DNA from: Verrucomicrobiia bacterium
GTDB lineage: Bacteria > Verrucomicrobiota > Verrucomicrobiia > Palsa-1439
DNA length: 64,000 bases
Assembly: GCA_022072455.1 (NCBI GenBank)
Contig: JAJVHY010000020.1
Span: forward strand, 310,001-374,000
Direction: 5' to 3'
The position numbers and the translations under genes were made by a program. Shown here one piece after another: positions 1 to 64,000 of the stretch; position 1 is the stretch's first letter; each line of letters begins with the position of its first letter. The notes below the pieces were generated by a model, which worked only from the letters and a program-made list of their open reading frames with translations, was not told the DNA's origin and did not search any database.

Positions 1-216
1 GTTGGGCCGTTCCCAGTGAATGCCGTCCGGCGACGTGGCATAACATAACCGCACGTCATTGTCGTCGCGGTATGTCTGGTCGTAGGCTGAATACCACATG
101 CGCCACTCATTCTGCACACGCAGGACGCTGGGGTAATGCAGGCTGCGGTTCTCGAATGGGCGCTCTGCTTTCAGCAGGGGCTCAACCGTGCGCTGCGTGA
201 TCTTGAATTCTGGCAT
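1..216 (-). CDS. Glycosidase-like beta-propeller protein, N-terminal fragment
   Basis: Only the first 72 codons lie in the window; the gene continues past position 1. The translation starts MPEFKITQRTVEPLL and contains WRMWYSAYD followed by LCYATSPDGIHWERPN. The W.MWYS / YATSPDG..WER pattern is the blade repeat of five-bladed propeller glycosidases (GH43, GH32, GH130-like), so a sugar-cleaving or glycoside phosphorylase role is likely. Family and substrate cannot be fixed from one blade. The ATG at 216-214 is the first in frame, with a weak purine-rich GAGAG just upstream. The 263 bp between this start and the tRNA hold no gene I can support. Confidence 0.6.
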   Translation of the reverse strand, partial: MPEFKITQRTVEPLLKAERPFENRSLHYPSVLRVQNEWRMWYSAYDQTYRDDNDVRLCYATSPDGIHWERPN

Positions 217-479
217 CAGCTCTCAGTTTTTTTGGATAAACAAATGGCGCAACCGCCGCTGCGACGTGCGTCGCCGTCCGGCTGCATGTCACCCGCCCAC
301 TTTAATTCCATGCGTAACCACTTCGTCAATCCCAAGGTTTGCCAGAAAAACGCGAGAGGCAGCCGGTTCGCATCAACGGGAACTTGCTGGCCAGCTAACA
401 GCACCCACCGGCGAAGCTGGCGATAGGGGTAAGTCGAAAGTCGGCTTGATACGGGCGATTTGGTTCAGCAAAATAACGA

Positions 480-555
480 TGGCGGCCCCAACGGGATTCG
501 AACCCGTGTACCCAGATTGAGAATCTGATGTCCTAGGCCTCTAGACGATGGGGCC
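480..555 (-). tRNA. tRNA-Glu (anticodon CTC)
   Basis: On the minus strand the segment folds as a cloverleaf. The 7-bp acceptor stem is GGCCCCA/TGGGGCC, the anticodon stem TCAGA/TCTGG encloses the loop TTCTCAA (anticodon CTC), and the T arm contains GGTTCGAATCC. The discriminator is G and CCA is encoded at the 3' end (482-480). CTC reads GAG, so this is tRNA-Glu; the GGCCCCATCGTCTAG 5' part is typical of bacterial tRNA-Glu. Confidence 0.93.
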
Positions 556-797
556 GCAGCGGGGGCAGGATAACGTCGCGCTCGCGGAAATCAAGCGGAT
601 TGACGAATCGTGTCCGCAGGTTCAAAACCACCCTATTCTGGCGGGGCGCGAAGATTAGTGCAATGACCGGTCAGGTTTTCACTGCGAGCGGCAGCGCTAA
701 AACGCTCCCGTGCGCCCGTTGGCGTCAACCCCAGCCCCCCAGGCACCGCGACAGAGGGAACTTGCCTCACCGCGACCACTCCTCTAGCATGGCGGTC

Positions 798-1766
798 ATG
801 AAGATTTTTGTCACCGGCGGTGCCGGCTACATCGGAAGCATCTGCGTCGAGCAACTTCTCAATCAAGGTCACACGGTTTTTGTCCTCGATAATCTGAGCG
901 AAGGCCATCGGGCCGCGGTGGATTCGCGCGCGGAGTTTTACGAGATGGATTTGGCTGATCGGGCGGAATTGTTTCCGCTAATGGAACACTTGCGCCCCGA
1001 CGCCGTCATGCACTTCGCCGCGAATGCCCTCGTGCCGGAAAGCATGAAGAACCCGAGCAAATATTTCCGCAACAACGTCGCCAACGGGATCAATCTCCTC
1101 GAATCCTGCGTTCAAGCCGGCGTCCGCAAGTTCGTCTTCTCCTCAACCTGCGCGATTTTTGGCGTTCCCCAGACGATTCCGATCACCGAAGACCTGCCGA
1201 AAGACCCGATCAATCCCTACGGCGAATCAAAGCTCATGTTCGAGCGGATCCTCAACTGGTACGGCAAGCAACACGGCCTCACCTACGTCTGCCTCCGTTA
1301 TTTCAACGCGGCCGGTTGCTCCCAGAAATTTGGCGAACACCATTGGCAGGAAACGCACCTGATCCCCAACGTCCTCCGCGTTGCCCTCAATCAAAAACCG
1401 CACGTGGACATATACGGCACCGATTACCCCACCCCCGACGGGACCGCCATCCGCGACTACGTGCACATCATCGATCTCGCGCAAGCCCACATCCTCGCGC
1501 TCAATCTCAACCACAGTGATGCCTTCAACCTCGGCAGCGGTGACGGCTATTCTGTCAAGCAAGTCATCGAAACCGTGCGTCGAGTCACCGGCCATCCGAT
1601 TCCCGTCGTCGAAAGCCCGCGCCGCCCCGGCGATCCGCCGAAGCTGGTCGGCGACTCCACCAAAATCCGCAAACATCTCGGCTGGCAGCCGCGCTACGAC
1701 ACAATGCAAGCCATCATCGAAAGCGCCTGGCAGTGGCACAAGTCGCACCCGACCGGCTACGAGTAG
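798..1766 (+). CDS. galE: UDP-glucose 4-epimerase
   Basis: This 322-residue short-chain dehydrogenase/reductase interconverts UDP-glucose and UDP-galactose in the cytoplasm. The NAD-binding motif GGAGYIG is at residues 7-13, the FSS segment with the catalytic serine near 115, and the catalytic YxxxK (YGESK) at 141-145. RYFNAAG and the C-terminal RRPGDPPKLVGD are standard GalE signatures, and the length is normal for the family. MKIFVTGG at 798 is the natural start; an ATG nine bases upstream would add MAV. The frame stays open further upstream, but that arginine-rich extension has no family support. No clear Shine-Dalgarno is present. Confidence 0.95.
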   Translation: MKIFVTGGAGYIGSICVEQLLNQGHTVFVLDNLSEGHRAAVDSRAEFYEMDLADRAELFPLMEHLRPDAVMHFAANALVPESMKNPSKYFRNNVANGINLLESCVQAGVRKFVFSSTCAIFGVPQTIPITEDLPKDPINPYGESKLMFERILNWYGKQHGLTYVCLRYFNAAGCSQKFGEHHWQETHLIPNVLRVALNQKPHVDIYGTDYPTPDGTAIRDYVHIIDLAQAHILALNLNHSDAFNLGSGDGYSVKQVIETVRRVTGHPIPVVESPRRPGDPPKLVGDSTKIRKHLGWQPRYDTMQAIIESAWQWHKSHPTGYE

Positions 1767-1777
1767 AGTTGCCGGCG

Positions 1778-1806
1778 TTGACTTCACTTGCGGGCCTGCC
1801 TATATT
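1778..1806 (+). promoter_or_regulatory. Sigma-70-type promoter for the Rrf2-mrp operon
   Basis: TTGACT (1778-1783), a 17-bp spacer and TATATT (1801-1806) match the housekeeping promoter closely. The predicted start near 1813 leaves a leader of about 30 nt before the Rrf2 start codon. Rrf2 proteins often autoregulate, so an operator may lie in 1807-1843, but I see no clear palindrome there. Confidence 0.7.
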
Positions 1807-1843
1807 CGCTATCGAAACAAGAGTGAATTAGTCCGATTTAATC

Positions 1844-2281
1844 ATGCAAGTCACCCGCGCAGGCGAATACGCGATCATTGGGCTGTTGTATCTGGCCCAA
1901 CAGCCGGCCGACCGCACCGTGATGGTGGATGAAATCAGCGAGGCGGAAAAGATTCCGAGCAGCTTTCTGGCGAAGATTTTTCAGTCGTTGGCCAAGAGTG
2001 GCTTGGTGATTTCACATCGGGGCGCGGGCGGCGGGTTCAGTCTGGCCCGACCGGCCAACACCATCAACTTGCTGCATATTCTCAACTCGGTCGAAGGCGA
2101 CTTCGCGCTCCAGAAATGCGTGGCCGTAGTGGACCCGGAATGCGTCGTGTCCGACTCGCGGCTGGGCAGTTGTGTGTTGTGCGGCGTGTTCGCCGAGGCG
2201 CAGAGTCGCGTCAATGAAGTTTTCACTCGCACCACGCTGGCCGATCTGGTGAAACGCTCACCGGCAGTGCCAGTCGCTTAA
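1844..2281 (+). CDS. Rrf2-family transcriptional regulator, IscR-like
   Basis: This 145-residue winged-helix regulator shows the Rrf2 signature MQVTRAGEYAIIGLLYLAQ and the wing segment HRGAGGGFSLARP (about 58-70). Four cysteines (92, 100, 110, 113) fall in the region where IscR binds a 2Fe-2S cluster, so it probably senses Fe-S status or redox stress. It is followed 12 nt later by the Fe-S carrier gene mrp, presumably in one transcript, which supports an Fe-S role. The exact ligand set differs in spacing from E. coli IscR, so cluster binding is an inference. NsrR- or RsrR-type sensing is the main alternative. Confidence 0.87.
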   Translation: MQVTRAGEYAIIGLLYLAQQPADRTVMVDEISEAEKIPSSFLAKIFQSLAKSGLVISHRGAGGGFSLARPANTINLLHILNSVEGDFALQKCVAVVDPECVVSDSRLGSCVLCGVFAEAQSRVNEVFTRTTLADLVKRSPAVPVA

Positions 2282-2293
2282 CCCAAGGATTCC

Positions 2294-3361
2294 ATGTTCG
2301 GCAAAGTTCGTCAGCCTCCCACCGAGGAACAAATTCGCGAAGCGCTCAAGCAAGTGAAGTTTCCCGGCTTTAGCCGGGATATCGTCAGCTTCGGTATCGT
2401 CAAATCCATCACCGTTGGCGATGAAGTTACCGTCGCGCTGCATATCATCACCCGCGATCAAAACATCCCGGCCCAAGTCGAGCGGGAGGTTGCCGGCGCG
2501 CTCAAGGCGTTCGGCAAGGTCAACATTCAAATGACCGCCCAACAACCGCCCCAACAATCCATGCCCATGGCCGGGCAAGGCGCGGCCCCGGTCAAACCGA
2601 ACATTCCGGGAGTCAAAACCATCATCGCCGTCGCCTCCGGCAAAGGTGGCGTCGGCAAATCCACCGTCGCAGTCAACCTCGCCTGCGCGCTGAGCCAGCT
2701 CGGCCATAAAATTGGGTTGCTGGATGCCGATATTTACGGCCCGAGCGTGCCGAAGATGATGGGCACAACCGGCCAGCCGACAATCACGGATGAGAAGCTG
2801 GATCCAAAGGAAAATTTTGGTTTGAAGATGATGAGCATGGCGTTGCTGATGGACGCGGGCGCGCCGGTCATCTGGCGTGGGCCGATGATCATGAAAGCGA
2901 TTCAGCAATTCAGTCTGGCCGTGAACTGGGGCGAACTCGACACCCTCGTCGTGGACTTGCCGCCTGGTACAGGCGACGCCCAGTTGTCACTCGTCCAAAC
3001 GATTGCGCTCGATGGTGGCGTGATTGTAACGACACCCCAAGATGTCGCGCTCGAAGTCGCCCGGCGGGGGATTCAGATGTTTGAGAAGGTCAATGTGAGG
3101 ATCCTCGGCATCGTTGAAAACATGAGTTACTACGTTTGCCCCCACTGCCACGAACACGACGACGTCTTCGGCCATGGCGGTGGCCGGCAGGAGGCAGAAC
3201 GATTGGAAGTTCCGTTCCTGGGCGAAATTCCGTTGTTTACCGAGATTCGGATTTGTGGTGACAAGGGCCTACCCGTGGTCATCGCAGCCCCGAACAGTGA
3301 ACCGGCCAAGGCTTTTCAGAAATGCGCTGAAGCCGTTCTCCGCCAGTTGGAGAAGCGGTAA
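2294..3361 (+). CDS. mrp: Mrp/ApbC-type iron-sulfur carrier P-loop ATPase
   Basis: This 355-residue cytosolic scaffold/carrier delivers Fe-S clusters to apoproteins. An N-terminal MIP18/DUF59 domain (about 10-80) precedes a proline/glutamine linker and the deviant Walker A GKGGVGKST at 116-124. The CPHC pair at about 282-285 is the bridging cluster site typical of Mrp/NBP35 proteins. Order and length are standard for bacterial Mrp. It sits 12 nt downstream of the Rrf2 regulator, so supply of this carrier is probably tuned by Fe-S status. The nearby complex I genes and A-type carrier are plausible clients or partners. Confidence 0.94.
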   Translation: MFGKVRQPPTEEQIREALKQVKFPGFSRDIVSFGIVKSITVGDEVTVALHIITRDQNIPAQVEREVAGALKAFGKVNIQMTAQQPPQQSMPMAGQGAAPVKPNIPGVKTIIAVASGKGGVGKSTVAVNLACALSQLGHKIGLLDADIYGPSVPKMMGTTGQPTITDEKLDPKENFGLKMMSMALLMDAGAPVIWRGPMIMKAIQQFSLAVNWGELDTLVVDLPPGTGDAQLSLVQTIALDGGVIVTTPQDVALEVARRGIQMFEKVNVRILGIVENMSYYVCPHCHEHDDVFGHGGGRQEAERLEVPFLGEIPLFTEIRICGDKGLPVVIAAPNSEPAKAFQKCAEAVLRQLEKR

Positions 3362-3431
3362 GCCATGGGAAAATGTTTCCGATTGCGCGTTGCAATTTCG
3401 GTTTTCGATGGGTATTGTCCCGCACCGAGCC

Positions 3432-4343
3432 ATGGCTCGTTTCTCAAATAATTCCTGGGTGACGAGGAGTTTACTTTTCTTAACCTTGGCGGTTGGGTTG
3501 TGTCCGGGCCAAACGAACACGACCATTCCGTGGCTTACCTCCGAGCCTCCCGGCTCAGTCAAGAAAGCCCCCCCCCAACCCCCTGATCCCGGTGATGCGG
3601 CCAGTTTCGATGCCGCTGCGTTCTTCGCGAAATACAAGGAAGCCGTCGCCTTGCTCACCAAAAAGAAAAACGAGGAAGCCGGCATCACCATTGACCTGCT
3701 GGCCCGCAACCTCCGCACCTCGCCGTGGCTGGAAATTGCGATGATGAAACACGCGCAACTCGTCGAGCAATCCAACGACCGGGTCGCGGAAGAAGATTAC
3801 ACACTCCTCCGGGAACGCCTCGCCAACTCCCCCTACTTCGAGGGTGAAGGCGACAAGGTCAAGCTCTTCGGGGTGGCGCTCCAAGGCGCCGTTGACGCCG
3901 GCTTAAACCGCCTCCGGCTCCGGCGGGTTCGCGATGCTCTCAGCCGGTACTTCGGCCGGTACGCTGAATATCCAGAGTCGCTGGCCAAGCTCGCGATCCT
4001 CGGCTACACCGACATGGAAAACATTCGCAGCGTCAACAACCAGCTCTTCCGCTACACCCCCCAGTCGCCCAAGATGGACCCGTTCGTTTCCTACAAGAGT
4101 TTCGACCTCGAAAAAGTTGACCAGGAACCCTTCATCGCCGTCAACGCCCCGATCCTCGAAGCAACCTCGCAGATCAGCGAAAAACCGCTTAAATACGCGG
4201 CGGTCATCCGCACGTCAAACAAAGGCGATTCTGTGCGCATCGTCGAGGACCAAACCATTGACGGCTATTTTGTGGCCGCCATCGCCCACGACGGCGTCAT
4301 CCTTTCCACGCCGACGCGGATCATCGTTCTCGCCACTCCCTGA
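3432..4343 (+). CDS. Secreted protein of unknown function
   Basis: This 303-residue protein begins with a signal-like segment: a polar N-terminus then SLLFLTLAVGLCPGQ, suggesting Sec export. No lipobox is convincing, because leucine precedes the cysteine. A proline-rich stretch (about 40-55) is followed by a largely alpha-helical region with many charged residues. I recognise no domain. ATG 3432 gives a tidy signal peptide; ATG 3408 in the same frame is an alternative. It ends 2 nt before the metallohydrolase gene, so the two are likely co-transcribed. Confidence 0.65.
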   Translation: MARFSNNSWVTRSLLFLTLAVGLCPGQTNTTIPWLTSEPPGSVKKAPPQPPDPGDAASFDAAAFFAKYKEAVALLTKKKNEEAGITIDLLARNLRTSPWLEIAMMKHAQLVEQSNDRVAEEDYTLLRERLANSPYFEGEGDKVKLFGVALQGAVDAGLNRLRLRRVRDALSRYFGRYAEYPESLAKLAILGYTDMENIRSVNNQLFRYTPQSPKMDPFVSYKSFDLEKVDQEPFIAVNAPILEATSQISEKPLKYAAVIRTSNKGDSVRIVEDQTIDGYFVAAIAHDGVILSTPTRIIVLATP

Positions 4344-4345
4344 CG

Positions 4346-5740
4346 ATGAAACTGACCTTTTGCGGCGCGAACCGGACCACGACGGGTTCGCGGCATTTGC
4401 TGGAGGTCAACGGCCAACGGCTCCTGCTGGATTGCGGGATGTTTCAAGGGCGGCGCGACAAAACCACGGCCTACAACACCACACTTGCCTTCGACCCAAA
4501 ATCTGTGGATGTGGTGTTGCTCAGTCACGCCCACATCGACCACACCGGCATCATTCCCGTGCTATGCCGCGACGGATTCGCGGGGCCGATTCATTGCACC
4601 GATGCGACTGCCGACCTCTGCCGGATCATGCTGGTGGACAGCGCGCACATCCAGGAACAAGACGCCTTGTTCGTGAGTAAAATCCGCGCGAAAAAAGGCC
4701 TCCCACCGGTCGAGCCATTGTACACCCAGACCGATGCCGCCGCCGCACTCGAACACTTATCTTCGGTCACGTACAACCGCCCCATCCCGGTCGCCAAGGG
4801 TGTCACCGCGACTTGGCTGGATGCCGGGCATATTCTCGGCTCGGCGATGATCGTGCTCGACATCGAGGAAGGCCACCGGAAGTTTCGGTTCGCGTTTTCC
4901 GGTGACATCGGGCGCGGCAACAACGACATCCTGCGCAATCCTGACCATCCCCAAAACGTGGATTTTCTTCTGACCGAGAGCACGTACGGCAACCGCGTTC
5001 ACGAGCCACTCGATAACGTCAACGAGCATATCTGTCAGATCATCAACCGCGCCGTCGAACGCAACGGCAAGATCGTGATCCCGGCCTTCGCGGTCGGGCG
5101 AACCCAGCAATTGCTCTACACGTTGTTCCAACTCACCAAATCCCGGTGCCTACCCGCGCTGCCAATCTACCTGGACAGTCCGTTAGCCTTGAAAGCGACC
5201 GAAGTATTTCGCCAACATCTCGAAGGCTACAACAAACAATTTACCGACGTGATGATGAATGCCGACAACCCGTTCAGCATGGGGCACCTCACCTACATCC
5301 AAAGCGTCGAAGAATCCATGGCGCTCAACGACCTCAAGAAACCGTGCATCATCATCAGCGCCTCCGGCATGGCGGAGGCCGGCCGCATCCGGCATCACAT
5401 CAAGAATACGGTCGAAGACAAACGCAACACAATCCTCATCGTTGGCTGGTGCGCGCAACACACCCTCGGCGCGCGGTTGGCCAGCGGCGACAAAAAGGTC
5501 AATGTCTTCGGCGAACCACATACCGTTCACGCCGAGATTGAAACCATTGATGCCTTCTCCGGTCATGCCGACAAACATGAATTACGCGCGTGGGCCGACC
5601 AGATTACCGGCGCGCTGCGGGGGATTTTTGTAGTTCACGGCGAAGAGGAACCGGCCACCGCCTTCGCGGCCAGCTTGCGCGAGCTCCGCCCCCAAGCCGA
5701 TGTCCGCGTGCCGGCGTACGGCGATTCGGTCGAGCTATAA
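4346..5740 (+). CDS. Metallo-beta-lactamase / beta-CASP hydrolase, probable RNase
   Basis: This 464-residue protein belongs to the MBL-fold beta-CASP group of bacterial YSH1/CPSF73-like nucleases. It has the zinc motif HAHIDH at 61-66, a later GHILGSAM histidine, FSGDIGRG, and the beta-CASP segment with PAFAVGRTQQLLY and SASGMAEAGRIRHH. The C-terminal SGHADKHEL supplies the last metal-ligand histidine. All ligands look intact, so it should be an active RNA endo/exonuclease, though the substrate is unknown. Its start lies two bases after the stop of the secreted-protein gene. A hairpin follows the stop codon. Confidence 0.88.
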   Translation: MKLTFCGANRTTTGSRHLLEVNGQRLLLDCGMFQGRRDKTTAYNTTLAFDPKSVDVVLLSHAHIDHTGIIPVLCRDGFAGPIHCTDATADLCRIMLVDSAHIQEQDALFVSKIRAKKGLPPVEPLYTQTDAAAALEHLSSVTYNRPIPVAKGVTATWLDAGHILGSAMIVLDIEEGHRKFRFAFSGDIGRGNNDILRNPDHPQNVDFLLTESTYGNRVHEPLDNVNEHICQIINRAVERNGKIVIPAFAVGRTQQLLYTLFQLTKSRCLPALPIYLDSPLALKATEVFRQHLEGYNKQFTDVMMNADNPFSMGHLTYIQSVEESMALNDLKKPCIIISASGMAEAGRIRHHIKNTVEDKRNTILIVGWCAQHTLGARLASGDKKVNVFGEPHTVHAEIETIDAFSGHADKHELRAWADQITGALRGIFVVHGEEEPATAFAASLRELRPQADVRVPAYGDSVEL

Positions 5741-5747
5741 AACAAAC

Positions 5748-5773
5748 AGGGGCGACTCATGCGAATCGCCCCT
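5748..5773 (-). terminator. Bidirectional hairpin terminator between the metallohydrolase and HU genes
   Basis: AGGGGCGA (5748-5755) pairs perfectly with TCGCCCCT (5766-5773) around a 10-nt loop. Read on the minus strand, the stem is followed by GTTTGTTTTAT, a usable U-tract for ending HU. Read on the plus strand it follows the metallohydrolase stop by 7 nt but lacks a strong T run. The stem resembles the dispersed GGGGCGA...TCGCCCC palindromes common in such genomes. Confidence 0.7.
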
Positions 5774-5793
5774 GCGAGAAAACCTGACGGCAA

Positions 5794-6069
5794 TTACAAG
5801 CTCTGCTTCAACCCCTGCCCGGCGCTGAACCGCACCGTCTTGGAAGCCTTGATCTGAATCTGTTCGCCGGTCTTCGGGTTGCGCCCGAGCCGAGCCGCGC
5901 GTTTGCTAACACGGAAAGTTCCAAACCCGACCAACTGCACTTGCGTCTGCGACTTGAGCCCGCGTTCGATGGCGCCGAGCACGGCATTGAGTGCGCGTTC
6001 CGCCGCGGCTTTGCTGATATCCTTCCCCAACTCTTTCTGCACAATGTTGACCAACTGCGCTTTATTCAT
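5794..6069 (-). CDS. hup: HU-family DNA-binding protein
   Basis: This 91-residue histone-like protein bends and compacts DNA as a dimer. MNKAQLVNIVQKELG opens the helical dimer domain. GFGTFRVSKRAARLGRNPKT is the beta-arm region with the RNP tip typical of HU/IHF, followed by the family ending KTVRFSAGQGLK. The ATG at 6069-6067 is preceded by a strong GGAGGAGG ribosome binding site. The frame remains open upstream but that part has no family support. It ends just before the hairpin terminator at 5748-5773. Confidence 0.95.
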   Translation of the reverse strand: MNKAQLVNIVQKELGKDISKAAAERALNAVLGAIERGLKSQTQVQLVGFGTFRVSKRAARLGRNPKTGEQIQIKASKTVRFSAGQGLKQSL

Positions 6070-6203
6070 AGTTCCTCCTCCAGTGAACAGAGTCTGCGTT
6101 ATGTTTTGGCGAGTCCCCAACCCCCGCCGTCGGGAGAGTCTTTGCCAGACCCCAGTGGCGACGTCAACCAAAATCCTGCAAAACTGGCCGTAAAACCGCG
6201 ATT

Positions 6204-8369
6204 TCAGTTCTGCGCGTGCATCGTGCCGAGCATCTGAATGTAGTCCGCGAGAATGTTCAGCCCCTCATCAAAATGCGCATCCGGCGCGGGCTTGTTGTCC
6301 TTCTCTTTGTCTTTGCCGTTGGCCTTGTCTTTGCCGGCGGCGGCTTTTTGATTGGCCATCGCCTCGTCCATCACCTGACGCGTCAACGCCACCGTGTTCG
6401 TCTTGCCGTCGAGACTGTCCAAAGAAATTTCCAAGGTCTTGAGCTGCGCCACTGGCCGGGTATCCCGCTCTTCCTGCCGCTTCTTGTCGCGGGCTTCGGC
6501 CTCTTGCTTCTCGGCGAGCCGGGTCGCTTCATTCAATGATATGTGCTTTTCTTCCTGCTTCTTCTCCAATCGGACGATGTCTTGGGCAATGTACCGGAAC
6601 TCCGGGTTCTTCAGCAGCCGCGCCACCGTCCGTCGGTTCAACTCCTCGACCGGCGGCCGCCGCCGGCTCCATTGGGTGAAACTGGCCGGCGGCACTTCGT
6701 CGTACGGCAAAAAATGCGGCAGGGATTTTTCCCCAATTTTCGTCGCATCCAAAACTGATGGCAACGCGATATCCGGGACTACACCCCGCGACTGCGTCGA
6801 TCCGCCCGACACCCGGTAAAACTTCTGAATCGTCAACTTCATCGCCCCGCTGGCGTTTTCATCGTCACGGCGTCCCGGCAACAACGGCCCGATGGGCATC
6901 AGCTGTTGCACGGTCCCCTTCCCAAACGTCTGCCGGTCGCCAATGATGATCGCCCGGCCATAGTCCTGCAATGCCGCCGCCAGAATTTCCGAAGCCGACG
7001 CGCTAAGGTGACTGATCAACACCACGACCGGGCCATCAAACGCCTCCCCGCTCTGGACATCCCGGCCAATCGCCACCTTGCCCTGCGAATCTTTCACCTG
7101 AACGACCGGGCCTTCATCAATGAACAACCCCGTCAACGAAATCGCCTCCGGCAACGACCCGCCGGTATTCCGCCGCAGATCGAGCATCACCCCGTCCACT
7201 TTTTCCGCCGTCAACTTCTGGAGCAACCGGCGCACATCATTCGCCGAACTCTTCGCACCGGCACCCCGCTTCATATCCACATAGAACGAGGGCAAATCGA
7301 TGTAGCCCAACCGGAGTTGCCCCCCGTTGGCAATTGGCTTCTCGATGATTTTGGCTTTGGCTTCCTGCTCGGTCAGTTTGATCTCATCCCGCACAATCGC
7401 TATCTCGACCCGCAACGACGGCACCGCCGCATCCGCCGGTATGACCCGCAACCGCACCGTCGTGCCTTTTTTCCCGCGAATCAGTTCGACGACCTTGTTC
7501 AACTTCATGTCCACGACATCCACATACGGTCCATCGCCTTGGGCAACGGCGACTATCCGATCATTGACCTTGAGCCGCTTATCGAGGTCGGCCGGTCCGC
7601 CGGGGACTATGCTGGAAATGTGGGCGTAACCATCTTCCGACCGGAGCACCGCACCGATGCCGGTCAGTGACAGCCCCATATCAATCGCGAAATTGTCAAA
7701 CTGCGACGGCACCATGTAGTCCGTGTGCGGATCGTACAGTCGCCCCAGCGAATCAAAATACATTCCCACGATGGTTTCGAAATCGTTCTCGTGTAGACTA
7801 CGCAACAACCGATCATACCGGCGGGTGACCGTTTTGATGGCGTCTTCGGGAGTTTCCTTGTTCAGGCGTTCCTCCAGCAATTCATACTTCACCCGTTGCC
7901 GGAGGAGCGCCCGCCATTCCGCTTCGTCCTTGGGCCACGGCGCTTCCCGGCGGTCGATTAGCAGCGTTTCGTTATTGGTGAAGGTGAACTGTTCCTGAAC
8001 CAATTCTTTGATGGCGACGACGGCCTGTTCCACCCGGTTACTGTAGACCTCGTAAATCTCCAACGCCGGCCGCACATTGCCGGCATTCATCTCATCGTCC
8101 AACGCATCGGCATATTTCTGAAACTGGTCAATGTCGCTCTGGAGGAAAAACAGATGATTGTAGTCCAACGTGTCGAGGTACGACTTGAGCATTTCGCGCG
8201 ACAGCGCGTCGTTGACCGGCTTGGCGTTGTAATGCCGTTCTTCGAGCAACTGGACGACCTTCATCCCAATCTGCCCGGCCTCGGATTTCGTGGTAATCCC
8301 GGCCGCGCTGCGACTGGCTGGCAAGAGCAGAAGCAGGCCGAGAATCAAGTGTAACGTGTATTTTTCCAT
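6204..8369 (-). CDS. prc: Tail-specific (C-terminal processing) protease, S41A family
   Basis: This 721-residue periplasmic protease resembles E. coli Prc/Tsp (682 residues), which trims proteins by recognising apolar C-termini. It has an N-terminal signal peptide (LHLILGLLLLLPAS), the Prc N-domain with LDYNHLFFLQSDI, and a PDZ domain around DMGLSLTGIGAVLRSEDG...DRIVAV. The catalytic region carries SASASE followed by FGKGTVQ, the Ser-Lys dyad segment. The C-terminal DUF3340-like part ends with an acid/lysine-rich stretch and NILADYIQML. The start codon overlaps an inverted repeat (8368-8393). It is divergent from argA. Confidence 0.93.
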   Translation of the reverse strand: MEKYTLHLILGLLLLLPASRSAAGITTKSEAGQIGMKVVQLLEERHYNAKPVNDALSREMLKSYLDTLDYNHLFFLQSDIDQFQKYADALDDEMNAGNVRPALEIYEVYSNRVEQAVVAIKELVQEQFTFTNNETLLIDRREAPWPKDEAEWRALLRQRVKYELLEERLNKETPEDAIKTVTRRYDRLLRSLHENDFETIVGMYFDSLGRLYDPHTDYMVPSQFDNFAIDMGLSLTGIGAVLRSEDGYAHISSIVPGGPADLDKRLKVNDRIVAVAQGDGPYVDVVDMKLNKVVELIRGKKGTTVRLRVIPADAAVPSLRVEIAIVRDEIKLTEQEAKAKIIEKPIANGGQLRLGYIDLPSFYVDMKRGAGAKSSANDVRRLLQKLTAEKVDGVMLDLRRNTGGSLPEAISLTGLFIDEGPVVQVKDSQGKVAIGRDVQSGEAFDGPVVVLISHLSASASEILAAALQDYGRAIIIGDRQTFGKGTVQQLMPIGPLLPGRRDDENASGAMKLTIQKFYRVSGGSTQSRGVVPDIALPSVLDATKIGEKSLPHFLPYDEVPPASFTQWSRRRPPVEELNRRTVARLLKNPEFRYIAQDIVRLEKKQEEKHISLNEATRLAEKQEAEARDKKRQEERDTRPVAQLKTLEISLDSLDGKTNTVALTRQVMDEAMANQKAAAGKDKANGKDKEKDNKPAPDAHFDEGLNILADYIQMLGTMHAQN

Positions 8370-8393
8370 GTGACCCGCACTAGAGTGTCACAT
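8368..8393. promoter_or_regulatory. Inverted repeat overlapping the prc start codon
   Basis: ATGTGAC (8368-8374) and GTCACAT (8387-8393) are perfect arms around a 12-bp spacer. One arm includes most of the prc start codon, so the element could be an operator or an mRNA hairpin limiting prc translation. Chance occurrence of 7-bp arms is not negligible. Confidence 0.3.
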
Positions 8394-8429
8394 CTCAGAC
8401 AAAATACAATCTCCGGTGCTCATTCATGG

Positions 8430-8459
8430 TTGAAACCGGCACACCGCGTGCCGTATAAG
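8430..8459 (+). promoter_or_regulatory. Sigma-70-type promoter for argA
   Basis: TTGAAA (8430-8435), an 18-bp spacer and TATAAG (8454-8459) precede the argA ATG at 8473. The predicted start near 8466 gives a leader of only about 7 nt with no Shine-Dalgarno, so translation would be nearly leaderless. Confidence 0.55.
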
Positions 8460-8472
8460 AACGACGACGCAC

Positions 8473-9807
8473 ATGAAGCCAACCGATCTTCGCGGGATTC
8501 TCCATTATATTCCCCAGTTTCGCGACAAGGTGTTCATCATCGCCATTGATGGCGCGGTGGTGGGAGACGATAATTTTCCCAATCTCCTCCTCGACATCGC
8601 CGTCTTGCGCAGTCTGAGCATCCAGATCGTCATCGTCCACGGCGCCGGCCACCAAATCAAACTACTGTCGGAAGAACTCGGCAAGCCCTACTCGAATTGG
8701 GACGGCACCGGCATTACGGACGCGCAGACGCTCCGGTTGGCCATGCTCGGCGCGAACGCAGTCACACACGAGATTCTCGAAGGCCTCTCCGCCAATAATC
8801 TGCGCGGCGCCCAATCCAACGCCATCGAAGCGGTCCCGCTCGGCATCATCAAAGGCGTTGATTATCAGCATACCGGCAAAGTCCACCAAGTCGACGTGGA
8901 TATGTTGCGGACATTGCTCGACAAGGGCGTCGTCCCCGTTCTGCCGCCGCTTGGGTTCGACGGCAACGGTCACACGTACCGGATCAACTCCGATGCCGTG
9001 GCCATCGAAGTCGCCCGGGCCTTGGGCGCGGTGAAACTCATGTTGATCACCACGCGCAACGGGCTGGAAGTGGATGGCAAACTCCTGGCGCAACTCACGG
9101 TGGTCGAGTTGGCGCAGTTGCTCAAGACCTCCGCCGACAAACTGCCGCCAGACTCGCTCTCGAAAGCCCAGCATGCACTGCGCGCCAGCGAAAGCGGCAT
9201 CCCGCGCGTTCACATCATCAACGGCCAAGTGGACGAGGGTTTGCTCGCGGAAGTTTTCTCCAACGAAGGCATCGGCACCCTGATTTACGCCAACGAATAC
9301 CAAGGCATCCGGCAAGCCATGCGCAAGGACATCCGGCACATCTTCGCCTTGATCAAGCCCTCGATTCTCGGCGATCAACTGCTGAAACGTTCGCGCGCCA
9401 GCATTGAAAAACACATCAACGAGTATTTCGTCTTCGAGATCGATGACAACATCGTCGGCTGCGTCGCCATCACCCCCTATCCCGCCGACAAAAAAGCCGA
9501 GCTAGCCTGTCTTCAAGTCAATCCAGCCCACGAACACCGTGGCATCGGCACCAAGCTCGCGGTGCGGGCCGAATCGGTGGCAAAAGATTTGGGGATGGAA
9601 ACCATTTTCTGCCTCTCGACCCAGGCGTTCACCTTTTTCCAGCACAAACTTGGTTACCGCGAGGGCACGGTCAGCGATTTACCGGCGGCGCGGCGGGAAA
9701 AGTACGAACAAAGCCACCGGAACTCGAAAATCCTCTGGAAGCCAGTCAGCGGTCACTCCACCAACGGCGCGCCAACACGTGAGCCGCTCGTCGCCGCTAC
9801 GACCTGA
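8473..9807 (+). CDS. argA: Amino-acid N-acetyltransferase (N-acetylglutamate synthase)
   Basis: This 444-residue enzyme makes N-acetylglutamate from glutamate and acetyl-CoA, the first step of arginine synthesis. The N-terminal two thirds form an amino-acid-kinase fold (IVHGAGHQIKLL near 55, LPPLGFDGNGHTYRINSDAVA near 160-180). The C-terminal GNAT domain carries LQVNPAHEHRGIGTKLA, the acetyl-CoA loop. This fusion and length match classic ArgA rather than short ArgA or NAGK. The ATG follows a short leader after a good promoter. Its last 11 bases overlap the convergent zinc-ribbon gene. Confidence 0.93.
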   Translation: MKPTDLRGILHYIPQFRDKVFIIAIDGAVVGDDNFPNLLLDIAVLRSLSIQIVIVHGAGHQIKLLSEELGKPYSNWDGTGITDAQTLRLAMLGANAVTHEILEGLSANNLRGAQSNAIEAVPLGIIKGVDYQHTGKVHQVDVDMLRTLLDKGVVPVLPPLGFDGNGHTYRINSDAVAIEVARALGAVKLMLITTRNGLEVDGKLLAQLTVVELAQLLKTSADKLPPDSLSKAQHALRASESGIPRVHIINGQVDEGLLAEVFSNEGIGTLIYANEYQGIRQAMRKDIRHIFALIKPSILGDQLLKRSRASIEKHINEYFVFEIDDNIVGCVAITPYPADKKAELACLQVNPAHEHRGIGTKLAVRAESVAKDLGMETIFCLSTQAFTFFQHKLGYREGTVSDLPAARREKYEQSHRNSKILWKPVSGHSTNGAPTREPLVAATT

Positions 9808-10297
9808 GATTGACTCGTGTCCGGCCGGCCGGGCTGCCCGGGGATGCCGTCCCGCTCGACTGGGCAATCAGTTGATTCAACTCCGCGACCACTTGCTGGT
9901 GGGCCGTCTCCAATCGGGCTGTCATCACGAGATCACGATTGATCTCATTGATCCGCGAAGCCATCCGATTGTTGATCTCCGCGCGCTGGGTTTGCAATTC
10001 TTTCATCTTATTAGCCAACGCAGTAAGTCGTTCCCGTATGTCGCTGGCAATGTCCGCCTCCACCGCCGGGGTTGGCGGTGGGGTGATTTTGGCGACAGCA
10101 GTCGAGGTCTCGGTAGCTGGCGGGGTCTTCGGGGGGACAATGACGTTGATGTGGCATTGCGGACAATCCACAATCATGCCTTCGCCGTCTTCGTCCACCA
10201 CCAGACTCTTACCACAGGCCGGACACTCAAACAAAATGTCGTGGGGCCCAACCACTGGTTCGCTCGTTGTGGAACTCATCTGTTCAACACTCGCCAT
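9797..10297 (-). CDS. Zinc-ribbon / coiled-coil protein of unknown function
   Basis: This 166-residue cytosolic protein has a zinc ribbon from CPACG (25-29) and CPQCH (45-49). A proline/threonine-rich linker follows (about 54-77), then a long helical region with heptad character (RERLTALANKMKELQTQR, and on to about 140) that should form a coiled coil. The start at 10297 is fixed by a GGAGG site seven bases upstream. Similar ribbon-plus-coil proteins are common in Verrucomicrobiota genomes without assigned function. It could act as an adaptor or scaffold; nothing in the context says which. Confidence 0.78.
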   Translation of the reverse strand: MASVEQMSSTTSEPVVGPHDILFECPACGKSLVVDEDGEGMIVDCPQCHINVIVPPKTPPATETSTAVAKITPPPTPAVEADIASDIRERLTALANKMKELQTQRAEINNRMASRINEINRDLVMTARLETAHQQVVAELNQLIAQSSGTASPGSPAGRTRVNLRS

Positions 10298-10332
10298 AAA
10301 GTGCCTCCGCTGCGTGAAATCATGCTCCGAGA

Positions 10333-11121
10333 ATGAGCACTTTGCAAGCCGGAAGCCGGTTGGTACATTGCCCACCTGTGCGAACGGGCACTTCCATCAT
10401 CAATACTGGCTGTTGTGGCTTTGCCGGTGCGCAAACGGCGTACTACCGGACATTCTCGTCCATCGAAATTGATTCCACCTTCTACCGGTTGCCAAAATTG
10501 GCAACCGCCGCCCGCTGGCGCGCCGCCGCCCCACCCGACTTCCTGTTCACCCTCAAAGCCTGGCAAGTCATCACCCATCGCGCCAGCAGCCCGACCTACC
10601 AACGCACCAACCTTGACGCTCACGACCAAAAACATTGTGGCCATTTCGGGTTCAATGCAACGATTCGTTGGGCTTGGGATCAAACCTATGCCGTCGCCCA
10701 AGAGTTGGGCGCCCCGGTCGTCATCTTCCAATGTCCAGCCAGTTTTTCACCAACTACCGAACACATCAAAAACCTCCGTCACTTTTTCGAGAAAGCCAAA
10801 CGCGGTAAGCTCCAACTTGGCTGGGAACCGCGGGGTAACTGGGACACCACCACGATCGCCGCGCTTTGCCGGGAACTGGACCTGATTCACGTCGTGGACC
10901 CGTTTCGGACCGCGCCCGCCTCCACCGGCAAACTCCAATACTTCCGCCTCCACGGCATCACCGGCCCCAAACACCGCTACTCCGACGCCGAACTCCGGCA
11001 ACTCCGCGACTTCTGCCGCGCCCAACCCGCCACCTACTGCTTCTTTAACACGCTCTCAATGGCCCAAGATGCCCAACGCTTCCGCGCGTTGACAACTATG
11101 GCCCGCTCGATTTCTGAATGA
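10333..11121 (+). CDS. DUF72 (YecE-family) protein
   Basis: This 262-residue TIM-barrel-like protein belongs to the DUF72/YecE family, whose biochemical role is unknown. Family marks are GCCGF at the start, the segment YRTFSSIEIDSTFYRLP (the E.DSTFY signature), FTLKAWQVITH, and near the end FRLHGITG and the CFFNTLSMAQDA variant of the usual YFNN.....A block. Length is typical. The gene diverges from the zinc-ribbon gene with only 35 nt between starts, and its 3' end overlaps a convergent gene by 26 nt. Confidence 0.86.
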   Translation: MSTLQAGSRLVHCPPVRTGTSIINTGCCGFAGAQTAYYRTFSSIEIDSTFYRLPKLATAARWRAAAPPDFLFTLKAWQVITHRASSPTYQRTNLDAHDQKHCGHFGFNATIRWAWDQTYAVAQELGAPVVIFQCPASFSPTTEHIKNLRHFFEKAKRGKLQLGWEPRGNWDTTTIAALCRELDLIHVVDPFRTAPASTGKLQYFRLHGITGPKHRYSDAELRQLRDFCRAQPATYCFFNTLSMAQDAQRFRALTTMARSISE

Positions 11122-11857
11122 CGACAGTCGGCAGATAATCGCGCAAGCCCTCCGGCGTCCCGCACATGATTTGGATCGCAACGCTGGCAAACGCTTTCTC
11201 TGAACGGGCCGTCTGGAACCGCACCAATTCCCACCGCGGCAATTCAAACGCCGGCGTCCGGCGCGTGTCCACCTCACGCTCTTGACTGTCTTGAAAAACA
11301 CAGGTCACCATGCAGTACGAAATGGAGCGACTCGAAGCATTGCGCAACCACCCCGACACTGCCGTTCCCGGCAACGGACCGCTGCGGACTTTCGTAAATT
11401 TCACATCGGCCAATTCCACCCAATCCCCCAACAACACCGGCCGGTAGGGCTCCAAAAACGACCCGTGCACAGTCACCGGCTCAAACCGCCGGTCACCCTC
11501 GACAACGCCAGTCACCCACGATTCGCCTTCGCTGACCGTCAGACCGGAAACCTTCAGAACCGAATTCAGGGCCAACTCCTGCCAGTTTTGGTCCGCGTGC
11601 CGCACAGGTGCATTCGCCGTCACCCGCGCCAATTCACCCGTTTTATAAGGAACCTGCTCGCTGGGGCCGCGCGCCTTGTCACCAAGTTCACCGACCTTTT
11701 CCGGGGGCACTTGTGCAACACTGACACCCTTCGGCGCCAGCATCCGTTTGCGCAATGTGATTCCACCGATGACCAACACCACCCCGGCAACCGCCGTCAG
11801 CACCAAGAGCGTCAGCCCTTTTCGCCCGCCAAGCCCGCGTGTGATTTTGACCAACAT
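11096..11857 (-). CDS. Membrane-anchored protein with an FxLYD-like beta-domain
   Basis: This 253-residue protein has one N-terminal membrane helix (about 14-36, LTLLVLTAVAGVVLVIGGI), so the rest is probably extracytoplasmic. The C-terminal half has VSGWLRNASSRSISYCMVTC and VFQDSQ, the pattern of an FxLYD-type or DUF3426-like beta-sandwich (V.G...N.S.......V...F.D). No catalytic motif is visible. It may be an envelope accessory protein; the domain label is a pattern judgement only. It overlaps the convergent DUF72 gene by 26 nt. Confidence 0.6.
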   Translation of the reverse strand: MLVKITRGLGGRKGLTLLVLTAVAGVVLVIGGITLRKRMLAPKGVSVAQVPPEKVGELGDKARGPSEQVPYKTGELARVTANAPVRHADQNWQELALNSVLKVSGLTVSEGESWVTGVVEGDRRFEPVTVHGSFLEPYRPVLLGDWVELADVKFTKVRSGPLPGTAVSGWLRNASSRSISYCMVTCVFQDSQEREVDTRRTPAFELPRWELVRFQTARSEKAFASVAIQIMCGTPEGLRDYLPTVVIQKSSGP

Positions 11858-11881
11858 GACAGTGCTCCTCCTGAAAGCAGA

Positions 11882-12439
11882 TCAATCCTCTGATTTTGCC
11901 TCCCCAAAGTCAACTGCCGTGAAAACCTGAAACGTCATCCCCGGCCCCCGCCACGCCTCCCCCGGCAACCCTGCCTTTCGACAGGCACACTCCAAAACCT
12001 GCGCCGCGTCCCAGCCATACTCCTGCGCGACCTTCGGCAAAAGCAGCGCCCGCCGCATCCCCTTTTGCACAATGATGCCGTGCCGTTGCGGATCAAAATC
12101 GTCCAAGCGTGTCAGGCTGACCGGCGGCTCGAGCACCGAGATTGCCAACCGTAACTCCGGTAACTCGGCTGACTGGACCGGCGAAAATCGCGAATCCTCC
12201 ATAGCCGCCGCCACTGCAGCCGCGCGGACATTTTCCCAGAGCGGCCGGTGGAAATCCATCTGCCCGATACATCCCCGCAACTCGCCGTGTTTTTTCAACG
12301 TCACAAACGCCGCCTGCGGGGCACACAAATTTTCGGTGAGTTCCGTTTGCGCGATCGGCCCGACCGGCTCGCCGCGCACGGCCTGTTCGATAGCCGCGCG
12401 CGCCCACCGCAGCAGTTTGGTCTGCTCATCGGTGTTCAC
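11882..12439 (-). CDS. AMMECR1-domain protein (AmmeMemoRadiSam system protein A)
   Basis: This roughly 185-residue AMMECR1-family protein shows the signature FVTLKKHGELRGCIG (the LRGCIG motif), then PLWENVRAAAVAAAMEDSRF and LRLAISVLEPP. AMMECR1 proteins often occur with a Memo-like and a radical SAM protein, but neither partner is visible here. The biochemical role is unknown. A GTG at 12439 (VNTDEQTKLLRW) gives the family length; earlier in-frame starts would run into the thioesterase gene upstream. It is 14 nt behind that gene and probably co-transcribed. Confidence 0.82.
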   Translation of the reverse strand: MNTDEQTKLLRWARAAIEQAVRGEPVGPIAQTELTENLCAPQAAFVTLKKHGELRGCIGQMDFHRPLWENVRAAAVAAAMEDSRFSPVQSAELPELRLAISVLEPPVSLTRLDDFDPQRHGIIVQKGMRRALLLPKVAQEYGWDAAQVLECACRKAGLPGEAWRGPGMTFQVFTAVDFGEAKSED

Positions 12440-12453
12440 ACCAGTATTGTAAC

Positions 12454-12948
12454 TCAACCTTGCAAATCTGGAAAGAGCGCCAGCGCCGCCGTCGTCGTCG
12501 GGTCTGGCAGGAAATCGACCGCCGCATGCCGCATCGCCGGCCCATCGATCGGCATTTGCTTGCACGTCCCGCGGGCGCACACCGTGCCTGCGGCATCAGT
12601 CAACTCCGCGCTCGATTCCCAAATCCGCCCCCGGTCAGCCTCCCGCCGCGCCGTCAGCCGGAACATTTTACCGACCGCAACTTTCCGGGAAAATCGGACA
12701 TTGAGTTCGACCGCCAAACAAAATCGCCGACCGGCACACGCAGCCGCCCAGAACATAGCTTCATCCAAGGCCGTCGAAATGATACCGCCATGCACGATGT
12801 CGCGAAACCCGGCATGATGCGCCGCCGGCGTAAATTCCGCCAAGACCAACTCTCCTTCCCGGCGAAACCGCAGGTGCAAACCGTGCACGTTATGCACGCC
12901 ACAGACAAAACAGTTTTTCGTATACGGCAAATCCATCACTTGATCCAT
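12454..12948 (-). CDS. Hotdog-fold thioesterase, PaaI-like
   Basis: This 164-residue acyl-CoA thioesterase-like protein has the hotdog motif GFRDIVHGGIISTALDEAMFWAA, in which HGG and the following D/E are the usual catalytic elements. Later come AVELNVRFSRKV and KMFRLTARREADRGRIW. Near the N-terminus CFVCG...NVHGLHLRF resembles PaaI-type proteins that carry a C.VCG motif. Substrate is unknown. The start at ATG 12948 overlaps the 3' end of the membrane-protein gene by 13 nt, pointing to coupled translation. Confidence 0.82.
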   Translation of the reverse strand: MDQVMDLPYTKNCFVCGVHNVHGLHLRFRREGELVLAEFTPAAHHAGFRDIVHGGIISTALDEAMFWAAACAGRRFCLAVELNVRFSRKVAVGKMFRLTARREADRGRIWESSAELTDAAGTVCARGTCKQMPIDGPAMRHAAVDFLPDPTTTAALALFPDLQG

Positions 12949-13445
12949 TTTGCCCCGAGCCGGCCCATCAGATAAATTAGAAACCAGCTGGGACAGGCAA
13001 AAACGAGAATGGCCCAAACGTTATCCCAGTTCCACTTCACCAACTGCGGAACATGCTGCATTGGATAAAACAGGATCAGGAAGTAGCAAGTGAACCGAGT
13101 ATGCCCCAGTACCGCACACAGCAGCTTATCCTTCCGTCGAAACCCTAGGATGATCGCGAACAGACCAATGCCAATCGCTGCCGCTGACACAATCCACGCC
13201 AGTGACTTGGCCGAGAAGAGATAAGACATCACCGAAGCATTCGCCAATCCATGCGCCCAGCTCAGGCCCGTCCAAAGCATCGCAAACCCATTTCCAATCG
13301 CATGACTATACCCAACCTTGCTCTTGTACAACTCCCCCAAAATTAACGTCGTGTAGACCGGCAAAATCGGCCAAGCCGTGCCCAGATTATCAAACGGCAC
13401 AATCAGCAAATACACAAACCGATCCAGTAACTGTCCCAGTGACAC
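12936..13445 (-). CDS. Small multi-pass membrane protein of unknown function
   Basis: This 169-residue protein is largely hydrophobic with about four or five helices (FVYLLIVPFDNLG, a helix near FAMLWTGLSWAHG, IVSAAAIGIGLFAIILGF, FTCYFLILFYPM, VWAILVFACPSWFLIYLM). I recognise no family. The GTG at 13445 is chosen because an AAGGAGG site lies six bases upstream. The open frame extends further back into def but with no ribosome site. It is divergent from def and leads a minus-strand run with the thioesterase and AMMECR1 genes. Confidence 0.68.
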   Translation of the reverse strand: MSLGQLLDRFVYLLIVPFDNLGTAWPILPVYTTLILGELYKSKVGYSHAIGNGFAMLWTGLSWAHGLANASVMSYLFSAKSLAWIVSAAAIGIGLFAIILGFRRKDKLLCAVLGHTRFTCYFLILFYPMQHVPQLVKWNWDNVWAILVFACPSWFLIYLMGRLGAKWIK

Positions 13446-13520
13446 AAACACCCTCCTTCGGTGGGGACGCCATAACAGATTTGGGTTTTCCGAGCAAGCA
13501 TTCGTGGTATAGTTCCAAGC

Positions 13521-14096
13521 GTGATTTTGGAAATCGTCAAATATGGTCACCCGGTCCTGCGCGAGAAAGGCCAGCGCGTCGCGCCGATCACCGCTGCCAT
13601 CCGACAACTCGCGGCTGACATGCTCGCCACCATGTACGCCGCCGACGGCGTCGGCCTGGCCGCCCAACAAATCGGGCGCGCCATCCTCCTCACCGTCATT
13701 GATGTTTCAATCTCCGAGCAGGAATGGACTATCACCCCCGCGCTTCCGATGCCCTTGGTGCTCGTCAACCCGGTCCTCAGCCAGCCACTCGGCGAACAAA
13801 CCGGCTCCGAAGGCTGCCTCAGTATCCCGGAAGTCAGCGCCCAAATCCGCCGCGCCAACCAAGTCACCGTCCGCGCCGAAAATCTCGACGGTCAGCCCAT
13901 CGAATTTCAAGCCACCGGCCTGCTCGCCCGGGCCGCCCAACACGAAATTGATCACCTCAACGGCATTCTTTTCATTGACCGGATGGACGCCGCCACCAAA
14001 GCCAGTTTCTCCGGTAAGCTGAAAAAACTCCAAAAAGAAACCGTCGCCACCCTCGGTAAAACCGCATCAGCCCGCCGACCATTGGTGAAGGCGTAA
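13521..14096 (+). CDS. def: Peptide deformylase
   Basis: This 191-residue metalloenzyme removes the formyl group from nascent proteins. All three motifs are present: GVGLAAQQ at 43-50, EGCLS at 97-101 with the metal cysteine, and HEIDH at 141-145 with two metal histidines and the catalytic glutamate. A C-terminal lysine-rich tail (KLKKLQKE) is family-like. The start is GTG; a TATAGT box at 13508-13513 ends only seven bases before it and no Shine-Dalgarno exists, suggesting a leaderless mRNA, although no good -35 box is visible. Confidence 0.94.
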   Translation: MILEIVKYGHPVLREKGQRVAPITAAIRQLAADMLATMYAADGVGLAAQQIGRAILLTVIDVSISEQEWTITPALPMPLVLVNPVLSQPLGEQTGSEGCLSIPEVSAQIRRANQVTVRAENLDGQPIEFQATGLLARAAQHEIDHLNGILFIDRMDAATKASFSGKLKKLQKETVATLGKTASARRPLVKA

Positions 14097-14110
14097 CCGC
14101 CGGCATTCCG

Positions 14111-14920
14111 ATGAATTTCTTCCGCACCGTTTTCGCAACCTGTTCGCATTTCCGAAATTACCGGGCCATCCGCGATGTGCCAGTCACCAAGTCCTTGAAG
14201 TATATCGCCCTGCTCATCACTCTACTCTCCTTGCTCGGTTTCCTCAGCTACCTGCCGGTCATCCACAATTACACTGAAAGCTTCGCGACTTGGGCCGACA
14301 CCAACCTGCCGGAGTTATCCATCAAAGACGGCAAGGCCATGACAACCGTTGCGCAACCTTACCGGCGCGGCAACGACCAATTTCTCTTTCTCCTCGACAC
14401 CACAGGCCAGACAACACACCCGGAAACGAATGCCCTCATGGGCTTGCTCGTCGAATCCAACCAGCTCACCTTCTGGGTCAACTACACCAACACCACCCCG
14501 GCCACCGTCCGCAGCCAACACGCCGACCTCCGCGGTTTTCCAGATGGCGTGGTCAACGGCGACTATTTCCGGCAATTCATCCGCGCCTTTGCCTGGGTTG
14601 GTTTACCACTATTTTTTCTGGTCATCACCCTGGTCGCGCTGTTCACGGTGTTGACACAAGCCTACATCTTCGCGCTGATCGCCACGTTGATGGAACGCAA
14701 TCACCCGCGCAGCCTCCGCCTCACCCAACTCCTCAACATTGCCATCCACGCCGCCACCCCGGCCGCTCTCGTGTACACGATTTATCAGACGCTTCGACTG
14801 GGTGAATTCGACCTCTGGCTGGTCTACTTGGTGATCTACGGAGTGTACGTCGTTGGTGCCGCCAGTGCCTGCCGCGAACAAATCCCCACCGAAGCCCCCG
14901 AAAAAGACAAACTCCTCTAA
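14111..14920 (+). CDS. DUF1189-like membrane protein
   Basis: This 269-residue protein has one N-terminal helix (about 27-49, YIALLITLLSLLGFLSYLPVI), a large outside loop of about 120 residues and then four helices in the C-terminal half. The order, and the LPELSIKDGK segment in the loop, resemble the DUF1189 family, of unknown function. It starts 14 nt after def and is probably co-transcribed. Two closely spaced C-terminal helices (ALVYTIYQTLRL, LWLVYLVIYGVYVVG) are clear. Confidence 0.72.
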   Translation: MNFFRTVFATCSHFRNYRAIRDVPVTKSLKYIALLITLLSLLGFLSYLPVIHNYTESFATWADTNLPELSIKDGKAMTTVAQPYRRGNDQFLFLLDTTGQTTHPETNALMGLLVESNQLTFWVNYTNTTPATVRSQHADLRGFPDGVVNGDYFRQFIRAFAWVGLPLFFLVITLVALFTVLTQAYIFALIATLMERNHPRSLRLTQLLNIAIHAATPAALVYTIYQTLRLGEFDLWLVYLVIYGVYVVGAASACREQIPTEAPEKDKLL

Positions 14921-14930
14921 ACCGAAAAAC

Positions 14931-14957
14931 CTTGTCCTGAGCGAAGCGAAGGATCTC
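14931..14957. repeat. Half-copy of a TCCTGAGCGAAGCGAAGGATCT-type dispersed repeat
   Basis: The gap between the convergent DUF1189-like and erpA genes holds one arm of a repeat (core TCCTGAGCGAAGCGAAGGAT). A two-armed relative is at 42248-42324, where each arm has CTGAGCGCAGCGA. Elements of this type are scattered through many unrelated bacterial genomes. Confidence 0.6.
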
Positions 14958-14964
14958 AGTCGAC

Positions 14965-15321
14965 TTACACGCTGAAACTTTCTCCACACGAACACGTCGC
15001 AGTCGCGTTCGGATTATGAATCTTGAAACCGCCGCCGATCATCTTGTCGACAAAATCCACTTGCGACCCGCTGACGTAGAGCGCCGACTTCACATCCACC
15101 AACACCCGCGTCCCCGCTGTCTCAATCAGGATATCTTTCGGCGTCGGCGGATTCTTGTCAAAATCCATCTTATACTCCAACCCAGCGCACCCGCCCCCGA
15201 CGATTTTCACCCGCAATGCCCCGTTCTCGACTCCATCGCGCACCATCAACTGCCGGACTTTCCGCCCAGCGGCGTCCGTCAACTTGATCAGTTTTTCACT
15301 CCCAATTCTGGCGTCGCTCAC
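14965..15321 (-). CDS. erpA: A-type iron-sulfur carrier (ErpA/IscA/SufA-like)
   Basis: This 118-residue carrier passes Fe-S clusters to target enzymes. The three ligand cysteines are at 45 (GGGCAG), 110 and 112 (TCSCGESF), exactly the A-type pattern. KITLTD-like start, GLEYKMDF and VDFVDKMIGGGFKIHNPNA are family signatures. It overlaps the fumarase/aspartase-like gene by 4 nt and lies downstream of the complex I operon, whose subunits need many clusters. Assignment among ErpA, IscA and SufA is not certain from sequence alone. Confidence 0.9.
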   Translation of the reverse strand: MSDARIGSEKLIKLTDAAGRKVRQLMVRDGVENGALRVKIVGGGCAGLEYKMDFDKNPPTPKDILIETAGTRVLVDVKSALYVSGSQVDFVDKMIGGGFKIHNPNATATCSCGESFSV

Positions 15322-15857
15322 GCTTCACCTTTGCCACGAATCGCCGCCGCCAGCAAGAGCGCGCTTTCCAACAACAACACGCCCAGCACCGGCAAATCCC
15401 CATCCTGATCACACAACTGAATCGTCACATCCGCCCCGGCAATCCACCGCCGGAGTTGCCGGTGCCGTTCCGGCAATTGATCAGCCACGACTTTCAACGC
15501 CGCGCTCGTTTCGGAAAACGTTCCCACTGGCACCTCAATGCGCAACTCATCCCGGAGCACGCGGTGAACGCTGAGACGAATGGCCGCTGCAAAAACTTCG
15601 CGGGGATTCACCTGCTCCACCGGCACGCCGATCACCTCGCACACATTGGCGACTGTCGCCGCGCCGTCCCGGTCTTGAAAAACATCCACCGGGAACTCCG
15701 CCGCATGTTTTCCGGCAATCACTTCATCCGCCAAGGTGGAGCCGCCAGTCGAGTCGCGGATGATTTGGGCGATGGCTTGAATTAGCCGCGGCGGCACCGG
15801 CCAGCCACTAATTTGATAGTCGGCCAAGGCGCGGCGGGTTTGGGCGCCGTACAACAC
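15318..15857 (-). CDS. Shortened fumarase/aspartase-superfamily protein, probably non-catalytic
   Basis: This 179-residue protein matches the N-terminal domain of class II fumarase/aspartate ammonia-lyase. LYGAQTRRALADYQISGWPV corresponds to ALYG.QT.RA..N..I.G.P. EVIAGKHAAEFPVDVFQ corresponds to the family EVI.GK....FPVDVFQ block, then NVCEVI and VNPREVFAAAI to N.NEVI and the later N...DVFPTA segment. The TGSGT and SSND residues that bind substrate are replaced (DRDGAAT, NPREV), and the central helical bundle with the GSSxMPxKxN loop is absent. The GTG start is 1 nt after the nuoN stop, and the 3' end overlaps erpA. Full lyases are about 460 residues. Confidence 0.7.
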   Translation of the reverse strand: MLYGAQTRRALADYQISGWPVPPRLIQAIAQIIRDSTGGSTLADEVIAGKHAAEFPVDVFQDRDGAATVANVCEVIGVPVEQVNPREVFAAAIRLSVHRVLRDELRIEVPVGTFSETSAALKVVADQLPERHRQLRRWIAGADVTIQLCDQDGDLPVLGVLLLESALLLAAAIRGKGEA

Positions 15858-15858
15858 G

Positions 15859-17289
15859 TTACTTCAGTCCAAAAATACCGGCGGCCAAAGTCGCCGCTTC
15901 CACCAACGGTTGCTGATAAATCCCCAACCCGATCATCGCCAGCATGCACACATACAACCCCGCCCGCACCGGTAAACTCACGGGAATTGGCGTCGTGTCT
16001 TTGGCTTCCTCGATATAAATGGCCCGGCCAACGTTGAAATAGTAGTACAACGACACCACCACCGCCCCCGCGCCAATCCCGGCTAAAATGTAGTAATGCC
16101 AGTTCGTCTGTGCCGCCTCAATGACTGCCGCGAAAAGCTGGAATTTTCCGAAGAACCCACTCAACGGCGGAATACCGGCCAACGACGCCATCGCGAGGAA
16201 CAACGCCGCGCCCAAAATCGGCGACCGTTTCCCCAACCCCGCATAATCCGCAATCTCTTCCCGCCCCACGGCGATGATCACGAGAAACGCACAAAGATTT
16301 GTGAACGCGTACTGCCCAAGGTAGAACAACACCGCCTGCGAGCCCAGCGCATTACCGGCGGCGAGTCCCATCAACATATACCCGGCATGACCGATGGACG
16401 AGTACCCCAACAGTCGCTTGATGTTGCGCTGCGAGATCGCACCAAGATTGCCGTACCCCAATGTCGCCGCCGCCAACACCAACAACACCGGCATCCAGAC
16501 TGCGGATACCGGCAACAACCCGGCCAGCATCACCCGCAACAACAACGCAAACCCCGCCGCTTTGCTCCCGACCGCCAAGAACGCCGTCACCGGCGTCGGC
16601 GCGCCCTGATACACATCTGGCGCCCAAATCTGGAACGGCACGCTCGCAACCTTGAAACCCAACCCGGTCAGCACCAACAGCATTCCCAACAGAAACGCGC
16701 TCCCGCTCCCACCGGCGCTCAGAAGTGTCGCCAGCTTGTCGAAGTTGGTCGTCCCGGTCGTCCCGAAGATGTACGCAATGCCGTACACCGTAAACCCGCT
16801 CGAAAGCGCGCCGAGAATCAGATACTTCGTGCCGGCTTCCAGCGACTGTACCTGCCGGCGTAGGAACGCGGTCAGGATGTAGAACGTGATCGTCACCAGT
16901 TCGAGCGCCACGAACAACAAGATGAAATCGTTCACCGACGCGATGACCAACATCCCGGTCGCCGCCAGCAACACCAACGCATAAAACTCCGCCACGCCGG
17001 TCTCGAACCGTTCCACAAACTCCGCCCCCATCAACAGGACAAACGCCGTCGCCAACAAGAAAAGACGCTTGAAGAACAGCGCAAAGGAATCCAGCCGGTA
17101 CATGCCGTGAAAAAACGTGTCCGCCGTCGGCGCCAGCGTAAAACTGTAGAGCAGCGTGATCGTCACCAACGTCGCAAGTAGGTAACCCAGTTTGCGCCGG
17201 TCACCTCCCGGCCGAAACGCATCTGTCAGTAATGTCCCGAGTCCAAGAATCACCAACAAACATTCGAGTTGGGTGGCGTACAGATTCAT
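15859..17289 (-). CDS. nuoN: NADH-quinone oxidoreductase subunit N
   Basis: This 476-residue antiporter-like membrane subunit of complex I takes part in proton pumping. It is hydrophobic throughout, about 14 helices, with the ND2/NuoN core (FKVASVPFQIWAPDVYQGAPTP, in which the conserved lysine and proline lie, and LGYSSIGHAGYMLMGL). Length matches E. coli NuoN (485). It is the last nuo gene and overlaps nuoM by 4 nt; the shortened lyase-like gene follows at once. Confidence 0.96.
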   Translation of the reverse strand: MNLYATQLECLLVILGLGTLLTDAFRPGGDRRKLGYLLATLVTITLLYSFTLAPTADTFFHGMYRLDSFALFFKRLFLLATAFVLLMGAEFVERFETGVAEFYALVLLAATGMLVIASVNDFILLFVALELVTITFYILTAFLRRQVQSLEAGTKYLILGALSSGFTVYGIAYIFGTTGTTNFDKLATLLSAGGSGSAFLLGMLLVLTGLGFKVASVPFQIWAPDVYQGAPTPVTAFLAVGSKAAGFALLLRVMLAGLLPVSAVWMPVLLVLAAATLGYGNLGAISQRNIKRLLGYSSIGHAGYMLMGLAAGNALGSQAVLFYLGQYAFTNLCAFLVIIAVGREEIADYAGLGKRSPILGAALFLAMASLAGIPPLSGFFGKFQLFAAVIEAAQTNWHYYILAGIGAGAVVVSLYYYFNVGRAIYIEEAKDTTPIPVSLPVRAGLYVCMLAMIGLGIYQQPLVEAATLAAGIFGLK

Positions 17290-18809
17290 TGCTTCTCCAT
17301 CTGTGCCAATCGGTGTGAATTTGTGGCCAAAATCCGCTGCACACTCGGTTTAATAATGTCCGTCAATGATCGTGGCCAGAACCCGACCACCAGCAACACC
17401 GCCAGCAAGAACGCATACGGAAACTTCTGTTTCAACGTGGTCGCGTCCTTCAGCATGTTCCACTTTTCATCGAATGGACCAAAGAAACTCGTCCGCACCG
17501 CCCAAAGCAGATACGTCGCCGTCACGACAATCCCCCACACGGCACAAATCGTCGCGATGCGGAACACTGTCGAGCCTTGATGCCACGCCCCGATGAAGAC
17601 CATGATCTCGCTCGCGAAGTTGGCAAACCCCGGCAACCCGCTCGACGCCATCGCGGCCATCACCATACACACGCCGATGAACGGAATCTTCCGCGCCAAC
17701 CCGCTCAAATCCGGCACGTTGCGGTTATGGGTCTGGTGGTAGAAGAAACCGATGAGCGAGAACGTTAGCGCCGCCATCACACCGTGCGCAAACATCAGCA
17801 GCACCGCGCCGCTCACGCCGATGACGTTCAACGTCGCGATGCCGAGCATCACGTAGCCCATGTGGCTGACCGAACTGTAACCGATGACAAATTTCCAATC
17901 CTTCTGCGTCAACGCCGCGAGACCGGCGTAAAGGATGTTGAAGATGCAAAGGATCGCCAGCAAATCCACCCAGTGCCGCGCGCCTTCCGGCAACAATGGC
18001 AACGCCAACCGAATAATCCCGTACGCGCCCAGTTTCTTTAGCACGCCGGCGTGCATCATCGAAGCCGCCGTCGGCGCCGCCGCATAACCGAGTGGCGACC
18101 ACGTGTGAAACGGGAACAGCGACGCCAGAAAACCAAATCCAAACAGCAGACACGCAAACACCCACTTCTGAGTCGAACCGGCCAGCCGCAAGTTGTTCTT
18201 CAACTCGACCATGTCGAACGTCTTCCCGCCCGCGTAGTACATCGTCAGCAACCCGATCAACGCCAGCACCGCGCCCGCCGTCAGGTACAGCGTCAACTTC
18301 ATCGTCGCGTATTCCTTCGTCCGCCCGTGCTTCCCTGCGGGCAGCGACCCGTACATGCCGATGAGCAAGTACATCGGGATCACCGCCATCTCGTAGAAGA
18401 AGTAAAAGAAAAACATATCCATCGCGCAAAACGTCCCGCTGATCCCGGTCGTCAATGCGAGAAACAAGATGTAGTACTCCTTCTGCCGGTCGTGGATTTC
18501 GTGCGACACCAGCGCCCCGCAGAACGACACGATCCCAACGAGCAACAGCAACGTCATCGAAATCCCATCCACGCCGAACTTCAGATTCACCTTGAGTGAC
18601 GGCAACCACTCGATGGATTTGACGAACTGATACCCGGCATCCTGCCGGTCAAACTGCGAAAAGATGTAAAGCGTCAGCAACAGCGACACACCGGTTGCGA
18701 AGAGCGCCAACGCCCGAATCGCCCCCGGCTTCTTCGCCGGCAACAAGAATGCCAGAAATGCCGATGCCAGCGGCAGCAGAATCGCAATTGTCAGCAAGTG
18801 CTCCATCAC
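17286..18809 (-). CDS. nuoM: NADH-quinone oxidoreductase subunit M
   Basis: This 507-residue antiporter-like subunit of the membrane arm carries the conserved glutamate region FFYFFYEMAVIPMYLLIGMYG near 125-145. The lysine segment is FLASLFPFHTWSPLGYAAAPTAAS near 220-240, then IGYSSVSHMGYVMLGIA. About 14 helices and the length are standard. It overlaps both neighbours, nuoL and nuoN, by 4 nt, so the three antiporter-like genes should be translated together. Confidence 0.96.
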   Translation of the reverse strand: MMEHLLTIAILLPLASAFLAFLLPAKKPGAIRALALFATGVSLLLTLYIFSQFDRQDAGYQFVKSIEWLPSLKVNLKFGVDGISMTLLLLVGIVSFCGALVSHEIHDRQKEYYILFLALTTGISGTFCAMDMFFFYFFYEMAVIPMYLLIGMYGSLPAGKHGRTKEYATMKLTLYLTAGAVLALIGLLTMYYAGGKTFDMVELKNNLRLAGSTQKWVFACLLFGFGFLASLFPFHTWSPLGYAAAPTAASMMHAGVLKKLGAYGIIRLALPLLPEGARHWVDLLAILCIFNILYAGLAALTQKDWKFVIGYSSVSHMGYVMLGIATLNVIGVSGAVLLMFAHGVMAALTFSLIGFFYHQTHNRNVPDLSGLARKIPFIGVCMVMAAMASSGLPGFANFASEIMVFIGAWHQGSTVFRIATICAVWGIVVTATYLLWAVRTSFFGPFDEKWNMLKDATTLKQKFPYAFLLAVLLVVGFWPRSLTDIIKPSVQRILATNSHRLAQMEKQ

Positions 18810-20626
18810 CTCACCACCACGTAATAAATGATCACCGTCACACCCAAACCAAACAGGAACGCGTAGCTCTGGATGTTACCGGTCTGCAAAAGCCGCAGCG
18901 TCTTACCGGCCACGCTTGTCGTGCCGGCCAGCCCGCCGATACCGAGACGTTGCAGCACCCAGCGATCGAACAATTCGCACAGCATCGCGATCGTGCCTTG
19001 GACATACCGGATGATCCACGCGTACAACTCATCGAAGTAATACTTGTTCTCGACCCACGTCCATGCACGCCCCAACGCTGCCTTGACCGGCGCGTCGCTC
19101 GCATCCGCTTTCAGATAAATTTTCGCCGACAACAAAAATCCCGCCGCGGGTACGAGCAACAGCGCGAAGCCTTTCCAAGCGTCATGATGTGCCGCGTGCT
19201 CGTCGGGCTTGAGGAAATGCGGGATGTAGCTGCCCCACCCGCCGATTATCGAGAGCACCGCGAGGAACACCAGCGGCAAAGTCATCACCCACGGCGATTC
19301 GTGAGCGTGGTCGTAAGCGTGTTTGTCGCGCGGTTTGCCGAAGAACACCACGAAGCATTCCCGGCCCATGTAGTACGCCGTCAGAAACGCCGTGAACGCG
19401 CCCATGATGAACAGCGCCTTGTTGTGCTCCAGCGCGAGCAACAAAATCTCGTCCTTCGAATAGAACCCGCTCAGTGGCCACACCCCTGCCAGCGCCAGCG
19501 TGCCGATCATAAACGTCGCAAACGTAATCGGCGTCTTCTTCCACAACCCGCCCATCTTCCAGATGTCTTGCTCGTGGTGCATGGCCATGATCACGCTACC
19601 AGCACCGAGGAACAACAATGCCTTGAAGAACGCGTGTGTCGTCAGGTGGAACATCGCCGGCGTGATACCGGTCAGCCCGACAGCCATGACCATATACCCG
19701 AGTTGCGAGAGCGTCGAGTACGCGAGGATGCGTTTGATGTCGTTCTGCGCGATGGCAATCGTTGCTGCCATCAGCGCCGTGATCCCGCCAATCCACGCGA
19801 TCAACGTCAACGCCGTCTCGCTCGGCAAAATCACGAACGACACCCGGCAAAGCATGTACACGCCCGCCGCCACCATCGTCGCGGCATGGATCAGCGCCGA
19901 TACTGGGGTCGGGCCTTCCATCGCGTCCGGCAACCAAACGTGCAACGGGAACTGCGCGCTCTTGCCGACCGCACCGCAAAAGATCAGAGCCCCGATCAAT
20001 CCGAGTGTGCACGATGGAATCGCCGCAATCTTTGCCGGCAACTCCGCGAAGTTGAACGTGCCGGTATTCGTCCACAGCAACAACACACCGAGCATCATGC
20101 CAAAGTCACCGATGCGGTTCGTGAGAAACGCCTTCTTTCCGGCTTCGGCGGCGCTGTGTTTCTCGAACCAGAACCCGATGAGCAAATAGCTGCTGACACC
20201 AACCAGTTCCCAGAAAATGAAAATCTGGATGAAATTGTTTGAGAGCACGATGCCAAGCATCGAGAACGTGAACAGCGACAAACACGCAAAGAACCGCGAG
20301 AATCCCGGGTCGCCTTTCATATACCCGAGCGAATAGATGTGAATCGCCGAGCCAACCCCGGTCACCACGAGCAGCATGAGAATGCTGAGCCGGTCAATCG
20401 TCGCGCCAAACTCGATCCTCACGATGTTGTCGACGACGAGCCACTGCAACGGCTCTGGCGACATCCAGTTGCCTTGCTGTGCGAACAACTGCAATGTGAG
20501 CACGAAGCCGGTAATGATCGCTGCGCAGGAAATGAGCGCACTGAGCATTTGCGCCTTGCGCGTCAGCAACGTGATGATTGCGGCAGCACAGAGCGGAGCA
20601 AATAAGATGATCCAGACCGGGTTCAT
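18806..20626 (-). CDS. nuoL: NADH-quinone oxidoreductase subunit L
   Basis: This 606-residue subunit is the distal antiporter-like protein with the long lateral helix. Motifs include FIFWELVGVSSYLLIGFWFE (conserved glutamate), SAQFPLHVWLPDAMEGPTPVSALIHAATMV (lysine and histidine channel residues) and ILAYSTLSQLGYMVMAVG. The C-terminal third (WTWVENKYYFDELYAWIIRY) is the lateral-helix part typical of NuoL. The start overlaps the ORF6N gene by 4 nt rather than nuoK as in most operons. Confidence 0.96.
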   Translation of the reverse strand: MNPVWIILFAPLCAAAIITLLTRKAQMLSALISCAAIITGFVLTLQLFAQQGNWMSPEPLQWLVVDNIVRIEFGATIDRLSILMLLVVTGVGSAIHIYSLGYMKGDPGFSRFFACLSLFTFSMLGIVLSNNFIQIFIFWELVGVSSYLLIGFWFEKHSAAEAGKKAFLTNRIGDFGMMLGVLLLWTNTGTFNFAELPAKIAAIPSCTLGLIGALIFCGAVGKSAQFPLHVWLPDAMEGPTPVSALIHAATMVAAGVYMLCRVSFVILPSETALTLIAWIGGITALMAATIAIAQNDIKRILAYSTLSQLGYMVMAVGLTGITPAMFHLTTHAFFKALLFLGAGSVIMAMHHEQDIWKMGGLWKKTPITFATFMIGTLALAGVWPLSGFYSKDEILLLALEHNKALFIMGAFTAFLTAYYMGRECFVVFFGKPRDKHAYDHAHESPWVMTLPLVFLAVLSIIGGWGSYIPHFLKPDEHAAHHDAWKGFALLLVPAAGFLLSAKIYLKADASDAPVKAALGRAWTWVENKYYFDELYAWIIRYVQGTIAMLCELFDRWVLQRLGIGGLAGTTSVAGKTLRLLQTGNIQSYAFLFGLGVTVIIYYVVVR

Positions 20627-21207
20627 GCTCTCACCCCATACCGCGCCGCGCGTTCCTTAACCTGAAAGCCAATCTGCTTGCGCGGCGGCTCTGGTTGCGG
20701 TGCCGGGCTCATGAGTTCGCGAAGTTCACGCAGAATCAGCACGATCACCTTCTCGTGACCGTCAATCCGACTGGCGAGTTTGGCGTCGAGGCTGGCCAGC
20801 TTATCCGCCAAGGCTTGGTTCTGCGCCAAAACTTCGCGCATCTTCACGAAGGCGCGTACCACAAACACGCTCATCTGCACCGCCTGCGGACTGTTGAGCA
20901 CCGTTGCCGCCATGATCGCGCCATGTTCGGTAAAGGAGTACGGAAGGTACTTGAAGTGTCCGCCGCGTTTTAAGATCACAATTTGTGATCTTAAACGTTG
21001 CCACGTATCCGCTTCTTCCTGTGTGAGTTGGAACATGAAGTCCGCAGGAAATCGTTGGATATTCCGCCTGACCGCCTGATTCAAGACTCTTGTCGAAACC
21101 CCGTAAATTCGGGCCAAGTCAGCATCGAGTATCACGCGTTGCCCACGAATGAAAGCAATGAGTCCCTCAATCGGCTCGGTTGCACGATATGTGGTCTTAG
21201 TCTTCAT
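20623..21207 (-). CDS. ORF6N-domain (KilA-N/antirepressor-like) DNA-binding protein inside the nuo operon
   Basis: This 194-residue protein shows the ORF6N domain in its first half: IRGQRVILDADLARIYGV (about 21-38), LNQAVRRNIQRFP, FMFQLT, LRSQIVILK and YLPYSFTEHGAIMAATVLNS (about 87-106). ORF6N domains are known from phage antirepressors and scattered chromosomal genes. A helical tail (RAFVKMREVLAQNQALADKL) looks coiled-coil-like. It sits between nuoK and nuoL, overlapping nuoL by 4 nt, with an 84-nt gap after nuoK that contains short direct repeats. It has no known link to respiration and is likely an insertion tolerated by the operon. Confidence 0.88.
   Translation of the reverse strand: MKTKTTYRATEPIEGLIAFIRGQRVILDADLARIYGVSTRVLNQAVRRNIQRFPADFMFQLTQEEADTWQRLRSQIVILKRGGHFKYLPYSFTEHGAIMAATVLNSPQAVQMSVFVVRAFVKMREVLAQNQALADKLASLDAKLASRIDGHEKVIVLILRELRELMSPAPQPEPPRKQIGFQVKERAARYGVRA
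20969..20995. repeat. 27-bp palindrome inside the ORF6N gene
   Basis: TTTAAGATCACAA (20969-20981) and TTGTGATCTTAAA (20983-20995) are perfect 13-bp arms around one base. It lies in codons for the RSQIVILK part of the ORF6N domain. It could be a self-binding operator for this DNA-binding protein or an mRNA hairpin inside the operon. Confidence 0.65.
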
Positions 21208-21262
21208 TCGTCAGTTGAGTCGGAAGGTAGTTACAAATTGTGACCACCTCGCAACTGAGTTC

Positions 21263-21293
21263 ATTCGTGTCTGATTCGTGTCCATTCGTGGCT
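21263..21293. repeat. Three short direct repeats (ATTCGTGTCY type) in the nuoK-ORF6N gap
   Basis: ATTCGTGTCT (21263), ATTCGTGTCC (21274) and ATTCGTGGCT (21284) follow each other within 31 bp, ending at the nuoK stop codon. Similar 'CACGAATGGACACGAAT' strings recur near scattered small genes in many environmental bacterial genomes. Here they mark the upstream border of the ORF6N gene. Confidence 0.6.
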
Positions 21294-21603
21294 ACAGTCG
21301 CATCGAGTTCAGTTCGTTGACGCTGACGGTTTGTTTGCGCTTAAACAACGCGACGATGATCGCCAAGCCGACCGCCACTTCAGCCGCGGCAATGGCGATG
21401 ATGAAAAACACCAGCACCTGACCGTCGACGATCTTGTTGTATTTCGAGAACGCGATCAGCGCGAGGTTGGCGGCGTTGAGATTCATTTCGAGCGCCATAA
21501 AAATCACCAACGCATTGCGTCGAATGACCACGCCGGCAATCCCCAGGGCGAACAGCAGTCCGCTGACCCAGAGGTAATGGTTGAGGGTGATCTCCGAGGT
21601 CAT
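21292..21603 (-). CDS. nuoK: NADH-quinone oxidoreductase subunit K
   Basis: This 103-residue membrane-arm subunit has three helices. It carries the two conserved buried glutamates of the family in ALEMNLNAANL (E near 38) and AAAEVAVGLAIIVALF (E near 74). Length matches E. coli NuoK (100). It overlaps nuoJ by 4 nt. Its usual next gene, nuoL, is displaced by the ORF6N gene. Confidence 0.96.
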   Translation of the reverse strand: MTSEITLNHYLWVSGLLFALGIAGVVIRRNALVIFMALEMNLNAANLALIAFSKYNKIVDGQVLVFFIIAIAAAEVAVGLAIIVALFKRKQTVSVNELNSMRL

Positions 21604-22100
21604 TTCAGATCCTTCTTCGACAGCAACACCACGCCGACCATCGCGACGAGCAGCAACAGCGCCGTGACTTCAAACGGCAGCATGTAATGTTGAAAGAGCG
21701 GTTTCACGACGTTCTCGAGGCCTGCGCTTAGGTCCGTGTTGCCAGACTGGAGGGGGATCACCGGCTGACTGAGGATGATGCGCATTTCCCAGACGAACGC
21801 GCCGGCCACTACAATACCCCCGAACACGCCGAGAAACGCAAACCGCCGGCGTTCCGATGCCTTGATGTCGAGCAGCATGATGACGAACAGAAACAACACC
21901 ATGACCGCGCCGGCATAGACGAGCACCTGAATCGCCGCGATAAAGAACGCCTCCAGCAGCACGAACAACCCGGCCATGAACAGAAACATCAGCACGAGCG
22001 CCATCGCGCTGGCGACCGGGTTGCGGTTGGCGATCACAAACACGCCGCACAGCAGCATCGCGATGCTGAAAAACCAAAACAATGTGTCGTGAACGTTCAT
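21600..22100 (-). CDS. nuoJ: NADH-quinone oxidoreductase subunit J
   Basis: This 166-residue ND6-like membrane subunit has five helices. The conserved segment AIQVLVYAGAVMVLFLFVIMLLD (third helix, with the pi-bulge YAGA motif) is clear. It connects the quinone cavity to the antiporter-like subunits. It overlaps nuoK by 4 nt and lies 3 nt after nuoI. Confidence 0.95.
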   Translation of the reverse strand: MNVHDTLFWFFSIAMLLCGVFVIANRNPVASAMALVLMFLFMAGLFVLLEAFFIAAIQVLVYAGAVMVLFLFVIMLLDIKASERRRFAFLGVFGGIVVAGAFVWEMRIILSQPVIPLQSGNTDLSAGLENVVKPLFQHYMLPFEVTALLLLVAMVGVVLLSKKDLK

Positions 22101-22103
22101 CGT

Positions 22104-22679
22104 CTAGTGACCGGCCGCCTTCTTCTCGACCGGCTTGCCGTCTCTTACCGGCCCAATCGGTGTACCGGGAGGCGGCGCGCCCTTGTATTTCCACTTCCAG
22201 ATCGAGTCCGGCTGCACGCCGCCAAGTTCGAGCAGCTTCTGTTTGTTGAACCGCAACTCCTCGCGCTTGTAGCCGGTAATCGCGAAATCATTCTTCAGGA
22301 AAATCGCCTCCTCCGGGCAAACTTCCTCGCAATAGCCGCAGTAGATGCACCGCAGCATGTCGATCTCGAATTCCTTCGGCTCTTTCTCGACGTTGGAGTC
22401 GAACGCCTGATCTGCACGGAAGCCCGGCGTGATCCGAATCGCTTTCGGCGGACAGACAAATTCACAGAGCTGGCACGACACGCATTTCACGCGGCCCTCG
22501 GGATCTTTCACCAACGTCGGCGCGCCCCGGTAATCCCCGAGCAGCTTCGGCTTCTCCTCGGGATACATCCGCGTGAACTTCTTCATCGGCAGATGCCGGA
22601 TCGTAATCCACATCCCTTTCAAAATCTGCGGGATGTAGGTCCGCTCCCAGAAAGTCAGTTTGGGTCGTTGGACTTGCAT
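22104..22679 (-). CDS. nuoI: NADH-quinone oxidoreductase subunit I
   Basis: This 191-residue subunit holds clusters N6a and N6b next to the quinone site. The two 4Fe-4S motifs are CVSCQLCEFVCP (about 76-87) and CIYCGYCEEVCP (about 115-126). A longer C-terminal tail rich in lysine and proline follows. It starts 1 nt after the nuoH stop. Confidence 0.96.
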   Translation of the reverse strand: MQVQRPKLTFWERTYIPQILKGMWITIRHLPMKKFTRMYPEEKPKLLGDYRGAPTLVKDPEGRVKCVSCQLCEFVCPPKAIRITPGFRADQAFDSNVEKEPKEFEIDMLRCIYCGYCEEVCPEEAIFLKNDFAITGYKREELRFNKQKLLELGGVQPDSIWKWKYKGAPPPGTPIGPVRDGKPVEKKAAGH

Positions 22680-22680
22680 G

Positions 22681-23709
22681 TTATTTCGCCACCAACGCCA
22701 GCACGACGGCGACCAGCAAAATGTTCACGATGGTCAACGGGATGAAAATCTTCCAGCCCAGCGCCATCAGTTGGTCATACCGGAATCGCGGAATCGTCCA
22801 GCGCACCCAGATGAACAGAAACAGGAAACACACGACCTTCGCGAGAAACACGCCGATCTGCACCGCGCCGACCCACAACTCCGTCGCCGGCGCGTTGAAC
22901 GGCGCGAACGGCAGCGACCAGCCGCCGAAGAACAGCGTCACCATCAACGCCGACTGCACAAACATCGCCGCGTATTCGCCGAGGAAGAACATCGCGAACT
23001 TCATCGAGCTGTACTCGGTATGATAACCGCCGACGAGTTCCTGTTCCGCCTCCGGCAAGTCGAACGGCGTCCGGTTCGTCTCCGCAAATGCGCTCACGAG
23101 AAAAATGAAAAACGACAACGGCTGACACAGCACGAGCCACGTGTGCGCCGCCTGATACTCCACGACCTTCATCAGATTCAGCGACCCTGCCTGCATGAAC
23201 ACCGGCACCACGCTCAATCCCAAACACACTTCATACGAAATCATCTGCGCGCTCGACCGGATGCCGCCGAGGAACGGATACTTCGAGTTACTCGCCCACC
23301 CCGCCAACACGATCCCGTAAACGCCCAGCGACGAAATCGCGAAGATGAACAGGATGCCGACATTCAAATCCGCGATCACGCCTTTGATCACGTGCCCGGC
23401 AATCGGCAGGTTACTCCCCCACGGAATCACCGCCATCGCGATCAACCCGGGAATCATCGTCACGACCGGCGCGATGCAGAAGTAAACCTTGTTCACGTGA
23501 TGCGGCAGCACGTCTTCCTTGAAAATAAACTTCAGTCCGTCTGCCAACGGCTGCAGCACGCCGAACGGCCCGACGCGATTCGGCCCGATGCGATCCTGCA
23601 TCCAAGCACAAGCCCAGCGTTCCAGCATGACCGTGTACGCCACAAACCCGAGCATCACGCCGATGACCGCGGCAATCTTGATGAGGTGGCCGAGCAATTC
23701 CAACATCAT
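22681..23709 (-). CDS. nuoH: NADH-quinone oxidoreductase subunit H
   Basis: This 342-residue subunit forms much of the quinone channel and joins the arms. Its markers are ERWACAWMQDRIGPNRVGPFGVLQPLADGLK near 30-60, FAETNRTPFDLPEAEQELVGGYHTEYSSMKF near 205-235 and the C-terminal WVRWTIPRFRYDQLM. Eight helices and length are standard. It overlaps nuoG by 4 nt. Confidence 0.97.
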   Translation of the reverse strand: MMLELLGHLIKIAAVIGVMLGFVAYTVMLERWACAWMQDRIGPNRVGPFGVLQPLADGLKFIFKEDVLPHHVNKVYFCIAPVVTMIPGLIAMAVIPWGSNLPIAGHVIKGVIADLNVGILFIFAISSLGVYGIVLAGWASNSKYPFLGGIRSSAQMISYEVCLGLSVVPVFMQAGSLNLMKVVEYQAAHTWLVLCQPLSFFIFLVSAFAETNRTPFDLPEAEQELVGGYHTEYSSMKFAMFFLGEYAAMFVQSALMVTLFFGGWSLPFAPFNAPATELWVGAVQIGVFLAKVVCFLFLFIWVRWTIPRFRYDQLMALGWKIFIPLTIVNILLVAVVLALVAK

Positions 23710-25331
23710 TTAGCCACCGCCTCCGCCGCCTGACTTACCGGCTGAACTGCCGGCTGCTCGATCTTCAACTCCACGCCCAAATCACCAATCTTCGAAAGAT
23801 TCAATCCCGCCAACGCCGGCAACGTCCGCGCCATGTCCGCAAACACATCTTCAATCGCCGCGTAGCTTGCGCCAAGCAGCGCCGTCAACGTCTGCCATTC
23901 CGGCCGCGCGATACCGACCGGCGGAATCGCCGCGTTGAAACGCTGCAGCCGGTTCTTACCGTTGATAAACGTCCCGCGCTTCTCGGCAAACGTCGTTCCC
24001 GGCAACACATAGTTGGCGTGCTCTGTCGCCTTTGTCGGCAACGTGTCGATCACGACGAGCAATTCGAGCTTCTTCGCGAGCTCCTCGTCCAAATCTTCGC
24101 CGAGAACGATGAGCGTCTTGACCTTGCCGGCTTTGATGCCTTCGAGGATCTCCGGCAATTTGCCGGTAGCACAGCCGGTAAGTTTCGCGCCGGCAGTGTT
24201 AGGATTCCGGTCAGCTTGCAACAGCTTGCCGTCGGCTTCGCCGGTATGCGGGACGATGTCGACGAGGTCGCCGACAAGTTTCTTGAACAGGAAAAGTTCT
24301 TCGGTCGTTGCCCGGCCACTCGCGATACCGGCGATGGTACCGGCAGCTTTTAGCTTGCCGGTGATTTGCCGGGTGGCTTCGAGCCAGGTCAGATTCACGC
24401 GTTCGCCGTAGACGGCGCTCTTGACGCTCGGCGACGTGAGGCGGGTCGGGTCGTTGATGAATTTGAAATTGAGTCGGCCGTAGTCGCACATCCAACATTG
24501 GTTGACGGCATCGTTGTCGCGCGGCGTTTGCCGGTAGACGACGCCTTCACGCGACCAGAGCACGGTGTTGCAGCCGGTCGAGCAGTTCGGGCAGACCGAC
24601 TTCGTCTCTTTCAAGAACCAGACGCGTTGCTCAAATCGGAAATCCGTCTGCGTCAGCGCGCCGACGGGGCAGATGTCGACGATGTTGAGATCGTAGTTCG
24701 TCTTCGGTTCTTGGCCTGGGTAGCACGTGAGCGTTGAGTAGCTGCCGCGGTTGACGAAGCCGAGGCAGTCCTGTCCGGCAACCTCCTTCATGAAGCGGAT
24801 GCAGCGTGAGCAGAGGATGCAGCGCTCGTCGTCGAGCGTGATTTTCGCGTTGAGCTTCGTCTGTTTCGGTTTGTGAACTTTTTCCTCAACGAACCGACTC
24901 TCGCCCTTGCCGTAGTCGACGGAAAATTCCTGTAGCCGGCATTCGCCCGCTTGATCGCAGATCGGGCAATCGAGCGGGTGATTGATGAGGAGAAATTCCA
25001 TCACGCCTTCGCGCGCCTTCTGAACTTTCGGCGTGCGCGTGTGGACGACCATGCCTTCAGCGACGGTCGTATTGCAGCCGATCGCAAGCTTCGGCGCGAA
25101 CATGATGACCGGCTTGCCGTCCGGGCCGAGTTCCGGTTTCTTGTCCTTGTCGAGCTTCGGCATGCCGGTATCGACGAGACACATGCGGCAGTTGCCGGCA
25201 ATGGTCAGCTTCGGGTGATAGCAATAGTGCGGCACTTCGATGCCGACGAGTTTCGCCGCCTCGATGAGGTTCATCCCCTTCGGCGCGACGACTTCCTTGC
25301 CATCAATCGTCAATTTGACTGTTTCAGCCAT
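23706..25331 (-). CDS. nuoG: NADH-quinone oxidoreductase subunit G, short form
   Basis: This 541-residue Fe-S subunit of the peripheral arm carries a 2Fe-2S ferredoxin domain (CYHPKLTIAGNCRMC), the His-ligated cluster motif (HPLDCPICDQAGEC), and a 4Fe-4S pair (CILCSRC ... DICPVGAL). A further CPNCSTGC...C set corresponds to the off-path N7 cluster. The molybdopterin-like C-terminal domain is much reduced compared with E. coli NuoG (about 900 residues). The ATG at 25331 overlaps the nuoEF stop by 8 nt and removes an unsupported N-terminal extension. Confidence 0.93.
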   Translation of the reverse strand: MAETVKLTIDGKEVVAPKGMNLIEAAKLVGIEVPHYCYHPKLTIAGNCRMCLVDTGMPKLDKDKKPELGPDGKPVIMFAPKLAIGCNTTVAEGMVVHTRTPKVQKAREGVMEFLLINHPLDCPICDQAGECRLQEFSVDYGKGESRFVEEKVHKPKQTKLNAKITLDDERCILCSRCIRFMKEVAGQDCLGFVNRGSYSTLTCYPGQEPKTNYDLNIVDICPVGALTQTDFRFEQRVWFLKETKSVCPNCSTGCNTVLWSREGVVYRQTPRDNDAVNQCWMCDYGRLNFKFINDPTRLTSPSVKSAVYGERVNLTWLEATRQITGKLKAAGTIAGIASGRATTEELFLFKKLVGDLVDIVPHTGEADGKLLQADRNPNTAGAKLTGCATGKLPEILEGIKAGKVKTLIVLGEDLDEELAKKLELLVVIDTLPTKATEHANYVLPGTTFAEKRGTFINGKNRLQRFNAAIPPVGIARPEWQTLTALLGASYAAIEDVFADMARTLPALAGLNLSKIGDLGVELKIEQPAVQPVSQAAEAVAK

Positions 25332-27048
25332 TTTTGTTGCAGGCCTTCTCAAATTCGCTGCGGTAATTTTTTAGGAACGCCTTGACCGGCCACGCGGCGG
25401 CTTCGCCGAGCGGGCAGATGGTCTTGCCGTCGATGTTGTCGGCGACCTCGAACAACAAATCGACATCCTCCGGTCGGCTGTGACCGTCTTTGATGCGGTG
25501 GAGCATTTTCTCCATCCAGAGCGTGCCTTCCCGGCACGGCGTGCATTGACCGCAGCTTTCGTGGGCGTAAAATTGCGAAACGTTCAGCGTCGCATCGACG
25601 ATGCTGACGTCTTCGGTCAACACCACGATGCCGCCGCTACCGGCCATTGTACCGGCTTTGCGGAGCGACTCGAAATCGAGCGGGACATCGAGATTGTTCG
25701 CGGGCATTACCGGCATCGACGAACCACCGGGGATGACGCCTTTGATCTTCTTGCCGTTGGTCACGCCGCCGCAAACGTCTTCAATGAGTTGGCGCATCGT
25801 GAGTTTGCCCATCTCGAATTCGTAGTAGCCGGGACGTTTGACCGGACCACTGACGCAAACTAGCCGCGTGCCGGTCGAGCCGGGGACGCCCATCGCCTTG
25901 AACCATGCCGCGCCGTTTTTGACGATGTGCGGGATGTTTGAGAGCGTCTCGACGTTGTTGACGACAGTCGGCGAACCGAACAAGCCGACGATTGCCGGGA
26001 ACGGTGGTTTGATGCGCGGGTAAGCGCGCTTACCTTCAAGCGATTCGATGAGGCCGGTCTCTTCGCCACAAATGTAAGCGCCCGCACCGCGGTGGACGTA
26101 AATCTCGGCGGTCTTGCCGACATAACCTTTGGCGCGCGCTTCGGCGATGGCGTTGATGAGCACGTTCGCGCCGTGAGGCATTTCGCCACGTATATATATG
26201 TAGGCGACTTTCGCACCGGTCGCGTGGCAGGAAATCAGGATGCCTTCGAGAAGTTGGTGCGGATCGTAATTGATGAGTTGCCGGTCTTTGAACGTGCCAG
26301 GTTCGCTTTCATCAGCGTTACAAACGAGGTACGTCGGCTTGCCGGTATTTTTGGCGAGGAAGCTCCACTTGAGGCCGCACGGGAAACCGGCGCCGCCGCG
26401 TCCACGAATCTCGCTGTTCTTAACCTCGTTGACGATTTCCTCCGGCTTCATCGTCAACGCCTTCGCCAACGCTTGATAGCCACCTTCCTTCTCGTAATCG
26501 GCCAGCGAGCCGGTGTAGCCGGGCTTCGTGATGTTGGCGAGGAGCACGCGCTTTTCCAGCGGATGCGCCGGTAAAGGTTTGGCGATCGGCTCTTTCGCAA
26601 GCGTACCGGTACGCTTGATGTCCGCGACGATTTTGTCGAGGCGCTCCGGCGTCATGCTGTCGTAGTGCTCGTCGTTAATCATCATCGCCGGGGCCGTGCC
26701 GCACGAGGCGAGACATTCGACTGTGTCCACCGTGAAATCCGCGCCGAGGTCCTTGAGGCGTTCCAACAATTTCTGGCTACCGGCCAGATGACACGAGAGC
26801 GTCCGGCAAACTTTGATATGGAACTTGCCGCGCAACTTCTGCGTGAACATTGGGTAGAACGTGACGACTTCCCAAACATTGATTGGTTGCAGTGAAAGCT
26901 TGGTCGCGATCCATTCGACTTGTTCCTGACCGAGGAAGCCGAAGTGGTCCTGGAGCAAATGACAGAGCCATAGTACCGGCGCGCGCTTCGTTGGGTAGTG
27001 CGTGATGATCTCGTCGATGTGACGTTCGAGTTCGGACGGGATCGTCAT
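25324..27048 (-). CDS. nuoEF: NuoE-NuoF fusion, NADH dehydrogenase module
   Basis: One 574-residue protein contains both NADH-module subunits. Residues about 1-155 are NuoE, with the 2Fe-2S cysteines in CRTLSC and ECLASCG. After a proline-rich linker comes NuoF: NADH/FMN site GRGGAGFPCGLKWSF, GAGAYICGEETGLIESLEG, and the N3 4Fe-4S motif CGQCTPCREG with a later TICPLG cysteine. No stop or frame change separates the parts. ATG 27048 overlaps the nuoD stop by 4 nt. Elsewhere E and F are usually separate genes. Confidence 0.94.
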   Translation of the reverse strand: MTIPSELERHIDEIITHYPTKRAPVLWLCHLLQDHFGFLGQEQVEWIATKLSLQPINVWEVVTFYPMFTQKLRGKFHIKVCRTLSCHLAGSQKLLERLKDLGADFTVDTVECLASCGTAPAMMINDEHYDSMTPERLDKIVADIKRTGTLAKEPIAKPLPAHPLEKRVLLANITKPGYTGSLADYEKEGGYQALAKALTMKPEEIVNEVKNSEIRGRGGAGFPCGLKWSFLAKNTGKPTYLVCNADESEPGTFKDRQLINYDPHQLLEGILISCHATGAKVAYIYIRGEMPHGANVLINAIAEARAKGYVGKTAEIYVHRGAGAYICGEETGLIESLEGKRAYPRIKPPFPAIVGLFGSPTVVNNVETLSNIPHIVKNGAAWFKAMGVPGSTGTRLVCVSGPVKRPGYYEFEMGKLTMRQLIEDVCGGVTNGKKIKGVIPGGSSMPVMPANNLDVPLDFESLRKAGTMAGSGGIVVLTEDVSIVDATLNVSQFYAHESCGQCTPCREGTLWMEKMLHRIKDGHSRPEDVDLLFEVADNIDGKTICPLGEAAAWPVKAFLKNYRSEFEKACNKNG

Positions 27049-28283
27049 CGGTCGCACTCTCCCATTACGAAATCGAGGCTGCCGAGGATGGCGACGGTAT
27101 CGCTCATCATGTGGCCCTTGCACAGCAACGGCACAAGCTGCAGGTTCACGAAACTTGGCGCGCGAATTTTCAGGCGATGCGGTGTGCCGCCGCCTTTGCT
27201 AACGATGTAGAAACCGAGCTCGCCCTTCGGATTTTCCGCGCCGAAATAGACTTCGCCGACCGGGGCGTTGATGCCTTGCGTGACGTTGATGAAGTGATGG
27301 ATCAACTCTTCCATCTTCGTCAACACGGCCTGCTTCTCCGGCAACACGATCTTGGCTTCGGGGGCGTTCCACTCGCCGCCCGGCATGCTGTCGAGCGCTT
27401 GCTGAATGATGCGGATGCTCTGCCGCATCTCTTCCATGCGGACGAGATACCGGTCCATGCAGTCGCCGACGGTGCCGGTCGGAATGTCGAATTGGAAATT
27501 TTCGTAGCCGCCATACGGATTCGCCTTGCGGAGGTCGTGTTCGACGCCGCTGCCGCGGAGGATCGGGCCGGTCGCGCCGTAGTTGATAGCATCCTCCCGG
27601 CTGAGGACCGCGATGTCTTTGTTACGCTCGATGAAAATCTTGTTCCGGGTGAGCAGTTTGTCGGTCTCGTCAATCGTCGCCGGCAAGTCCGCAATGAACT
27701 TCCGGCACATTGGGATGAACGATTCCGGCATATCATTCGCAAGGCCGCCGATGCGCGTGTAACTCGTGGTGAGCCGCGCCCCGCAGATGGTTTCGCAGAG
27801 ATCGTAAATGAGTTCACGCTGCTTGAACGTGTACAGGAACACTGTCATCGCGCCGATGTCCATGCTCATTGCGCCGATACCGAGCAGGTGCGAACTGATA
27901 CGCGCCAGTTCCGCGCAGATGACGCGGATGTATTTGCAGCGCACCGGCACGTCGATGCCGCAGAGTTTTTCGACAGCGTACGCATACGCGACGTTGTTGG
28001 CGAGTGGGGCGAGGTAGTCGAGTCGGTCGGTGTATGGGATGAACTGCGTGTACGTCATGTTCTCGGCGATTTTCTCGTCGCCGCGGTGGAGGAAACCGAT
28101 CTCGGGCCAGCAGTTGGTGATTTCCTCGCCGTCGAGTTCGAGCACCATGCGGAACACGCCATGCGTGCTCGGGTGCGATGGTCCCATGTTGACGATCAGC
28201 TTCTCGCCGTGCAATTCCTCCTCGAACGCCTGATGCGCTCGGGCGGCGGAATCAATCATCTCCATCTCGTACCGGGTGGCCAT
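27045..28283 (-). CDS. nuoD: NADH-quinone oxidoreductase subunit D
   Basis: This 412-residue 49-kDa-type subunit lines the quinone site together with NuoB. Motifs include NMGPSHPSTHGVFRMVLELDGE (the HPSTHG loop with the quinone-site histidine), ELARISSHLLGIG and the C-terminal ending MGECDR. It is separate from nuoC, unlike the fused NuoCD of E. coli. The MidA-type methyltransferase divergently encoded next to nuoA acts on the mitochondrial counterpart of this subunit. Confidence 0.97.
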   Translation of the reverse strand: MATRYEMEMIDSAARAHQAFEEELHGEKLIVNMGPSHPSTHGVFRMVLELDGEEITNCWPEIGFLHRGDEKIAENMTYTQFIPYTDRLDYLAPLANNVAYAYAVEKLCGIDVPVRCKYIRVICAELARISSHLLGIGAMSMDIGAMTVFLYTFKQRELIYDLCETICGARLTTSYTRIGGLANDMPESFIPMCRKFIADLPATIDETDKLLTRNKIFIERNKDIAVLSREDAINYGATGPILRGSGVEHDLRKANPYGGYENFQFDIPTGTVGDCMDRYLVRMEEMRQSIRIIQQALDSMPGGEWNAPEAKIVLPEKQAVLTKMEELIHHFINVTQGINAPVGEVYFGAENPKGELGFYIVSKGGGTPHRLKIRAPSFVNLQLVPLLCKGHMMSDTVAILGSLDFVMGECDR

Positions 28284-28285
28284 GA

Positions 28286-28810
28286 CTAACTCTTCAATTT
28301 CTCCTGTTGCTCAGCCGGCGTGTCATATTGCCGCGGCTCGCGTTCGCGACTGCTGGTGGTGCCGGTGCCGCCGAAAAATGGTCCGCCAAGCATGTTCGCG
28401 GCTTCGGCTTTGCCGGCATCCTCGGCGTACTCTGGCAATTCCGTCTGGATACCGGCCAATGGGAAATCTTTGCGGAGCGGATAATACGGATAGCCGTCCC
28501 ACATCAAAATGCGCTTCAGGTTCGGATGATTGCGGAAACGAATGCCGAACATGTCGAACACTTCGCGCTCGTGCCAGTCGGCAGTCTTCCAAACGCTGAC
28601 GAGCGAGTCCATGATCATGTCGTCTTCCGGCACTTTGACTTTCAGCCGGAGGTATTCGTGCTTCTGGAATGAGTACAGGTGATACACGACTTCGTAACGC
28701 GGGTCTTCACCGAAATTATCCACACCGGCAATGTCCGTGAGCATTTCGTAGTCGGCTTTAAGTTGCCGGCAGGTTTCGAGGAGTTTGTCCCGTTCAACGA
28801 CGCGTTGCAT
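28286..28810 (-). CDS. nuoC: NADH-quinone oxidoreductase subunit C
   Basis: This 174-residue 30-kDa-type peripheral subunit has the family signature [44 protein letters not shown]. The C-terminal tail is longer and low in complexity. ATG 28810 has a GAGGAG site four bases upstream and overlaps the nuoB 3' end by 17 nt. A TTG 15 bases further upstream is a weaker alternative. Confidence 0.95.
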
Positions 28811-29345
28811 AGTCTCCTCGGACAATCACAGGACCGGTCACAGGCTGGTGCGTGGGTGCGGAAGCGATACCGGTCTTCATGGCGTGCAACGCTTGCTCGT
28901 TGGCAATCTTCCGTTGAATCGCCATCAACCCTTCGAGCACTGCTTCCGGGCGCGGTGGGCAACCGGAAATGTAAACGTCCACCGGCAAGAATCGATCCAC
29001 ACCCTGCACGGTCGCGTAACTGCGATACATGCCGCCGGTACTGGCGCACGCCCCCATCGCCATGCACCATTTCGGATTCGGCATCTGATCCCAAACGCGT
29101 TTCACGACACCGGCCATCTTGTAAACACAGGTACCGGCCACGATCATCAAATCGGACTGCCGGGGCGAGAACCTCATCACTTCTGAACCAAATCGGGCGA
29201 TGTCGAACCGGCTCGCGCCGACGGCCATCAATTCGATGCCGCAACACGCCAAGCCCATCGGCATTGGCCAGACGGAATTCTTCCGCATCCAACTGATTGC
29301 CGCGTCCACGCGGGTGACGATGACATCTTGGGACGGGGCGTTCAT
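28794..29345 (-). CDS. nuoB: NADH-quinone oxidoreductase subunit B
   Basis: This 183-residue subunit holds cluster N2, the direct donor to quinone. The tandem cysteines GLACCGIEL and the later [11 protein letters not shown] and SGCPPRPEA supply the N2 ligands. The helix [24 protein letters not shown] precedes them. ATG 29345 overlaps nuoA by 4 nt. Confidence 0.97.
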
Positions 29346-29737
29346 GATTTCTTTCTTGGCGCCCAATCGAGCGCGCCTTTCTTCCAAAGGTAGATATGCC
29401 CGACTTCAAGAATCAGGAGGAACACAGCGGCCCCGCCGATGATCGTCCAGCCCATTTCCTTGAACAAATCCCGGAACACCGCGCCCCAACCGAGCATGAA
29501 CACCACTTCGATATCGAACACGATGAACAACATCGCGATCATGTAAAACTTCACGCTGAACCGCGGCTGCCCTTCCTGCATTGCCGGCAACCCGCATTCG
29601 TAAGCGCTATCTTTGGTCGGCGTGTGGATGCGTTTCTTGCCGATGACGGACGGCAGAATGAGATTTGTGACCGCGAAGCCGAGGGCCACCAAAATCAAAA
29701 TCGCGACGGGCACGTATTGTTGTAATTGATCGCTCAT
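29342..29737 (-). CDS. nuoA: NADH-quinone oxidoreductase subunit A
   Basis: This 131-residue ND3-like subunit has three helices. The loop segment [39 protein letters not shown] is diagnostic, with the conserved cysteine loop and FDIEVVF helix. It is the first gene of the operon. No clear Shine-Dalgarno precedes ATG 29737. Its promoter must lie in the 114-bp divergent region shared with the methyltransferase. Confidence 0.96.
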
Positions 29738-29776
29738 CCGAAAAACCAAACCGAGCTGTCACGCCATACAGCCGGG

Positions 29777-29796
29777 CTTGTGACAAATTTCACAAG
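29777..29796. promoter_or_regulatory. CRP/FNR-type palindrome between nuoA and the methyltransferase
   Basis: The 20-bp element has 7-bp perfect arms CTTGTGA and TCACAAG around CAAATT, containing the exact TGTGA-N6-TCACA layout of a CRP-class site. It is 40 bp upstream of the nuoA start and 56 bp upstream of the methyltransferase start, so one regulator could control both directions. No CRP/FNR gene is in the window. Confidence 0.6.
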
Positions 29797-29851
29797 AATA
29801 ACTACCGGGATTACCCGTGCCATGCAAGAAGGAATTCGCTATCCTGTTTCC

Positions 29852-30748
29852 ATGACCGGCAATCCCGATTTGATTGAAGCTATTCGCGCCGAAATGGCTC
29901 AGACCGGCGGGCGGATCCCCTTTGTTCGCTTCATGGAACTGGCATTGTATCACCCGGAACACGGGTATTACACCACCGGCAAGACGCGCATCGGCCGGCA
30001 AGGCGACTTCTTCACCAGCGTGAGCGTCGGGCCCTTGTTGGGTAAGATGCTCGCCCGGCAATTTCAGGCGTGGGGCGTGACTGAAGTAATCGAAGTCGGC
30101 GGCCACCGCGGTCAGCTCCGGCAAGACATCGGCTTGGATTACCGGCTCGTCGAAGTTGGAGATGCCCTACCGGAGCAGATTTCCGGCTGCGTGTTTTCCA
30201 ACGAATTGCTCGATGCCATGCCGGTGCACCGCGTGGTCGGCGACCGGGAAGTCTACGTGACCAGCGATTTCCACGAGGAACTCGGGCCCCTTTCCGACCC
30301 GCGCTTGCCGCGCTTGCCGGCGGGGTACCGGTCGGAGTTCAATTTGCGGGCGGCGGATTGGTTGACGGACGTGGGGCGCCGACTCGCAGAGTCGGCTTAC
30401 ATTTTGACGATTGATTATGGGTTTGAGCGACCGGAGTATTTTGCGCCCCATCACAAGGACGGACATTTGCAGTGCTACTACCGGCACACGAAATCCGGCA
30501 ACCCTTACCAGCACATCGGCGAACAGGATATCACGGCGCACGTCGAGTTCTCGTCGCTGATGGAGATACCGGGGCTGGAAACGGTACTGTTCACGACGCA
30601 GGAGCGGTACTTGATGAACCTCGCGCCCGATGAACTACTGGCACACCCCAACGCCGCCCGGCAACTGCTGCATTCGACGATGGGGCACGCATTCAAAATC
30701 CTCGTCCAACGCAAAAACCAGCGGTATGCTGGTCGTGGAACGCTGTGA
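29852..30748 (+). CDS. MidA/NDUFAF7-family SAM-dependent methyltransferase
   Basis: This 298-residue protein belongs to the COG1565 family. Its marks are RIPFVRFMELALYHPEHGYYTTG near the start, GDFFTSVSVGPLLGKMLARQ, IEVGGHRGQL (SAM site), FSNELLDAMPVHRV and the late ILTIDYGFERPEYF. Human NDUFAF7 dimethylates an arginine of the NuoD homologue during complex I assembly, which fits its position divergent from the nuo operon. It is shorter than most relatives (about 350-430), mainly in the region after the SAM motif. ATG 29822 is an alternative start. It overlaps the histidine kinase by 4 nt. Confidence 0.88.
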   Translation: MTGNPDLIEAIRAEMAQTGGRIPFVRFMELALYHPEHGYYTTGKTRIGRQGDFFTSVSVGPLLGKMLARQFQAWGVTEVIEVGGHRGQLRQDIGLDYRLVEVGDALPEQISGCVFSNELLDAMPVHRVVGDREVYVTSDFHEELGPLSDPRLPRLPAGYRSEFNLRAADWLTDVGRRLAESAYILTIDYGFERPEYFAPHHKDGHLQCYYRHTKSGNPYQHIGEQDITAHVEFSSLMEIPGLETVLFTTQERYLMNLAPDELLAHPNAARQLLHSTMGHAFKILVQRKNQRYAGRGTL

Positions 30749-32709
30749 GATTCGCCCACAACAGAACGATTGTCGCGGTCGGGTTTTGGCTGGCGGTGTC
30801 CATTCTCGTCGGCATCGGGGTGGCCACCCACCAAAGCACCGTGCGCCTGCTGGCCACCAGTGACCGGGTGGCCCGCGTCCGCGAAGTCACCGACGGCCTG
30901 CAACGCGTCAGCTACGGCCTCCAGGAGGCGGAACAACGGGCGCGGGCGTTGATACGGCATGACGACATCACCCAGGAACGCGCCCGGCTCCGCGCCGGCA
31001 CCCAGATCAATCGCGCCCTCGAACAGCTCCGCAAAATCACCGCGGGCATGCCGGCCAATTATCAAGACATCGAAGCCCTCGCACTCTTGGCCGCCGACCG
31101 GCTGGTCATGCTCGAACAAGCCATCCAAATTCGCAACCGCGACGGCGTCAACGCCGCCCTGCTCTTCCTTGACAGCGACCGCAGCCGGTCGCTCAACGAC
31201 CAGATTCGCGCCTCGATTGACAAACTCCTCGATGACGAACGCAAGGCGCTGCTCATCCGCGACGACGAATTGAAAGCCAAAGCCCAAATCTCCGTTGCGC
31301 TGTTCGTCTTCGGTTGTTTTCTGAGTCTGGTGATTTTTCTGGCGGTCTTTCTCTACTTGAACATCCAAATTGCCGCCCGCCGGCTCGCGGAAAAAGCCCT
31401 CGCACACGAGAAACACCTGCTCGAACAACAATACCGCCGGCAAGCCGCCCTCGCCGAAATCGAACTCGCCATCAACCAACCCCACGAACTCCAGACCGTC
31501 CTCGACCGGATCGCCCAAGCCATCACTGACCTGCTGCCGGCCACCGGGGCCAGCGTCATCTTGTGGGACGCCCGCGCCGAAGAATTCGTCGTCAGCAGCT
31601 CGACCATTCCCGGCCAGACAATCGGCACCGGCAAAGACCGCGTCCGCCGCACCGGCGGCGCCACCCGCTGGATCGTGGACCACCAACAAGTCCTCACCGT
31701 CCCCGACATCCGCGAAGACCCGTTCGGCGCCAACTCGATGCTCCGCGACTACGGCCTCCAAGCCTACATCGGCGTCCCCCTCCTGCTCGAAGGCGAAGCG
31801 TTCGGCGTCGTCTACGCCCTCGACAAAAATCCCCGGCAATTCCGCCCCGACGAAATCGAACTCCTCCAATCCCTCGCCACCCGCGCCGCCCTCGCCATCT
31901 CCAAGGTCCGCCTCTACGACAAACTCCAGGATATCAACCGCCTCCTCGAAAGCCACGTCCGCGAACGGACCACCGACCTCATCCAATCCAACACCCGCCT
32001 CGCCGCTGAAGCCGACGAACGACGCCGCGCCGAAACCGCCCTCCGAGAACTCTCCGGCCGCCTCCTCCAACTCCAAGATCAAGAACGCCGCCACATCGCC
32101 CGCGAACTCCACGACGTCACCGCCCAAAACCTCGGCGCCATCACCCTCAATCTCGCCCGCCTCGAAAAATTCCTCAGCCACGCCGACCACAAAACCCTCG
32201 ATGTCCTCAACGAATCCATCCTCTTGACCGAGGAATGCCTCCGCGAAATCCGCACCCTCTCCTACGTTCTGCATCCCCCCATGCTCGACGAATACGGCCT
32301 CCCCCGCGCCCTCGAATGGTACCTCGAAGGGTTCAACAAACGCAGTGGCGTCCAGATTGAGTTGCAGGCGCAGGCGGAAATCGGCCGCTTACCGGCGGCC
32401 ACCGAAATGGCCCTGTTCCGCATCGTCCAGGAAAGCCTCACCAACATCCGCCGCCACTCCGGCAGCCGACATGCCGCGATTCAGTTGACGCGCGCCAACG
32501 GGACCGTCACACTCGAAATCATGGACGACGGCCACGGCTTCCGCGAACCTCTCGCCCCCAGCGAACCCCCGTCGCTGTTGAATCTCGGCGTCGGCATTAC
32601 CGGCATGCGCGAGCGCCTCCGGCAACTCGGCGGCCAACTCGACATCGAATCCACCCCGACCGGCACCCGCGTCCGCGCCACCATCCCGGTCACTGGAGAA
32701 ACATCATGA
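30745..32709 (+). CDS. NarL-type sensor histidine kinase with CHASE3-like and GAF domains
   Basis: This 654-residue membrane kinase has an N-terminal helix (about 8-28), an extracytoplasmic helical sensor (about 30-180, CHASE3-like) and a second helix (about 186-210). A GAF domain follows at about 240-385, then the HisKA_3 box RRHIARELHDVTAQNLG (phospho-His near 455), and a HATPase domain ending GITGMRERLRQLGG. The GTG start overlaps the methyltransferase stop (GTGA) and the 3' end overlaps its response regulator, so the pair is coupled. The signal is unknown; the nuo locus next door makes redox or respiration plausible but unproven. Confidence 0.92.
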   Translation: MRFAHNRTIVAVGFWLAVSILVGIGVATHQSTVRLLATSDRVARVREVTDGLQRVSYGLQEAEQRARALIRHDDITQERARLRAGTQINRALEQLRKITAGMPANYQDIEALALLAADRLVMLEQAIQIRNRDGVNAALLFLDSDRSRSLNDQIRASIDKLLDDERKALLIRDDELKAKAQISVALFVFGCFLSLVIFLAVFLYLNIQIAARRLAEKALAHEKHLLEQQYRRQAALAEIELAINQPHELQTVLDRIAQAITDLLPATGASVILWDARAEEFVVSSSTIPGQTIGTGKDRVRRTGGATRWIVDHQQVLTVPDIREDPFGANSMLRDYGLQAYIGVPLLLEGEAFGVVYALDKNPRQFRPDEIELLQSLATRAALAISKVRLYDKLQDINRLLESHVRERTTDLIQSNTRLAAEADERRRAETALRELSGRLLQLQDQERRHIARELHDVTAQNLGAITLNLARLEKFLSHADHKTLDVLNESILLTEECLREIRTLSYVLHPPMLDEYGLPRALEWYLEGFNKRSGVQIELQAQAEIGRLPAATEMALFRIVQESLTNIRRHSGSRHAAIQLTRANGTVTLEIMDDGHGFREPLAPSEPPSLLNLGVGITGMRERLRQLGGQLDIESTPTGTRVRATIPVTGETS

Positions 32710-33350
32710 TCCGCATTTTATTGGCCGATGACCACGACATCATGCGCCGCGGCCTCAAAGAATTGCTCGAAACGCAGGACGGCTGGAAAGTCGTCGGCGA
32801 AGCCAGCACCGGCCGCCAAGCCATTGACCTTGCCGGCAAAACCAAACCCGACGTGGCCGTGCTCGACCTGACCATGCCGGAACTCAACGGCCTCGAAGCC
32901 ACCCGGCAAATCAAGAAAATCCTCCCCAAAACCGAAGTCCTCATCTTCACGATGCACGAAAACGAAAAACTTATCCGCGACGTCCTCTCCGCCGGCGCAC
33001 TCGGGTACGTGTTGAAATCCGACGCCGCCCGGCATCTAGTCAACGCCATCGAAGCCGTGGCCCAGCACAAACCATTTTTCAGCGCGAAAGTTTCCGAAGC
33101 CGTGCTCGAAGGCTACCTGAATCCCGGCAAGCCCGTCGCCCCCGCCGGCACCGAACCGTTGACGCCCCGGGAACGCGAGATTGTGCAGCTATTGGCCGAA
33201 GGCAAAAGCAACAAAGAAGTCGCCGACGCCCTCGGCATCAGTGTCAAGACCATCGAGACCCACCGGGCCGCGATCATGCGGAAGCTGGAATTGAAGTCCT
33301 TCGCCGAGATGGTCCGGTACGCCATCCGCAACAACATCATCCAACCCTAG
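32706..33350 (+). CDS. NarL/FixJ-family response regulator
   Basis: This 214-residue protein has a receiver with acidic pocket D8-D9, phospho-acceptor D54 (VLDLTMPELNG) and lysine in GYVLKSDA. A LuxR-type helix-turn-helix follows (LTPREREIVQLLAEGKSNKEVADALGIS). It overlaps the kinase gene by 4 nt and is its obvious partner. Target promoters cannot be told from sequence. Confidence 0.94.
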   Translation: MIRILLADDHDIMRRGLKELLETQDGWKVVGEASTGRQAIDLAGKTKPDVAVLDLTMPELNGLEATRQIKKILPKTEVLIFTMHENEKLIRDVLSAGALGYVLKSDAARHLVNAIEAVAQHKPFFSAKVSEAVLEGYLNPGKPVAPAGTEPLTPREREIVQLLAEGKSNKEVADALGISVKTIETHRAAIMRKLELKSFAEMVRYAIRNNIIQP

Positions 33351-33409
33351 CGCGCGGCGTCCGCCTTGACAGGTTGCCAAAGGCCGGCCACACTCCGCCG
33401 ATTCAGGTC

Positions 33410-34480
33410 ATGCACACGAATCCCAAACACGACGTTCGCGCCATCAGTCAGCAATTTGCGTTGGCCGGGCCGTTGGTGTCGGCTGAGCCGTATGGCAGCG
33501 GGCACATCAATGACACCTACCGGGTCAGTTGCGCCGGCGGGCAATACATCCTGCAACGCATCAATCACGCGGTCTTCAAAAACCCGGTCGCGGTGATGGA
33601 AAACATCCACCGGGTCACCACCCATCTGCACGCCAAACTCCACAACGGGGCCGGGCGGGCGTTAACGCTGGTGCCGACACGGGCGGGACAGATCTATTTC
33701 CGCGACGCCGCCGGGAACTATTGGCGGGCGTACCTGTTCATTGACCGGGCGCACACCTACGACGCGGTCGAGCGTCCCCAGCAAGCTTATCAGGCGGCGC
33801 GGGCGTTTGGGCGGTTCCAGCAGCAACTGGCGGATTTGCCGGCGCCGCGGTTGCACGACACGATTCCGGATTTTCATCACACGCCGAAACGGTTTGCCGC
33901 GCTGCTGGCGGCGCTGGGCGGCGACGTGGCCAAGCGCGCGGCGCTGGCGAAACCGGAAATTGATTTTGCGCTCCGCCGGCAAGCACTCACGCCGGTGTTG
34001 GTGGAGGCCGGGTTGCCGGAGCGGATCACGCATAATGACACGAAGTTCAACAACGTGATGCTCGATGACGTGACCGGCGAAGGGATGTGCGTGATTGATT
34101 TGGACACGGTGATGCCGGGGTTGGTGTTGTATGATTTCGGCGACATGGTGCGGACGACGACCAGCCCGGCCAAGGAGGATGAGCGCGATCTGGCGAAGGT
34201 GACGCTGCAGTTACCGATGTTCGAGGCGTTGGTGCGCGGGTATCTGAGCACGGCCGGCGAGTTTCTGACGGCCGCGGAACGCCGGCACCTAGTGTTTGCC
34301 GGTATGTTGATCACGTTCGAGATCGGCATCCGCTTTCTGACGGACTTTCTCAACGGCGACACGTATTTCAAGACGCACCGCGAGAATCACAATCTGGACC
34401 GGGCGCGGACGCAATTCCGCCTGGTCGAATCCATCGAGCAGCAGACGGAGGCGATGGAGCGGGTGGTGGCGGCGGCGTGA
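33410..34480 (+). CDS. Phosphotransferase, N-acetylhexosamine kinase-like
   Basis: This 356-residue protein has the aminoglycoside phosphotransferase/choline kinase fold. GSGHINDTYRV is the glycine-rich N-lobe loop, HNDTKFNNVMLD holds the catalytic aspartate and asparagine, and VIDLDTVMPG is the metal-binding segment. The HNDTK...N and IDLDT pattern resembles NahK-type N-acetylhexosamine 1-kinases, often annotated 'mucin desulfatase' in PVC genomes. Substrate is therefore probably an amino sugar. MHTNPKH at 33410 is preferred over an upstream TTG. It overlaps the permease gene by 4 nt. Confidence 0.8.
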   Translation: MHTNPKHDVRAISQQFALAGPLVSAEPYGSGHINDTYRVSCAGGQYILQRINHAVFKNPVAVMENIHRVTTHLHAKLHNGAGRALTLVPTRAGQIYFRDAAGNYWRAYLFIDRAHTYDAVERPQQAYQAARAFGRFQQQLADLPAPRLHDTIPDFHHTPKRFAALLAALGGDVAKRAALAKPEIDFALRRQALTPVLVEAGLPERITHNDTKFNNVMLDDVTGEGMCVIDLDTVMPGLVLYDFGDMVRTTTSPAKEDERDLAKVTLQLPMFEALVRGYLSTAGEFLTAAERRHLVFAGMLITFEIGIRFLTDFLNGDTYFKTHRENHNLDRARTQFRLVESIEQQTEAMERVVAAA

Positions 34481-35805
34481 CGCCGAGTGCCGGGCCCGAC
34501 AGGCTTACCGTTTCGTCCCCGACCCCGGCCTTGGCGCGCACGCTGGGGTTGGCGGCGCTGACGATTTACGGCGTGGGCGATATGTTGGGGTCGGGGATTT
34601 ACGCGTTGATCGGCAAGGCGGCGGGGACGATGGGCAACGCGGTGTGGCTGGCGTTTCTGGTGAGCATGGTGGCGGCAGTGTTGACCGGGTTGTCCTACGC
34701 GGCGCTGGGGTCGCGGTACCCGCGCGCGGCGGGGGCGGCGTTCGTGACAGAGCGCGCGTTTGGGTGGCCGTTTCTGGCGTATGTGGTGGGGCTGACGGTG
34801 ATGGCGTCGGGGTTGACTTCAATGGGGACGCAGACGCGGGCGTTTGCGAGTTATTTTACCGGGATGTTCGGCGGGACGACGGTGGTGGTGATGTTGGGGT
34901 TCATCGCGGCGTTGACGTTGGTGAATTGGTGGGGCATGCGCGAAGCGACTTGGTTGAATGTGTTATGCACGACGGTGGAGCTGGCGGGGTTGGTGATTGT
35001 GATCGCGGTGGGAATCCGGTTTTGGGGCCGGGTGGATTATTGGGAGACGCCGACGCCGATGGGGCCGGCGTTGGCGTTGCAGGGGGCGGTGCTGACTTTT
35101 TATTCGTTCATCGGCTTCGAGGACATGATCAATGTGTCCGAGGAAGTGAAGGAGCCGGAGCGGAATTTTCCGATCGCAGTCGTGTTGGCGTTGGCGATTG
35201 TGACGGTGGTGTATTTGGCGGTGAGCATCTCGGCGGTGTCGGTCGTCCCGCACCGGGAGTTGGCGGAGTCGAAGAGGCCGCTGGTGGAGGTGGTGTTGCG
35301 CGCGTGGCCGGCATTTCCACCAGTGGTGTTTGCATTGATTGCGTTGTTTGCGATCACGAATACCGGCCTGCTCAATTACATCATGGGATCGCGGTTGGTT
35401 TACGGCATGGCCCGGCAAGGGTTGTTGCCGCAATGGCTGGGCGCGGTGCATCCACGCCGGCGCACGCCGCACCGGGCGATCTTCACGTTAATGGTGATTG
35501 TGGTGGTGCTCGCGTTAGTGGGAGATATTTCGGTGTTGGCTTCGGCAACGAGCGCGTTGTTGTTGTGCGTGTTTGTGGTGATTAATGCCGCGTTGGTGGT
35601 TTTGCAGCGCCGACCGGGCGAGCCACCGGGCCGGTTTGAAGTGCCGTTGGTTGTGCCGGTCGGTGGGATTATCGTGTGTTTGCTTTTGCTGACGCAAGTT
35701 CGCTGGCAGGCGCTGGCGATTGCCGGGGTGCTGGTGGCGGTGATTGCAGCGCTGTATTTTGTGACGGGACGGCGCGGGGCGACTTCTGATAAGCTACCGG
35801 CGTGA
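34477..35805 (+). CDS. APC-superfamily amino-acid permease
   Basis: This 442-residue transporter has about 12 helices. The first helix has the APC signature IYGVGDMLGSGIYALIGKAAG (GSGIY), and helix 6 carries FYSFIGFEDMINVSEEVKEPERNFP, the E/D-rich cytoplasmic loop typical of cationic amino-acid and related permeases. Substrate is not determined. The GTG start overlaps the kinase stop, and the 3' end overlaps prmC, so three dissimilar genes are translationally chained. Confidence 0.88.
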   Translation: MTPSAGPDRLTVSSPTPALARTLGLAALTIYGVGDMLGSGIYALIGKAAGTMGNAVWLAFLVSMVAAVLTGLSYAALGSRYPRAAGAAFVTERAFGWPFLAYVVGLTVMASGLTSMGTQTRAFASYFTGMFGGTTVVVMLGFIAALTLVNWWGMREATWLNVLCTTVELAGLVIVIAVGIRFWGRVDYWETPTPMGPALALQGAVLTFYSFIGFEDMINVSEEVKEPERNFPIAVVLALAIVTVVYLAVSISAVSVVPHRELAESKRPLVEVVLRAWPAFPPVVFALIALFAITNTGLLNYIMGSRLVYGMARQGLLPQWLGAVHPRRRTPHRAIFTLMVIVVVLALVGDISVLASATSALLLCVFVVINAALVVLQRRPGEPPGRFEVPLVVPVGGIIVCLLLLTQVRWQALAIAGVLVAVIAALYFVTGRRGATSDKLPA

Positions 35806-36638
35806 CGATTCTCGAAGTCATCAACAAGACAACGCCCTACCTGCAGAAGCAGGGGGTTGAGTCGCCACGGTTGACGATTGAGTTGTTGCTGGCGCATGTT
35901 CTCCAGAAAAAACGCCTGCAGCTGTATCTGGAGTTTGAACGGGAGCTGGACGCGGCGATGCTGGACCGGTTGCGCGAAATGGTGAAGCGACGGGTGGCGG
36001 GTGAGCCCCTGCAATATGTGACCGGCGAGGTGGAGTTTTGTGGATTGAAACTGGTGGTGGACAAGCGCGTGTTGATTCCGCGGCCGGAGACGGAGTTGTT
36101 GGTGGAGATTGTGGCCGCACGGCAGCCGGCCACGGTGGTGGATATCGGGACGGGGAGTGGGTGTATTGCGTTGGCATTGGCCAAGAAACTTCCGGCGGTC
36201 CAGATTACCGGCATTGATTTGTGTCCGGCGGCGCTGGAGGTCGCGCAGGTCAATGCACAACGGCACGATTTGGAAAAATTTGTTCGCTTTCTCCAAGGCG
36301 ATCTGCTATCGAGTTTGCCCGACAGTTTCACGTGCGACGCGATTGTTTCCAATCCGCCGTACATTGCCAGTGGGGAATTGGCGAAACTGCCCAGGGAGGT
36401 GAAAGACTTCGAGCCTGTGTCCGCGTTGATGGCGGGTGAGGATGGTCTCGAAGTAATTCATCGTTTGGTCATGACTGCCAAACGGTTTCTTTCACCCAAC
36501 GGTTTTGTGGCGCTGGAAATCGGCGCGGGACAGCGGGAAGCTGTCGCGGCGATGTTGGTTGGCGCGGATTTTACGGTCGCGCAGGTTGCGAAAGATTTGC
36601 AGGGGCACGAGCGAGTGATTGTCGCGGTGCCGAATTGA
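35802..36638 (+). CDS. prmC: Release-factor glutamine methyltransferase
   Basis: This 278-residue enzyme methylates the GGQ glutamine of peptide chain release factors. It has the helical N-domain (LLLAHVLQ, GEPLQYVTGEVEFCGL), the SAM motif VVDIGTGSGCIALALA, and NPPY within VSNPPYIASGEL. IPRPETE precedes the SAM site as in PrmC. The GTG start overlaps the permease by 4 nt. murA follows after 63 nt. Confidence 0.95.
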   Translation: MTILEVINKTTPYLQKQGVESPRLTIELLLAHVLQKKRLQLYLEFERELDAAMLDRLREMVKRRVAGEPLQYVTGEVEFCGLKLVVDKRVLIPRPETELLVEIVAARQPATVVDIGTGSGCIALALAKKLPAVQITGIDLCPAALEVAQVNAQRHDLEKFVRFLQGDLLSSLPDSFTCDAIVSNPPYIASGELAKLPREVKDFEPVSALMAGEDGLEVIHRLVMTAKRFLSPNGFVALEIGAGQREAVAAMLVGADFTVAQVAKDLQGHERVIVAVPN

Positions 36639-36701
36639 TGGACAGCCGGATTGGGGAATCCGGTGGCAGTGAAACAAAGTAGCTTTCACAAGGAGGGAGC
36701 T

Positions 36702-37967
36702 ATGGAAAAGATTATCGTGACGGGGGGAAATCCCCTGCGTGGGACAGTACAAATCAGCGGATCGAAGAATTCCGCCTTGCCGATTATCGCCGCGACGTTG
36801 CTGACCGGCGAGCCGTGCGTGATTCGCGGCGTACCCAACCTCAGCGACATCCAGTTCATGTGCGACATCTTGAAGTGGCTGAGCGTGAAGGTCACGCACC
36901 ACAAAGCGGACGGTGTCGTCGAAGTTGCCGCCAAACATCCACTCGGTGTCGCTCCTTACGAACTCGTGCGCAAAATGCGCGCCTCAGTGTGTCTGCTCGG
37001 GCCGTTACTCGGACGACTCCACAACTGCAAAGTTTCCCTGCCGGGCGGCTGCGTCATCGGTGACCGGCCGATCGACCAGCACATCAAAGGACTGAAACGA
37101 CTCGGCGCCGAAGTTGTCGTCGAAAACGGCTACGTCCACGCGCGCTGTCACGAACTGACCGGCGCGGACGTCTTCATGGGCGGCCGGTTTGGCTCGACCG
37201 TTCTCGGCACCGCCAACATGATCATGGCAGCCGTGCTTGCCAAAGGCACAACCTCCATCGAAGGCGCAGCCTGCGAACCGGAGATCGAGGACCTCTGCAA
37301 TTTCCTCACGAGCATGGGCGCGAAGATCAAAGGCGGTGGCAGTCACATCATCGAAATCGAAGGCGTCGAACAACTCCACGGCGCGGATCATACGGTCATT
37401 CCCGATCGCATTGAAGCCGGCACGTTCATGGCCGCGGCGGCGATTACCGGCGGCGACTTGGAAATCAAAGGCGCGCGCGCCGAACATCTCCACGCCGTCC
37501 GCGACAAACTCGAAGAAGCCGGCGTCACGATCACGCGCAACAACGGCACCATCCGCGTCACCAGCAACGGCGATCTCAAGCCGGTGGATGTGATCACCAT
37601 GCCCTACCCCGGTTTCCCGACCGACATGCAGGCGCAAATGAGTGCGTTGATGACGGTCACACCGGGCATCAGCGTCATCACGGAGAAAGTTTTCCCGAAT
37701 CGCTTCATGCACATCAGCGAAATGGCGCGGCTCGGAGCGGATTGCGCGCTCGAAGGCAGCAGCGCCATCGTCAAAGGCGTCAAACATCTCAGTGGCGCAC
37801 CGGTCATGGCCAGTGATTTGCGGGCCAGTGCCGGCCTGGTGCTGGCCGGGCTGACAGCGGAGGGCGAGACGGAAGTCAACCGCATCTACCACGTAGATCG
37901 CGGGTACGAACGGATCGACCAAAAATTACGGGCGGTCGGCGCGAAGATCGAACGCGTCGCCGAATAA
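36702..37967 (+). CDS. murA: UDP-N-acetylglucosamine 1-carboxyvinyltransferase
   Basis: This 421-residue enzyme performs the first committed step of peptidoglycan synthesis. SGSKNSALP (K22, N23) and the catalytic loop SLPGGCVIGDRP with cysteine 117 are intact, so it should be fosfomycin-sensitive in principle. RAEHLHAVRDKLEEAG and YPGFPTDMQAQM are further family marks. AAGGAGG at 36690-36696 fixes the ATG at 36702; the open frame upstream is not coding. A strong hairpin follows. Confidence 0.96.
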   Translation: MEKIIVTGGNPLRGTVQISGSKNSALPIIAATLLTGEPCVIRGVPNLSDIQFMCDILKWLSVKVTHHKADGVVEVAAKHPLGVAPYELVRKMRASVCLLGPLLGRLHNCKVSLPGGCVIGDRPIDQHIKGLKRLGAEVVVENGYVHARCHELTGADVFMGGRFGSTVLGTANMIMAAVLAKGTTSIEGAACEPEIEDLCNFLTSMGAKIKGGGSHIIEIEGVEQLHGADHTVIPDRIEAGTFMAAAAITGGDLEIKGARAEHLHAVRDKLEEAGVTITRNNGTIRVTSNGDLKPVDVITMPYPGFPTDMQAQMSALMTVTPGISVITEKVFPNRFMHISEMARLGADCALEGSSAIVKGVKHLSGAPVMASDLRASAGLVLAGLTAEGETEVNRIYHVDRGYERIDQKLRAVGAKIERVAE

Positions 37968-37990
37968 CCGGCACGATATGTCGGGCAAGC

Positions 37991-38015
37991 TCGGGGCGGG
38001 ATCTTCCCGCCCCGA
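37991..38015 (+). terminator. Rho-independent-type terminator after murA
   Basis: TCGGGGCGGGA (37991-38001) pairs with TCCCGCCCCGA (38005-38015), 11 bp with a 3-nt loop, followed by CTTATTTACTT. The stem is very stable and the T-rich tail modest. It separates murA from ffh. Confidence 0.78.
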
Positions 38016-38069
38016 CTTATTTACTTGCGATGAATTGGCCGGACGCTGATATTCCGCGCGCGAGTCGCC

Positions 38070-39404
38070 ATGTTTGATTCCCTTTCAGATAAACTCCAAT
38101 CGGTCTTCAAGAACCTGCGCGGGTACGGCAAGCTCTCCGAAAGCAACGTCGCTGACGCCTTGCGCGAGGTCCGCGTGGCGTTGCTCGAAGCCGACGTCAA
38201 TTACAAGGTCGCGAAAGATTTCATCGAACGGACGAAGCAGAAAGCCTTGGGCCAGGAAGTTCTCGCCAGCGTCCAGCCCGGGCAACAAATCATCAAAATC
38301 GTCCACGACGAACTCGTCAATCTGATGGGCGGCACTGAGCCGGTCAGCGTTCAGTTTCCGCAGGGCAACTGGCTGATGGTCGGCCTCCACGGCTGCGGCA
38401 AAACGACGTCCTCTGGGAAGCTGGCCAAATTGCTAGCGAAGAATGGCCGGAAACCGTTGCTCGTCGCCTGTGACGTGTACCGGCCCGCCGCGATCGATCA
38501 AATCGAGACACTGGGTAAACAAATTCAAGTCCCGGTCTTCGCATTGCGCGACGAAAAAGATGTCACCAAGATTGGCCGGCAAGCGTTGGCCTTCGCGCAA
38601 GCCCAAGGCCGAGATACTGTCGTTTTCGATACCGCCGGTCGCCTGCACATTGACGAAGACTTGGTGCAAGAGCTGGTCCGGTTACGCGACCTCGTGAAGC
38701 CACAGGAAATTCTCCTTGTCGCCGATTCCGCCACCGGCCAGGAAGCCGTCAACATCGCGGAACATTTCGACAAGGCGTTGGGCATTACCGGGATCGTGTT
38801 GACGAAACTCGATGGCGATGCCCGCGGTGGCGCCGCGTTATCCATGCGGGCCGTGACCGGTAAGCCGATCAAGTTTGCCGGTGTCGGCGAAAAATTGGAC
38901 GACCTTGAAGCCTTCTTTCCCGAACGGATGGCCGGGCGGATTCTCGGGATGGGGGATGTGGTTGGTCTGGTCGAAAAGGCCCAAGAAGCATTCGACGCGA
39001 AGGAAGCGGAACGGTTACAGGACAAAATCGCTGACCAATCGCTGAATTTGGAGGATTTTCTCGCTCAAATGCAGCAGTTGAAAAAACTCGGACCACTGCA
39101 AAACCTTCTCGGCATGCTCCCCGGCATGGGCAAAATGCCGGATCTGAGCGGCAGCGAGGCGCAAATGAAACGGATTGAGGCGATTATGCAGTCCATGACG
39201 CGCGAAGAGCGCCGCAAGCCAGAGCTGTTAAATGCCAGCCGACGCACACGGATTGCGAAAGGCAGCGGGACAAGCGTGGCAGAGGTCAACGACATGCTCA
39301 AGCAGTTCAATCAGATGAAACGCATGATGAAGGACATGGGCAAGATGCAGAAGAAGATGGCCCGCAAAGGTGCCCTGCCCCCCGGCATGCGGCTGCCCCG
39401 GTAA
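38070..39404 (+). CDS. ffh: Signal recognition particle protein Ffh
   Basis: This 444-residue GTPase with 4.5S RNA targets nascent membrane proteins. It has N domain, G domain with P-loop GLHGCGKTTSSGK (a cysteine replaces the common serine/alanine), DTAGRLHID, TKLDGDARGG, and the methionine-rich M domain with GLPGMG-like and NQMKRMMKDMGKM segments. Length is standard. It begins a translation-related cluster with rpsP, khpA, trmD and rplS. Confidence 0.96.
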   Translation: MFDSLSDKLQSVFKNLRGYGKLSESNVADALREVRVALLEADVNYKVAKDFIERTKQKALGQEVLASVQPGQQIIKIVHDELVNLMGGTEPVSVQFPQGNWLMVGLHGCGKTTSSGKLAKLLAKNGRKPLLVACDVYRPAAIDQIETLGKQIQVPVFALRDEKDVTKIGRQALAFAQAQGRDTVVFDTAGRLHIDEDLVQELVRLRDLVKPQEILLVADSATGQEAVNIAEHFDKALGITGIVLTKLDGDARGGAALSMRAVTGKPIKFAGVGEKLDDLEAFFPERMAGRILGMGDVVGLVEKAQEAFDAKEAERLQDKIADQSLNLEDFLAQMQQLKKLGPLQNLLGMLPGMGKMPDLSGSEAQMKRIEAIMQSMTREERRKPELLNASRRTRIAKGSGTSVAEVNDMLKQFNQMKRMMKDMGKMQKKMARKGALPPGMRLPR

Positions 39405-39512
39405 GCCCCGCCGTGGTTCGTTTTGAAGTGTTGACTCTGGCGGCTCGAACTGGCATTGTCCCGCTCCCGCAACCGAAGCGGTCGCGGCATTATCCCAGAA
39501 GGAGTTTTACAA

Positions 39513-39779
39513 GTGCCAGTAAGAATTAGATTAAAACGGATTGGAACCAAGAACGTACCGGCGTATCGAATCGTCGTCGCCGACGGGCGCAGCCCGCGGG
39601 ACGGACGCTTCATCGAGAACATCGGCACTTACAATCCGACCAAAGCCACGGACAATTTCCAGGTGAACTTGGAACGCGCGAAACATTGGATCAGCAAAGG
39701 CGCGCAACCCAGCGACACCGTCCGCAGCTTTATCAAGAAGGCAGAAAAAGCGGCCAAGGCAGCGCCCGTCGCAGCCTGA
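39513..39779 (+). CDS. rpsP: 30S ribosomal protein S16
   Basis: This 88-residue protein shows [33 protein letters not shown] and IGTYNP, diagnostic of S16. The start is GTG with AAGGAG nine bases upstream. The open frame extends further upstream but is not supported. It leads the classic rpsP-trmD-rplS cluster. Confidence 0.96.
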
Positions 39780-39841
39780 CGTGCGGCGGACTTGCCGGTG
39801 ACGCCGCACGGGTGCAAGTTGTCGGTAGGAAAGCGAGTGCG

Positions 39842-40129
39842 ATGAAAGCGTTTATCGAATACGTGGTCAAGGCACTGGTTGATTATCCTGAACAGGTGGA
39901 TATCCGGGAAGTGGACGGAGAACGAGTTGTGGTTTTTGAATTACGCCTCAACCCGACTGACATCGGCAAGGTCATCGGCAAAAGCGGACGCACCATTACC
40001 GCGATCCGCACGCTGCTGACGAGCGCCGCAGCCAAGAATGGCAAGCGCGCGATGTTGGAGATTATCGAACCCGAAGGCGGTCGGCGCAGCCCGTCGGGCG
40101 GTGGCGGTGGCGACGCACCGGCCGCGTGA
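39842..40129 (+). CDS. khpA: KH-domain RNA-binding protein KhpA
   Basis: This 95-residue KH protein has the motif [18 protein letters not shown] and the N-terminal [18 protein letters not shown] of KhpA (YlqC). It is thought to bind RNA, with KhpB in some bacteria. The C-terminus has a glycine-rich tail. It lies between rpsP and trmD as usual, with its stop overlapping the trmD start. Confidence 0.93.
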
Positions 40130-40812
40130 TGGAGTTCGACATCCTGACGTTGTTCCCGCGGATTTTCGCCGGGCCACTGGATGAAAGCATCCTGAAACGG
40201 GCCCGCGAAGCCGGGCTGGTGCAGATTCGGGTGCATAATTTGCGGGACTTCACCCACGACAAGCATCGCGTGGTTGACGACAAGCCGTACGGGGGCGGGC
40301 CCGGGATGCTGATGAAACCCGAACCGATCTTTGAAGCAGTGGAAAAAATGCAGCGGCCAGACAGTTGCGTCGTCCTGATGACGCCGCAAGGCCCCCCGCT
40401 CACACAAGCGCGCGCGCAAGCGTTCGCCGGCAAGCCGCACCTGATCATCATTTGCGGCCATTACGAAGGCGTGGACGAACGCGTGCGGGAAGCCCTCGTG
40501 GACGAAGAAGTCAGCATTGGCGACTACGTGCTCACGAATGGCGCGCTCGCCGCCGCCGTCGTGGTGGATGCGGTGACGCGATTGTTGCCGGGCGCGATCG
40601 GGCATGAGCAGAGCGCGGTGGATGATTCGTTCGCGACCGGCCTGCTCGAAGGCCCGCAGTACACACGACCACCGGAGTTTCGGGGGATGAAGGTCCCTGA
40701 CGTGCTGCTGTCCGGCAACCACGGCGAAGTCGCCAAATGGAACAAAGAGCAGGCCCGGCAAAGAACCAGACAACGCCGACCAGATTTATTAGAAGGAGAA
40801 GACAAGTTATGA
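40129..40812 (+). CDS. trmD: tRNA (guanine-37-N1)-methyltransferase
   Basis: This 227-residue SPOUT enzyme methylates G37 of tRNAs that read CNN codons. [38 protein letters not shown] and [14 protein letters not shown] (trefoil-knot SAM site) are all present. The ATG at 40129 overlaps the khpA stop; a GTG three bases earlier is equally possible. rimM, which usually sits just upstream, is missing. It overlaps rplS by 4 nt. Confidence 0.96.
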
Positions 40813-41150
40813 ACGTAATCGAAAAAATTCAGCAAGAGCAGATTCGCACCGACCTCGTGCCCTTCAAAGTGGGTGACGCCGTCAAGGTTCACAGTCGCAT
40901 CAAAGAAGGCGACCGGGAACGGATCCAAGTCTTCTCCGGCCTCGTCATCAACAAACAAGGTCGCGGCATCCGCGAAACCTTCACTGTCCGGCGCATCAGC
41001 TACGGCGAAGGCGTCGAACGCATTTTCCCGACCAACTCGCCCTTCATCCAAAAGGTTGAAGTCGAGCGCACCGGCAAAGTCCACCGCGCCAAGCTCTATT
41101 ACCTCCGCGGCCGCATCGGCAAGACGGCCACCAAGGTCCAAGAAGCCTGA
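40809..41150 (+). CDS. rplS: 50S ribosomal protein L19
   Basis: This 113-residue protein has [51 protein letters not shown] and [12 protein letters not shown], diagnostic of L19. An AGAAGGAG site about ten bases upstream supports ATG 40809, which overlaps the trmD stop. Confidence 0.97.
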
Positions 41151-41162
41151 CCGGGAGGAGCG

Positions 41163-41801
41163 ATGCCCACGCTCCGGCACGAAGGTCTCGCCTATAAAGA
41201 CGGCGCGACCATCATTGCCGGCGTGGATGAAGCCGGCCGTGGCCCGCTCGCCGGCCCGGTCGTCGCGGCGGCGTGCATTCTCCCGCGCGAGTTCCGCCAC
41301 AAAACGCTCAACGACTCGAAACAACTGACCGAGTTGGAGCGCGAGAAAATCTACGCCGAACTGACCAGCCGTGCCGACATCGGCTGGGCGACCGGAATCT
41401 CCGACGTCGAAGTCATTGATACCTACAACATCCTCCGCGCAACCTACCGGGCCATGCACCTGGCTCTCGAAGCCCTACCGCTCAAACCCGACTACGTGCT
41501 CATTGACGGCAACCAACGCGTCCCGGCTGTTCGCCTCCGGCAAAAGACCATCGTCAAAGGCGACGCCAAGAGCTATTCGATTGCCGCCGCGAGCGTCATC
41601 GCCAAAGTCACCCGCGACCGGCTGATGCTCGCGTTTCACGCGCAATACCCACAATACAATTTTGCCCAGCACAAAGGCTACGGCACCCCTGAACATCTGG
41701 CGGCTTTGGAACAGTTCGGCCCCTCCCCCATCCACCGCAAAACCTTCGCGCCCGTCCGGCACGCCACTGAGCCGGTCCAGGAAGAGTTCGCGCTAACCTG
41801 A
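41163..41801 (+). CDS. rnhB: Ribonuclease HII
   Basis: This 212-residue enzyme cuts RNA in RNA-DNA hybrids, including single ribonucleotides. AGVDEAGRGPLAGPVVAAA carries the first catalytic D-E pair, YVLIDGNQRVP the third aspartate, and AAASVIAKVTRDRLM the typical following helix with the GYGTPEHL segment. It follows rplS by 12 nt, a common order, with GGGAGGAG before the ATG. Confidence 0.95.
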   Translation: MPTLRHEGLAYKDGATIIAGVDEAGRGPLAGPVVAAACILPREFRHKTLNDSKQLTELEREKIYAELTSRADIGWATGISDVEVIDTYNILRATYRAMHLALEALPLKPDYVLIDGNQRVPAVRLRQKTIVKGDAKSYSIAAASVIAKVTRDRLMLAFHAQYPQYNFAQHKGYGTPEHLAALEQFGPSPIHRKTFAPVRHATEPVQEEFALT

Positions 41802-41811
41802 GTCTCCCGGT

Positions 41812-42234
41812 ATGGCGTGGAATTGGCTCCGCAAACTCGCCGTCAATCCCACCGCCAAAATGGCTTTAGGCGAACGCGGCGAAGACTTCGCCGCGAAATA
41901 TCTCCGCCGGCACGGCTATAAAATTCTCGTCCGCCGCTTCAAAACCCGGGCGGGCGAAATGGACATCATCTGCCGGCAAAAAGACTGGCTGGTTTTCGTC
42001 GAAGTCAAAACTCGGAAAAGCGACGACTACGGCGCTCCGAGTGAAGCCGTGACGCGCGAAAAGCAAAAGCACATGAGCAAAGTCGCCCTCGAATACCTCC
42101 GCATGCTCGGCAACCCGCCGATTCGCTGGCGATTCGACATCGTCGAAGTCCTCCTCCGCGACGACGCAAAGAAACCCGACGACATCCGCCTCATTCAAAA
42201 CGCATTCGACTTGAGCGAGCCGTTCATCTACTAA
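41812..42234 (+). CDS. yraN: YraN/UPF0102-family nuclease-fold protein
   Basis: This 140-residue protein shows LGERGEDFAAKYLRRHGYKILVRRFKTRAGEMDIICRQ and VFVEVKTRKSDDYGAP, the PD-(D/E)XK-like core of the UPF0102 family. The E..D...EVK residues are in place, so Holliday-junction or DNA-processing activity is possible but undemonstrated in most members. It follows rnhB by 10 nt, the usual order. Confidence 0.92.
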   Translation: MAWNWLRKLAVNPTAKMALGERGEDFAAKYLRRHGYKILVRRFKTRAGEMDIICRQKDWLVFVEVKTRKSDDYGAPSEAVTREKQKHMSKVALEYLRMLGNPPIRWRFDIVEVLLRDDAKKPDDIRLIQNAFDLSEPFIY

Positions 42235-42247
42235 TTACTCTCATGCC

Positions 42248-42324
42248 TGTCATTCTGAGCGCAGCGAAGAATCTCTGTCGTTCCTTCATTCAGCAAGAGA
42301 CCCATCGCTGCGCTCAGGGTGACA
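42248..42324. repeat. Two-armed palindromic dispersed repeat (CTGAGCGCAGCGA type)
   Basis: Arms at 42248-42276 and 42296-42324 (29 bp each) are complementary with a few mismatches and share the core CTGAGCGCAGCGA; the loop is 19 nt. The core relates it to the half-element at 14931-14957. It sits between yraN and the broken front of the hybrid kinase, so it may mark the rearrangement point. Confidence 0.75.
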
Positions 42325-42379
42325 AAAGGGGCGCATGTTAGCCTAAGTTCACTCTGCCGCGGTCCTCGGCTTCGGCGAA

Positions 42380-43399
42380 TTGTTGCTGGAGCGGCCGGAA
42401 ATGCGCCGCAACGAGGCGAAGTTGACCGAGTGTCTCGAATTGATGACGGCGGGCGCGCACTCCGCCGCCAGTGTCGTGCGCCGCCTGCGCGAGTTGTACC
42501 GGCGGCCCGGCGAAAGGGAGGCGCTGCAACCGGTCAACCTCAGTCACCTCGTCCAGCAGGTCGTCGCGCTGACGGAACCGCGCTGGAAAGAACAAACCAT
42601 CGCCGCCGGCCAACCCGTGCAGATCGTAACCGACCTCGCGGAAGTCCCCGTGATTGCCGGCAACGAAGGCGAGCTGCGCGAAATCGTCACCAACCTGCTT
42701 TTCAACGCGGTCGATGCCATGCCGAAGGGCGGCACGATTTGCCTGCGCACGTGCCAGCACGACCAAGACGTCGAGCTCACAGTCAGCGACACCGGCACCG
42801 GGATGACCCCCGAAGTGCGGCAGCGCTGTTTCGAAATGTTCTTCACTACCAAAGGCACCCAAGGCACCGGGCTGGGGCTGGCGACCGTCCACGCCATCAT
42901 CCAGCAACACGACGGCACGCTCGACCTGCAAACCGCGCCGGGCCAGGGCTCGACGTTCAGAATCCGGTTGCCCATCCGGGTCGTGCCGGAAACGTCGGTC
43001 CGCCCCACCGCGCGGAAAGGCCCCGATCGGCACGGGCGGATCTTGCTCGTGGACGACGAAGCGATCCTGCGCGAATTGTTTACGGAGTATCTGATGCAGG
43101 CAGGCCACACGGTCGTGGCTGCCGCCGACGGCGCGGCCGGGCTGGAGCAATTTCAAGCCGGCCCGTTCGATCTGGTCATCACCGACATGGCGATGCCGGG
43201 CCTGAACGGCGAGCAATTGGCCGCCAAGATTCAGGCCGTGGCGCCAAGCACGCCGGTGATCTTGTTGACCGGCTTTGGCGACATCATGAAAGTCCAGCAG
43301 CAACGACCCCCCGGCATCGCCGTGGTGGTCGGCAAGCCGGTCAGTTTGAGTGATCTGCACGAGGCGGTGCAGGACGCGCTGGCAATCCAAGGAAAATGA
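42380..43399 (+). CDS. Hybrid histidine kinase lacking its front and phospho-His box (5'-truncated)
   Basis: About 339 residues remain. The frame is open back to a stop at 42344 and reads HSAAVLGFGELLLERPE, which aligns to the residues just after HDFNN in the kinase at 49738. The HDFNN phospho-acceptor and any sensor are therefore missing. What follows is a full HATPase domain (NLLFNAVDAMP, DTGTGM, GTGLGLATV) and a receiver (LLVDDEAILRE, DLVITDMAMPGLNG). TTG 42380 or ATG 42401 could start translation. It overlaps the next regulator gene by 4 nt, so the ancestral gene was part of this operon. It may be a pseudogene or a trimmed protein. Confidence 0.7.
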   Translation: MLLERPEMRRNEAKLTECLELMTAGAHSAASVVRRLRELYRRPGEREALQPVNLSHLVQQVVALTEPRWKEQTIAAGQPVQIVTDLAEVPVIAGNEGELREIVTNLLFNAVDAMPKGGTICLRTCQHDQDVELTVSDTGTGMTPEVRQRCFEMFFTTKGTQGTGLGLATVHAIIQQHDGTLDLQTAPGQGSTFRIRLPIRVVPETSVRPTARKGPDRHGRILLVDDEAILRELFTEYLMQAGHTVVAAADGAAGLEQFQAGPFDLVITDMAMPGLNGEQLAAKIQAVAPSTPVILLTGFGDIMKVQQQRPPGIAVVVGKPVSLSDLHEAVQDALAIQGK

Positions 43400-44040
43400 G
43401 CATGAGCAATCCGCGCATTCTACTGGTAGACGATCACCCGGTCTTTCGCGCCGGACTGAAGCAGATCCTCGCGCTGGAACTGAAGCAGGCAGAGTTTGGC
43501 GAAGGCGCCAACGCCGCGGAAGCGATGACACTCGCGCCGCAACAGCCGTGGAATCTGGCCATCCTGGACATTGACATGCCGGGCCGGAGCGGCTTGGAGT
43601 TGCTGGCGGATCTGAAGGCGCTGCAGCCCCAGTTGCCGGTCTTGTTGTTGAGCATGCACGAGGAGGAGGATTACGCCGTGCGCGCCTTGCGGGCCGGCGC
43701 GGCTGGGTATGTGAGCAAGGAAAGCTCATTCAGCGAGATCGTGGCGGCCGTGCGCAAGGTTTTGGGTGGCGGGATGTACATCAGCCCGTTCCTGGCCGAA
43801 CAACTAGCCAAGGGCGTTGGCACTCGCAGCGACGGCCCGCCGCACCTGCATTTGTCCAACCGCGAATTTCAGATCCTGTGCAAGCTGGCCGCCGGTAAGC
43901 CGCTCAAGGAGATTGCCGCCGAGCTGGGGGTGAGCATCAAGACCGTCAGCACCTACCGCAGCCGGGTGCTGGAAAAGCTCGGCCTGCAATCCAACGCTGA
44001 CTTGGTCCGCTACGCCCTGCACCACCGGCTCATCACCTGA
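43396..44040 (+). CDS. NarL/FixJ-family response regulator
   Basis: This 214-residue regulator has receiver pocket VDDHPVFRAG, phospho-acceptor in LAILDIDMPGRSG, and a LuxR-type DNA-binding domain (LSNREFQILCKLAAGKPLKEIAAELGVSIKTVSTY). It is the only DNA-binding regulator in the signalling island, hence the likely output of several kinases. The ATG overlaps the truncated kinase stop; a second ATG six bases on is also possible. Confidence 0.92.
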   Translation: MSMSNPRILLVDDHPVFRAGLKQILALELKQAEFGEGANAAEAMTLAPQQPWNLAILDIDMPGRSGLELLADLKALQPQLPVLLLSMHEEEDYAVRALRAGAAGYVSKESSFSEIVAAVRKVLGGGMYISPFLAEQLAKGVGTRSDGPPHLHLSNREFQILCKLAAGKPLKEIAAELGVSIKTVSTYRSRVLEKLGLQSNADLVRYALHHRLIT

Positions 44041-44107
44041 GCCGCGTCTCGGTCGCACCTGACGCGCCCTTCCTGAAATCCGACACGGAAACCAGAACTT
44101 TTCACCC

Positions 44108-44127
44108 GCGCGTCTGTGGCGACGCGC
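44108..44127 (+). other. GC-rich hairpin between response regulator and hybrid kinase
   Basis: GCGCGTC (44108-44114) pairs with GACGCGC (44121-44127) around a 6-nt loop. There is no T-run after it, so it is not a standard terminator. It may attenuate transcription or be incidental. Confidence 0.3.
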
Positions 44128-44196
44128 ATTCGCTGTGCTCTAGCGTGAAGAGTGCAAACGTCGCCAGCCAAATCAAGCCCGGAGCCGAATCTAACA

Positions 44197-46356
44197 ATGT
44201 CCTACCGGCTCACGCTGCTGTTCATCTTGAATATCATGGTGGTGTACCTGTGGATTGCGCGCAGTTCTTACCCCGGCCCGTGGGAGTGGCGGGCGGTGCT
44301 GATCGGGGCGGTGGCGTTGGTGGTCATGTTTGGGCCGGTGTTCTTTTTCCTGCTGTTGCGGCCCTTGCGGTTCTTGATGGCCGAACGCAACAGCGTCGCA
44401 GCGCGGGTGCAGGCCAGCCAGGAGACATTCCGCCAATTGGCGGCCAACATGCGCGAGGTCTTTTGGATGACGTCGCCCAACGGTCAAGAGTTCCTTTACA
44501 TCAGCCCGGGCTACGAATCGTTGTGGGGGCGAACCTGCGCCAGCCTGGACCAGCAGCCCCTGTCGTGGTTCGAGGCGATCCTCCCGGAAGATCAGCCACA
44601 AGTGCGGGTGGCGTTGGATCAGCTCAGTCACGACCGCGAGTGCAATGTTAAGTGCCGGATCCGCCGCCCTGACGGGACGATCCGCTGGATCTGCGCGCGC
44701 TGGGCTCCCGTTCATGATGCGGCGGGCAAGATGACCAGCACCGTCGGATTCGCCACGGACATTACCGAGCAGAAGCGCGTGGAGGAGGATCTGACGTTCC
44801 TCAATTGGGCGGTGGAGCAGGCGGCCGAGTCCATCGTGGTTACCGACCGCGAGGCGAACATTGTCTATGTCAATCCGGCCTTCGAGCGCACGACCGGCTA
44901 CCGGCGGGAGGAGGTCGTCGGGAAAAACCCGCGCCTCCTCCAGAGTGGGAAGCAGGACGCGGACTTTTACCGGGCCATGTGGGACGTGTTGACACGCGGC
45001 GAAGTCTGGACCGGCAATTTCACAAACAAACGCAAGGACGGCACCCTCTACGAAGAGCAGGCGATCATTTCCGCCGTTCGGGATGCCACCGGGGCTATCG
45101 TGAACTTCGTCGCGGCGAAGCGGGACGTGACGTATGAGCGGCAGATCGAACAACAACTGCGCCAGGCCCAAAAGATGGAAGCGATCGGTCGTCTTGCCGG
45201 GGGCGTGGCCCACGACTTCAACAATATCCTCTCGGTCATTGGCGGCTATAGCGAACTACTCCTGCGGCGGCTCGCAGCGGACGATCCACTCCGCCAGAAC
45301 GCCGAACAGATCGAGAAAGCAGCCTACCGGGCCAGTGCCTTGACGCGGCAGTTGCTGGCGTTCAGCCGGAAGCAAATCCTCCAGCCAAAAATCCTGAATC
45401 TGAACACCCTGCTGACTGAGTCGGAAAAAATGCTGCGACGGTTGATCGGTGAGGATGTCGCGTTGGTAACAGATCTCAGCCCGGAGTTAGGGGCTGTGAA
45501 AGTCGACGCCGGTCAGGTCGAGCAGGTGGTGATGAATCTGGTCGTGAACGCGCGGGACGCGATGCCCGGCGGTGGCCGACTGAGCATCCAAACGCGCAAC
45601 GTCAGTCTCGATGCCGCGTACGCGCGGGAGCATTCCGGGGTTGTGGCCGGTCCATACATCCTGTTGGCGATCAGTGATTCGGGAACCGGGATGAGCGCCG
45701 AAGTCAAGGCGCACCTGTTCGAGCCGTTTTTCACGACCAAACCCCAAGGGAAAGGGACAGGGCTGGGTCTGGCCACCTGTTTTGGCATCATAAAACAGAG
45801 CGGCGGCCATATCAGTGTGTACAGCGAAGCCGGTCACGGCACGCTCTTTCAGATTTACCTTCCCCGGGTGAATGCGCCGGCGACCACGTGCTGGTTGGCT
45901 ACCGAAGGCGCCGGCCCGCCGCGCGGGACGGAGACCATCCTGCTGGTGGAGGACGAGCCGGCCCTGCGCTGCCTAGCGGCGGTCGTTCTGACCGAACAGG
46001 GGTACAGCGTGGTGGAGGCCGCCAACGGGCAGGAGGCGCTCGCTATTTTACAGAAGGGACGACGGACCCCGGTCGATCTGGTCATGACGGATGTGGTGAT
46101 GCCACAAATGGGCGGCCGCGAGTTGGCCGATCAGATTCAGAGGCTATATCCCGGGATGCAGATGCTTTTGACCTCGGGCTACACGGAGGACGCGATGCTC
46201 CATCACCGGGTGCTCGAATCGCACTTGACGTTTCTGCAGAAGCCCTACACGCCGGTCGCGTTGGCCCGCAAAGTCCGCGAGGTGCTCGACCGGCCGACCC
46301 GCTTCGCGAATTCTGACACAGGAATCAGGAATATTTACCCCTCGTCCAGCACCTGA
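44197..46356 (+). CDS. PAS-PAS hybrid histidine kinase with C-terminal receiver
   Basis: This roughly 719-residue membrane kinase starts with two helices (about 4-18 and 30-55). Two PAS domains follow: about 75-200, ending VGFATDITEQK, and about 205-325, VTDREANIVYVNPAFERTTGYRREEVVGKNP...RDVTYE. Then come the DHp box GRLAGGVAHDFNNILSVIGGYSELL, HATPase (NLVVNARDAMPGGG, GTGLGLAT), and a receiver with DLVMTDVVMPQMGG and LQKPYTP. All key residues look intact. ATG 44197 is chosen; a GTG at 44152 would add 15 residues. The NVVNPAFERTTGY-type PAS is like those that bind flavin or haem, but no ligand can be assigned. Confidence 0.92.
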   Translation: MSYRLTLLFILNIMVVYLWIARSSYPGPWEWRAVLIGAVALVVMFGPVFFFLLLRPLRFLMAERNSVAARVQASQETFRQLAANMREVFWMTSPNGQEFLYISPGYESLWGRTCASLDQQPLSWFEAILPEDQPQVRVALDQLSHDRECNVKCRIRRPDGTIRWICARWAPVHDAAGKMTSTVGFATDITEQKRVEEDLTFLNWAVEQAAESIVVTDREANIVYVNPAFERTTGYRREEVVGKNPRLLQSGKQDADFYRAMWDVLTRGEVWTGNFTNKRKDGTLYEEQAIISAVRDATGAIVNFVAAKRDVTYERQIEQQLRQAQKMEAIGRLAGGVAHDFNNILSVIGGYSELLLRRLAADDPLRQNAEQIEKAAYRASALTRQLLAFSRKQILQPKILNLNTLLTESEKMLRRLIGEDVALVTDLSPELGAVKVDAGQVEQVVMNLVVNARDAMPGGGRLSIQTRNVSLDAAYAREHSGVVAGPYILLAISDSGTGMSAEVKAHLFEPFFTTKPQGKGTGLGLATCFGIIKQSGGHISVYSEAGHGTLFQIYLPRVNAPATTCWLATEGAGPPRGTETILLVEDEPALRCLAAVVLTEQGYSVVEAANGQEALAILQKGRRTPVDLVMTDVVMPQMGGRELADQIQRLYPGMQMLLTSGYTEDAMLHHRVLESHLTFLQKPYTPVALARKVREVLDRPTRFANSDTGIRNIYPSSST

Positions 46357-46419
46357 CCGCATGGCGACTGCTACCAAAGGCATAACAGGAAACTGCAAAC
46401 GAAACGAAAGGATACACCG

Positions 46420-46800
46420 ATGACAGACAAACGACGCATCTTGATGATTGACGACGATCCCAGCATGAGCGGGATTGTCAAACGGAACCTCGAACAGACG
46501 GGCACGTTCGAAGTCCGCACCGAGCAGCGCGGGGCAGACGGGTTGCAGGCTGCCCGCGAGTTTCGGCCGGATCTGCTGCTGTTGGACATGGTGATGCCGG
46601 ACTGCGACGGCGGTAACGTATTGGCACTGTTCCGGAACGATGATGAACTGAAACAGATCCCGGTCGTCTTCTTGACCGGGACAATCAGCGAAGACGGTAT
46701 GGACGCCCGCCACGGACAAATCGCCGGTTACCCGGTTGTCTCCAAACAGGCCAAGCCGAAGACGCTAGCCCGACAAATCGAACAAACCCTGCGCGGGTAA
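46420..46800 (+). CDS. Stand-alone receiver protein (paralogue group A)
   Basis: This 126-residue single-domain receiver has RRILMIDDD, phospho-acceptor D56 in LLLLDMVMPDCDGGN, and PVVFLTGTISEDG...VVSKQAKPK containing the threonine and lysine. It is closely similar to the receivers at 47329 and 51930 (shared LEQTG, RPDL.LLD..MPDCDGG, and a long loop after the conserved Thr/Ser). No output domain, so it probably works in phosphorelay or by protein contact. Confidence 0.88.
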   Translation: MTDKRRILMIDDDPSMSGIVKRNLEQTGTFEVRTEQRGADGLQAAREFRPDLLLLDMVMPDCDGGNVLALFRNDDELKQIPVVFLTGTISEDGMDARHGQIAGYPVVSKQAKPKTLARQIEQTLRG

Positions 46801-46818
46801 TCCGCCAACCAGGAGATC

Positions 46819-47319
46819 ATGATGATTTCTTCTTTCCGAAGTGCCAAGCCGGGCTTGAACAAATTCACCAGTCGACCGCATATAGATCGTACAACCGGCT
46901 GTGCCGGCAATGTCATCCTTAAGTTTCGCCATAGCTTGGAACGTGGCCTGCGTGAAGAATTCCCGGGACCGCAGGGAGAACTACTGGCCACGGCGGTCAG
47001 TTCCCTCCATCGTCATGCTTTCGATGGGCAGCAGCAGCGCCGGTTGCGTGACATGGACGGTGCGGCGACGTTGTACACGCTCCTCACAGGGACGGCGGAC
47101 GCCGCCACGATGGGCTTGATCCGCTCCGCGATGGTCAGCAGCGCCTTACTCGCCGACATGGACGCGGTCCTGCAATGGGCCCAAGCCGGGCTGACACGGT
47201 GCACGCAACTCGACGGCAAATGGCTGGCGACCGCGCCGGAGTGGGAGTGGGTGCTGGCGAATCGCGGGTACTACATCGAACTAGTCCAAGACCTGGCCCG
47301 GTTCCTCAATTCGAAGTGA
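46819..47319 (+). CDS. Unrecognised 166-residue protein in the signalling operon
   Basis: I do not recognise a family. The N-terminal 30 residues are basic and contain one cysteine; the rest looks alpha-helical and includes HSLERGLREEF, GELLATAVSSLHRHAFDGQQQRRLRD, and a Trp-rich C-terminus (WLATAPEWEWVLANRGYY). No membrane helix, no receiver or HPt signature (no clear H...K..S pattern). It is set 18 nt after one receiver and 9 nt before the next, with AGGAG before the ATG pair, so it is probably translated. It could be a partner or phosphatase for the neighbouring receivers; this is inference from position. Confidence 0.6.
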   Translation: MMISSFRSAKPGLNKFTSRPHIDRTTGCAGNVILKFRHSLERGLREEFPGPQGELLATAVSSLHRHAFDGQQQRRLRDMDGAATLYTLLTGTADAATMGLIRSAMVSSALLADMDAVLQWAQAGLTRCTQLDGKWLATAPEWEWVLANRGYYIELVQDLARFLNSK

Positions 47320-47328
47320 GACATTCTC

Positions 47329-47703
47329 ATGAACAAGAAACGTATTCTCATTGTGGATGATGACGTACCGTCAGCCTGCCTGCTCAAGGCGTCCCTCGAA
47401 CAAACGGGCCGGTTGACGGTGTGGACGGAGGGGCACGGGCGACGCGCCGTCGAGACGGCGCGAATGCTTCGGCCGGACTTGATCTTACTGGACGTGATCA
47501 TGCCGGATTGCGACGGTGGTGATGTGGCGCAGGCATTGGCCCGGGATCCGTTGCTGCGCGACACGCCCGTCGTCTTTGTAACTTCAATCGTCTCGGAAGA
47601 AGAAGCCGGGCATGGGCCGATTGGTGGCTTTCGGTATCTGGCCAAGCCGGTGGCCGTCGCGTCTGTGGTCGAGTGCTTGGAACAACCGCTGTTCGTCGCT
47701 TGA
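47329..47703 (+). CDS. Stand-alone receiver protein (paralogue group A)
   Basis: This 124-residue single-domain receiver starts MNKKRILIVDDDVPSACLL, with D55 in LILLDVIMPDCDGGD and PVVFVTSIVSEEE followed by GGFRYLAKPV (conserved lysine). It shares most positions with the receivers at 46420 and 51930, pointing to local duplication. No output domain is attached. Confidence 0.9.
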   Translation: MNKKRILIVDDDVPSACLLKASLEQTGRLTVWTEGHGRRAVETARMLRPDLILLDVIMPDCDGGDVAQALARDPLLRDTPVVFVTSIVSEEEAGHGPIGGFRYLAKPVAVASVVECLEQPLFVA

Positions 47704-47724
47704 ACTCAATTCGAAAAGGCCCCC

Positions 47725-47949
47725 ATGAACCAAGCCCCCCCCCATCCGCTCCGTCAGTGCAACTTCTGCCGCCGTGTGCAAACTGAGTCGAACCAGTGGC
47801 AACATCTGACTGCCGTGGTTTCCGCACCGCTGACGAACGCAGTCATCGCCGCGATTTGTCCCAGATGCTACGAGGATCATGTCCGTTCCCATTTGGCCGG
47901 GCTGTTCCGCGCCGCGGTCAAGGAGCCATCTTGCGCGCTGATGGCGTAG
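47725..47949 (+). CDS. Small CxxC...CxxC zinc-binding protein
   Basis: This 74-residue protein has CNFCRRV (about 12-18), then QWQHLTAVVS and ICPRCYEDH. The layout resembles the small C-terminal module found on many kinases and regulators, in which a C..CK.IR start, a W and a S...GICP.C end bind a metal. Here it is stand-alone and lacks the SHG. A zinc-binding adaptor role is inferred. Its 3' end overlaps the next receiver gene by 19 nt. Confidence 0.6.
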   Translation: MNQAPPHPLRQCNFCRRVQTESNQWQHLTAVVSAPLTNAVIAAICPRCYEDHVRSHLAGLFRAAVKEPSCALMA

Positions 47950-48329
47950 AGTCGCGGACCCTGACGGTATTTATCGTCGAGGACACCCCGATCGTCGTTC
48001 AGGTCTTGACGCGGGCGCTCGCTGGGCTCAACGGGATCGAGCTGTGCGGGCATACCGGCCGGGTCCGGGATGCGTTGGCCAGGATCGCACACCTCCAGCC
48101 GGACGTGGTGATTCTGGACGTTCATCTGGAAGACGGCAGCGGATTGGACTTGTTACGGCAGTTCCGGCAACAACCGGCGGCGCCGGTCATCATTATGTTC
48201 TCCAACAGTGCATACCTGCGCGCTCATTGCCTGCGCGGCGGCGCAGACCACTTCTTCGACAAGTCCACTGAGTTCCAGGAACTGGTCGCGACGCTGAAGA
48301 AGCTGAACGGGGAGCACCCGGGATCATGA
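47931..48329 (+). CDS. Stand-alone receiver protein with TTG start
   Basis: This 132-residue receiver has VFIVEDTPIVVQVL, phospho-acceptor D63 in VVILDVHLEDGSG and FFDKSTEFQEL with the conserved lysine. It differs from group A receivers and resembles NarL-type receivers without the DNA-binding part. The TTG at 47931 is chosen because AAGGAG lies five bases upstream; no ATG or GTG in frame has such a site. It overlaps both neighbours. Confidence 0.82.
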   Translation: MRADGVESRTLTVFIVEDTPIVVQVLTRALAGLNGIELCGHTGRVRDALARIAHLQPDVVILDVHLEDGSGLDLLRQFRQQPAAPVIIMFSNSAYLRAHCLRGGADHFFDKSTEFQELVATLKKLNGEHPGS

Positions 48330-49741
48330 ATCATTTCAACGTTGTCGCAACCACAGTCTCGTTTCCGCCGGAGTGGGGGCGGGCGGCCTTGCTCTTGAAT
48401 TTGCTGAGCGCGTGCATTGTGGTGGGGGTCTTCACCTACCTGAATCAGGCCCGTCGCGAGGAACGCTCCCGGCTGTGGACGGTCGCGTGGGTGTTTTATG
48501 CCGTCGCGCTGGTGGCCACGTTGGAGATGGAAGAATCCGACGTGCCATTGTTGCTGCTGCTGCGGTTGGCCGGGCTGGGGATCAGTGCGGCGTTCTTTTT
48601 TTGGGGCAGTCTGGCTGTCGGCGGGAGCGGCCGGCCGGCCCGGGAATTGGGGGGCGGAATTGTGTTGCTGGTGGCGTGGAGTTTTGTGGCGGTCTACCGG
48701 GTCCAGGAACCGTTATCGATCACCGCTCCCGTCTTCCTGTTGCTGGGGGGCGCCAGCATTTTCAGCGGGGTCCGCCAGTGGCCGTCGCGCCACCGGCACC
48801 GTGGCGCCCGGATGCTGGGCATGGGCTTCCTGCTGTGGGGACTGCATCTCGGCGGCTTGCCGTTCCTGGAGACGCAGCCACTTGGCCGGGCCGTGCTGCT
48901 GGTGGCGGGCGCGGTCCTGACGTGGGTGATTGCCCTCGGGATGCTTCTCGAACAGGAGCGCACGTTTTCCGAACGCGATTATCACGCGCTCTTCGATTCC
49001 GCCGCGGATGCGATTGTCTTGTTCGACGCGCTCAGCCTGCGGGTCGTGGCCGCCAACCGGGCGGCGCAAGCGTTGTTCGGCCTCTGGCCGCCAGACTGGG
49101 GTCGGCAGGATTTTGCCGGGGTGCTGCCGGATTTCGCGGGCAGGCCGGGCCGGGTAGCGACAGCCGACACATTCGCGGAAACATTGAACAATATGCCGCG
49201 CGAGGTGCGACTGTCGTTGCCAAATCACGGGGAGCGCGTCTGTGAAATCCGCGCGAGCCGGGTGCATTGCCCCCAAGGCGGCGTCCTCCAAGTCAATGTG
49301 CGCGACGTCACCACCCGCCATCGGGCGGAACAAGAACTCTCGGTGAAATCCGCCGTGTTGGTGGCCGAGACCAAGTGCATCATCATCAGCGACCGTCAGG
49401 GTCGGATCGAATGGGTCAACCCGGCCTTTACCGAACTGACCGGGTACACGGCCAAGGAGGCGGTGGGACAACATGCGTGGTTTGTGAATTCGGATGACCA
49501 TCCGGCGTCCCTGTACCGGGAGCTGTGGGACTCCATCGCGTCCCACCGGGCGTGGTCCGGCGAAGTCTTGAACCGCCGCAAAGACGGCCGCCATTACCGG
49601 GAATACATGACCATCGTTCCGATCCGCAACGCGGCGGGCGTGGTCACGAACTTCGTCACCACGAAGCAGAAACTGGCGGATATGCAGCCGGTATCGGCCG
49701 GTGGCGCCGCGCCGGTCGCGCTGGCGGTGTGTGCGCCATGA
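48326..49741 (+). CDS. 7-helix membrane PAS-PAS protein without kinase domain
   Basis: This 471-residue protein has about seven membrane helices in the first 215 residues. Two PAS domains follow: about 225-335 (YHALFDSAADAIVLFDALSLRVVAANRAAQALFG) and about 340-455 (KCIIISDRQGRIEWVNPAFTELTGYTAKEAVGQ). It ends soon after the second PAS with no DHp, HATPase or receiver. The membrane part is paralogous to the next kinase (shared FPPEW..AALVL, FTYLN, LWTVAW.FY). It could feed a signal to that kinase by heterodimer. It overlaps both neighbours by 4 nt. Confidence 0.82.
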   Translation: MNHFNVVATTVSFPPEWGRAALLLNLLSACIVVGVFTYLNQARREERSRLWTVAWVFYAVALVATLEMEESDVPLLLLLRLAGLGISAAFFFWGSLAVGGSGRPARELGGGIVLLVAWSFVAVYRVQEPLSITAPVFLLLGGASIFSGVRQWPSRHRHRGARMLGMGFLLWGLHLGGLPFLETQPLGRAVLLVAGAVLTWVIALGMLLEQERTFSERDYHALFDSAADAIVLFDALSLRVVAANRAAQALFGLWPPDWGRQDFAGVLPDFAGRPGRVATADTFAETLNNMPREVRLSLPNHGERVCEIRASRVHCPQGGVLQVNVRDVTTRHRAEQELSVKSAVLVAETKCIIISDRQGRIEWVNPAFTELTGYTAKEAVGQHAWFVNSDDHPASLYRELWDSIASHRAWSGEVLNRRKDGRHYREYMTIVPIRNAAGVVTNFVTTKQKLADMQPVSAGGAAPVALAVCAP

Positions 49742-51897
49742 ATCACGCCTTCGATATCTCGCTGTTGGAGTTTCCGCCCGAGTGGGTGAAGGCGGCGTTG
49801 GTGCTGGCGTTGATCAGCGTCTGGGTCGTCATCGGGTTGTTCACGTACCTCAACCGTTACACCAAGAAACGCTATTTCAGTCTGTGGACAGTGGCGTGGA
49901 TGTTTTACTCGGTGTATCTGGCGGCCTCGATCGGGCTGGAGGAAACGCCGGACACTCCGTTCCTGATGTTGGCGCGGCGGGCGTGCATCGGGATCAGCGC
50001 GTTGTTCATGTTCTGGGGGACGCTCGATATGACCGGGCGAAAACGCGATTTACGGGAGTTGGGCTTGGCCGTCCTGATGATTCTGGCGTGGAGTTACGTG
50101 GCCGCCTACCATGTGCGCCGCGAATACTGGATCACGCTGCCGGTCTTCATCCTGCTAGCCAGTGCCGGCGTGCAGGCCGGGCTGATGTGCCTGCGGCAAC
50201 GCCGCAGCGTGACCGATACGCGGATTCTGGGGGTGGGATTCGGGTTGTGGGGGCTGCACCTGCTGGCGTTTCCGTTCTTGAATCTTTCGCCGGCACTGAT
50301 GGCCGGCGCATACCTGACCTCGGCCATTCTCGCCTCAGTGATCACGGTCGGGATGGTCGTCGAACAGCAAGTTGCGCTGTCCGAACAGAATTACCGCACG
50401 CTGTTTGATTCTGCCAGCGACGCGATGTTCTTGGTCGAGCACGACACGTGGCGTATCTTGGACGCCAACCCGGCCGCCCAGCGCATCAGTCAGAACTGCG
50501 GCGCGCATTCGTTGGCGGAGGTGTTTCCCGAACTATCGAGCTCCGCCGGTATCGCAGCGCAAACCCCGGCGTTGCGGCGCGAATTGCGGCGCGCCCGCGT
50601 CGATGGCCAATTCCAGATTTACGAAGCCAGCGCGAATCTGATGTTGCTACCCCGAGGGCCGGTGCTATTGCTGGTCGCACGCGATATCACTGAGCGCGCA
50701 CAGGCGGAAGAATCCCTTCGCCGCAGCAAACAACAACTCGAAAACGCGCTCCATGAATTGCGCCAGACTCAATCCCAAGTGGTCCAGCAAGAGCGCCTCC
50801 GCGCGTTGGGGCAGATGGCCAGTGGCGTGGCGCACGATTTCAACAACGCTTTGGCCAAGATTCTCGGCTTCAACGACCTCCTTCTGCACACCCCCGAACA
50901 CCTGCGCGACCCCGAGAAGATCAAGAAATACCTTCACATGGTCAGCACCTCTGCCCAAGACGCCGTCCAGATCGTCAACCGGCTGCGTGAGTTTTACCGG
51001 AGTCGCAAAGACACCGACCCGTACGAACCGGTGCGTCTCGACCAAATCGTCGAGCAAGCGATCATCCTGACCCAGCCGCGCTGGAAGGATCAGATGCTGG
51101 CCCGCGGCGTGTCCATCGAGATCGGTCTCGACTTGGAAGAGACACCGTTTGTCCGCGGTAACGCTGCCGAACTACGCGAAGTCGTCATCAGTCTGACCTT
51201 CAACGCTGTGGACGCACTGCCCGGGGGTGGGCGGATCCACTACCGGACCCGCCGCGAGAATGGCCAGGTGCTCCTGACTGTTACCGATACTGGTGTCGGC
51301 ATGTCCGAGGAAGTCCGGCGGCGCTGTTTTGAACCGTTCTTCTCCACCAAGGGCGAGGGAGGGACCGGGTTGGGCTTGGCCATCGTCTACGGCATTGTGC
51401 AACGCCACGGCGGGCGGCTCGACGTGGACTCGACGCCCGGACAGGGCGCAACTTTTGCGGTACGATTGCCGGTCGCGGCGGTGGAATTGCCGGTGCCCGT
51501 CGTCGACACACCCGTGCCGCCGTTGCGCATTCTCCTGATGGAGGACGAGCCGCTGATCCTCGAGATCGAGAAAGAATATCTATTGGAAGACGGACACACT
51601 GTCGAAACCGCACTGAATGGCCGACTCGGCTTGGAGAAATTCCGGGGCGGTCGCTACGACATCGTCATGGTGGACCGTGCCATGCCGGTGCTGAATGGCG
51701 AACAAGTCGCAGTCCTGATCAAACAGTCGATGCCGAACACGCCGGTCATCCTGGTGACCGGCTTTACCGAGTTGTTGACCCCGGGCGGCGCCACCGCCAC
51801 CGCGGTGGACTTGGTCGTCACCAAACCATTCACCGCAACGGCCTTGCGCCAGGCCATCGCCACCGTCATGACCCGCCGCCTCAACCACAACAACTGA
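49738..51897 (+). CDS. 7-helix PAS hybrid histidine kinase with C-terminal receiver
   Basis: This 719-residue protein repeats the seven-helix membrane domain of its neighbour (about 1-215), then a PAS domain (YRTLFDSASDAMFLVEHDTWRILDANPAA, about 220-330) and a coiled linker. DHp box LGQMASGVAHDFNNALAKILGF, HATPase (LTFNAVDALPGGG, DTGVGMSEE, GTGLGLAIVYG) and a receiver (LLMEDEPLILEIE, IVMVDRAMPVLNG) complete it. It is the intact relative of the truncated kinase at 42380. The ATG overlaps the stop of the PAS-only gene. Confidence 0.92.
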   Translation: MNHAFDISLLEFPPEWVKAALVLALISVWVVIGLFTYLNRYTKKRYFSLWTVAWMFYSVYLAASIGLEETPDTPFLMLARRACIGISALFMFWGTLDMTGRKRDLRELGLAVLMILAWSYVAAYHVRREYWITLPVFILLASAGVQAGLMCLRQRRSVTDTRILGVGFGLWGLHLLAFPFLNLSPALMAGAYLTSAILASVITVGMVVEQQVALSEQNYRTLFDSASDAMFLVEHDTWRILDANPAAQRISQNCGAHSLAEVFPELSSSAGIAAQTPALRRELRRARVDGQFQIYEASANLMLLPRGPVLLLVARDITERAQAEESLRRSKQQLENALHELRQTQSQVVQQERLRALGQMASGVAHDFNNALAKILGFNDLLLHTPEHLRDPEKIKKYLHMVSTSAQDAVQIVNRLREFYRSRKDTDPYEPVRLDQIVEQAIILTQPRWKDQMLARGVSIEIGLDLEETPFVRGNAAELREVVISLTFNAVDALPGGGRIHYRTRRENGQVLLTVTDTGVGMSEEVRRRCFEPFFSTKGEGGTGLGLAIVYGIVQRHGGRLDVDSTPGQGATFAVRLPVAAVELPVPVVDTPVPPLRILLMEDEPLILEIEKEYLLEDGHTVETALNGRLGLEKFRGGRYDIVMVDRAMPVLNGEQVAVLIKQSMPNTPVILVTGFTELLTPGGATATAVDLVVTKPFTATALRQAIATVMTRRLNHNN

Positions 51898-51929
51898 GTC
51901 CCCAATGCCAACCATCGAGGAAACCACCC

Positions 51930-52319
51930 ATTAAAAAGCGCATCCTAATCGTTGACGACGACTTGACCTCTACTCGCGTGCTAAAGCTCGCTTTGGAACG
52001 GACTGGCGACTACGAAGTACGCGAAGAAAACCGCGCGACGCACGCTCTAGCTACCGCGGAGGATTTCCAGCCGGACATGATGCTGCTGGACATTTGCATG
52101 CCAGACTTGGACGGTGGTGAGGTCGCCTTTCAGTTCAAGGGACACCGGCAACTCAAACGACTGCCCATCATCTTCTTCACCTCGATCGTCTCGGAACGCG
52201 ACGCCGCGAACGGTAAGCCCTTTGTCAGCGGCGGTTTCCGTGTCCTGCCCAAGACTGTGGCCATCCCCACCCTCATCCAGTGTATTGAGGAGGAGATCGA
52301 CCCAGGCAGTTTGCAATGA
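51930..52319 (+). CDS. Stand-alone receiver protein (group A), apparent ATT start
   Basis: This 129-residue receiver (KKRILIVDDDLTSTRVLKLALERTG, D54 in MMLLDICMPDLDGGE, FFTSIVSERDA) is a paralogue of those at 47329 and 46420. Where those begin with ATG, this one has ATT (51930) before AAA AAG CGC; no ATG or GTG precedes it in frame, and GAGG at 51917-51920 is nine bases upstream. A 9-codon ORF (ATG 51905, MPTIEETTH) ends with TAA overlapping ATT. In the FRVLPKTV segment threonine replaces the usual proline after the lysine. A frameshifted start is the alternative. Confidence 0.72.
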   Translation: MKKRILIVDDDLTSTRVLKLALERTGDYEVREENRATHALATAEDFQPDMMLLDICMPDLDGGEVAFQFKGHRQLKRLPIIFFTSIVSERDAANGKPFVSGGFRVLPKTVAIPTLIQCIEEEIDPGSLQ

Positions 52320-52872
52320 GTTCGCTCAAACTTCACAAGCTGCTCGCGGATGCGCCCGCGGTAAGGGCGAGAACGCCACCCCACGTCAGCCCGATCTTGA
52401 GTAAGCCTTTTACCCTTACTATGTGAGAACTCAGACGCCGCCAAAGCTGGTAAGCATATGGCCAGTTAGTCGCAGAAGCGGCTCGGGAGATCCGACCAGC
52501 CCGGTGCGCGTGGTGGTTACCGGGGTGATTTCACGGCGTGGAGGCCAATGGCCGAAGGCTAAGTCGTCACACTGGGTGTTTGTTCGGTGAAGGCTTATGA
52601 AGCGCCGACAACGATTTACGAGTGATCGTCAATGTCCGCAAGTTCATGAGAGCGGACCGGGACCATTGCGCCTAACATCCTTCGTAAGACGCCATCTTCA
52701 ATTCGATCTCGCGTCCAAACTCCGTCCCACCGTTGAATACCTGCGCAACCACCGCACCCATTACGGCTGGCGTAGTTAATCATGGCATTGGGGGATTTAG
52801 TAGTGACCGGTTGGATTTGGGTTTCTCGAAAACGGGTTCGACTTATGTGCGCCGGTCATTTATTAAGACCAC
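52320..52872. other. 553-bp stretch without a supported gene
   Basis: No long conserved reading frame is present. A 60-codon frame at 52597 (ending VEYLRNHRTHYGWRS) has no recognised family and no ribosome site. Short inverted pairs occur (AGTAAG/CTTACT at 52400-52420) but no clear terminator. Base composition is more even than in flanking genes. It may hold a structured RNA, a decayed gene, or an old mobile-element scar. Confidence 0.5.
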
Positions 52873-54393
52873 ATGCTCGCGAAGGTTCACTCCGCCGCCG
52901 TCCTCGGCATTGATGCTTTCCCGGTGGAAGTCGAAGTCAATTCCGGCTGGGGCCAGCCGGCAGTAATCATTGTCGGCTTGCCGGATGCGGCGGTGAAAGA
53001 ATCCCGCGACCGCGTCAAGACCGCCATCGAGAACAGCGGCTTCAAGTACGTCATGGGCCGGACCACCATCAACCTCGCGCCGGCCGACGTGAAAAAAGAA
53101 GGTCCGAGTTTCGACCTCCCCATCGCCGTCGGCATTCTCGCCGTCAGCGAACAGATCGTCACGCCGAACCTCAACGACTTTGTCATCGTCGGCGAACTCG
53201 CGCTCAGCGGCGAAGTCCGCAGCGTGACCGGCGCGCTGCCGATTGCGTTGTGCGCCCGCGAACAAGGCAAACGCGGCGTGATTGTACCCGCGGACAATGT
53301 CGCCGAGGCCGCCGTCGTTCAGGGCCTTGAAGTCTACCCGGCGAAAACGTTACGCGAAGTCGCCGAGTTCCTCGCCGGCAAACGGCAGCTTGAGCCGGTG
53401 CGCGAAGACCCGGCACAGATTTTCCAGCAGCACCGGCAATACGAAGTTGATCTCGTGGACGTGAAAGGCCAGGAGAGCGTCAAACGCGCCCTCGAAGTCG
53501 CCGCCGCCGGGAGTCATAATTTGATCATGATTGGCCCGCCCGGCAGCGGAAAGACGTTGCTGGCAAAACGGGTACCAACTATCCTCCCCGGCGCGACCTT
53601 AGAGGAAAGTCTCGAAACGACCAAAATTCATAGCATCTGCGGACTGCTACCCAAAGGCCAAGCGCTCGTGGCGACGCGCCCATTCCGTGCGCCCCATCAC
53701 ACCACGAGCAGCGCCGGGTTGCTCGGCGGCACCGCCAACCTTACACCGGGCGAAATTTCGCTCGCGAATCATGGGGTGTTGTTTCTGGATGAGTTACCGG
53801 AGTTTCATCGGGATGTGCTCGAAGCGCTGCGCGAGCCGTTGGAGGAAGGGCGCGTGGTCATTTCCCGCGCGTCCGGCACGATGACGTTCCCGGCCAATTT
53901 CATGTTGGTGGCCGCGATGAATCCCTGCCCGTGCGGATTTTACGGCGACCCGAAGCGGGAGTGTCGGTGTTCGCCGAACTTGATCACGAAATACCGGAAC
54001 CGCATCAGCGGACCGTTGCTCGACCGCATTGACATCCACATCGAAGTGCCGGCGGTGAAATACAAGGAGATGGCCGGCGAGGCGACCGGCGAACCGTCGG
54101 CCAATGTCCGCAATCGTGTCGAGGCCGCGCGACTGATTCAACGGGAACGCTTCGGCCATCCCAACGCCCGGATGGCGCCGAAGGAAATGAAAGTGCATTG
54201 CCGGCTCGACGAGGAATCGCAGGAGTTGTTGAAAATGGCGATGACGGAACTCAACCTCAGCGCCCGTGCCTACGACCGGATCCTGAAAGTCAGCCGCACG
54301 ATTGCCGACTTGGACGGCAAGGCAAATATTCAATCCCAGCACATTTCCGAAGCCATCCAATACCGGTCGCTCGACCGGCAATTGTGGCTGTAA
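52873..54393 (+). CDS. comM: ComM/YifB-family Mg-chelatase-like AAA+ ATPase
   Basis: This 506-residue helicase helps branch migration in natural transformation in several bacteria. An N-terminal Lon-protease-like fold ([32 protein letters not shown]) precedes the AAA+ core with Walker [30 protein letters not shown] as Walker B and the FRAPHHT segment. The C-terminal part has CPCGFYGD and [11 protein letters not shown]. Length is normal. ATG 52873 gives the family N-terminus [12 protein letters not shown]. Confidence 0.94.
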
Positions 54394-54443
54394 GGGAGTG
54401 CTCGCCGCGGTTGGGCAAATGTTTCGACCGTGCCTTGGCCAGT

Positions 54444-55556
54444 TCAGCGGGTGACGGCGAACTTGTCCACGGTCCAAGCGGCAAGGCGAGCGGGATTGGG
54501 GACGTAACCAATGCCGGGTTTGTCCAGCGCGGCGATCTGCGAGGGGGCGCAGAAATCCACAACCGGATCGCTGACGTCTTGGACGTAGAAACGCGCTGTC
54601 GGAAAAATGTCGGAGGGGTACCGGCAATTCGGGAGCGTAGCCAACGCCGTGGCGTACCCGGTCTCCACGCCGGTCGCCACCATGCCACCCACCCAACACC
54701 CGATCCCGGCCTCGCGGCAAATGTCGTGAACTTGGATCGCGGGCGTCAGGCCCCCGAGCCGGTTCATTTTCAGGTTCACAAACCGGCAGGCCCCGATGGC
54801 GGCGGCTTTGCGGGCGCGCGCCGGCGAAGTGATGCTTTCGTCGAGACAGATCGGCGTGACGATTTGTTTCTGCAATGCCGCGTGATCGATCAAGTCATCG
54901 TGCATCAGCGGTTGCTCGATCATCGCGAGGCCGTACTGGTCCAGCTTGCGGAACAGCGGCGCGGCTTCAAGTGTGTAGGCGCTGTTGCAGTCAATGTGGA
55001 ACACGAGTTGGGGAAACGCCGCCCGCACCGCCGCCACCATGTCGAGATCCCAACCAGGTTTGCATTTCAACTTCACGCGTTTCATCCCGGCTTGGACGGC
55101 GGCCCCGATCTCGGCGAGCAACTCATCAATCGAATCCTTCACGCTCAGATCGGCACCGACGTCCACCACGGGTGACCGGCCACCAAGCGTTTTCCAGAGC
55201 GGTTCATGCCGGCTCTGGGCGTGCAAGTCCCACCACGCCAGATCCACCACCGATTTGGCAAACTCGTTGCCCTTGAACTGTGAGAGCAGGATGTGGATAT
55301 CGCGCGGCGACTCGAAACGTTTGCCAATGATCAGCGGCAGGATGAATTCCCGGAGGTTGAGCATGACCCCCGAGGTGGATTCGGCACAATACGCGGGATA
55401 GCGCCACGGCGCGGCTTCGGCCCAACTGATGAACGGTCCCGCTTGGAAACGCACAAGGACGGACTCGAACGAATATGTTTTGGCAAAGGCGGTTTGAAAG
55501 GGTGCCAGCAGTGGAATCTCCACCCGGTACACGTCAATTCGATCAATCGTGTCCAT
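54444..55556 (-). CDS. menC: Enolase-superfamily enzyme, o-succinylbenzoate synthase-like
   Basis: This 370-residue protein has the N-capping domain and barrel of the muconate-lactonizing subgroup. KLKCKPG holds the KxK base, HIDCN, EQP and CLDES carry the three metal-ligand acids, and NLKMNRLGG the opposite-face lysine. IDRIDVYRVEIPL and SFESVLVRF match type 2 MenC, which makes o-succinylbenzoate for menaquinone. N-acylamino-acid racemase activity in the same subgroup is a real alternative. No other menaquinone gene is in the window. It is convergent with comM. Confidence 0.82.
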   Translation of the reverse strand: MDTIDRIDVYRVEIPLLAPFQTAFAKTYSFESVLVRFQAGPFISWAEAAPWRYPAYCAESTSGVMLNLREFILPLIIGKRFESPRDIHILLSQFKGNEFAKSVVDLAWWDLHAQSRHEPLWKTLGGRSPVVDVGADLSVKDSIDELLAEIGAAVQAGMKRVKLKCKPGWDLDMVAAVRAAFPQLVFHIDCNSAYTLEAAPLFRKLDQYGLAMIEQPLMHDDLIDHAALQKQIVTPICLDESITSPARARKAAAIGACRFVNLKMNRLGGLTPAIQVHDICREAGIGCWVGGMVATGVETGYATALATLPNCRYPSDIFPTARFYVQDVSDPVVDFCAPSQIAALDKPGIGYVPNPARLAAWTVDKFAVTR

Positions 55557-55682
55557 TCGTCAACTTTCTCGGGGTGCGCCTGGCATGGTCACATCTTAAC
55601 GGCGTGTTGTCCAAATTGAAATCGGCCGAATTTTTTCGCGCGATGCCCGCCCCGGGCTTCGCAGAAAACGTCTACCCGTCGA

Positions 55683-55712
55683 TTGACTTCGCCATACAGC
55701 CGCGCCTATAAC
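55683..55712 (+). promoter_or_regulatory. Sigma-70-type promoter for the HIT gene, likely leaderless
   Basis: TTGACT (55683-55688), an 18-bp spacer and TATAAC (55707-55712) lie immediately before ATG 55719. The -10 box ends six bases from the start codon, so transcription would begin at or next to the ATG. No Shine-Dalgarno is present. Confidence 0.65.
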
Positions 55713-55718
55713 CGCGCC

Positions 55719-56192
55719 ATGCAACAACTCTGGGCACCTTGGCGGATTCGCTACATTCTTGGCGACCGCGAAACCGGCTGCTTTCTCTGTCGGGCACCGC
55801 AGTCGGCAGACGACGCGAAGAATCTCGTCCTGCTCCGCGCCAAAACCAGTTTCATCATGCTCAACGCTTACCCTTACAACGCCGGCCACTTGCTGGTCGC
55901 CCCGTACAAGCATACCGGCGAATTGGACGAATTGGCCGAGTCTGAACTCAACGAAATGACCGCCCTGATCGTGCGCGCCAAACAAATCCTCACCCGCGCG
56001 CTGAAACCGCACGGCTTCAACGTCGGCCTCAATCTCGGTAAAACCGCCGGCGCAGGCGTCCTCGATCATGTCCATTGGCACATCGTCCCGCGCTGGGACG
56101 GGGACGTGAATTTCATGCCCGTCACCGCCGACACGCGTGTCATCCCGCAAGCGCTCGACGAGATGTACGCGGAGTTACGCCGCCACATCTGA
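55719..56192 (+). CDS. HIT-domain protein
   Basis: This 157-residue nucleotide hydrolase/transferase-like protein has a CFLC pair near the start (metal site with later histidine), LNAYPYNAGHLLVAPYKH, and the histidine triad in LDHVHWHIVPRWDGD. The layout matches the Ap4A phosphorylase-like HIT proteins with N-terminal WAPWR (QLWAPWRIRYI). Substrate is probably a dinucleoside polyphosphate. ATG 55719 fits both the family start and the promoter. Confidence 0.93.
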   Translation: MQQLWAPWRIRYILGDRETGCFLCRAPQSADDAKNLVLLRAKTSFIMLNAYPYNAGHLLVAPYKHTGELDELAESELNEMTALIVRAKQILTRALKPHGFNVGLNLGKTAGAGVLDHVHWHIVPRWDGDVNFMPVTADTRVIPQALDEMYAELRRHI

Positions 56193-56208
56193 CCGGCTGA
56201 ATTCAGAT

Positions 56209-56236
56209 TTGCCGATTCCGATTTAGCACCTATACT
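56209..56236 (+). promoter_or_regulatory. Promoter for the Lon N-domain gene, likely leaderless
   Basis: TTGCCG (56209-56214), a 16-bp spacer and TATACT (56231-56236) precede ATG 56245 by eight bases after the -10 box. The -35 box is weak, the -10 box good. No Shine-Dalgarno is present. Confidence 0.5.
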
Positions 56237-56244
56237 GCCGGCCG

Positions 56245-56889
56245 ATGAACGTCCCGGACACCGTGGCCGTGATGCCGCTGCCGAACTCGATCCTCTTTCC
56301 CCGCGTCCTGCTGCCGCTCTACATCTTTGAACCGCGCTACCGGCGAATGCTGGCGGATTGCCTCCGCGGCGAACGCCTCTTTTCTGTCGCCCTCCGCCGC
56401 AGTTCGGGTCAGCCTTACCCCATTGCAGGCGTGGGCTTGGTGCGAACGTGTCTTGCGCAACCCGACGGCACCTCCAATCTGGTCCTCGAAGGCGTGGCTC
56501 GCGTTCAGATTCTCGAATACATCCAACTAAAACCCTACCGGATCGCGCGCGTTGCCCCGTGCGAAAGTTTCGCCCCCACCCCGCCCGCCCGCGCCGCCCT
56601 TGTCCAGGCCGTCGAACGGCTTGCCCAAGCCCGCGCCAAACTCGGCACCGAACTCCCCCGCGCCGTCCTCGATTCACTGCTCGCCATCGAAGACGCCGCC
56701 TACCTGACCGACCTCGTCAGTTCCACGCTCCTTGACGATTGCCGGCAGAAACAACGCCTGCTGGAAACTCTCAACGTCACTGACCGCCTCGACCAGCTGG
56801 TCCAGTTGCTCCACCGGCAAATCCGCCAGTTCGAGCTCTGGCAAAAACTCCAGGGCGATCTGCCCACTGATCATGTCGGACGAAATTGA
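56245..56889 (+). CDS. Stand-alone Lon substrate-binding-domain protein
   Basis: This 214-residue protein has the Lon N-domain signature MPLPNSILFPRVLLPLYIFEPRYRRML and LVLEGVARVQIL, with a helical C-terminus. It lacks the AAA+ and protease parts of Lon. Such proteins are common in bacteria without known biochemical role, although some bind folded substrates or RNA. Its 3' end overlaps the next membrane-protein gene by 17 nt, so they are probably translated together. Confidence 0.87.
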   Translation: MNVPDTVAVMPLPNSILFPRVLLPLYIFEPRYRRMLADCLRGERLFSVALRRSSGQPYPIAGVGLVRTCLAQPDGTSNLVLEGVARVQILEYIQLKPYRIARVAPCESFAPTPPARAALVQAVERLAQARAKLGTELPRAVLDSLLAIEDAAYLTDLVSSTLLDDCRQKQRLLETLNVTDRLDQLVQLLHRQIRQFELWQKLQGDLPTDHVGRN

Positions 56890-57586
56890 CCTGACTCCGC
56901 CGCCAGTTCCCCCGCTCACGGCCCTGAATGACCTCAGCGCCGCCGCGCTGGCCCGGCTCTCGCTCGGATTTTATTTCTTGTTTTGGGGATTGCTCGTCAT
57001 GGTCGCCGCGCTGACCGAATCCTTGACCATTGTCGCGCTCCGGCCACTCTCCATCATCCTCATCGGCACCGGTGGCCTCGCCATGACGACCGGCGCGTGG
57101 CGTTTGACCCGCGTGACGGGCCTGGGCAGTTCTTGGCGTAACCGCACGTGGTCACTTTTCATCGTCACGATCTTGGTCGCTTACCTCAGCATCTTTTTCG
57201 TCATGTGGCGGCGGCTGCCCACCAACGCCTACCTCCTCGGCCACGCCCTCGCCTTTTTTGCCGGCGTGCTGGTGACGCTGTGTCTGCTCTGCCTGCCGGT
57301 CATGGTGCTGGCGCGCGCGGCCGACCGGCCCGGACTCGCACTGCAAGCCGGCGCCTTCGGCACTGCCGCGCTTGTATTATTGCTGCCGCCCTTCGGCTTG
57401 ATCGTCCAACGCATGATCGAAGCCTCCCGCAACGGCGTCGACCCATTCACGCTGTTACAGTTCTGGGTTGCCAACACCTCCATCTGGATCACGATGATCC
57501 TGCTGGTGCCGTTCTCCTTGACGCTCTCGCTGCTCTGGGCCGCGAAAGATCTCGTCCTCGAACACCTCAACGCCCGGCGCGACTGA
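56873..57586 (+). CDS. Multi-pass membrane protein of unknown function
   Basis: This 237-residue protein has about six helices (LGFYFLFWGLLVMVAALTES, LSIILIGTGGLAMTTG, SLFIVTILVAYLSIFFVMW, LAFFAGVLVTLCLLCLPVMVL, AALVLLLPPFGLIVQ, WITMILLVPFSLTLSLLW) with a proline-rich cytoplasmic N-terminus. No family is recognised. ATG 56873 lies within the preceding gene, and the 3' end overlaps the convergent PHP gene by 20 nt. Confidence 0.7.
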   Translation: MSDEIDLTPPPVPPLTALNDLSAAALARLSLGFYFLFWGLLVMVAALTESLTIVALRPLSIILIGTGGLAMTTGAWRLTRVTGLGSSWRNRTWSLFIVTILVAYLSIFFVMWRRLPTNAYLLGHALAFFAGVLVTLCLLCLPVMVLARAADRPGLALQAGAFGTAALVLLLPPFGLIVQRMIEASRNGVDPFTLLQFWVANTSIWITMILLVPFSLTLSLLWAAKDLVLEHLNARRD

Positions 57587-58289
57587 CCGCCGGGAAACTG
57601 ACCGTCACCCGGCCGGCTTTCCGTTCCAGCAGTTTGTCGAAGATAAACATCCGCAGACTCTCCCAAAGCGTGACCGGCGGACTGACCGGTTGAACTTTCC
57701 CCTGCCGGATCGCCTTGAAAATCGCCGGCACCGTCGGCACCGCATCCACGAGCGTGTAATGCCGCCCGAACATCCACAACCCATGCGTGTCCGAATTCGC
57801 GATCACCGGTTTCCCATGCTCGGACGCCACCTGCCGTGCCCGGTTATTAAACGCATCAAACCACCGGTAATGCATCCCCGCCACCTCGATGGCATCGAAC
57901 AGATCAATGTTCCGCTCCAACTCCCGGCCGAGACAATGGCTGGCCGGATAAAACGGATGCGGCGCGACCACGAGCAAATCATCCCCCCGCTCCCGCCGGT
58001 ACGCCCGCAAATCCGCCAACGTCTTCAACCGCGCCGCATCGGCCGGCGGGATGTTGTAAATCAACACATCCCGGCCACCGAATCTCCACTCCACCGCTTG
58101 AATCAACAACAACCCGCGGTCGCGCGCATAATCGAACACCCGTTCGTCATCAAAGACTTTCATGTGCAGCGTGATCGCAATCGCCGCGTAGTGCAGCGCC
58201 ACCGCCTTATCAATCAACTGCACCGCCGTGTACGGCAACCCATCATACGGGTCGTCACCGGTATGCATGTGCAGATCAACTTTAATCAT
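57567..58289 (-). CDS. PHP-domain phosphoesterase-like protein
   Basis: This 240-residue protein starts MIKVDLHMHTGDDPYDG, the HxH metal motif of PHP phosphoesterases. Further metal residues are likely in AITLHMKVFDD, VVAPHPFYP, EVAGMHYRW and IANSDTHGLW. Substrate is unknown; PHP proteins include nucleotide and phosphosugar hydrolases and DNA-polymerase proofreading modules. ATG 58289 overlaps the AddA-like stop by 4 nt, so it is coupled to the repair genes. It could act in repair, but that is only context. Confidence 0.82.
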   Translation of the reverse strand: MIKVDLHMHTGDDPYDGLPYTAVQLIDKAVALHYAAIAITLHMKVFDDERVFDYARDRGLLLIQAVEWRFGGRDVLIYNIPPADAARLKTLADLRAYRRERGDDLLVVAPHPFYPASHCLGRELERNIDLFDAIEVAGMHYRWFDAFNNRARQVASEHGKPVIANSDTHGLWMFGRHYTLVDAVPTVPAIFKAIRQGKVQPVSPPVTLWESLRMFIFDKLLERKAGRVTVSFPAVSRAGR

Positions 58290-61200
58290 GTCAACACCCC
58301 GTACCGGTCCGTCCGCGTCCCGAAAATGCCCACTTCCTTGACCGGCCCCACCACCCGCCAACAATCCCGGTAACTCTCCAACTGTTGCCGGTACTTCTCC
58401 AATAACGCCGCGACTTCGGCTTTGTCCGTCTTGTAATCCACCAACACCCACCCGCCGTCTTCCTCGAACGCCAAATCAATCACCCCGCGCACCACTCCCG
58501 CCGGCAACGCCACCGTGAACGGCACCTCCGTCAACCGTTGCCGGGCTGTCGCCGCGCGCTGCCAGATCGCCGATTTCATCACCCGCTCCACTGTCGCGAC
58601 CGCCTCATCCGCCAGCGATTCCTCCAACTCCGCGCCCCGCAACGCCGACACCGCCAGACCTGTCAAATCGCGCCGTTCAAACGCCGCCTGCAACAGTAAA
58701 TGAATCACACTGCCCCATCGCGCGCCGTCGCCATCCATCCGCGCCAGCACCGGCTGCGCTACTGATTTGGCGGCGCGCGTCGCATACGTCGCCCCCTTCA
58801 CCAACTCCCACCGACCCTGCACCGCCGCCTGGGCCGCGACAACTTCCGCCACCGACACTGTTACCGGCTGACTCGTCAACGCCGACTGCGGGCCGGGATC
58901 GGGCAATTCCGGCGCCGACTCCACAAACGCCGCCAACGCGCGCCACGGATTCCGATTCGCGTATTTCGCCCGGCGACTGATGATCAAGTGCTGTTCCGCG
59001 CGTGTCGCCGCCACATACAACAGCCGGTTTTCCTCCGCCGCCAAAAATTGTTCTTCGCGCGCGGCCAACTCAGTCCAATTCAACGGCGCGGCCAACAACC
59101 GGGACGACCGATCCCCTGCGTAGAACGCCAGATAGCCGCGCACCCGCGTCGTCGAACGATCCACATGGATCCGCACCGGATGATCACTCGCACCTTCCGG
59201 CCCCGCCACGAACACGACCTTGCCTTGCAGCCCTTTGACCTTGTGCAGGTTCATCACCCGCACAGCGTTGCCGGTCGGTGGAGTCGCCGCCGCGCCATCG
59301 TGAGCCTCCTCCGCGTCAACCCACCGGCCCAACTGCGCCACCACTTCTGTCGCCGTGGGCAACTGCGCTTGCAGCGTCCGCAACAACTCCAAGGCTTTTG
59401 CCAGACTCCCGGCCGCCACGTTACCCTCCGGCTGCGCCGCCGCCAACGCCAGCAACCCCGTCGCCGTCGCCACCCGCTCCAAAGCCACACACGCCGGCAA
59501 CGTCCCCAACCACTCCGCATACCGGCGCAGCGAGGCGAACGCTTCGCCAAATATCCCGGCCGCTTCGCTGCGCCAATCGAATCGACCGCCCGACTGCCGG
59601 TGCTTGTACAATTCCCGGTCGCTGAACCCGAACGCCTCACTCCGCAACGCCGCCACCACCGCGACCGGATTGTCCGGCTCCAACGCCGCCACCGCCAACG
59701 TGTACAACAACGCCACCTCACGTACCTCATTGAGCACCGTGCCGCCGGTCACTTCGTGCGGTAGCCCGAGTTGCTGCAACGCCGCGGCATACCGGCTTAA
59801 TTGTTCCTTCTTCCGCGTGATGATCAGAAAATCACCCGGCGATCGCCCCGACGCGCGGATGTGCCGCGCAATCAATGCCGCTTCCTCGCCAATCACGTCC
59901 TGACCGTTACCGCCCTCAAAGCTGAGCCGTCCCACACCGGGCGCGTCCGCCAATTCCTTGCCCACTTTCAATGCCACATAGGCCGGGGATTCCGCGGTCG
60001 CCTTGGGCGGGAAAAACTCCAGCCGGTCAAACGTGGCGTTTACCCAGTTCACTACCGGCGCCGCGGAACGGAAATTTGCCGAGAGCGTCACCACGTCGCC
60101 GATGATTTTTTTCACCGCGTTGTACGTCACGATGTCGGCCCGGCGGAACCGGTAAATGGACTGTTTCGGATCACCCACCACGAACAACGATCCCGGCACC
60201 GGCCGGCATTTCCGCCAATCGCGCTCGGTCGGATCACTCGCCGTCAGCAACAACATCATCTCCGCCTGAATCGGGTCGGTATCCTGAAATTCATCCACCA
60301 AAATGTGGGTGAACCGGTTTCGGAAATACCGGCGCACGGCGGGATGGTCGCGCAACAATTGCGCGGCGCGCAGCAACAAATCCTGAAAGTTCAGCGCCCG
60401 CGCCGCGGCGCGTTGCTGGTCGTACACCGCGCGCGCCCGCTCCAGCAACGGCAGGATCACCGCATACCGGTGCGCCTGCCACGCCGCGACGAACGGCTCG
60501 GCCACGTCCGCACAAAACCTGTCCCACTTCTCGTGCTCGGCCTCCGCCTGAGCCTTTTTGCCGGGCCAAGATTTCTGCACACACGAGCGACCGGGTTGAA
60601 ACAGTTCGAGGATTTCCGCCACATCCGCCGCGCGCTCCAAGTCATGCGTCCGCAACATTCTCAGCACGCGCGGCCACAAGACGCAGAACGCATCCGTGCC
60701 GTCCGCCGCCGGTAAGTTTTTCGCCATGTGCGCCGCGTAGTCGCGTAACTGCTTCACTACCGCCGACAACCCCGGCAGTTTCACCGCTGCCGCCGGCCAC
60801 TCCGCCACGTCGGGATAATCAGCGAACGCCGCAAAGGCCTCCTTCAAATCTGCCGGCGTCAATCCGAGTTCATCCAATTTGTCCAAGACCGGATCGTCTT
60901 GTGCATACAACTGGTTCGTGAACGTCACCCATGCTTGCTCGCGCATTCGGCCATCACTCGCCTCGTCCAACTCGACAAAATCCGGGTCCACCCCCGCCTC
61001 GACCGGGCGCTCGCGCAGCAACCGTGCACAGAAGGAATGAATCGTCCCAATGACGCATTCCGCCGCGCCCGGCAATTCCTTGCGCAGCCGCTCCTGCAAC
61101 TCCGCCGCCGCCTTGCGCGTGAACGTCACCGCCACGAGTTGCTCGCGCTGACACTGGCCGGCGTTGATGAGCGCGGCGATGCGCGCGACCATTTGGGTCG

Positions 61201-61291
61201 TCTTGCCGGTGCCGGCGGCGGCTTCGACCAGCAATGAGCTGGATAACTCCTCGCGAATCCGGTCGCGCTCGTTTTGGTCAGGGGGTTTCAT
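58286..61291 (-). CDS. addA: AddA/UvrD-like helicase-nuclease
   Basis: This 1001-residue protein is an SF1A helicase fused to a PD-(D/E)XK nuclease. It has Walker A VEAAAGTGKTT (about 22-32), motif Ia TFTRKAAAELQ, Walker B LVDEFQDTDPIQ, motif III GDPKQSIYRFR, motif VI LYVAATRAEQHLI, and nuclease residues in RGVIDLAFEEDGGWVLVDYKTDK near the C-terminus. The layout matches AddA of the AddAB double-strand-break resection complex. It overlaps the AddB-like gene by 14 nt, consistent with a two-subunit complex. RecB-like naming is an alternative. Confidence 0.88.
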   Translation of the reverse strand: MKPPDQNERDRIREELSSSLLVEAAAGTGKTTQMVARIAALINAGQCQREQLVAVTFTRKAAAELQERLRKELPGAAECVIGTIHSFCARLLRERPVEAGVDPDFVELDEASDGRMREQAWVTFTNQLYAQDDPVLDKLDELGLTPADLKEAFAAFADYPDVAEWPAAAVKLPGLSAVVKQLRDYAAHMAKNLPAADGTDAFCVLWPRVLRMLRTHDLERAADVAEILELFQPGRSCVQKSWPGKKAQAEAEHEKWDRFCADVAEPFVAAWQAHRYAVILPLLERARAVYDQQRAAARALNFQDLLLRAAQLLRDHPAVRRYFRNRFTHILVDEFQDTDPIQAEMMLLLTASDPTERDWRKCRPVPGSLFVVGDPKQSIYRFRRADIVTYNAVKKIIGDVVTLSANFRSAAPVVNWVNATFDRLEFFPPKATAESPAYVALKVGKELADAPGVGRLSFEGGNGQDVIGEEAALIARHIRASGRSPGDFLIITRKKEQLSRYAAALQQLGLPHEVTGGTVLNEVREVALLYTLAVAALEPDNPVAVVAALRSEAFGFSDRELYKHRQSGGRFDWRSEAAGIFGEAFASLRRYAEWLGTLPACVALERVATATGLLALAAAQPEGNVAAGSLAKALELLRTLQAQLPTATEVVAQLGRWVDAEEAHDGAAATPPTGNAVRVMNLHKVKGLQGKVVFVAGPEGASDHPVRIHVDRSTTRVRGYLAFYAGDRSSRLLAAPLNWTELAAREEQFLAAEENRLLYVAATRAEQHLIISRRAKYANRNPWRALAAFVESAPELPDPGPQSALTSQPVTVSVAEVVAAQAAVQGRWELVKGATYATRAAKSVAQPVLARMDGDGARWGSVIHLLLQAAFERRDLTGLAVSALRGAELEESLADEAVATVERVMKSAIWQRAATARQRLTEVPFTVALPAGVVRGVIDLAFEEDGGWVLVDYKTDKAEVAALLEKYRQQLESYRDCWRVVGPVKEVGIFGTRTDRYGVLT

Positions 61292-64000
61292 GTTTCCGCT
61301 GGCTCTGTTCCGTGATCATCGCCACGTCCCGGCAAACACTCCGGTAATCGCAATAACCACAATCCTCCACCTTCAGCGTCGCGTGAAACTCGCCGCGCGC
61401 GATCAAGCCTCGCAACTGGGCCAGCAACACCGGCGCATCCGCCAAGTCTGTCGGCGTGAACACGAACTTCTCACCGCGCCCTTTCTCCGTCGGAAAGTAA
61501 TAGCCAAACGACAGTACCGGCTTCCCGTAGAACGCGCGCGCCAACTCGATGTAGATCGCGTGCTGCAACACCCGCCCGCCGTTGAACGGATCATCCCGCT
61601 TGACGCGATAGCGAGTGGGGTTGCCGGTTTTGTAATCCCACAACTCCAAACCAGCCGCCGTCTCGTCCACGCGATCAATTCGGCCCCGCACAAAAATCTC
61701 CCCGCCGTCCGCCAACCGCACCGCCTGCGCCGGGATGTCGGCCTCAAAATCGATCGGGCGCCCCGGCCACGGCTCGGTCTCAAAAATCCGCACCGCCCGG
61801 CGCAATCGCCGGCAATCCCGGCGCAACACCCCTTCGCTCGGCGGCGGAAACTTGCGCCGCCACAGCGCGATGTTCTCCTCCAACGCCGCCGCCAACGCGA
61901 CCCCGTCGCGCAGGTGCCGACAAAACACATCGTGCAACAACTGCCCAAACTCGACCGGCGGCAGCCACACGTCAGCATCCAGCTCCAATTCTTCCGGGGC
62001 TTCGAGGTGCAGTGCGTACCGGTAAAAATACCGGAGCGGACACGCGCCGATGGTCTCCAACCGGTGGGCCGAGAATGGCCGGTCGGGATGCCCGACCGGA
62101 TCCAATGCCGGCCCCGCTTCCGGCACGAACCCATCAAATTCCGTGAACTCATTGCCGGCGCGCTGCTCGGCGGCATGCGCGCCGCGCTGCAACCACGGAA
62201 AACACTCGCCCACCAGCTTGACCGGCGCGGCAGCCGGCGCCGCCATGCAAAACCGCCACATCCACCATTCCGTGTCCGAAAGTGCCTGACCAGCTTCGGC
62301 CGGCGCGGTGGCCGCTGTCGGCAGGTAGGGGCGACCCGCCGGGTCGCCCGCATTCGTTGCGCCTGACGGACGGGCCGACGGCTCGTCCCTACCAATCAAC
62401 TCCCACCCGGGCGCAGACTCACTGTCGTCCGTTAACGACCGCCAGGCAAAACTGGCCGTGACCGTTCCGCGCAACCGGGCGCGCAAGCGCGCGAAACTTT
62501 TTGCCGCGCGCGCGCGTTGGGCCGCCACCGTCGTCAACTCGCCGGAAAGTTTCTGGCGTTCGCTGTCCAGTAACACCGGGTCTTGCCGGCCTGCCGGCGG
62601 AAAACGATTTGCGTCCAATCCAACGATGAACGTGTGTGGTCGGCCGGAATGACCGCCGCTTTCCCAGCCGCTGACGTAAAGATGACCGGGCCGCGGCCCT
62701 TCGCCGCGGACGCGCGTTTCGTTCAGCAGGGCCGTCAACCACTCGCGCGCGTTCACCGCGTCACCGCCCGTCGGCAACCAGGTCGCCAATTCCGCGATGC
62801 GCCCCTGCAATACATCGCGGGCGTAATTGTCCAATTCGTTCACACAGCGAACCTGCGTTTTCAGGAATTCCGCGGCGGCTTCGAGTAACGGGCGCTCGGT
62901 CAGTTTCAGCAACCGGGCGACCGGCTCGCGCACCGCGACGAGCGCGTCGCGCCGGCGTTGCAAATTCGGTTTGTGTTCAGCGTCGGCCTCGGCCACTTGT
63001 TGCGCGAGGCCGGCAATCTGCGCATCGAGTTGGCTGAGATACCGGGCGCGCCCGAAACCGATGGGCACGGTGCGCAACGTCGCGCCTAGGTTGCCGGCCA
63101 CACCTTTGAGCAGGCCATCGCGAATCATCGCCACGAGGGCAGTCTGCGGAAAATCATCGCTCAGCCACGCCAACCACGCGGCCAGGGCCCGGCCCGGTCG
63201 GGAGTAGCGCACCGGGATGCCTTGGGCAAATGTGACCGGAATATCGAGCGCCGTGGCCACTTCATAAAACCGGGAAACATACGTCTCGGCGTCAGTGTGG
63301 AGGACTTCCACTTGATCGAGCGGCCAGCCGTTGGCGAGGCACCGGCGGAGAACTTCGCGGACTTCGTTGATTTCGCCCACGGCGCGGAAAGCGTCGGTGA
63401 ACTCCGGTCCGGGCGGTTCATCGACCGGCAAGGTCGGCAGACCGGCGAGCAACTCGCGTTCGCGGCCGGTCAGTTCCAAGTCCGCCGGCAGGAGCACGCG
63501 GGCTGGGAAGGGACGCCCAATGGCGCGTTGGAGAATGCCGGCTTCGTCGTCGCAGTGGAGTTCGTCGAGCGCCTGCCGGTACGCGGTGAGGAGGCGGACG
63601 AGTTCGCGGCGTTTGTCGGCAACTTCAAACTGCCCGCGGTCGAGGTCGGCCGGTTCGAGGCCGGCCCGGCGGAGATCGTGGAGCGTGCCGGCGAGCCGCT
63701 CGGCGAGCGCCCAGGTTGGTTGGAGGCCGCCGAGGTAATGGCTGTCGAGCTCGCGGAGGAGGCGGGCGGCCAGAACCGTTCGGCCGAGCGGAGTGAGCAG
63801 TTGCCGGCCGGCGGTGGCGAGGTCGGCGCCGGCCAGTTCGAGGGCCAAGGTGGCGACGGTGTGGAGCCGGACGTTGACGACGGGTTGACCGGCGCGGGCG
63901 AGGCTTTCGAGCCATTGTTGGCCGACGCGACGCGAGGGACAGAGCAGCCATTTTTCGGCGAGTGGTTCGCGCCGGCAGGCGGCGGCGAGAGCGGTCAAGA
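61278..64000 (-). CDS. addB: AddB-like PD-(D/E)XK nuclease subunit, 5' end outside window
   Basis: At least 906 residues are visible; the frame is open to the window end, so the true start lies beyond position 64000. The C-terminal nuclease has GRIDRVDETAAGLELWDYKTGNPT and QHAIYIELA. An Fe-S staple is likely from a cysteine in IGACPLRYFYRY and CGYCDYRSVC near the C-terminus, the AddB/Cas4 arrangement. The N-terminal part lacks a Walker A in the visible region, as expected for AddB. A palindromic repeat (62324-62393) is inserted in frame about 535 residues into the visible part. Confidence 0.82.
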   Translation of the reverse strand, partial: LTALAAACRREPLAEKWLLCPSRRVGQQWLESLARAGQPVVNVRLHTVATLALELAGADLATAGRQLLTPLGRTVLAARLLRELDSHYLGGLQPTWALAERLAGTLHDLRRAGLEPADLDRGQFEVADKRRELVRLLTAYRQALDELHCDDEAGILQRAIGRPFPARVLLPADLELTGRERELLAGLPTLPVDEPPGPEFTDAFRAVGEINEVREVLRRCLANGWPLDQVEVLHTDAETYVSRFYEVATALDIPVTFAQGIPVRYSRPGRALAAWLAWLSDDFPQTALVAMIRDGLLKGVAGNLGATLRTVPIGFGRARYLSQLDAQIAGLAQQVAEADAEHKPNLQRRRDALVAVREPVARLLKLTERPLLEAAAEFLKTQVRCVNELDNYARDVLQGRIAELATWLPTGGDAVNAREWLTALLNETRVRGEGPRPGHLYVSGWESGGHSGRPHTFIVGLDANRFPPAGRQDPVLLDSERQKLSGELTTVAAQRARAAKSFARLRARLRGTVTASFAWRSLTDDSESAPGWELIGRDEPSARPSGATNAGDPAGRPYLPTAATAPAEAGQALSDTEWWMWRFCMAAPAAAPVKLVGECFPWLQRGAHAAEQRAGNEFTEFDGFVPEAGPALDPVGHPDRPFSAHRLETIGACPLRYFYRYALHLEAPEELELDADVWLPPVEFGQLLHDVFCRHLRDGVALAAALEENIALWRRKFPPPSEGVLRRDCRRLRRAVRIFETEPWPGRPIDFEADIPAQAVRLADGGEIFVRGRIDRVDETAAGLELWDYKTGNPTRYRVKRDDPFNGGRVLQHAIYIELARAFYGKPVLSFGYYFPTEKGRGEKFVFTPTDLADAPVLLAQLRGLIARGEFHATLKVEDCGYCDYRSVCRDVAMITEQSQRKHETP
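62324..62393. repeat. Palindromic repeat inserted in frame in the AddB-like gene
   Basis: The 70-bp segment has outer arms GGTAGGGGCGA (62324-62334) and TCGTCCCTACC (62383-62393) pairing with one G-T, and inner hairpins such as CGACCCGCCGGGTCG. It encodes about 23 low-complexity residues (GRDEPSARPSG ... GDPAGRPYL) with no frame change. This matches a class of dispersed repeats whose translations recur inside unrelated proteins. Confidence 0.75.

Follow-up and report, generated by a model that had tools for sequence, protein, structure and literature searches.

A GTAG-tagged REPIN lies in frame within an AddB-like nuclease gene of a verrucomicrobial genome

The locus and the host gene

The window (the whole analysed stretch of DNA, 64,000 nucleotides) ends with two overlapping genes on the minus strand. 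The first encodes an AddA/RecB-like UvrD helicase (58286..61291), the second an AddB-like exonuclease with a PD-(D/E)XK nuclease domain and Fe-S cysteines (61278..63998); the overlap is 14 nt. The open reading frame of the exonuclease is cut by the window edge. The part inside the window encodes 906 amino acids, the frame in the genome has 932 codons, and the true start codon is probably just beyond position 64000.

The nuclease domain occupies residues 642-890 (PDDEXK_1, E = 2e-32). In an alignment with five relatives, the catalytic residues D775, D788 and K790 and cysteines C653, C880, C883 and C889 are invariant. The protein thus has the C-terminal PD-(D/E)XK nuclease, the Fe-S cysteines and the adjacent AddA/RecB-type helicase that characterise AddB. 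Its score against the NCBIfam AddB equivalog TIGR02773 is far under the cut-off (27.9 bits vs 903.7), and therefore we call it AddB-like. Scanning the genome contigs with the AddB protein yielded zero relatives. A sequence search of PDB found no AddB relative, so the loop described below is not placeable on a solved structure by sequence.

The minus-strand frame (61278-63998) crosses a palindromic repeat and is read through it as ...WELIGRDEPSARPSGATNAGDPAGRPYLPT... The insert corresponds to about residues 535-559, approximately 80 residues ahead of the nuclease domain. The closest orthologue, that of genome G002, is 66% identical over its length and has PGVVL-PAAKTAAT where the window protein has PGWELIGRDEPSARPSGATNAGDPAGRPYLPTAAT, leaving a gap of 22 residues. 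The orthologue from G005 has an 18-residue gap at the same site and four residues of its own nearby, and the element is absent from it. Thus an in-frame insertion into an AddB-like protein, as proposed by the original prediction, is borne out by the intact frame and by the gaps in both orthologues. The net difference from G002 is 22 codons, or 66 nt, the identity of 66% being too low to fix the exact inserted length.

The region around the insert varies in length and sequence in these orthologues. This makes a tolerant loop likely, in agreement with the earlier suggestion. In the comparison with G002, dN/dS is 0.23/0.85 upstream of the insert and 0.27/1.11 downstream. The values are alike on both flanks, and hence there is no sign of decay of the gene. 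Most of this divergence probably arose before the insertion. The insert adds about 24 residues and is probably harmless to the nuclease.

Structure of the repeat

The repeat occupies positions 62324-62393 (GGTAGGGGCGACCCGCCGGGTCGCCCG-CATTCGTTGCGCCTGA-CGGACGGGCCGACGGCTCGTCCCTACC), where a two-armed repeat of 70 bp had been predicted. It is an inverted repeat of 70 nt whose arms, 62324-62350 and 62367-62393, are 27 nt each and 78% complementary. Analysis of the inverted repeat, of its copies in the genome and of its folding identifies the segment (62324..62393, unstranded) as a REPIN, that is, a head-head dimer of GTAG-tagged REPs, a known type of bacterial mobile palindrome.

REP 1 (62325..62349, plus strand) consists of the GTAG tag (62325-62328) and the hairpin GGGCGACCC-GCC-GGGTCGCCC with a stem of 9 bp and a loop of 3 nt. 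REP 2 (62368..62392, minus strand) consists of GTAG (62392-62389) and the hairpin GGACGAGCCGTCGGCCCGTCC, whose stem is imperfect. The unpaired GTAG directly 5' of a short-loop hairpin is the signature of the GTAG-REP superfamily. The spacer of 16 nt between the REPs (62351..62366, unstranded) differs from copy to copy. Both tags are outermost, the REPs are inverted and the spacer is variable, as in REPINs.

A TT dinucleotide abuts the GTAG of REP 2 on its outer side (62394..62395, minus strand). Roughly every second dimer site in the genome has such a TT next to a GTAG, and has it on a single side; no target-site duplication was seen at the dimer sites. Counting the TT, the added unit would be 72 nt, or 24 codons. 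The coding strand folds better than all of 200 shuffled sequences both as RNA (z = -5.1) and as DNA (z = -3.4). The opposite strand folded as DNA gives z of only -1.8, and 12 of the 200 shuffles were as good.

Copies in this genome and in relatives

A genome search for the same arms, which had been suggested as a check, found about ten further full dimers, mostly of exactly 70 nt, as well as single REPs. Full-length 70-nt matches have E-values down to 1e-16 and include intergenic sites. The repeat is therefore interspersed in multiple copies, as is usual for the GTAG-REP superfamily, although their number is modest compared with the classical families. Since the copies are dispersed and an orthologue lacks the element, we infer that the doublet is mobile as a unit.

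The other copies are 79-90% identical to that of the window; the nearest has 90% and most have 79-87%. Two pairs of copies reach 96%. One of them is within a tandem array, and the other is formed by copies on contigs C25 and C16, whose flanking frames look alike. These, the only pairs at 96%, look like local or segmental duplications. This pattern argues against recent activity. The array (G000:C17:56106-56463), a 144-bp tandem array, contains three REPIN copies, all of them in frame in a 369-aa open reading frame with no Pfam match. One more copy, without a long frame, is situated 2.9 kb from the AddB-like insert, just past the window (G000:C3:375221-375291).

The dimer was also found in the sister genomes G002, G006 and G008. 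Among the 188 genomes of the class that were searched, only one further genome had any match. The exact REP is present in Chloroflexi, Verrucomicrobia, Acidobacteria, Methylomirabilota and other phyla.

Other intragenic copies

The mutL gene of the same genome (G000:C4:90097-90169) contains an in-frame dimer of 73 nt. It is situated in the linker between the N-terminal and the dimerisation domains, where relatives have other, variable linkers. The uracil-DNA glycosylase genes of two Verrucomicrobia species (L094:6419-7354 and L097:4961-5848) carry a common insert in their N-terminal region, ahead of the catalytic domain. The full dimer of 76 nt is present in one of these genes; in the other, an in-frame loss has removed much of one arm. 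The surviving arm is identical over 26 nt in both species, although 16% of sites differ between the genes. Outside the insert dN is 0.07 and dS is 0.65, so that dN/dS is about 0.11. The insert is inherited between the species in a gene under purifying selection, and the substitution rates are compatible with persistence of a REPIN in a constrained gene. In Chloroflexi (L074, L115), copies occupy the inter-domain linker that joins both halves of an ABC transporter ATPase.

The dimers within open reading frames have lengths of 70, 73 and 76 nt, all equal to 1 modulo 3, and those outside have lengths of 66-72 nt, the numbers being small. This fits a transposed unit comprising the dimer and two additional bases. 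Among the Pfam-supported hosts, the choice between the GRDEP-type and the VGTSRR-type frame leans one way, at about 7 to 2 as counted by eye, in a sample too small to establish a preference. Repair genes (AddB, MutL and uracil-DNA glycosylase) account for three of the roughly eight host families with Pfam support, in a sample that was not drawn without bias. Most copies in the genome of the window are outside well-supported genes, and thus no coding specialisation is seen.

Transposases

There are five matches to Y1 transposases in the genome of the window. The only REP-flanked one (L013) carries a different REP. Several Y1 transposase genes in this genome and its relatives have GTAG hairpins on both sides, as expected of RAYTs (REP-associated tyrosine transposases), each with its own REP. 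None of the Y1 transposases detected in this genome and in G002, G006 and G008 has the REP of the window in its flanks, and so no cognate transposase flanked by the same REP was found in the same genome. A Y1-transposase-like stretch at G000:C12:97606-98013 has no GTAG hairpins or REPs nearby; it shares a 639-aa open frame with an aminotransferase-like sequence (KBL/BioF-type by eye).

The REP of the window, GGTAGGGGCGACCCGSCGGGTCGCCC, brackets RAYT genes with the HUH motif at three Chloroflexi loci (L073, L150, L153). The L073 protein matches NCBIfam REP_Tyr_transpos with E = 7.5e-17, which is under the curated cut-off. This makes mobilisation by such a RAYT the likely mechanism. The absence of such a RAYT here suggests either a relic or an assembly gap: the assembly is 95.6% complete, and REPtrons can be absent through deletion (PMC3733652). 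For these reasons, the missing RAYT weakens the case for an active REPIN more than the case for a REPIN. The original prediction of an active repeat family in this lineage is not supported, as no other copy exceeds 90% identity to that of the window and no cognate transposase was found.

Interpretation

The most plausible explanation, in which we have considerable confidence, is that a REPIN moved by a RAYT inserted in frame into a loop of the AddB-like protein and the function of the enzyme was kept. The two inverted GTAG-tagged REP hairpins would form one miniature, non-autonomous mobile unit, and the mover would be a RAYT of the HUH/Y1 type, presumably also for the window copy. This copy would have entered the loop that connects the nuclease domain with the helicase-like part of the protein. 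The gain would preserve the frame, with probably about 72 nt being added, that is, the 70-nt dimer and two bases. Translation of the element would then yield a polar linker rich in Gly, Pro and Arg, IGRDEPSARPSGATNAGDPAGRPYL, in a protein that is presumably produced and has presumably stayed functional. The transposase may since have been lost from the lineage or may be encoded in the small part of the genome that the assembly lacks.

One could suppose that the segment is a native hairpin-rich linker that resembles a repeat by chance, given the high GC content of the gene and the varying loop length among the orthologues. However, the same 70-nt sequence occurs at unrelated sites, including intergenic ones, and the segment is not conserved in the orthologues, which lack it; the closest, in the alignment of homologues advised earlier, is without about 22 residues there. 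These two observations refute the native linker, and we assign it practically no probability. Neither of the outcomes that the original prediction named as refuting it has thus occurred. A different possibility is that the insertion inactivated the enzyme, or is inactivating it, and that the reading frame belongs to a decaying pseudogene that is still in frame. Open frames may indeed persist by chance in GC-rich DNA. However, this frame is uninterrupted over more than 900 codons, it retains the catalytic and Fe-S residues, dN/dS differs little between the two flanks of the insert, and the analogous insert in the glycosylase outlasted a dS of about 0.65. Decay of the gene is thus improbable.

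The original prediction likened the repeat to the palindromic elements of Rickettsia (RPE), and it might be a relative of these, which would make it part of a family that specialises in entering coding sequences. Both are in-frame palindromic inserts in functional genes, and an insert encoding 20-30 residues, as here, is published for RPE. However, the arms are GTAG-tagged and the same REP brackets a RAYT elsewhere, whereas RPE-4 and RPE-6 are classed as CGTC repeats, a different repeat class with no dedicated transposase (PMC3733652); no CGTC tag is present here. Besides, most copies in this genome are outside well-supported genes. The likeness is one of behaviour, and actual kinship is very improbable.

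Several known systems are close to the element described here. Di Nocera et al. (2013; PMC3733652) described 24 families of GTAG-tagged REPs, their head-head dimers, and intragenic REPs encoding 20-30 residues. Repair genes, including those of recBCD and UvrD type, were prominent among the hosts of intragenic REPs, and Opitutus terrae (Verrucomicrobia) was the genome richest in intragenic GTAG repeats. The insert described here shares the GTAG hairpins, the head-head arrangement, the in-frame position, the length of 20-30 residues, the repair-gene host and the verrucomicrobial origin; the differences are that the host is another verrucomicrobial genome and that a cognate RAYT was not found in it. 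REPINs, as defined by Bertels and Rainey (2011; PMC3116915), likewise consist of two inverted REPs that fold together with their spacer into one hairpin and are repeated as a unit, and in one group of Pseudomonas fluorescens SBW25 the spacing has a peak at 71 bp. However, those REPINs are numerous, lie outside genes and coexist with RAYTs in the same genome, whereas the genome of the window has about ten, some of them intragenic, and no cognate RAYT. Recognition of REPs by RAYTs was studied in PMC8266576. In REPtrons (TnpA-REP) GTAG REPs bracket the RAYT, as observed for the REP of the window at the three Chloroflexi loci, whereas no REPtron with this REP was found in the genome of the window.

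The finding is thus a well-documented fresh example of a phenomenon described in 2013, and not a new kind of element. It provides a clean instance of a repair nuclease in which a REPIN is read as protein, together with orthologues that lack the insert. The RAYTs bracketed by the same REP are located in another phylum. The inherited REPIN of the glycosylase shows that a gene under constraint can retain such an intragenic insert. That repair genes recur as hosts had been remarked upon in 2013 and can now be tested by a controlled survey. A bolder scheme would have one REP and its RAYT spreading between phyla, with the REPINs of Verrucomicrobiota preferring linkers in repair genes (AddB, MutL, uracil-DNA glycosylase) and tuning of repair favouring their persistence or mobility; we regard it as speculative and unlikely.

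A second family of palindromic repeats is represented in the window at 42248-42324 (TGTCATTCTGAGCGCAGCGAAGAATCTCT ... AGAGACCCATCGCTGCGCTCAGGGTGACA). Its arms are 29 nt long and 83% complementary, and more full and partial matches are present elsewhere in the genome.
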